Program-made: the position numbers and the translations under genes
IMG/VR virus record: IMGVR_UViG_3300020022_000005
Location: 1-21,191 of that record
DNA length: 21,191 nt
From: a virus
Direction: 5' to 3' (one strand)
The notes under the pieces: model-generated
The model's database searches: none
What the model was told of the DNA's origin: nothing
What the model saw: the letters and a program-made list of their open reading frames with translations, nothing else
In this document: positions 1 through 21,191 of the stretch, one piece after another
How positions within the stretch are numbered: the stretch's first letter is position 1
Layout: every line of letters begins with the position of its first letter

Positions 1-174
1 GCCGAAGCCCTGACCGGCACGCGCGAGGGCGTTGCGGTGCAGGCCGAGGCGTTGCCGTTCACTGATGCCCGCGCGCCGTGCCTGAGCTTTGGTCGGGATA
101 GGGAAGCGCCGTTGCCTCGGGTATGCGAAGGCCGAGTCGGGTAGGGCGTTGCGCTGCTTCGCTGTCAGAGCCAT
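1..174 (-). CDS. small basic phage protein, truncated by window edge
   Basis: The reading frame starts at ATG 174 and is still open at base 1, giving 58 residues with no stop. The start has a good ribosome site (GGAG about 9 bases upstream). The protein opens MALTAKQRNALPDSAFAYP and is rich in Arg, Lys and Gln, with a later HRNALARA stretch. I recognise the style (a Ser-Ala-Phe-Ala-Tyr-Pro core, then a helix with an RNALARA motif) from small basic proteins that are common in actinophage and actinobacterial genomes. I cannot give a biochemical function. It lies downstream of the HNH endonuclease gene on the same strand and reads out of the window. The C-terminus is missing only because the window ends. 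Confidence 0.65.
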   Translation of the reverse strand, partial: MALTAKQRNALPDSAFAYPRQRRFPIPTKAQARRAGISERQRLGLHRNALARAGQGFG

Positions 175-231
175 GGGTCAGTCTCCATTCGATCGACGCC
201 GGCACCCGCTCACGAGATCACCGGTTGTCCG

Positions 232-247
232 GCACACTCCAGTGTGC
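232..247. repeat. inverted repeat between HNH gene and left-end ORF
   Basis: GCACACT, two bases, AGTGTGC form a perfect inverted repeat in the 114-base gap between the HNH stop (289) and the next leftward start (174). The half-site GGCACACT recurs at the very end of the HNH gene. It may be a hairpin, a protein-binding site or part of a packaging region. No T-run follows on either strand, so it is not an intrinsic terminator. Confidence 0.4.
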
Positions 248-288
248 GCATGTAGTCGGCCCGGACGCCATGTCGAACGTCGCCGAGC

Positions 289-618
289 TCAGTGTGCCCG
301 CCACCGGGTCGACAAGCCGAGGCCTGCCGGCCTGGTCTCGCTCTCTTCAGGCAGCCGCTTCCGGTTCCCCCGCGCGCTATTGCATCCCTTATGGGCGGGC
401 CTCAGGTTCTCCATGCTGTCGCCGCCGCCATGCGAACGCGCGATCGGCGTGTGATCCGCGGTCGTGGCACCAGCCTTCGAACAGATCCAGCACACGGTGC
501 CCTGCTGCATCAGCACCTCCGCGGTGACCGCCCGCCGGTACACGCCAAGCCAGCACGGGATGTCCTGCCGGTGCCGGCGATGGCAGGTCGGACACCGCGG
601 CTGCAACTGCTCAACCAT
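289..618 (-). CDS. HNH endonuclease
   Basis: A 109-residue protein of the small phage HNH endonuclease type. An N-terminal CPTC knuckle (residues 9-12) is followed by CWIC (43-46). The core then reads ADHTPIARSHGGGDS, with D55-H56 as the likely metal and base pair, then NLRPAHKGCN with N71, H76, C79 and N80. This matches the treble-clef betabeta-alpha-metal nuclease fold closed by two Cys pairs. In many cos-type siphophages this nuclease is encoded next to the terminase genes and acts with them at the packaging cut. Here it is the last recognisable gene before the left edge, while the terminase is at the right edge. The start at 618 lies 15 bases after the previous stop, with GAGGG upstream. 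Confidence 0.88.
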   Translation of the reverse strand: MVEQLQPRCPTCHRRHRQDIPCWLGVYRRAVTAEVLMQQGTVCWICSKAGATTADHTPIARSHGGGDSMENLRPAHKGCNSARGNRKRLPEESETRPAGLGLSTRWRAH

Positions 619-633
619 CGTCAGTCGCTACCC

Positions 634-876
634 TCAACCCGTCCACCAGAATGCGATCACCTTCGCGATCATGTCGGCGATACCGAGGTCACCGGCGTCC
701 CGTGCCCGCATGAATGCGCACGGCGCGCAGAGGCTGGCCACGCCGTGCGGTGTGGGAACCTCGGTCTGCCAGATCTCGATACCGCAGTCGGCGCAGTGTT
801 CGATGATCGAGCCGGTCACCGATTCGGCGTCCCATGCGACGGGCACGCAGATGAGCACATCCTCCGGCTCAGCCAT
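634..876 (-). CDS. small zinc-ribbon-like protein
   Basis: An 80-residue protein of unknown function. I chose the ATG at 876 (MAEPEDVLICVPVAWDAES) because it overlaps the stop of the upstream gene by 8 bases, as in the rest of this operon. The in-frame extension to 903 looks unnatural. Two Cys pairs, HCADC and LCAPC, about 20 residues apart suggest a single zinc ribbon. The C-terminus is hydrophobic and ends WWTG. It sits between a two-helix membrane protein and the HNH endonuclease. The context suggests a small accessory early protein and nothing more specific. Confidence 0.65.
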   Translation of the reverse strand: MAEPEDVLICVPVAWDAESVTGSIIEHCADCGIEIWQTEVPTPHGVASLCAPCAFMRARDAGDLGIADMIAKVIAFWWTG

Positions 877-1165
877 CGCCGCGCCTGGCCTGGTCCCGTT
901 CACGGATCAACTGCGCCCGATCGTATGCGTGGGCCTCCATGAGCGTCGTTGTCTGCACCCATGCGCTGGATTTGCCGGCCGCTTCCCGCGCCCGCCCGTA
1001 CATGCGCACCGTGAACGGCCATGCCACGATGATCAACGCGAGCATCACCCAGTGGAACCAGAGCATCTTGCCGCCGGCGCCGACGGCGAGACCGAACGCC
1101 CACGCCGTGGCGATCCCGAATCCGACCGCCACCGGAGCAAACCATACGTCGACTCGGCGGCGCAT
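869..1165 (-). CDS. two-helix membrane protein
   Basis: A 98-residue protein with a short basic N-terminus (MRRRVDVW), a first hydrophobic segment at about residues 8-30 and a second at about 34-53 (LWFHWVMLALIIVAW). A charged C-terminal tail follows (about 45 residues, rich in Arg, Glu and Asp). This predicts an integral membrane protein with two spans and a cytoplasmic tail. The ATG at 1165 overlaps the stop of the deoxyribosyltransferase-like gene in a TGATG, which points to coupled translation. It could be a superinfection-exclusion or second lysis-type protein, but no family was recognised. It lies far from the lysis cassette at 7344-8582. Confidence 0.65.
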   Translation of the reverse strand: MRRRVDVWFAPVAVGFGIATAWAFGLAVGAGGKMLWFHWVMLALIIVAWPFTVRMYGRAREAAGKSSAWVQTTTLMEAHAYDRAQLIRERDQARRGDG

Positions 1166-1491
1166 CAGGTGACCAGCCCGGCGAGGATGCGACCCATCGC
1201 TGCGGAGATCGCCTTAGCTGCGGCCGCCGGTTTGTCGTAGTCGATTTCGACGATCTCGTCGGCGACTTGGATCAGCTTGCCGGGGATGCGTTGCCCGTGC
1301 TGCACCGCGAGGAGGATCGGTTTGCCCATCATGATCGAGAAGCCGAGCTCCACGGCGAACTTCACATCGGTCTCGCCCGTCGGGGCGATGCTGACCGTGA
1401 CCGCTGAGCTCTTGATCATTGGTGCGAGCTCCTCGACCACGTGGGCCGCCCACGCTTTCGCTTCCGGATCGTCCATCCAGTCGCCGCTCAT
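1165..1491 (-). CDS. nucleoside 2-deoxyribosyltransferase-like protein (putative)
   Basis: A 108-residue protein from ATG 1491, which overlaps the upstream stop in ATGA. After a helical N-terminus it has a strand (AVTVSIAPTG), the segment DVKFAVELGFSIMMGKPILL, a further strand and ADEIVEID, then a terminal helix. The pattern Asp, then Ala-x-Glu-Leu-Gly, then Gly-Lys-Pro-Ile is what I expect in the nucleoside 2-deoxyribosyltransferase / TIR-like flavodoxin-type fold, where the Glu of ELG would be the nucleophile. The protein is shorter than typical enzymes (about 150 residues), and the N-terminal substrate-binding part is unclear. Activity is therefore inference. In a phage such a fold could serve nucleotide salvage or interfere with nucleotide-based host defences. 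Confidence 0.55.
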   Translation of the reverse strand: MSGDWMDDPEAKAWAAHVVEELAPMIKSSAVTVSIAPTGETDVKFAVELGFSIMMGKPILLAVQHGQRIPGKLIQVADEIVEIDYDKPAAAAKAISAAMGRILAGLVT

Positions 1492-1799
1492 CGCTGTCCC
1501 CCCAATCGATCCAACACAGCCAGGGCGGCCCACGTGGTGATGACGATCTTGTCCATGACGCCGAAGATTGGATCGACCTGCGTGATGATCCCTTCGCGTG
1601 CTTCGGCCAACACCTGAGCGCGAGATGCCGTCACTCCCGCTGTGACGCCACGCCTGTAGCCTGCCTCCCAGAAGTTGCGCTCCCACTCGGTCACGGGCGA
1701 CTCGTATCCGGCGTCGTGATAGTCGATCAAGGACTCCTCGAACTCATCGTCCATCCGTCTCTCGGCTTCGGTGCGTGCGGTGCTCGGTGTTTCACTCAT
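1488..1799 (-). CDS. hypothetical protein in early operon
   Basis: A 103-residue protein starting at ATG 1799 (MSETPSTARTEAERRMDDE), which overlaps the stop of the helix-turn-helix gene in ATGA. The N-terminal half is charged and helical, with EFEESLIDYHDAGYESP. The middle has WERNFWEAGYRRGVTAGVTA, and the C-terminal half looks like one long amphipathic helix ending VLDRLGGQR. No catalytic motif or membrane segment is apparent. I do not recognise the family. The ATGA overlaps at both ends put it firmly in the leftward operon. A longer in-frame extension upstream (to 2246) is very Arg/Pro-rich and is an out-of-frame shadow of the neighbouring genes. Confidence 0.65.
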   Translation of the reverse strand: MSETPSTARTEAERRMDDEFEESLIDYHDAGYESPVTEWERNFWEAGYRRGVTAGVTASRAQVLAEAREGIITQVDPIFGVMDKIVITTWAALAVLDRLGGQR

Positions 1800-2218
1800 C
1801 GGAGGCCGGCGATCGAACGGACGGCGGCTTGCGGGACGAGCAGGGATCCGTGCGGGCCGAACTTGACCGCGCCGAACCGGCTGGGCCGGCGTCGGATGGC
1901 TGACTCTGGCACACCGAGCAACCGGGCGGCGATGTCGACGGGTAGGTAGGCCGGCTGTGCGTTGAGGAGCTCGGTGAGGGTGACCGGTTCGGGACTGTCG
2001 CGGGACATGTCGCGGGACTGTCGCGGGACTGTCGCGAGGGTGGGGGCGGGTGTGTCTTGGATTTGGGCGTTGGCGGGGATGTTCCATCGGCCGTCGCGGA
2101 ACTCGGCGCCTGGGATGCGGCGGGCGTCGAGGTAGCGGGTGATGGTCTTGGAGGAGACGCCTTGCGCTTTCGCGAACTCGTCGCGGGTCAGGACGGCGAT
2201 CGGGGAGATGTTGCTCAT
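1796..2218 (-). CDS. DNA-binding protein with two excisionase-like helix-turn-helix segments
   Basis: A 140-residue protein. The N-terminal part (about residues 8-47: LTRDEFAKAQGVSSKTITRY, then ARRIPGAEFRDGRWNIP) has the layout of a MerR/excisionase-type winged helix: helix, turn, recognition helix, then a basic wing ending in a Trp. A second similar segment lies at about 95-138 (LPVDIAARLLGVPESAIRRR, then a wing-like stretch and VPQAAVRSIAG). The linker between them (about residues 61-75) is encoded by the tandem GGGACTGTCGC repeats at 1991-2035. Its role could be early transcription control or recombination directionality. The ATG at 2218 overlaps the upstream stop in ATGA. Confidence 0.7.
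   Translation of the reverse strand: MSNISPIAVLTRDEFAKAQGVSSKTITRYLDARRIPGAEFRDGRWNIPANAQIQDTPAPTLATVPRQSRDMSRDSPEPVTLTELLNAQPAYLPVDIAARLLGVPESAIRRRPSRFGAVKFGPHGSLLVPQAAVRSIAGLR
1991..2035. repeat. four tandem 11-12 bp GGGACTGTCGC units
   Basis: Units at 1991-2001, 2014-2024 and 2025-2035 are identical (GGGACTGTCGC). The unit at 2002-2013 has one extra base (GGGACATGTCGC). On the minus strand they encode the Ser-Arg-Asp-rich linker of the helix-turn-helix protein. The same words occur at 6821-6840 and 7310-7338. Confidence 0.85.
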
Positions 2219-2391
2219 GGGCTGCTTTCTTGGTTGATGGATTCAATGTTCACGTGAAGACTGTTCGCGACGCGGACCGTGGTCTCCGAATTCCAGCCGA
2301 GGACCGCGGAGAGCCGAACCAGCTCGAGCGCGTTCGCGATCCGCAACTGGTGCGCGACTGCCGCGATCGCGTCCGCGATCTCATCGCTCAT
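2215..2391 (-). CDS. 58-residue protein of unknown function
   Basis: A short gene of 58 codons. It starts at ATG 2391 (MSDEIADAIAAVAHQLRIAN) and stops with the TGA that overlaps the ATG of the downstream helix-turn-helix gene. Its start lies within the last codons of the upstream reading frame (11-base overlap). The exact end-to-end fit between two neighbours is the main support. The first 40 residues are Ala/Leu/Val-rich and helical (ANALELVRLSAVLGW), and the tail is polar. It may be a small helical DNA- or protein-binding peptide. No family recognised. Confidence 0.65.
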   Translation of the reverse strand: MSDEIADAIAAVAHQLRIANALELVRLSAVLGWNSETTVRVANSLHVNIESINQESSP

Positions 2392-2739
2392 GGTCGGGGT
2401 CCATATCGCCCTCGATCATGACGTCATCCTCGAACTCGAACGGGTCGAGCAATGCGATGACGGGCGGAACTGAGCCGTCGCACCCCGCGTTGATGTAGGC
2501 CGCAACGACTGCGCGCATCCGGGATCTCGGGAACGACCCTCGCTGTTCGAGGATGTACGTTTCGTCGTCGTCATCCAGCCGGGCGTGAAGAGTGGGCCGT
2601 CGGTGACGATGACGAGATCCTTGTCGCGGTAGACGATGGTGAGGCCGTCCATGACTTTGTCGAGTCCCGTCATGCCCATCGGATAGACGAGTCGGGCGAC
2701 GACGATGCCGGCATCGGTGAGCCATCCTGAGTTTGTCAT
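2381..2739 (-). CDS. small operon protein apparently split by a -1 frameshift
   Basis: From ATG 2739, which overlaps the upstream stop in TGATG, the frame reads about 55 sensible residues (MTNSGWLTDAGIVVARL, then GLTIVYRDKDLVIVTDGPLF). Near 2575 it changes into Ser/Arg/Thr-rich nonsense that runs to 2416. From the same point the -1 frame gives a protein-like continuation (LDDDDETYILEQRGSFPR, then RAVVAAYINAGCDGS and LLDPFEFEDD). It stops at 2381, overlapping the next start by 11 bases as expected for an intact operon. The most economical reading is one protein of about 125 residues interrupted by a one-base indel, a sequencing error, or recoding. No textbook slippery heptamer is seen. Alternatively the second part starts on its own at ATG 2518. 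Function unknown. Confidence 0.6.
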
Positions 2740-3116
2740 CAGTGCCTTTCCCGTTCGGGGTTGGGTCCGCCGGCACGGGCCGGGGGGCGCGTCGTGCCGG
2801 CGGAGTTTGTGGGGGTGTGGCCGTTGTTAGCGCATGCGCATCGGGTGTAGTCGTCGGTGTTGTTGTCCCAGGCGGTCCCGTCGCAGTTGCCGTGTTTGCC
2901 GGTGGCGCATTCGGGGCAGACGTGGGTGGGGGCGATGGTGATGGTGACGTGTCCGCCGAATGGGTCGTCGGTGGGGTTGGGGATGCGTCCGGGGCGGCGG
3001 GTCCAGTCGTGGCAGTGGCCGCAGTATCCCTCGAGGATGTCGGTGGGGTTGTAGCTGGTGAGTCCGCAGCGGGGGCAGGTGATGTGCGGTTGGACGAGGT
3101 CGGGGTCGGTGATCAT
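2739..3116 (-). CDS. multi-cysteine zinc-binding protein
   Basis: A 125-residue protein beginning MITDPDLVQPHITCPRCG. A first ribbon is formed by CPRC and, about 14 residues later, CGHC. After a linker comes a second cluster: CPEC, then GKHGNC, then, about 16 residues later, CAC. The architecture (N-terminal zinc ribbon, Pro/Thr-rich linker, Cys/His cluster, disordered Pro/Arg-rich tail) is familiar from actinobacterial prophage and plasmid proteins of unknown role. The start has GGAG about 9 bases upstream, inside the preceding gene, and directly abuts that gene's stop (3117). It is likely a small nucleic-acid- or protein-binding accessory factor. Confidence 0.75.
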   Translation of the reverse strand: MITDPDLVQPHITCPRCGLTSYNPTDILEGYCGHCHDWTRRPGRIPNPTDDPFGGHVTITIAPTHVCPECATGKHGNCDGTAWDNNTDDYTRCACANNGHTPTNSAGTTRPPARAGGPNPERERH

Positions 3117-3431
3117 TCAGCTGCTCCGTGGGAGTTGGTTGATTCGCTCGAACAATGTGGCGAGAAAGTCGCCTTCCATGCGTGCGGCGAGGCCGAGGAT
3201 CATCTCGCTCACGATTCCCGCTGCGCCATCTTCGTTGAGCAGGTAGAGCACTTCGGATCGTTCGGTGGTCTTATTCACGCGTCCCTCGAGCTCGAGACCT
3301 ATGACGGGGCGGCCTTGGCCGTCGGTGAAGCTTTCAAGGACGACTGTGCAACCGTCTAGGAGCACCGCACGCGATGTGTCGACGAGCGAGTCATGCCTGC
3401 CGAATGCTGAGCCTCCGATGATTGAGCCCAT
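3117..3431 (-). CDS. hypothetical protein
   Basis: A 104-residue protein starting at ATG 3431 (MGSIIGGSAFGRHDSLVDTS), overlapping the stop of the upstream gene in TGATG. Alternating hydrophobic strands (AVLLDGCTVVLESF, PVIGLELEGRV, EVLYLL) are followed by two helices (IVSEMILGLAARM and FLATLFERINQL). This suggests a small beta-sandwich or beta-barrel with a helical C-terminus. No motif points to catalysis. The extension of the same frame to 3692 is almost pure Arg/His/Pro and is a shadow of the neighbouring gene. Position in the operon supports it as a real early gene. Confidence 0.65.
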   Translation of the reverse strand: MGSIIGGSAFGRHDSLVDTSRAVLLDGCTVVLESFTDGQGRPVIGLELEGRVNKTTERSEVLYLLNEDGAAGIVSEMILGLAARMEGDFLATLFERINQLPRSS

Positions 3432-3706
3432 CAGCTGGCGGCCGGGTCGACGATGGAGGCGAGGATGCGGAGGCGTCGGGCGAGTTCGACGGCGTCGATG
3501 TCGTCGAGCTCGATTGTTTCGTCGCGGATTGTGAGGGTGGCGGTGACGTCGGCGAGTTTTGCGAGGTCGCCGATGTCGAGGTAGCGGGCGATGTCTCGTG
3601 CGATGTCGGGGGTGACTGGTACGGCGGCGCCGCCGTGGGCGGCGACCATGATCTCGTACCGGTTCGGGTTCACGCTGGTGGTCTCGATCCACGCGTTCAC
3701 GTTCAC
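3431..3706 (-). CDS. hypothetical protein, first gene of the left operon block
   Basis: A 91-residue protein. I favour the GTG at 3706 (reading VNVNAWIETTSVNPNRYEIM) because AAAGG lies at ribosome-site distance and the N-terminal extension to 3766 runs into a hairpin-rich non-coding stretch. A beta-strand-rich N-terminal half is followed by the repeated element IARDIARYLDIGDLAKLADV and ELARRLRILASIV, both helical. The gene seems to head a block of leftward genes that runs, nearly without gaps, to 289. No family recognised. Confidence 0.6.
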   Translation of the reverse strand: MNVNAWIETTSVNPNRYEIMVAAHGGAAVPVTPDIARDIARYLDIGDLAKLADVTATLTIRDETIELDDIDAVELARRLRILASIVDPAAS

Positions 3707-4073
3707 GAGGTGCCTTTCAATTTCGGGTGTCGGTGGTTGGTGGTTACATCCGGGGGTGCTGCGCACCCGCGGAGCGTCTCGCTGCGCTCGACGCCTGGAT
3801 CTTCCGGAGCGACCCTCACCCCGGATTTTCGCCTCGGACCAGCTCCCCTAACCGATTGATGGGTACGACGACCAGCGGTCCCAGACCAGGAACCGCTAGA
3901 GGTGTATCTCCCGTGTGCGCACGGCCGAACGATGCACGGAAGCGAGGCCCCGGCCAGTACGGGGCTCATATGACTGGCCGTCGATCGGTTAGCGCCTGAC
4001 GACGTAAAGAGAAGCGGCGGCACGGCCGCAATATGACTGGATGCCACAGGCGCGGACGTGCAGAGATGGAACC
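3707..4073. other. 367-bp gene-poor interval
   Basis: I see no convincing gene here on either strand. A minus-strand frame (3703-4047) is low-complexity and contains residue strings typical of translated intergenic palindromes. The interval holds a perfect hairpin (3754-3768) and a 10-base direct repeat, ATATGACTGG, at 3968-3977 and 4031-4040. The promoter for the leftward block starting at 3706 is probably here, but I cannot pick one with confidence. Confidence 0.5.
3754..3768. repeat. perfect hairpin GGGTGC-TGC-GCACCC
   Basis: Six-base arms with a three-base loop, followed by a GC-rich stretch containing GAGCG and CGCTC. It resembles the small palindromic intergenic elements of high-GC actinobacteria. 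No T-run follows on either strand. Confidence 0.45.
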
Positions 4074-4295
4074 TCAGCTCTCAGACGCTCTCCTCACCGA
4101 TCCAGGTGGAAGGATCGCCGAGCACGGAATACACCAGTGCTCGATGAGGCTGGAGACAACGACGCCGCAGAGAATGCACGTGTGATCGACGGTGATCACC
4201 CGATGCAACTCATCCGCGGCGTCGAAGCACACACGATCCGCCGACGCCGGAGCGCCGGGATGCTCAAGCACATGAATCGGAGCGCGGCGGCTCAT
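4074..4295 (-). CDS. small zinc-ribbon protein (putative)
   Basis: A 73-residue protein from ATG 4295 (MSRRAPIHVLEHPGAPASAD). The same frame could start at ATG 4331 with 12 more residues. Two Cys pairs, HTCILCG and WCIPCSA, are separated by a hydrophobic segment (VVVSSLIE). This is a compact CxxC...CxxC zinc knuckle and the main reason for preferring this strand. The plus-strand frame over the same bases (4041-4343) lacks any such pattern. The ribosome site is weak. It stands apart from neighbours: about 100 bases from the gene to its right and about 370 bases from the one to its left. Function unknown. Confidence 0.5.
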   Translation of the reverse strand: MSRRAPIHVLEHPGAPASADRVCFDAADELHRVITVDHTCILCGVVVSSLIEHWCIPCSAILPPGSVRRASES

Positions 4296-4352
4296 GAGCT
4301 TGCTACCATCAGCACGACGGTGTTCGTGCATCTAGCAATGTGATCTTCGTCT

Positions 4353-4387
4353 GGCCCCCGTGAATGGCGTGTTCCGGGGGCCTTTTT
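4353..4387 (+). terminator. Rho-independent terminator, plus strand
   Basis: GGCCCCC (4353-4359) pairs with GGGGGCC (4376-4382) around a 16-base loop. It is followed at once by five T residues (4383-4387). Read on the minus strand the hairpin has no T-run, so it acts on rightward transcripts. No convincing rightward gene lies upstream. Confidence 0.75.
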
Positions 4388-4392
4388 CGTGC

Positions 4393-4917
4393 TCACGGCG
4401 CCACCTCATCAGTGGCCGGCCGGGCGGAGGCCCGACCGGCCACACCGCCGACACCCGAAGAAATGTCGGTGGCCTCTCCCACGATCTTCCCAACGGCACC
4501 AGGCGTATCCAGCGCCTGCCCGTCAACCGAAGGAGAAACTCCATGCCCAGTGAGAATTTCATCGACCCGCTCGACACCGCCCGCGCCGAGCTCGACGCCC
4601 TGACCGTACTTCGAACGCAGGTCCTTGACCAGATCCCGGATGCGGACGGCCATGTCATGAGCGGAGGGGAATTCCTCGAACGCTCGATCGCCCACCTCGA
4701 GCTCGCCATCACCGCCGTCGTCAAGAAGATCGCCGACAACCGGACCTGACCCGGCCAGGATGTAATCGGCCAACACGACCAAATCCCCGACCGACGACGG
4801 CAGAGTCGAGGCAGCGATAAACCCGCGGGCCTCCAGCACCGACCGCGCCACCCGCAACGCCTCAACCCGGGCCCGCTGCGGCTCCGTCAACTCGAACTCG
4901 ACCCCCACAAGTGACAT
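4393..4917 (-). CDS. hypothetical protein after the excisionase-like gene
   Basis: A 174-residue frame. The ATG at 4917 overlaps the stop of the excisionase-like gene in TGATG. The N-terminal 60 residues look like a genuine small actinophage protein: MSLVGVEFELTEPQRARVEA, then RVARSVLEARG and DLVVLADYILAG. Beyond about residue 60 the frame is Gly/Val-rich and lies exactly antisense to a plus-strand gene (4543-4749) that has its own strong ribosome site. Either the gene is really this long, or only its N-terminal part is conserved. Both frames cannot easily be under strong independent selection. No motif for function. Confidence 0.55.
   Translation of the reverse strand: MSLVGVEFELTEPQRARVEALRVARSVLEARGFIAASTLPSSVGDLVVLADYILAGSGPVVGDLLDDGGDGELEVGDRAFEEFPSAHDMAVRIRDLVKDLRSKYGQGVELGAGGVERVDEILTGHGVSPSVDGQALDTPGAVGKIVGEATDISSGVGGVAGRASARPATDEVAP
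4412..4443. repeat. very stable GC hairpin
   Basis: GTGGCCGG (4412-4419) pairs with CCGGCCAC (4436-4443), and CGGGC (4421-4425) with GCCCG (4430-4434). There is a single mismatched pair between the two stems and a GGAG loop. It lies 25 bases beyond the plus-strand terminator and inside the 3' end of the minus-strand ORF. It could attenuate transcription of the plus-strand gene at 4543 or stop leftward polymerase with a factor. Confidence 0.5.
4543..4749 (+). CDS. small plus-strand protein of unknown function
   Basis: A 68-residue frame starting at ATG 4543 with an excellent ribosome site, AAGGAG, seven bases upstream. The protein reads MPSENFIDPLDTARAELDAL and continues with TQVLDQIPDADGHVMSGGEF and two helices ending VVKKIADNRT. 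Third codon positions are overwhelmingly G or C, as for the major genes. It is probably a helical, coiled-coil-prone protein. It shares the strand of the repressor and integrase but is separated from them by the divergent gene. It could therefore be a lysogenically expressed orphan. It is completely antisense to the longer ORF 4393-4917, so one of the two assignments may be wrong. Confidence 0.5.
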   Translation: MPSENFIDPLDTARAELDALTVLRTQVLDQIPDADGHVMSGGEFLERSIAHLELAITAVVKKIADNRT

Positions 4918-5150
4918 CAGGACGCCTGAGCATCACCGATGCGCTGCGGTATCTGGCTTCGCTCAACCAGCCGATGGATCGACTCGAGGTCGTAGCGCCA
5001 GTGGCCGCCGGGAGTCCGGAACCCCTCGATCTCGCCGAGAAGAGCGAGGCGCGAAACCGTGCGAGGATCCTTCACGCCGAGAATGCGCGTCGCGTGGCCG
5101 GCTCCAACAAGAACTCTGAGGGTGCCGTCGGTGGCATCGTCTGACTGCAT
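4917..5150 (-). CDS. excisionase / Cro-like winged-helix DNA-binding protein
   Basis: A 77-residue protein from ATG 5150 (MQSDDATDGTLRVLVGAGHA), or 80 residues from ATG 5159. I prefer 5150 because the best promoter predicts a start point within a few bases of it, which would give a leaderless message. The core GHATRILGVKDPRTVSRLAL followed by GFRTPGGHWRYDLESIHRLV is the MerR/excisionase signature: helix-turn-helix plus a wing with R-T-P-G-G-H-x-R-Y. It is transcribed divergently from the repressor. In related phages this position holds the cro-like or recombination-directionality gene that opens the lytic operon, and either role fits. Confidence 0.78.
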   Translation of the reverse strand: MQSDDATDGTLRVLVGAGHATRILGVKDPRTVSRLALLGEIEGFRTPGGHWRYDLESIHRLVERSQIPQRIGDAQAS

Positions 5151-5157
5151 GACGCTC

Positions 5158-5186
5158 AAAGTATGCGATTAACGCATGAACTACAA
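5158..5186 (-). promoter_or_regulatory. putative leftward early promoter
   Basis: TTGTAG (5186-5181) and TACTTT (5163-5158) are spaced by 17 bases on the minus strand. CATACT at 5165-5160 is an alternative -10. Transcription would start just before or at the ATG at 5150. The inverted repeat at 5163-5177 sits in the spacer, where a bound repressor would block polymerase. The -10 match is only moderate. Confidence 0.4.
5163..5177. promoter_or_regulatory. operator-like inverted repeat ATGCG-ATTAA-CGCAT
   Basis: Perfect five-base arms with a five-base A/T spacer in the intergenic region between the divergent excisionase-like and repressor genes. Further copies of the GCGCAT half-site lie nearer the repressor start (5216-5221 and 5243-5248), with GTGCAT at 5225-5230. 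This is the expected place for immunity repressor binding. Confidence 0.5.
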
Positions 5187-5203
5187 GTGGGCAGTTAGAT
5201 CTC

Positions 5204-5209
5204 TATGAT
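5204..5209 (+). promoter_or_regulatory. putative -10 of the repressor promoter
   Basis: TATGAT on the plus strand, 51 bases before the repressor ATG. A weak -35 (CTACAA, 5181-5186) lies 17 bases upstream. The same six bases, read on the other strand, form the -35 of the divergent promoter, so the two promoters would compete. Low confidence. Confidence 0.3.
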
Positions 5210-5259
5210 TCATTCGCGCATTAGGTGCATTTAGAGCATGTCGCGCATACCATGTTGCA

Positions 5260-5673
5260 ATGACCATCGAATCAGCATCGGCGCCGCAGGCGAACTATGA
5301 CGAGTCCGTTGGCACGCGCGTACACATGTTCATGTGGCAGCAGAAGGTCTCGCAAGTCGCGATGGGACAGCTGCTCGGGGTGAATCAGGCGGGCGTCGCC
5401 CGCCGCCTCCGCGGACAAACGTCGTGGTCGGTTGGCGAGCTCATCACCATCGCCGGGAGATTTGAGACCTCTGTGGCGTACTTGATCGGCGAAACTGACG
5501 ATCCCAAGTGCGCCCGGTGGGGCTCGAACCCACGACCCGCGGATTATAAGAGCGCCGGTTCAAAGCCGAACCGCCGCACCTTTCGCGATCGCAAGTTGGG
5601 TCGAAAATCACCCGCCGGGGATCTCGTGCCGATCGATTGGGCACGCTCGACGCGCATCCCGGTGCTCTCGTGA
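5260..5673 (+). CDS. immunity repressor, XRE-type, with attachment core in its 3' end
   Basis: A 137-residue protein from ATG 5260. Residues about 20-80 form a Cro/C1-type helix-turn-helix domain (QQKVSQVAMGQLLGVNQAGV, then a WSVGELITIAGRF helix). From about residue 84 the sequence is the conceptual translation of a tRNA gene read in antisense (CARWGSNPRPADYKSA). The gene therefore carries the phage attachment core at 5509-5550. Residues after about 97 exist only when the phage is not integrated; the tail is basic and ends RIPVLS. In mycobacteriophage BPs, whose repressor is almost the same size, integration removes a degradation-promoting tail and so stabilises the repressor. The layout here implies the same. 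Unlike ssrA-type tags the terminus is not Ala-Ala, so the destabilising signal, if present, differs. Confidence 0.85.
   Translation: MTIESASAPQANYDESVGTRVHMFMWQQKVSQVAMGQLLGVNQAGVARRLRGQTSWSVGELITIAGRFETSVAYLIGETDDPKCARWGSNPRPADYKSAGSKPNRRTFRDRKLGRKSPAGDLVPIDWARSTRIPVLS
5509..5550. other. phage attachment site core (attP), 3' half of a tRNA gene
   Basis: Read on the minus strand this is a CTTATAA anticodon-loop sequence, the 3' strand of an anticodon stem, a variable loop, a perfect T-arm (17 bases, 5517-5533, with GTGGG/CCCAC stem and TTCGAGC loop) and an acceptor 3' strand ending GGGCGCA. The 5' half of the tRNA is absent. Upstream bases would mispair with the two loop-proximal positions of the anticodon stem, so identity with the host gene should end at about 5550. 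The nominal anticodon is TAT, but the loop may be modified phage sequence. This is how tRNA-targeting integrases restore the host tRNA after insertion. Confidence 0.8.
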
Positions 5674-5763
5674 TGACTTCCCGCCCGAAACGTGCTATTG
5701 GCGCCTGGCGCCATTCCGAAGTATCGAGATCCCTATCCGGGGACAAGCGCCGAACCCACGACC
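5525..5763. repeat. repeats flanking the attachment core
   Basis: CGAACCCACGACC occurs at 5525-5537 (inside the tRNA T-arm) and again, direct, at 5751-5763. CGAACCGCCGCAC (5567-5579) has a perfect inverted partner at 5776-5788. CGGTTC and GAACCG form a small hairpin at 5556-5573. All lie between the core and the integrase start, where integrase arm-type sites are expected. The 5751 copy may be a decayed second tRNA fragment. Confidence 0.5.
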
Positions 5764-5829
5764 TTTCAAGTGGAAGTGCGGCGGTTCGCCCCTGTCGGCG
5801 GCACCTGGTACGGCGATAGGTTCCGGAGC

Positions 5830-6693
5830 ATGGATTGGAACAGCGCCCTGACGATCTACGAGGTCCTCGCCGCCTCATTCGGCCACCGACCGCGCACGAT
5901 CGGCAACCGCGTGGAGTGCATGCGACGCATCGCACGGCTGACCGGAGCGAGCGTCGAGGCGATCACGCGACATGACCTCCAGATTGTGCTCGGCCGCGGC
6001 ATCGCCGTCTCTTCGATGCAGCGCGAACGCTCCGACATGCAGGCATTCTTCCGAGTGATGCTCCAGGAAGGCATACGCGCCGACGACCCCTCCGCGGGGC
6101 TGCCGGGGTACCGGGTCGAGAAGGGTACGCCGCGGCCGTTCACCATGGAACAAATCGAGCTCATGCTCGGCACCGGCGCGTATCGACGTACCCGGGTGAT
6201 GATTATGCTCGCCTACCTGCACGGATTGCGTGCGCATGAGGTGGCCAAGGTGCACGGCTCCAACTTCGACCTCACCAGCGGCGAACTCCGGATCGTGGGC
6301 AAAGGCGGCAAAGAGCGGCGTCAGCCGATTCATCCCAGGCTGCTCGAGGAGATCCCGAGCATGCCGGCCGATGATTGGTGGTTTCCGGCGCGACGCGGCG
6401 CGCCCGGGCACATTCACTGGCGCAGCGTCTCCGATCTGATGACACAGGCGAAACGGCGCGCCGGCATCCGCGATCCGAAACTCACCGGCCATTCGCTGCG
6501 CCACTCGTTCGGCACTCAACTGGTCTGGTCTGGCGCTGACCTGCGCACTGCGCAGGTCCTGCTCGGTCATGCATCGCTGGCCACGACCCAGATCTACACG
6601 CTCGTCGCCGAGGGGCAGAAGATGGCGGCGATCGCTGCTCTGCCGGTGCCCGCGATACCGCTCAAGTCCGGTCGGCAACGTCGCGCGGCCTGA
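5830..6693 (+). CDS. int: tyrosine-family integrase
   Basis: A 287-residue protein from ATG 5830 (MDWNSALTIYEVLAASFGHR). The frame is open to GTG 5692, but the upstream part translates tRNA-like and repeat DNA. The N-terminal SAM-like core-binding domain covers about residues 5-90. The catalytic domain shows R134 (HGLRAHE), K158 (GKGGKERR), H221 and R224 (GHSLRHS), H247 (LLGHAS) and nucleophile Y256 (QIYTLV). All the usual catalytic residues are present, so it should be active. There is no N-terminal arm-binding extension of the large type. It follows the repressor on the same strand with the attachment core between them. The C-terminus ends RQRRAA; a terminal Ala-Ala recalls the ssrA-like tag reported on the BPs integrase, but the match is short. 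The gene converges with and overlaps a small minus-strand gene by 32 bases. Confidence 0.93.
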   Translation: MDWNSALTIYEVLAASFGHRPRTIGNRVECMRRIARLTGASVEAITRHDLQIVLGRGIAVSSMQRERSDMQAFFRVMLQEGIRADDPSAGLPGYRVEKGTPRPFTMEQIELMLGTGAYRRTRVMIMLAYLHGLRAHEVAKVHGSNFDLTSGELRIVGKGGKERRQPIHPRLLEEIPSMPADDWWFPARRGAPGHIHWRSVSDLMTQAKRRAGIRDPKLTGHSLRHSFGTQLVWSGADLRTAQVLLGHASLATTQIYTLVAEGQKMAAIAALPVPAIPLKSGRQRRAA

Positions 6694-6844
6694 GCTCGAC
6701 GACGTCGGCATCTTGCGCTGCGCGCCATCTGGCCATGCCCTCGTCGACGCGCGCTTGTTCTTCTGGTGTGAGCTCGAGCTCGTCGGGTGTTTGGCTGTCG
6801 AACTCCGACCGGCCGGGCGCGGGACAGTCCCGGGACTGTCTCAT
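6662..6844 (-). CDS. 60-residue acidic protein at end of the late operon
   Basis: The ATG at 6844 overlaps the stop of the DUF4429-like gene in ATGA. The protein starts MRQSRDCPAPGRSEFDSQTP, where the first residues are encoded by the palindrome 6823-6840. A helical part follows (ELTPEEQARVDEGMARWRAA). It then ends with a basic tail. The first 12 or so residues may not be essential. It ends 32 bases inside the 3' end of the integrase gene on the other strand. Unknown function; possibly a small regulator or assembly helper of the late operon. Confidence 0.55.
   Translation of the reverse strand: MRQSRDCPAPGRSEFDSQTPDELELTPEEQARVDEGMARWRAAQDADVVELRPRDVADRT
6823..6840. repeat. perfect 18-bp palindrome GACAGTCCCGGGACTGTC
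   Basis: It is fully self-complementary with no spacer and lies directly at the start codon (6844) of the 60-residue gene. It is built from the same GGGACTGTC word as the tandem repeats at 1991-2035 and the inverted repeat at 7310-7338. Confidence 0.75.
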
Positions 6845-7293
6845 CGTGCAGGGCCGGAGTCGTCGGGCCGCTGCGCCCCGGCTTGCTTGATCGCCGCCTC
6901 ACGGGCCGCCGCGTATTCGGCTCGCACCTGGATCGAGAGCGTTCGCTTGCGCTCCTCGTCCGCCGGATCCACCTTCGACGCGAGCTCCTCATGGAGCGCC
7001 CCGAACGCAGCCTGATCTTTTCTGCGCCAATGGATGACCAGACCGTTGTCGGGAACAAAGTCGAACATGCCTCGCCCCAGCGCCGCGTAGGCGTCCGCCG
7101 GGCGGATCGTCGTGAACTTCAGCTGCCCATTCACGAACGGGTTCGCCCGCCGGTAACCGAGCGTGATGATGTCCTCGACCGGGAAGGCAACCGCATCCGT
7201 TTTCCAGATCTTCGCCTGCACCTTGCCCGCGATCAGACGCACCACGACACCGTCGTACTCGATCGAGGCGCCGTATCCATTCAGAATGTCCAT
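6841..7293 (-). CDS. DUF4429-like protein
   Basis: A 150-residue protein from ATG 7293 (MDILNGYGASIEYDGVVVRL). The N-terminal half has the pattern of DUF4429 domains: a short G-x-x-x-x-x-Y-D-G strand, a Lys-rich hairpin ending in FPVEDIITLGYRRANPFVNG, then GQLKFTTIRP, a PH-like beta fold. The C-terminal half is a charged helix (DPADEERKRTLSIQVRAEY) resembling the short helical tails found with this domain. Related proteins are frequent in actinobacteria and their phages; no enzyme role is established. It sits just after the holin in the late operon, so a structural or lysis-linked role is possible but unproved. Confidence 0.7.
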   Translation of the reverse strand: MDILNGYGASIEYDGVVVRLIAGKVQAKIWKTDAVAFPVEDIITLGYRRANPFVNGQLKFTTIRPADAYAALGRGMFDFVPDNGLVIHWRRKDQAAFGALHEELASKVDPADEERKRTLSIQVRAEYAAAREAAIKQAGAQRPDDSGPAR

Positions 7294-7309
7294 ACGACCA
7301 GGGTGGCAC

Positions 7310-7338
7310 GTCGCGGGACAGGGGGACAGTCCCGCGAC
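7310..7338. repeat. inverted repeat GTCGCGGGAC / GTCCCGCGAC between holin and DUF4429 gene
   Basis: Perfect 10-base arms at 7310-7319 and 7329-7338 with a nine-base spacer that itself contains GGGGGACA. It lies in the 50-base gap between two leftward genes. It could be an RNA hairpin (no T-run) or a protein-binding site. It shares its sequence with repeats at 1991-2035 and 6823-6840. Confidence 0.75.
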
Positions 7339-7343
7339 ATGTC

Positions 7344-7580
7344 TCACGTGTCGCGGTCGCTGTGTTGTTCGATTGTTTGGCCGATGCGGATGCCGAGGAC
7401 GGCGACGACGCCGCCGGCTAGCACCTCACCGATGCCCAGCAGCAGGCGTAGGAAGTCGAGGTCGGCTGTGTGCTGGGTGAGCATGGTGATCACGAGTGCT
7501 ACAGCCCATCCGAGCCCTACCGCCGCAGTGAGGGTGACGACTGCGATGCCGGTCCAGTCAGGGTGCGACCTCGTCCTCAT
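7344..7580 (-). CDS. holin with two membrane spans
   Basis: A 78-residue protein from ATG 7580, chosen for the near-perfect ribosome site AGGAGGTG seven bases upstream. A short basic start (MRTRSHPDW) leads to span one at about residues 10-34 (GIAVVTLTAAVGLGWAVALV). After a polar loop (TQHTADLD) comes span two at about 43-67 (LLLGIGEVLAGGVVAVLGIR), then a charged tail (EQHSDRDT). Size, two-span topology, charged tail and position right after the endolysin gene fit a class II holin that forms the membrane lesion for endolysin release. The start overlaps the preceding small acidic gene by 23 bases. Confidence 0.78.
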   Translation of the reverse strand: MRTRSHPDWTGIAVVTLTAAVGLGWAVALVITMLTQHTADLDFLRLLLGIGEVLAGGVVAVLGIRIGQTIEQHSDRDT

Positions 7581-7689
7581 ACGCTTCCACCTCCTCTTGA
7601 TCGGTGAGCGCCGGTGCGCCATCGCTCTGGTCGTCGTCGAAATCACCGATCGGTTCGTCACCGGCGTCGGGGTGCGCGTCGGTGATCAT
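7558..7689 (-). CDS. 43-residue acidic protein between endolysin and holin
   Basis: The ATG at 7689 shares a base with the TGA of the endolysin gene (TGATG). The protein (MITDAHPDAGDEPIGDFDDD, ending EEVEAYEDEVAP) is about one-third Asp plus Glu and is probably disordered. It overlaps the holin start by 23 bases and contains the holin ribosome site. It may be a short regulatory or coupling ORF, or a small antiholin-like factor, though it has no membrane span. The existence of the frame is clear but its function is not. Confidence 0.5.
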   Translation of the reverse strand: MITDAHPDAGDEPIGDFDDDQSDGAPALTDQEEVEAYEDEVAP

Positions 7690-8582
7690 CACGACACCTG
7701 CGCCGTATCGGTCGCCGCGTTCGGTGCCGGGGTCGTGTTCTGCGCCGCCACCCTGGCCCACGACCACACTCCACCGGCACGCCGGGTGCCGGTGGAGGGG
7801 TCCAAAACGTGGCCGGTGGCAACATCGACAACCTCCCGAGGGATGCCGAACGAATCGAGCTGAGCTAGAAAGTTCGGCGCGTCCAGCCCGATCCAGTTGT
7901 GCGCACCGGCGGGGGTGATGATGTCGCGGGTCAGGTCGGCCGGACCGCGAGGCGGATTACGGGTCGCCTGACCGCCGATCGGCGTGTTGGTGGAGAGGTG
8001 GGAGATGAATCCGGGACCGATCACCAGCAGGTGTCGGTTGTCGAGAAAGATCGGATAGGGCATGTCGGTTTCCTCTTCCTGTACAGGTGACGGTGTGCTG
8101 CCGCCGGCGACGAGCCGGACGGCGCGGGCGACGATGTCATCCATCGACAGCCCGCCGGGGCACCGGGTCGCCCGGATCTGCCGGTCTCCGACGATCCGGG
8201 TGCGATTCATCGGCACGCCTCGGCGGCGGTGGATATCGGCGACCAGCTCGGCCGACGCGTTATGCGCGGCCGCGGACACCGGCCACGGCTCGCCGACCCG
8301 CTCGTTGATATGGCATATCGTTATCGCCCTCGAATCCCAGGCCGCATTGCCGACCGACCAGGACCGGTTTTGCTCGGGGACGATGCCGACGATCTGTCCC
8401 GCGTTGCCGATGATGTAGTTGTAGGAGACCTGCCGGGTCGCGTTGCCGATCATCGCCAGGATCGCCTCGAGATTCGCCGACGCGGCGTGATGCAGGATGA
8501 TCGAGTCGATGCGTGCGCCGGCGTTACGTGGCCCCTGGTTGCGGGTGTGGATGGTGCGAGTGGTGAGGGGTGAGAACGTCAT
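7689..8582 (-). CDS. lysA: endolysin, N-acetylmuramoyl-L-alanine amidase type
   Basis: A 297-residue protein. Residues about 20-165 form an Amidase_2/PGRP-type domain: IDSIILHHAAS carries the first zinc histidine, SYNYIIGNAGQIVGIVPE is the typical central strand pair, NAAWDSRAITICHIN follows, and IVGDRQIRATRCPGG carries the zinc cysteine. The family norm at the fourth position of that last motif is His (GHR); here it is Asp. A Ser/Pro/Glu linker near 170-185 leads to a C-terminal part of about 110 residues (MPYPIFLDNRHLLVIGPGFI onward) that I do not recognise and that probably binds the cell wall. It cleaves the amide between MurNAc and L-Ala. It starts in an ATGA overlap with the upstream tail gene and is followed by the holin. 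Confidence 0.87.
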   Translation of the reverse strand: MTFSPLTTRTIHTRNQGPRNAGARIDSIILHHAASANLEAILAMIGNATRQVSYNYIIGNAGQIVGIVPEQNRSWSVGNAAWDSRAITICHINERVGEPWPVSAAAHNASAELVADIHRRRGVPMNRTRIVGDRQIRATRCPGGLSMDDIVARAVRLVAGGSTPSPVQEEETDMPYPIFLDNRHLLVIGPGFISHLSTNTPIGGQATRNPPRGPADLTRDIITPAGAHNWIGLDAPNFLAQLDSFGIPREVVDVATGHVLDPSTGTRRAGGVWSWARVAAQNTTPAPNAATDTAQVS

Positions 8583-9130
8583 GACTCCTCCGCCTCCTCC
8601 TCCGGGACCTGGCCCGGCAGCGGCATGGGATCGGCACCCTCCGCTGCGGACGGGTTGACGGCGATCGCGAACCAGCGCAACGTTCCGGGGGCGTCAGCGA
8701 CACCGGACCAGTTTCCGGAGCGGAGGTTGCATCCTGCCGCCGAAATGGCGTTCACGCTCATCACGAACCGGTACCCAACGGAGGAGGCGAAAACGAGCGG
8801 CGATGTGGCGAACCGGCCGGCCGGGAACTGGATCGCGGTGTCGCTGAATCCGCCCGGCGCGACCACGGTGCCGGAGGTCGCAGACCCGGCGGCCATGACC
8901 GGGATCGCTTCAGCTAGCGCGCGGATCGCGTCGGCGCCTTCGGCAACCGGGTCGAGCGGGTAAGGGTAGGGGAGCCCGCCGGCGGTGACCCCGCCGCGTT
9001 GCAGCTGCGTATACCGGGCGTGCAACTTTTCGGTGAGCTCGACGAGCTGCTGCGGGTCCGGGTTATCGGCGCCGGCGAGCTGCACCAGTTGCCGGCGAAG
9101 GTTGACCCAATCCGGGTCAGGCGTACTCAT
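8579..9130 (-). CDS. minor tail protein with lectin-like C-terminal domain
   Basis: A 183-residue protein from ATG 9130 (MSTPDPDWVNLRRQLVQLAG), which overlaps the previous stop in ATGA. A helical N-terminus (LVELTEKLHARYTQLQRGG) and a Pro/Tyr-rich hinge (GLPYPYPLDP) precede a beta-rich domain: DTAIQFPAGRFATSPLVFAS, then YRFVMSVNAISAAGCNLRSG and TLRWFAIAVNP. This spacing of strands resembles H-type lectin domains (a ligand-binding fold), which occur in tail tips of actinophages. A Glu-rich tail ends the protein. Position after the large minor tail protein and before the endolysin suggests a tail-tip or receptor-binding component. The fold call is by pattern only. Confidence 0.65.
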   Translation of the reverse strand: MSTPDPDWVNLRRQLVQLAGADNPDPQQLVELTEKLHARYTQLQRGGVTAGGLPYPYPLDPVAEGADAIRALAEAIPVMAAGSATSGTVVAPGGFSDTAIQFPAGRFATSPLVFASSVGYRFVMSVNAISAAGCNLRSGNWSGVADAPGTLRWFAIAVNPSAAEGADPMPLPGQVPEEEAEES

Positions 9131-11697
9131 GAGGTCTCTCCTGTCGGTGGGGGCGTGTAGGCGACGCCGGTGAGGTCGAGCCATGAAATGCCCGGGTCGA
9201 AATCGAGCCAACTCCACGTCGGGTTGAGGTCAGCCCACGGCACCGAGCCGCCTTGCGCGGTCGCCTGCGACGCGGTCAGTGCCAGAGTCCATGCCCCGTC
9301 ATCGAAGGTGTAATCGCCGCCCTCGAGGTACACCGGGACCAGAGAGCCGGCGGGCGTCCATTCGGGCATATCGGTCAGCCGTAACGGCAAACCGATCCGG
9401 GTCGTCCCATCCAGAAGATGCAGCAGCATTGCGATAGTGGTCTGGTCGATTTGTTCCAGAGAGTCGCTGTCGTCGATCGTGAAACCGTTCGACCGCCATC
9501 CGATCAGCGAGGTCCGGGCGAGAATACGATCGGCGACGTGTCGGGCGTCCGCCTCCGCTTGCAGCATCGTCGACACCCCGATCCGGCGGTAGCCGTAAGC
9601 CTCTTCGAGGGCGGTGTCGATCAGGGTGTAGGTGCGTTCGGTGGTTTCGATCCGGCCCTCATCGTTGACACCCTGTTCTAGCCACGTCACAGCGACCCGC
9701 GAGGAAATATCCGATACCGACTGCTGCCATTGCACCGGGTCGCGGAGCACGTCGCAGGCGGCGATGGTCTGCGCATCCCGGCCTACCTCCGACGCGATGA
9801 TCTGCACCAGGCCGGCCTCGTCGACGGCGAGGGTAAACAGAGCGGCCCGGTTCGAGGGATCTTCCACCCGTAGATACGGGCCGGTGGTCTGGTGCACAGC
9901 CGCCCACAACACGGCATCCACCGATTGGGCGAGGTCTTGCAGCAGACCGGCGACCGGCTGGTTGTCGACGTCCTGATACGAAATGAGAGTGCCGGCGATA
10001 CTGTCGTCGATCTGCGCCTCCACGTCGAAGCCGGACAGCTCGACAATACGATCGAAACGGGACTCGAGCGCCTCCACTTGCCACGGTTCATCGCCGATGT
10101 TGATGTTCGCCAGATCCGCGGTGAAGTCTTGCGCGGTGACGTGAATGCGGGTGCCACCGAAGCCGCCTTCGGGGCGCGAGAAACCGTCATCCCAGCTCGC
10201 GGACAGATCCGTGATGCGGCCGGTGAACACTGACACGGTGCGAGGGGTGCCCTCCGCGGGGGCGAGGACGAGAAGGTCATCGATGAGAGTGATTTCGTAG
10301 TCCAGCCACGACCCGGGCGTATCCAGCCACGACCCGGGCAGATCCAGCCATGCGCGGAGGGAGTCGACGGTGATTTGCACGCCTACCCAATGCCCGAAGA
10401 CTTGCGGGGTCACGGTCAGCTGGAGCTGCTGCCAATCGCCGGATGCTGTCACGCGGAGCTGCTGCGCGCCGAAGACGTGGACACCGGTCGGGCGGGAGAA
10501 GTAGACCGGCCCGATCGTGATCGTGGCGCCGGCCGGTGCCTGCACGGTGGCACCGACAATCCACTCTTGACCCGGCGAGGTGGCCGGTATCTCATCCCAC
10601 GCGTTCGGGAGCTCGGAGAAGTCCGCCGGGGCGAAAGCCACCGACGCCGGACGGGACGCATCCACCGGGAGCATGAGCACGTGCCGGAAAGGGTTCGACG
10701 TCGCCGTCGACGGCGACGCCTGCGGGACACCGGTCCACTGAAACGACCATTCCGCGGTGTCGGGGGTGTCACCGTTAAAGAACACCTCCGGCAACGGTTC
10801 GCCGATGGCGATCTGGGGTTCGGTGAACTCGACCCACTCGCCGGGAAACCAGACGTTCGTCGGCCGGTCCTCCGTGTTCGGTTGCCCGACCGAGGAGGTG
10901 ATCTGGACCCGGACGAACGCCGCCCCGGCCGGTGCGGTGACCGCCGGTGGCGTCCACGTCACCCAACTCTCCACCTCATCCAGCGGCCCCGCCGGAACCC
11001 CCGTCACTACCGTGTTGGTCCCGATCTGCACCCCGGATGAGTCGAAGAATCCCCAGGACGACGACCAGGTGCGGCGCCGATCCGAACGGACTTTCAGGCG
11101 CGCCGTGATCACATCCCCGGGGTGGCATGGTGCCGCCAACGGGTCCGCTGCCCCCGGCCCCTGCGGGGCGGTCAGAAACACCGCCAACGCATTGTTGAAC
11201 GTCGACGGGTTCGGCCCCAGGTAGTCCAACCTCCGCACCCCGGCGGTGATCGTGTTCGCCCAGAACGCGGGGCTGGAGGAATTATAGGCGACCGACATGT
11301 TCGCCCCGACCGCCCAGTTCGTCACCGTCGCCGCCTCCACCCCGACGACAGCAGCATCCGCGTTTCCGGTGAACGACGGCGGCATCGATCCGATCGGGGT
11401 GTTCTCGAAACCGGGATCAGGCATCATCGGCGGGTCCGGATCGGGGTAGGTCATGCCGGTCGCGTTGACCTCGATCCGGCGACCGGTGCGTAGTTTCGTC
11501 AGATACCCGGGACCGCCGGGCAAATCCATCACCTCGAATTCACAGGTCGACGGTTCGGGTTGGTCGACGGTGGTTTCGCGGCCCCACGCCACTTTCAGGC
11601 CGGACAACGCTGTCGGGGCGAGGACGTCGTCGCCGGCCGAGCCGTCGGCGAAGCGCTGACCATCCAATAGCAGCTCGCAGGTGATCCCGGTCGACAT
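9127..11697 (-). CDS. large minor tail / baseplate protein
   Basis: An 856-residue protein. It starts at ATG 11697, sharing one base with the tape measure stop. The first ~90 residues (CELLLDGQRFADGSAGDDVL, then VDQPEPSTCEFEVMDL) resemble the N-terminal part of actinophage distal tail proteins. Two beta-sandwich, carbohydrate-module-like regions follow at about 95-290 and 330-470; the first includes ITARLKVRSDRRRTWSSSWG and FVRVQITSS. A short Trp-Leu-Asp repeat sits near residues 452-467. From about 480 to the end the protein resembles phage tail hub proteins (VFTGRITDLSASWDDGF and HVTAQDFTADLANI). It most likely forms the tail tip together with the protein encoded after it. A second WLD-rich stretch closes the C-terminus. 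Confidence 0.78.
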   Translation of the reverse strand: MSTGITCELLLDGQRFADGSAGDDVLAPTALSGLKVAWGRETTVDQPEPSTCEFEVMDLPGGPGYLTKLRTGRRIEVNATGMTYPDPDPPMMPDPGFENTPIGSMPPSFTGNADAAVVGVEAATVTNWAVGANMSVAYNSSSPAFWANTITAGVRRLDYLGPNPSTFNNALAVFLTAPQGPGAADPLAAPCHPGDVITARLKVRSDRRRTWSSSWGFFDSSGVQIGTNTVVTGVPAGPLDEVESWVTWTPPAVTAPAGAAFVRVQITSSVGQPNTEDRPTNVWFPGEWVEFTEPQIAIGEPLPEVFFNGDTPDTAEWSFQWTGVPQASPSTATSNPFRHVLMLPVDASRPASVAFAPADFSELPNAWDEIPATSPGQEWIVGATVQAPAGATITIGPVYFSRPTGVHVFGAQQLRVTASGDWQQLQLTVTPQVFGHWVGVQITVDSLRAWLDLPGSWLDTPGSWLDYEITLIDDLLVLAPAEGTPRTVSVFTGRITDLSASWDDGFSRPEGGFGGTRIHVTAQDFTADLANINIGDEPWQVEALESRFDRIVELSGFDVEAQIDDSIAGTLISYQDVDNQPVAGLLQDLAQSVDAVLWAAVHQTTGPYLRVEDPSNRAALFTLAVDEAGLVQIIASEVGRDAQTIAACDVLRDPVQWQQSVSDISSRVAVTWLEQGVNDEGRIETTERTYTLIDTALEEAYGYRRIGVSTMLQAEADARHVADRILARTSLIGWRSNGFTIDDSDSLEQIDQTTIAMLLHLLDGTTRIGLPLRLTDMPEWTPAGSLVPVYLEGGDYTFDDGAWTLALTASQATAQGGSVPWADLNPTWSWLDFDPGISWLDLTGVAYTPPPTGETS
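10301..10339. repeat. 21-bp tandem repeat in minor tail gene
   Basis: TCCAGCCACGACCCGGGC occurs at 10301-10318 and 10322-10339, with a partial third copy from 10343. On the minus strand it encodes repeats of Ser-Trp-Leu-Asp-Thr/Leu-Pro-Gly. The period is 21 bp, so copy-number change keeps the frame. Confidence 0.8.
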
Positions 11698-13766
11698 CAG
11701 GCGGCCCGCCGATTCACGGTGACACCGCCGGCACGACGGTGGCGGTTCGTCATGAGCTGCTCGATGCGACGAGCAATGGTGTCAGCGGAGTCGAGTCCCC
11801 CGTCGACGTTGATCACTGTCACATCGCCGCCGCCAGCGCCGAGCGCTTGCAAGGTGGGCAGCGACCGCAACGCCGGCAGACGGGCCATGGTCGGGCTGCT
11901 GAGCGCGCTAAACGGGGTCGGGCCGGCGCCGGCACCGGTGTAGGTGACGGTCCCCGACTGGAACAGTCCCGCGATTCCGCCGAGGACGTCGGGGATCTTG
12001 ATCCTCGATATCCAGTCGATCGCCTTCTGCACCCATGACACAACCGATTGAATCGCGCTACTGACGGCGTTAATCGGCGCGAGGACCGCGTTAAACACCG
12101 ACTGGAAAACACCCTGCACGGTGCGGACAACCGAATTCACAGCGTTCACGGCACCCTGCCATGCCGAGGAGAAGAAACTGACGACGCCGGAGACGATCGA
12201 ACGGATCACGGCGAAGACAGCTGAGAATCGACTAGATACTGTCTGAATGTAGCCTGTAAGCCAGCCGATCACGTTGGCCCACGCCGAGCGGAACCAGGCG
12301 ACGACCGCGGCGACGACCGCTTTAGCGACGGCGAAGACTGCTGAGAATCGACTAGATACCGTCTGCATGTAGCCTGTGAGCCAGCCGATCACGTTGGCCC
12401 ATGCCGCTTGAAACCAGGCGACGACCGCGGCGACGACCGCTTGAATGCCGGCCCACAATCCGATCCAGAAATTGCGGAAACCCTCGCATTTGATCCATAA
12501 CAGGATGAACGCTGCGACGAGGGCGACGATCACGATGATGATTAGCATGATCGGGTTCGCGGACATGGCCGCGTTGAACGCCCACTGCGCCGCGGTCGCG
12601 ACAGCCTGAGCGCCTGCCACCACCAGGAATGCGGCTTTCCCGGCGACGAGGGCGATGTTCTGCGCGAGCGTGCCGGCGGCGCCGGCATAGGACGCGGCCG
12701 CGCTGCCGTAGCTGGCCGCGGCATACCCGATCTGGAACGCTTTCACGACGGCGAGGACGGCCCGGTACGCGGTCATAATCCCGACGACGATACGGAAACC
12801 GAGCAGCACGGCGATAGCGACACCGCCGGCGATGCCGAGCCCTTTCAGGAGGCCGGCGTTCTCCTTCGCCCACTTGCCCATATCGGCGATTGCTTGGCCG
12901 GCGCTCTTCGCCCATTTTTCGATCGGTTCGAGCAGATCCGGGATGCCTTTGAGGCCCTCCTTCGCGCCGGAGAACAGCGGAGAGAGGAGATTTTCGCCGA
13001 TCCGGCCGAGCGCGGCGAGCGTGTTATCCCACGCGCCTTTGAACGTGTCGCCCGCTTCGAGGGCGGCGCCGCCCATGCCCGTTTTCATCGCTTCGGCGAA
13101 GTTGTCAAAGTCCACTTGACCTTTGGAGACCATTTCGGATGCCGCCTCGGCGGTGATGCCGTAGTGCTTTGCGAGCAGATCCAACACCGGTATTCCGGCC
13201 GAGGTGAGTTGGTTGATGACGTCGCCTTGTAGCTTGTTTTTCGCGGCGACCTTGCCGAATATGGCGCCCATATCGTCCATTGAGGAGCCGGCGATAGTGG
13301 CGGTGTCGGCGACGGTCGTCAAGACGGATTCGAGTTGCCGACCGGGTTTGATGCCGGCGGCGACAACCGATGCTGCGGTCGTCGCGGCCGCGTCGAGACC
13401 GAACGCGGTTCCCTTCACGCTCGCAAGCGAATTCGCCATGATGGTATCGACGGTGGCGGCGGAGTGACCGAGACCTTTCAGCTTCGCGGTGGCCTGATCG
13501 ATCGCGTTGAGCCGGTTGAAACCCTGAAATAGAGCGGTGCCGAGCAGCAGGCCGCCGGCGGCGCCGGCGATTTTGAGCCCGGTACCGAGCACCTTATCGA
13601 TGCCGTTGACCAGCGAGTTACCGACGGCGACGCCGGCCGTCTTCGACTTTGTGCCCAGTGCGGCCCCGAACTTGCCATATTGGGCTTGCGCGGAGGCGAG
13701 CCCCTTACCGACACCGGACGCGTCGGAGAGAATGCGGACGGTGAGAATTCGGGAATTACCGGGCAT
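11697..13766 (-). CDS. tail tape measure protein
   Basis: A 689-residue protein, the longest after the minor tail protein, in the standard position after the tail chaperones. The start MPGNSRILTVRILSDASGVG is typical of actinophage tape measures. The N-terminal ~300 residues are Ala/Gly-rich helices with the TP901-type pattern (DKVLGTGLKIAGAAGGLLLG, then TAAASVVAAGIKPGRQLESV and AEAASEMVSKGQVDFDNFAE). Hydrophobic segments follow near 310-345 and 405-425 (NPIMLIIIVIVALVAAFILL), which may act in DNA delivery through the host membrane. Residues 442-561 are three 40-residue repeats; the first two are nearly identical. The tail of the protein is Pro/Ala/Gly-rich with a RRAGGVTVNRRAA end. The start overlaps the chaperone extension by 11 bases. 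It sets tail length and is expelled during infection. Confidence 0.93.
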   Translation of the reverse strand: MPGNSRILTVRILSDASGVGKGLASAQAQYGKFGAALGTKSKTAGVAVGNSLVNGIDKVLGTGLKIAGAAGGLLLGTALFQGFNRLNAIDQATAKLKGLGHSAATVDTIMANSLASVKGTAFGLDAAATTAASVVAAGIKPGRQLESVLTTVADTATIAGSSMDDMGAIFGKVAAKNKLQGDVINQLTSAGIPVLDLLAKHYGITAEAASEMVSKGQVDFDNFAEAMKTGMGGAALEAGDTFKGAWDNTLAALGRIGENLLSPLFSGAKEGLKGIPDLLEPIEKWAKSAGQAIADMGKWAKENAGLLKGLGIAGGVAIAVLLGFRIVVGIMTAYRAVLAVVKAFQIGYAAASYGSAAASYAGAAGTLAQNIALVAGKAAFLVVAGAQAVATAAQWAFNAAMSANPIMLIIIVIVALVAAFILLWIKCEGFRNFWIGLWAGIQAVVAAVVAWFQAAWANVIGWLTGYMQTVSSRFSAVFAVAKAVVAAVVAWFRSAWANVIGWLTGYIQTVSSRFSAVFAVIRSIVSGVVSFFSSAWQGAVNAVNSVVRTVQGVFQSVFNAVLAPINAVSSAIQSVVSWVQKAIDWISRIKIPDVLGGIAGLFQSGTVTYTGAGAGPTPFSALSSPTMARLPALRSLPTLQALGAGGGDVTVINVDGGLDSADTIARRIEQLMTNRHRRAGGVTVNRRAA
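12208..12442. repeat. 120-bp tandem duplication inside the tape measure gene
   Basis: The segment beginning at 12208 is repeated 120 bases later from 12328. Over 12211-12320 compared with 12331-12440 I count 9 differences in 110 bases. Each unit encodes 40 residues (AWANVIGWLTGY core). A third, diverged protein-level unit (FFSSAWQGAVNAVNSVV) is encoded immediately to the left. Confidence 0.92.
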
Positions 13767-13926
13767 GTTTCTTACTCATCTCCTCCGCTTGTTTTTCGAG
13801 CTCGGCGACTGCAGTCGCTACTAGTCGGTCGTCGGCGGCCGCCCAATAATCCGGGGTCGTGTGTGTCGCAATGGCGAGTTGCACGATCATTCGGGAATAG
13901 GTGCCGACGGGGTAGGGTCCACTGCC
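13756..13926 (-). CDS. -1 frameshift extension of the tail assembly chaperone (T-type)
   Basis: This reading frame has no start of its own at its head. It opens after a stop at 13929-13927, inside the upstream chaperone gene, in the -1 frame, and runs to TAA 13758-13756, overlapping the tape measure start by 11 bases. Its product reads PYPVGTYSRMIVQLAIATHT, then PDYWAAADDRLVATAVAELE and KQAEEM. That is exactly the kind of sequence found in the frameshifted tail chaperone halves of siphophages, with a YWAAADD helix before a charged helix. The gene order (major tail protein, chaperone, tape measure) is canonical. The shift must occur between 13926 and 13888. The C-rich codons at 13919-13914 and 13913-13908 are candidates, but no textbook X-XXY-YYZ heptamer is seen. 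Confidence 0.82.
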   Translation of the reverse strand, partial: GSGPYPVGTYSRMIVQLAIATHTTPDYWAAADDRLVATAVAELEKQAEEMSKKHAR

Positions 13927-14204
13927 TCATCCTCCACAATGTCCAGATCGATACAGCCGGCCTCGAAGTCGGCGAACGTGCCGGCGGTGAGCTGCCCGGT
14001 CCGTTTGAACGCGCAATATGCCATGGCGGTTGTCATAAGAAAATGGTGGTCGCTCGGGGTGAGCTTGCGGCGGTTCAGCTCGTTCTCTGCCCCGATGCGG
14101 TCCGGGTTGATGGTCTGCACGCTCATTTCGCGCCAACCGTCGGGGTCGTCGACGTTGCCAATCACGACCCGGATTCGTTGGGTAGATAGTCGAATGCTGC
14201 TCAC
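13887..14204 (-). CDS. tail assembly chaperone (G-type)
   Basis: A 105-residue protein with a GTG start at 14204 that overlaps the upstream stop in GTGA. It reads MSSIRLSTQRIRVVIGNVDD with the GTG as Met. It continues with WREMSVQTINPDRIGAENEL, HHFLMTTAMAYCAFKRTGQL and an acidic C-terminus (DLDIVEDEAVD). Length, central helical part and acidic end fit the short form of the paired chaperones that hold the tape measure protein during tail tube polymerisation. A fraction of ribosomes should shift to the -1 frame near the end to make the longer form. The short form ends IPE at the TGA 13889-13887. Confidence 0.82.
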   Translation of the reverse strand: MSSIRLSTQRIRVVIGNVDDPDGWREMSVQTINPDRIGAENELNRRKLTPSDHHFLMTTAMAYCAFKRTGQLTAGTFADFEAGCIDLDIVEDEAVDPTPSAPIPE

Positions 14205-14608
14205 GCGAGACCCCGCCTTTTCATTACGTCATCGATGAATTCGAGATACCAGTTGCCCCACGTCGGTTCGGTGGCCGCTGCGGCCTCCGTGGCGAAGCGG
14301 TTCGGGGTGATGTTGTGCGGTCCGCGCCGGCCGGGCCGGGGGCCGGTGCCCCAGTGCACGGCGTTCGCATATGGCACCGCGGCACCGCCGAAACGCACCG
14401 CCGCCTCCGTCTTCGAGTTAGCCGGCCGCCACGATGCGGCCAGCATTCCCGAGCGGCGTGGTGCACGCTGCGCCGCGGTCGCGCCGACGTAGTCGCCAAC
14501 CCGGTTGTTGACGGTGCGCATCTCTTCGAGGTCGTCGCCCATCTGGCGGAGGGCGGCGCGCAGCTCGCGCACACCCTCCACCCGATACACATCCGACGAC
14601 GGGCTCAC
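14201..14608 (-). CDS. HK97 gp10-like tail completion protein
   Basis: A 135-residue protein with a GTG start at 14608 overlapping the major tail protein stop in GTGA. It shows the family layout: YRVEGVRELRAALRQMGDDL helix, VGDYVGATAAQRAPRRSGML, then a strand, AVPYANAVHWGTGPRPGRRG and NRFATEAAAATEP. The A-P-x-R-S-G-x-L and Y-A-x-x-V-H-W-G motifs are characteristic of minor tail or neck proteins that close the tail tube or link it to the head. The position between the major tail protein and the chaperones is a little unusual (it more often precedes the major tail protein), but the motifs are clear. Confidence 0.82.
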   Translation of the reverse strand: MSPSSDVYRVEGVRELRAALRQMGDDLEEMRTVNNRVGDYVGATAAQRAPRRSGMLAASWRPANSKTEAAVRFGGAAVPYANAVHWGTGPRPGRRGPHNITPNRFATEAAAATEPTWGNWYLEFIDDVMKRRGLA

Positions 14609-15162
14609 GCTGGAACCGGTTCCTTCGCCTTCGACGACGACGACGTCGACGGTGCCGCCGGTGCCGGGGCGGACACCTGAGCGGGACCGACCGGTTCCAG
14701 GGGGCGCACCTGGTCACCGGTGAGGACAAGCCGTTGCCACCAGTCCGACGACGGGGCGGCATCCGCGAAGACATATTCGGGTTGGCCCACGAGGGACCAT
14801 TCGAAGTCGGAGGTCATATCGGCGCCGAACTCATCGCCGCCGAAATCCAGCGGGTCGACGGTAATGACCCCGCTGGCCTCGGTTCCCCCGTCGTTCGGGG
14901 TGAAAGTGAACGGGAGTTGCGTCCCCTTCGCCTCCTGCGACAGCGCAAACAGGCCTTCGGCGTCGTCGGAGTCGAGGTCGACGTTGCCGGACAGCGAATA
15001 GGTGTAGGTGACGTTGCCGGGGCGGACGGTGCCGCACAATTTCGTTGTCGAGTCGCCCTCATCCTTGTCAGAGGTGATCGTGAGCGAGTTGACGAGGCAG
15101 GACACGGTCAGCTTGGTGTCGGCGTTGCCGACTTCGAACGTGCCCGGACCGAACTTAGGCAT
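14605..15162 (-). CDS. major tail protein (tail tube)
   Basis: A 185-residue protein with the strongest ribosome site in the window (AAAAGGAG, eight bases before ATG 15162), as expected for an abundant product. It is strand-rich: FGPGTFEVGNADTKLTVSCL, then TITSDKDEGDSTTKLCGTVR, YTYSLSGNVDLDSDDAEGLF and ASGVITVDPLDFGG. Together with the ending DFEWSLVGQPEY this matches the tube-protein fold of long-tailed phages. The last ~30 residues are Ala/Pro/Ser/Lys-rich and probably disordered. They may extend outside the tube as a small decoration or simply be a flexible tail. Confidence 0.85.
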   Translation of the reverse strand: MPKFGPGTFEVGNADTKLTVSCLVNSLTITSDKDEGDSTTKLCGTVRPGNVTYTYSLSGNVDLDSDDAEGLFALSQEAKGTQLPFTFTPNDGGTEASGVITVDPLDFGGDEFGADMTSDFEWSLVGQPEYVFADAAPSSDWWQRLVLTGDQVRPLEPVGPAQVSAPAPAAPSTSSSSKAKEPVPA

Positions 15163-15176
15163 GATTGGTCTCCTTT

Positions 15177-15521
15177 TCAGGGTTTGATGCGGGTGGTGAA
15201 CGAGAGAACGTAGGTGGGGACGAATCCGCCGTCACCGAGAGCGGTGGTGTCAGGTCGGGCGGTCTGGGCGAGGTAGCCGAGCGCTTCCTGCACTTCCTCC
15301 AGGAACGGGCCGAAACCGGCGAGAGCCTGTTTCTGACCGGCGTCGGGGAGCATTACCCATGCCTCCCAAGTGGCGTCCCAGCCTTTCCCGAACCGAAAGG
15401 TGAGAGTCGGCGGCCGCAACTGCACGCACGGCGGGTTCAGGTCGCGGGAATCGACCGACGCACGGATCTTGGCAGCGTCGAGCCGGTCGAGCAGGTCCTG
15501 CGCGGCGGCGGCGATGTCCAT
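15177..15521 (-). CDS. head-tail joining / tail terminator-like protein
   Basis: A 114-residue protein from ATG 15521 (MDIAAAAQDLLDRLDAAKIR). The in-frame ATG-like start at 15560 would add 13 residues and overlap the upstream gene. AAAGG lies upstream of 15521. The protein has VDSRDLNPPCVQLRPPTLTF, then EAWVMLPDAGQKQALAGFGP and a C-terminal VPTYVLSFTTRIKP. The strand-helix pattern and its place between the connector and the major tail protein fit a neck or tail terminator protein that caps the tail before head joining. Exact family not determined. Confidence 0.72.
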   Translation of the reverse strand: MDIAAAAQDLLDRLDAAKIRASVDSRDLNPPCVQLRPPTLTFRFGKGWDATWEAWVMLPDAGQKQALAGFGPFLEEVQEALGYLAQTARPDTTALGDGGFVPTYVLSFTTRIKP

Positions 15522-15535
15522 GCGTTGAGCGCCTT

Positions 15536-15925
15536 TCAGGCGATGATCGGTCGCGCCCACGCGCCCGTGTGCAGGGCGCGTTCGATGTCGGCGTCGTAGC
15601 GGGAGACGAATGAAGTGCCGGCGTCGCCGAGGATCTCGATACCGGCCGGCGAGTTACGGCGCCGGAACTCCCGCGCCGCGTACATGACGCCACCCTGATA
15701 CGCCTCCGCATCCGGGTGATAACTCAATCCGTCATCGCCAGAGACGCTCCAGAACTCCGGCCGGCACCGCTCCACATAGGGCTCCGCCATCGCGCAGATC
15801 TGCCGGATCAGCGGATCCTCCGCGTCGGGTTGCCGGTTGGACAGCAGCCATTCCTTCACGTCGGCCGGTGAGAGCCAGGCCGGCGCGAAGGTGCGAGCTG
15901 GAGGGTCCGTCGTGGGATCGGTCAT
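15536..15925 (-). CDS. head-tail connector protein (gp6-like)
   Basis: A 129-residue protein from ATG 15925, only two bases after the capsid stop. It reads MTDPTTDPPARTFAPAWLSP followed by ADVKEWLLSNRQPDAEDPLI, ICAMAEPYVERCRPEFW and EAYQGGVMYAAREFRRRNSP. Helices in the first half followed by GIEILGDAGTSFVSRYDADI match the all-helical adaptor proteins (HK97 gp6 / lambda-type neck) that bind the portal and widen the head exit for the tail. Many homologues end with an RYDxDIxRxL motif, seen here. The extension of the frame to 16129 is antisense-type shadow. Confidence 0.8.
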   Translation of the reverse strand: MTDPTTDPPARTFAPAWLSPADVKEWLLSNRQPDAEDPLIRQICAMAEPYVERCRPEFWSVSGDDGLSYHPDAEAYQGGVMYAAREFRRRNSPAGIEILGDAGTSFVSRYDADIERALHTGAWARPIIA

Positions 15926-15927
15926 GG

Positions 15928-17163
15928 CTACTTGCTCGAGCTGCTCGCCTTGGCGGTCGTGGTCTCGATCGGAGCCTCGGCCTCGGTCGCGACGACCTTC
16001 ACCAGGGCGGACGCATCGACGACGTCGAACGTGGCCCTCTGCTCGGCGAGGATCACGAGCTTGTTGCGGAGGAAGTAGTCCGCGTGGGAATCCGTCATGT
16101 AGACCGCGGTGTTGTTGCGGTCGTACCACGCCATTGCCGTGGCAAAGTCCCCGACGTATGCCTGGCCGCGGGGCAGTGCTGGGATCGGGATGGTGTTGCC
16201 GAGATTCCAGAAGCTCCCGAATCGCGTCGGACCCGAGTTACTCGCGGCCGCGGCCGCGATGTCCATCTCGGCGTAGTCCTGCGGGTTCACGCCGACCGCG
16301 TTCGGCAGCATGCCGATGTCCTGCAGGTCCGCGATCGCGCGTCTGATGCCGGCGGAAAGGTCTGTGTCCGAGCGGGTGGGGACTGTTGATGCGGCGAGCA
16401 CTTCGCCGGCACCACGCTCGAGCCGGCGGGTGAGACCTCGACGCAGGAGCCCTTCAACGATGCCGCGAATCTGCGCATCATCCTCGAGTGCCTGCCGGGT
16501 GATCGCCTTCCAGTGCGCGTAGGTGCCGAGTGCAGCCTCGATGGTCTCCCATTCGAACTCGGCTTCGGGCTTGAGCTCGCCCTCAGGGATGGGGCCGCCG
16601 GCCTCCGGTGCCATGCCCCATTTCTCATAGGCGACGTTGTTCCTTGAGACCGGGATTCGGGTGAGGACACTCAGCAACGGGGTGAGAATGACCGGATCGG
16701 CCGGTCCGCGGACCCGTTGGGGTTCGAGGCGGTCGCCGAGCCACTCGAGATCGATCGCGTCGCGCTGTTCGAGGAAGCCCTCGATCTCGACTGGTGCCAT
16801 GGACCCGCGACCGTGGTAATCCTTGAACGCGTCCGAATCGACGAACTGCTCGCCGATACTCTTGGGCCGTTCGCGGGTCTCGATGCGCTGCTGGCGGCCG
16901 GCGGCACGCTGCTCGGCGCCTTCCTCGGTGCGTTGCATCCGGCCGACGAGCTGCTCGAAACGCTCGTTGCCGCGGAACTGCGCCTCGAGCTTGCCGATCT
17001 CATCGTCGAGGCTCTTGCACCGAACCTCCCACCCGTCCAACTGTGAACGCTCTTCGGTGGAGGGGTCGCGGTTCTCGGCCGCGCACTTCTCGAGTGTGAG
17101 GGTGACGAGGTCCGCCAGGCCGGCGCGCTCCTCGATTTTGTGTTGCAGGAATGCCGTGAGCAT
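15928..17163 (-). CDS. major capsid protein, HK97 fold
   Basis: A 411-residue protein from ATG 17163, with GAGAGGA about nine bases upstream; an in-frame extension to 17241 is not favoured. Residues about 1-90 are charged and coiled-coil-prone (LAFLQ-type start, EERAGLADLV, then LDDEIGKLEAQFRGNERFEQ) and act as the scaffolding delta domain that the prohead protease removes. The remaining part has the HK97 pattern: PVSRNNVAYEKWGMAPEAGG, then PEAEFEWETIEAALGTYAHW, ALEDDAQIRGIVEGLLRRGL, a late MNIA-type segment (NPQDYAEMDIAAAAASNSG) and an end domain with the DYFLRNKLVILAEQRATFDV strand. It makes the icosahedral shell. Confidence 0.92.
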   Translation of the reverse strand: MLTAFLQHKIEERAGLADLVTLTLEKCAAENRDPSTEERSQLDGWEVRCKSLDDEIGKLEAQFRGNERFEQLVGRMQRTEEGAEQRAAGRQQRIETRERPKSIGEQFVDSDAFKDYHGRGSMAPVEIEGFLEQRDAIDLEWLGDRLEPQRVRGPADPVILTPLLSVLTRIPVSRNNVAYEKWGMAPEAGGPIPEGELKPEAEFEWETIEAALGTYAHWKAITRQALEDDAQIRGIVEGLLRRGLTRRLERGAGEVLAASTVPTRSDTDLSAGIRRAIADLQDIGMLPNAVGVNPQDYAEMDIAAAAASNSGPTRFGSFWNLGNTIPIPALPRGQAYVGDFATAMAWYDRNNTAVYMTDSHADYFLRNKLVILAEQRATFDVVDASALVKVVATEAEAPIETTTAKASSSSK

Positions 17164-17214
17164 GGCAGTGGGTCCTCTCAGGGGTGAACGAAACGGGGGG
17201 AATATGCCGTTGTC

Positions 17215-17270
17215 CACTACCTGGGCTGCCGGCGGTCGCACTACCTGCTAACCGCGGCCCGCACTACCTG
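17215..17270. repeat. three spaced copies of CACTACCTG before the capsid gene
   Basis: Copies at 17215-17223, 17239-17247 and 17262-17270 are spaced by 24 and 23 bases; the second and third extend to GCACTACCTGC. On the minus strand they read CAGGTAGTG. They lie in the only sizeable gap (128 bases) in the head gene cluster, just upstream of the capsid gene. A promoter operator array or an RNA element is possible. Confidence 0.75.
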
Positions 17271-17291
17271 CGAGCTGAGCTGATATTCACT

Positions 17292-17879
17292 CTACGAACG
17301 GCCGCGGACATTGCCGAGGATTTGACGCACCCGCACACTCATCGGCGTGTCGTCGGCGTCGGAGAAGGTGACCGCCGGCACGTGGCGCATCCATTCGTAT
17401 TCGGATGCGACGCGGACGGCGAGGATCTGCGCGTCGTCGTAGGCGGGATCCTCGACCAGGGACACGTGATGCAGGCGCGCCTCGAGGATCTCCCGGACGC
17501 CGGCAACGTCGCGCTCCCGGACGGCCGCGAATCCGAGGGACACGCCCCCGTAGACACCTTCCTGCACGTTCTCGAACGCCGAACGACCCTCGTCCGTGTT
17601 GTAGAGACGAAACCGGGCATGTAGCCCGTCGTCGAGGTCCTCCAGCGCGTCGGCGACACCGACGGCGAGATGTTCGCGGAGGGAATGGTTGTGTGAGCGT
17701 AACCGGACGCGCTGCGCGACGACAGCGGAGGCCAACGCGTGCGGGGCGAACCGTTCAGGCCGGCCGATCCCGGCCTTGCGAGTCATCTTCCCATAGGGGA
17801 CGACGACGCATTCGAGCTCACGATGCCCGTCAGCGGCTTCGCGCGCTTCGAACCGATCGATGATGAAGGTGGTTTCCAT
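17292..17879 (-). CDS. prohead (capsid maturation) protease
   Basis: A 195-residue protein from ATG 17879, chosen for the ribosome site AGGAGGA eight to nine bases upstream; the frame extends to 17930 inside the portal gene. It belongs to the HK97-type prohead serine protease family (U35). It opens METTFIIDRFEAREAADGHR with a VVVPYGK strand. Near residues 61-74, RSHNHSLREHLAVG holds the active His (H65), and YGGVSLGF carries the Ser (S114). Strands LHHVSLVEDPAYDDAQIL complete the fold. It cleaves the delta domain of the capsid protein during shell maturation. Position between portal and capsid is standard. Confidence 0.9.
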   Translation of the reverse strand: METTFIIDRFEAREAADGHRELECVVVPYGKMTRKAGIGRPERFAPHALASAVVAQRVRLRSHNHSLREHLAVGVADALEDLDDGLHARFRLYNTDEGRSAFENVQEGVYGGVSLGFAAVRERDVAGVREILEARLHHVSLVEDPAYDDAQILAVRVASEYEWMRHVPAVTFSDADDTPMSVRVRQILGNVRGRS

Positions 17880-17893
17880 TCGACTCACTCCTC

Positions 17894-19171
17894 CTAGGAG
17901 AGGTTCTCCGCCGCCGGGAGGTCTTCCCATTCACGGACTTCCTCGACCTCGAGAAAGCCGGCATCCAGGCCGATCTTGTACGACTCGTAACGGGTTTTCG
18001 TGTCTCCGCGCAGCAGCTGCCGGAAGTCGATCTTCAGGTTCGTGCCCAGCGGCAGGACCGCGTCGACGGCCGCTTCGATCTTCGCCGCGGGCTCCATCAG
18101 GGTGTCGTTGACGAAATTGGCGTTGTCCGATTCGAGGTTCGAATACGTGTTGGACTGGCCCATGTTGATGCCGAGCTTGGACGGGGGAACACCGAACATC
18201 AGGCAGATCTGCCATGCCTGCAAGCGCAGCATTTCCACCAGCTGCACCACTTGCGGATCCAATTGCAGCTCGTGGAACTTCGTCGTCGCGTTCAGCACTG
18301 CGATCGATTTGTGGATGCCGCCATGCGCGGCCATCCATTCCCGTTTCAACCGCACCGCCTCACCGTTGGGCTGTTTGGTGACCGGGTCGGTGCCGAAATC
18401 AGGTTTGGTCACTTCCAGGTATCCGGTGGGGATGCCGGCTTGGAACATGTTCGATGCGTAGGAGCGGATCGCGTCCGCGAGGCCGAGGTCGTACGCGTAC
18501 GCCTGGATCACGCCGAGACCGCGCTGATAGCCGGGGCGCACATTGTTGCGGATGATCAGCAGTTCACGCGCGTCCAGCCGATGTTGCCCGGTGGGGTCTT
18601 CCTCGTCTTGCACGTAATAGTGACCGTCGTCGTCGAGATGCACATATTTCGGGTGCAGCACATACAGGGGCGCGATGATCGGGCCGGTAGGTTCCCCGTC
18701 ATCGTCGAGGACCCGCGGGGTGTAGGCGATGCCTTCGCCGTGGAGGAGGTAACTGCTGATGTATTGCGACCAGAACTCGACCCGGGAGAAGCGAACATCC
18801 ATGCTCGGCACGGCGGTGTTGCGACGACCGTCCTGGACCTGAACTTGAGGGTCCAGCATCCATAACGGCACGTCCAACTTCTCACGCCCCCGGTACACCT
18901 TCCACGGCATCGCCGCGATCCGCTGATACAGGCGGATGCACTGCCCGACGGCCGGTAGGGAGGTGCCGCGCAGCCCGGGAGCGCCGGATTCAGCGCCGGG
19001 CGGCGGGTTTCCCCAGGGGCCTCCTGTGCCGTCACCGCCGGCGGGGCCGTCCCACCAACGCGATGGTTCATCGACTTCCCACCCGTCGGGACTGTTGAGG
19101 AGGATGTCGCGGCCGTCGGTGGCGTAGTGCAGTTGCCCGATTCCGAAGGCCGGCGTGAGTGAGTCCGGCAT
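17894..19171 (-). CDS. portal protein, HK97 family
   Basis: A 425-residue protein. After a variable N-terminus (MPDSLTPAFGIGQLHYATDG and a Gly/Pro-rich stretch) it has the family segments: QCIRLYQRIAAMPWKVYRGR, then EFWSQYISSYLLHGEGIAYT, LYVLHPKYVHLDDDGHYY, RELLIIRNNVRPGYQRGLGV and the long helix GLADAIRSYASNMFQAG. The motif QAWQICLMFGVPPSKLGI and a DAVLPLGTNLKIDF strand near the end are diagnostic of the phage portal family PF04860. It forms the dodecameric ring at one capsid vertex through which DNA is packaged and ejected. The start lies 7 bases after the small upstream gene. Confidence 0.92.
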   Translation of the reverse strand: MPDSLTPAFGIGQLHYATDGRDILLNSPDGWEVDEPSRWWDGPAGGDGTGGPWGNPPPGAESGAPGLRGTSLPAVGQCIRLYQRIAAMPWKVYRGREKLDVPLWMLDPQVQVQDGRRNTAVPSMDVRFSRVEFWSQYISSYLLHGEGIAYTPRVLDDDGEPTGPIIAPLYVLHPKYVHLDDDGHYYVQDEEDPTGQHRLDARELLIIRNNVRPGYQRGLGVIQAYAYDLGLADAIRSYASNMFQAGIPTGYLEVTKPDFGTDPVTKQPNGEAVRLKREWMAAHGGIHKSIAVLNATTKFHELQLDPQVVQLVEMLRLQAWQICLMFGVPPSKLGINMGQSNTYSNLESDNANFVNDTLMEPAAKIEAAVDAVLPLGTNLKIDFRQLLRGDTKTRYESYKIGLDAGFLEVEEVREWEDLPAAENLS

Positions 19172-19178
19172 TCTTCGA

Positions 19179-19382
19179 TCATCCCGACCCGGGTGGACAT
19201 TGCCGAGCTCTCTGCTCGCGTTTCTCCGCCGCGTGCATCACCCCGTGGCGGTCCGGGTGAACACGTCGCTCGTGGTCGAGGGCGACGGACCATGCGCCTT
19301 CACGGGTGAGCATGATCTCCCGCCATCCGCAATCGCAATATGCGGTGACCGCTACCTCGGTGATGTCGTAGCGCACGGTCAC
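19179..19382 (-). CDS. small Cys-containing protein between terminase and portal
   Basis: A 67-residue protein. I prefer the GTG at 19382, which comes 11 bases after the terminase stop with GAAGG at the right distance. ATG 19418 in the same frame would overlap the terminase. The sequence VTVRYDITEVAVTAYCDCGW continues REIMLTREGAWSVALDHERR and has a C-x-C-G-W pair followed by H-rich residues. This layout is common to small proteins beside terminase genes in actinophages. It suggests a small zinc- or DNA-binding accessory of packaging. Function not known. Confidence 0.65.
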   Translation of the reverse strand: MTVRYDITEVAVTAYCDCGWREIMLTREGAWSVALDHERRVHPDRHGVMHAAEKREQRARQCPPGSG

Positions 19383-19392
19383 CGTGGCGCCT

Positions 19393-20940
19393 TCAGAAGA
19401 TCGCGGGGGCCGGCTCATCGGCCGGGCGGTGATCGAGCGCCCACAGAGCGAGCGTCGCGGACATCAGCGGGGTCTGGGACGGGTTCACCCGGCGCTCCCA
19501 CTGCCACGAACGGCCGGGGGTGCGTTCAGCGGCCGCGGCGGCCGTTGTCAGTCGTTCGTGGTAGTCGGATTTGCGGATCTTCAGCGAGTGATCACGCAGG
19601 CGCGCCTCGAACGCGTAGCACGCGGCGTAGAGGTCCTGCCCTTTCGTGGTGACGAGTTTGTCGGCGACGAGGGGAAGCCGTTCGAGCTCGTCGAGGAGGG
19701 CGCGGCCGCCGCCGTAGTCGTCGACGCTGATCGCGACGACATCGCCGGCGAAACTGAGCACCGCGTCGCGGACCCATTCGGTGCCGGGCCGGTGATCGAG
19801 TACTTCCAGCAGCGCCGGCCCGTCCGGGATTTGCACGCACGCGGTGATCGTGGAGGACCGATAGAACGGGTCGACGTCCACGCCGATCACCGCCGGCACG
19901 TCGGCCGGCTGCTCGAGCTCGGTGAGCGCCTCGAGGTAGTCGCCCAGCTGGATCGCTTTCCACCCGGCGACACCGGTCTCGTTCTCGTCCGGCCACCGGC
20001 CGAGATACTCGGCGAAGAACGCACCGCCGCCGTCGCGGTTCATCGTCTCGAACTCTTCCTTGTCGCGACGCAGCTGCTTGATGTTGACGATGCCATCGCC
20101 CAGCGCCGGATAGTAGCGCCACCATTCGCGTTCATCGTCCGGGTCCACTCCCGGCGGCAGAGAGTATTCGACGTAGCAGATCCCGTCACGGCGGTCGGCG
20201 CGCACCGCAGCTCGACCCTTCTCCCGCTGATGCCACAAGTAGAAACGCTGGTCGGTGTCTTTCTTGATGTTGGAGACGTGCCAGGTCTGCGCAAAACCCT
20301 GAAGCTCCGCCATCGTCGGCCGACCGGCCTCGGCGAGCTCCTGCCCACGCTCCAGCAGATAGGTGAGCTCCTCGTCATAAGTGCGATGAAATACACCGGC
20401 GCCGCGCGCGGAGTTACCGGTCGGGGCGAGCACCCGGATCTCGGAGGCGATGCCGCGTTTCTCCGCGTCGTCGACGAGCTTGAGCCGGCGGGGATCGATC
20501 AGGAGACGGGTGTTCCCGTTCGATCGCAGATCCTTCACACCGCCTTTCCACGCCTCGTCGGTGAACCGGCGCCGGTAGGGGCCGACGAGGTCCTCCGCGA
20601 AACGCTGCTGCGCCATCGAGATGTTCTGCGCGACGTGCACACCGCGGAACGGTAACCGCCGGCCGTTGGGCAGGACCACCGGGCCGGCGAGGGCGCGCAC
20701 CAGCGGAACACCGAAGGCGGTGACCGTCTTCCCGCAGCGCCGGCCGACGATGGCGATGACCTCGTCATACGCGTAAGGGGAACCGGGCCCGTCGACGCGC
20801 TCGAGGGCGACGTCGAGCTGGGACTGCTGCCACCGGGTAGGCCGACGGCCCTGCCACTTCTCAATGCCTTTACCGACCGCCGGCCCATCGGAGTACCGGT
20901 CAGGTGATCGCGGTGTGGCGAAAGTCGGTTCAGCCCTCAT
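19393..20940 (-). CDS. terL: terminase large subunit
   Basis: A 515-residue protein from ATG 20940 (MRAEPTFATPRSPDRYSDGP), overlapping the small terminase stop by 11 bases; upstream in-frame residues to 21009 read as shadow. The N-terminal ATPase domain has an adenine-side WQQSQL motif and the P-loop VIAIVGRRCGKT (about residues 61-72). The Walker B / catalytic carboxylate region is FHRTYDEELTYL. The C-terminal RNase H-like nuclease domain shows VIGVDVDPFYRSS and, later, VVAISVDDYGGG, giving the metal-binding Asp residues. It drives DNA into the prohead and cuts the concatemer. Confidence 0.94.
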   Translation of the reverse strand: MRAEPTFATPRSPDRYSDGPAVGKGIEKWQGRRPTRWQQSQLDVALERVDGPGSPYAYDEVIAIVGRRCGKTVTAFGVPLVRALAGPVVLPNGRRLPFRGVHVAQNISMAQQRFAEDLVGPYRRRFTDEAWKGGVKDLRSNGNTRLLIDPRRLKLVDDAEKRGIASEIRVLAPTGNSARGAGVFHRTYDEELTYLLERGQELAEAGRPTMAELQGFAQTWHVSNIKKDTDQRFYLWHQREKGRAAVRADRRDGICYVEYSLPPGVDPDDEREWWRYYPALGDGIVNIKQLRRDKEEFETMNRDGGGAFFAEYLGRWPDENETGVAGWKAIQLGDYLEALTELEQPADVPAVIGVDVDPFYRSSTITACVQIPDGPALLEVLDHRPGTEWVRDAVLSFAGDVVAISVDDYGGGRALLDELERLPLVADKLVTTKGQDLYAACYAFEARLRDHSLKIRKSDYHERLTTAAAAAERTPGRSWQWERRVNPSQTPLMSATLALWALDHRPADEPAPAIF

Positions 20941-21181
20941 CGGCGACGACCGGAAGGAGCACGACATCGAACTCGGCCCCGTCCGCTTCCACCGGTGTCG
21001 GCAACGCAAGCAGATCCCGGATCACGGACTGGTATTGCGCCGCAAGCAACGCGATCGAGGCGCCACGGCCAACGGTGGCGTGATCGAGGGCGTCGGTGAT
21101 CTTGTACAGCAACCCGACCAGGGCCTCGTGTTCGGCGGTGAGCCGGTGCTGATCTCTCAGCTGCTCGAGCGTGGCATCCAC
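20930..21181 (-). CDS. terS: terminase small subunit (putative)
   Basis: An 83-residue protein with a GTG start at 21181 (reads VDATLEQLRDQHRLTAEHEA); the frame might start further right, outside the window. It is almost entirely helical, with a QLRDQHRLTAEHEALVGLLY helix, a short turn GRGASIALLAAQYQSVIRD and an acidic C-terminus (LLPVVADEG). Size, helical content and the 11-base overlap with the large terminase support a DNA-recognition subunit. A clear helix-turn-helix is not visible, so the call rests on position. Confidence 0.6.
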   Translation of the reverse strand: MDATLEQLRDQHRLTAEHEALVGLLYKITDALDHATVGRGASIALLAAQYQSVIRDLLALPTPVEADGAEFDVVLLPVVADEG

Positions 21182-21191
21182 CGACGCTTTC

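What the first reader, a model, noticed from the sequence alone, without database searches (positions are those of the whole stretch)
5260..6693. Attachment core inside the repressor gene: an integration-dependent immunity switch
Seen: an XRE-type repressor ORF of 137 codons whose codons ~84-97 are the antisense of a tRNA 3' half with a perfect T-arm (5517-5533), followed on the same strand by a complete tyrosine integrase, with a divergent excisionase/Cro-like gene upstream. Known: in mycobacteriophages BPs, Giles and Brujita, attP lies inside the repressor gene and the viral form of the repressor carries a destabilising C-terminal tail that integration removes. Inference: recombination at 5509-5550 would replace residues after ~97 and so convert an unstable repressor to a stable one, making integration itself the lysogeny decision. 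The tail here is 40 residues, basic, and ends RIPVLS, not Ala-Ala, so the degradation signal would differ from an ssrA-like tag.
Basis: partly seen in the sequence, partly recalled or inferred. Interest (0 to 1): 0.85.

Follow-up and report, generated by a model that had tools for sequence, protein, structure and literature searches.

The report
Phage immunity gene completed by integration
This small bacterial virus carries its chromosome-docking site inside the gene for its immunity repressor, so that inserting into a host lysine-tRNA gene should cut the repressor from 137 to 95 residues; the design is already known from related phages, and this is a well-supported new example with an unusual tail.

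Summary
The repressor ORF (5260-5673, 137 aa) contains a 41-bp attP core (5506-5546) identical to the antisense 3' half of a tRNA-Lys(UUU) gene in a Microbacteriaceae MAG (39 bp identical in a second actinobacterial MAG). The first host base past the core turns TAT (Tyr96) into TAA, so recombination should give a 95-aa repressor ending ...NPRPAD, leave the tRNA intact, and move the 42-residue viral tail and integrase to the other prophage end.

Relatives show this outcome in nature. In 24 of the 30 best-scoring repressor homologues from 396 genomes of the same order, the ORF stops inside an antisense tRNA 3' half. In many of these a second core copy lies 13-47 kb away, usually followed by an in-frame tail and an integrase. 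One tandem prophage carries both the full-length and the truncated repressor.

This is integration-dependent immunity as described for BPs, Brujita, Gordonia CW phages, Bifidobacterium and M. abscessus prophages, including host-supplied stop codons and repressors without -AA. The window's tail ends VLS, not -AA, although its integrase ends -AA. Tail-driven instability is inferred, not shown. A V-x-x-[IL]-D-like tail motif shared by AA and non-AA tails is the one possibly new point.

The parts
5260..5673 (+). rep: viral-form immunity repressor, 137 aa, HTH domain residues 13-76, then a disordered tail
   Evidence: Pfam BetR/HTH_3 and PHROG 2328; AlphaFold model: helices 13-76, 10-residue block means 89-97 over residues 11-80, no structure and low confidence after ~80
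5260..5544 (+). codons 1-95: the part predicted to stay in the lysogen (95-aa prophage repressor, ends ...NPRPAD)
   Evidence: in silico attP x attB recombination with L005 and L006
5506..5546 (.). attP common core, 41 bp, antisense of the 3' half of host tRNA-Lys(UUU)
   Evidence: identical to L005, 39 bp identical to L006
5517..5533 (.). T-arm (stem 5 + loop 7 + stem 5) within the core
   Evidence: read from sequence
5545..5547 (+). codon 96: TAT (Tyr) in phage, TAA (stop) after integration; base 5547 is the first base outside the core
5545..5670 (+). coding for the 42-residue viral-only tail YKSAGSKPNRRTFRDRKLGRKSPAGDLVPIDWARSTRIPVLS; holds the LVPID motif, no -AA end
5830..6693 (+). int: tyrosine integrase (287 aa from ATG 5830), ends ...RQRRAA
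   Evidence: Pfam Phage_integrase 5.1e-28; C-terminus and start
4917..5159 (-). divergent excisionase/Cro-like small HTH protein, 80 aa
   Evidence: Pfam HTH_17 3.2e-6, PHROG 66 8.5e-4
5160..5259 (.). intergenic control region between cro/xis and rep; direct repeat TCGCGCAT at 5214 and 5241 as operator candidate (8-bp repeat, may be chance)
   Evidence: no sigma-70 consensus found

Best explanation
This is an integration-dependent immunity cassette of a small temperate actinobacterial siphovirus. Shown: attP lies in the repressor gene, and its core equals the antisense 3' half of a tRNA-Lys(UUU). Shown in silico: attP x attB recombination restores the tRNA, places a TAA at codon 96 and leaves a 95-aa repressor with its DNA-binding domain whole, while tail and int go to the other prophage end. 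Shown in relatives: prophages in exactly that state. Inferred from the experimentally studied phage BPs: the 137-aa viral form is inactivated through its tail (probably by proteolysis), the 95-aa form is stable and represses the divergent early promoter, and the amount of integrase (its -RRAA end looks ssrA-like) sets how often lysogeny follows.
For: 41-bp identity to host tRNA-Lys, TAT-to-TAA junction and a complete tRNA-Lys called in the hybrid. 24 of 30 best homologues in the order, plus 13 of 20 weaker ones, end inside an antisense tRNA 3' half, although the query alignment excluded the tRNA-coded part. A second core copy 13-47 kb away with an in-frame viral tail, in most cases followed by an integrase. 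Tandem prophage G462: inner junction encodes the full 147-residue reading frame, outer junction the 116-residue one, matching the reconstruction. The nearest terminase relatives Emperor and SallySpecial also have tRNA-derived attP in their repressors, with -AA tails. Host tmRNA tags end ALAA. HTH domain complete before residue 80.
Against: No lysogen of this very phage was found; the tRNA-Lys sites in the two matching MAGs showed no adjacent relative of the repressor or were not tested for it (L006's genome was searched with the integrase only). The viral repressor lacks an -AA end. No half-life or immunity data. The contig may be incomplete (IMG/VR 'linear').
Confidence: 0.88

Rival explanations
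1. The cassette integrates as described, but the tail does not act as a degradation signal: it blocks the repressor directly (multimerisation, or an intramolecular lock), or both forms repress equally and the overlap is only a compact attP.
For: Tail ends VLS, unlike host ssrA tags ...ALAA. 9 of 12 viral forms in the Micrococcales set lack -AA. The tail motif is shared by AA and non-AA tails.
Against: In BPs the long form binds DNA as well as the short one and is inactive because it is degraded (PMC4557955). Non-AA members are presumed to use other degradation signals (PMC8092301).
Confidence: 0.2
2. [quoted passage not shown]
For: In high-GC DNA a 42-codon open tail is not rare by itself.
Against: The same arrangement recurs with at least six different tRNAs (Lys, Met, Thr, Asn, Val, Arg) and unrelated cores. 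Tails share a motif far above shuffled tails, 9 of 12 against 0.8 expected, and the window tail aligns with that of G388 (P about 0.002).
Confidence: 0.06
3. The window's tail has lost its original -AA tag by mutation or assembly error, so that this copy is a decayed or mis-sequenced member.
For: G388's tail VTSIDDARSVREPVLTLGDKGEAA continues past the point where the window stops at ...IDWARSTRIPVLS.
Against: Reading the DNA past the stop, no other frame gives a nearby -AA end. Other non-AA members exist in the same set.
Confidence: 0.15

Closest known systems
Integration-dependent immunity of mycobacteriophage BPs (gp33-136/gp33-103; PMC4557955, PMC9262239)
   Same: attP in repressor gene, int downstream on the same strand, divergent cro, tRNA attB, first host base outside the core makes a stop in the third codon position, viral form about 33-42 residues longer
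   Different: tRNA-Arg in BPs, tRNA-Lys here; BPs form shown experimentally to be degraded; window tail ends VLS
Gordonia cluster CW and Emperorvirus small phages (PMC5559632; Emperor NC_070995, SallySpecial NC_070996)
   Same: small genomes, nearest terminase relatives, int-rep-xis order, attP in repressor; CW phages use a tRNA-Lys attB
   Different: repressors end -AA; terminase only 28% identical; contig here is 21 kb
M. abscessus prophages MabC, MabN, MabO, MabH (PMC8092301)
   Same: integration-dependent immunity with viral repressors lacking ssrA-like ends; for MabC, MabN and MabO the stop is made by the first bacterial base
   Different: different host and repressor; integrases of those clusters also lack -AA, whereas the window's ends -AA
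Bifidobacterium prophages Bb423phi2 and 689b-1 (PMC6109161)
   Same: small prophages at a tRNA gene, virion repressor reconstructed with an 18-residue extra tail
   Different: tRNA-Met site, ssrA-like tail

Membership tests
Integration-dependent immunity system (BPs type) | attP common core inside the repressor ORF | tested here: met
   41-bp core 5506-5546 in ORF 5260-5673
[quoted passage not shown]
   tRNA-Lys(UUU) in two actinobacterial MAGs; hybrid junction still called tRNA-Lys by ARAGORN
Integration-dependent immunity system (BPs type) | integration shortens the repressor by a stop at or near the junction | tested here: met
   TAT to TAA, 137 to 95 aa in silico; observed naturally in relatives, not in a lysogen of this phage
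Integration-dependent immunity system (BPs type) | tyrosine integrase gene next to and co-oriented with rep, divergent cro/xis | tested here: met
   no + strand terminator-like site between rep and int
Integration-dependent immunity system (BPs type) | ssrA-like (-AA) C-terminus on the viral repressor | tested here: not met
   ends ...RIPVLS; host tags end ALAA. Typical rather than required: exceptions in PMC8092301 and Walrus
Integration-dependent immunity system (BPs type) | ssrA-like C-terminus on the integrase | tested here: met
   ...SGRQRRAA
Integration-dependent immunity system (BPs type) | long form unstable or inactive, short form stable and conferring immunity | not testable with these tools
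   needs half-life and immunity assays
Integration-dependent immunity system (BPs type) | no dedicated recombination directionality factor and no arm-type sites | not tested
   the divergent 80-aa gene matches an excisionase family only weakly (PHROG 66, 8.5e-4)

The most novel reading that the evidence does not exclude
The removable repressor tail carries a second conserved element, a V-[VIT]-x-[ILV]-[D/R]-like segment (LVPID here), shared across hosts and tRNA sites and present with or without the -AA end. It, rather than the ssrA-like end, would be the ancestral inactivating signal (an adaptor-docking degron or a lock), and the -AA end an addition common in Mycobacterium and Gordonia phages but dispensable in Micrococcales.
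Probability: 0.2. Interest if true: 0.55.

Novelty: new member of a known kind. Interest (0 to 1): 0.32.

Why it matters
It adds a phage probably infecting Microbacteriaceae, predicted to use tRNA-Lys(UUU), to a switch in which integration itself makes the immunity protein. The survey suggests this switch is common among short repressors of this type in the order. The -AA-free tails and the shared tail motif make a concrete test of what actually inactivates the viral repressor.

Tried and rejected
A viral-contig scan with the repressor found no relative, and with the integrase one fragment that starts at int, so no repressor end is visible. The 14-row repressor alignment was too divergent for a collection scan. 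BPs and Halo were not retrievable under the accessions tried and Broussard 2013 is not held, so BPs details come from PMC4557955 and PMC9262239. The two attB-bearing MAGs have integrases, but no lysogen of this phage was seen at the tRNA-Lys. Twenty further loci gave one further convincing viral tail, so the motif has no adequate independent test. Of the -AA-free reconstructions, G607, G339, G643, G479, G492 and G716 may come from decayed or mis-paired ends and are weak. Chance ORF read-through was considered and rejected as the main reading because of the recurrence in relatives.

Full report
What is there. The window is a 21,191-base IMG/VR viral contig classed as linear. It carries a tailed-phage gene set: terminase, capsid, tape measure and endolysin on the - strand, then on the + strand a repressor (5260-5673) and a tyrosine integrase (best start 5830, end 6693), with a divergent small HTH gene at 4917-5159. 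The repressor matches BetR/HTH_3 and PHROG 2328; the integrase matches Phage_integrase at 5e-28. The terminase is nearest to small 15-17 kb actinobacteriophages such as Gordonia phages Emperor and SallySpecial (about 28% identity).

The attachment core. An exact scan of a large genome collection with a 36-base piece of the core found two genomes, a Microbacteriaceae MAG and an Actinomycetales MAG; in both the match is the 3' half of a tRNA-Lys(UUU) gene on the opposite strand. Extending the match gives 41 identical bases (window 5506-5546) with the first and 39 (5508-5546) with the second; ARAGORN still calls a complete tRNA-Lys on the hybrid junction. Phage and host then differ at the very next base, 5547 (T in phage, A in host). 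In the repressor frame this turns TAT (Tyr96) into TAA. Integration is therefore predicted to give a 95-residue repressor ending NPRPAD, with no host-encoded residues, and to separate it from its 42-residue viral tail and from int. The other two frames through the junction do not stop at that place. The AlphaFold model has a confident five-helix DNA-binding domain at residues 13-76 and no structure beyond about residue 80, so truncation at 95 spares the DNA-binding part.

Natural counterparts. Searching 400 genomes of the attB host's family with the repressor found relatives whose reading frame stops inside a tRNA. Searching 396 genomes of the order with an alignment that excluded the tRNA-coded part, 24 of the 30 best homologues end inside the 3' half of an antisense tRNA (Lys, Met, Thr, Asn, Arg; Val in the first search), mostly 37-46 bases from the tRNA's 3' end, that is at the anticodon loop. 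In a further 20 weaker matches the figure was 13. By a rough estimate of my own (about 50 tRNAs, 40 bases each, in 3.5 Mb) a random gene would end there less than once in a thousand times. In a number of these genomes the core recurs 13-47 kb away, usually followed by an in-frame tail and in most cases an integrase; in others no second copy was found in the stretch fetched. One genome (G462) holds two tandem 14.5-kb prophages: the inner junction encodes the complete 147-residue reading frame with tail, the outer junction the 116-residue truncated one, exactly as the reconstruction predicts.

The tail. In 14 of 15 named phages examined the viral repressor ends -AA. In the 12 Micrococcales-set tails, the window included, only 3 do; the window ends VLS, and some of the other eight non-AA tails are uncertain reconstructions. 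Host tmRNA tags in nine genomes all end ALAA, so an -AA end would fit host proteolysis and VLS does not obviously do so. The window's integrase does end -RRAA. AA and non-AA tails share a short hydrophobic-acidic segment (LVPID, VTPID, VTSID, VIFVD, VVDLD, VTQLD, VIPLR): pattern [VL][VITP]x[ILV][DRHYF] in 9 of 12 Micrococcales-set tails (0.8 expected after shuffling) and 5 of 15 named-phage tails (0.4 expected). The pattern was chosen after looking, and relatedness was not corrected for, so this is a lead rather than a result. The window's tail aligns with that of prophage G388 (IDWARSTRIPVLS / IDDARSVREPVLT, P about 0.002 by shuffling, not corrected for the 26 tails compared). Both points argue that the tail is a maintained coding sequence and not accidental read-through.

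How it most likely works. Shown: anatomy, tRNA-Lys identity, junction stop, and relatives in the integrated state. Inferred by analogy with BPs: the long form is removed by proteolysis, the short form is stable and represses the divergent promoter, and integrase level sets lysogeny frequency. In BPs both forms bind DNA alike and the long one is degraded through its C-terminus (PMC4557955); there too the first host base outside the core converts the third position of a codon to a stop (PMC9262239).

Novelty. Integration-dependent immunity is known in mycobacteriophages, Gordonia phages including the small CW group with tRNA-Lys attB (PMC5559632), Bifidobacterium prophages (PMC6109161) and M. 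abscessus prophages, where stops made by the first bacterial base and repressors without -AA are already reported (PMC8092301). The case is a new member of a known kind. What may be new is the breadth in this order and the shared tail segment.

Noticed in passing
L131-L133 (G462): Two tandem 14.5-kb prophages whose repressor copies have the same N-terminal part; the inner copy keeps the viral tail ...DTAVPA, the outer copy is truncated at the tRNA-Lys.
   Followed up: partly
L004:300-1729: Viral contig with the same tRNA-Lys core followed in frame by a tail YGADGSPVVDLFTREPLSA, an integrase, and then its own tRNA-Lys(UUU) gene.
   Followed up: partly
L017:1501-1840: Repressor relative whose 3' end overlaps a tRNA-Thr on the same strand instead of the antisense strand, an inverted arrangement.
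   Followed up: no
L070-L071 (G388, integrase end): Two core copies 112 bp apart at the integrase end of the prophage; only one gives an in-frame -AA tail.
   Followed up: no
window 5750-5768: A second partial copy of the core's T-arm (CGAACCCACGACC) in the gap between rep and int.
   Followed up: no
L003:13580-13625: Another viral contig with a core-like half tRNA (TTTGTAATCCGCGGG...) near its end; no tRNA called.
   Followed up: no
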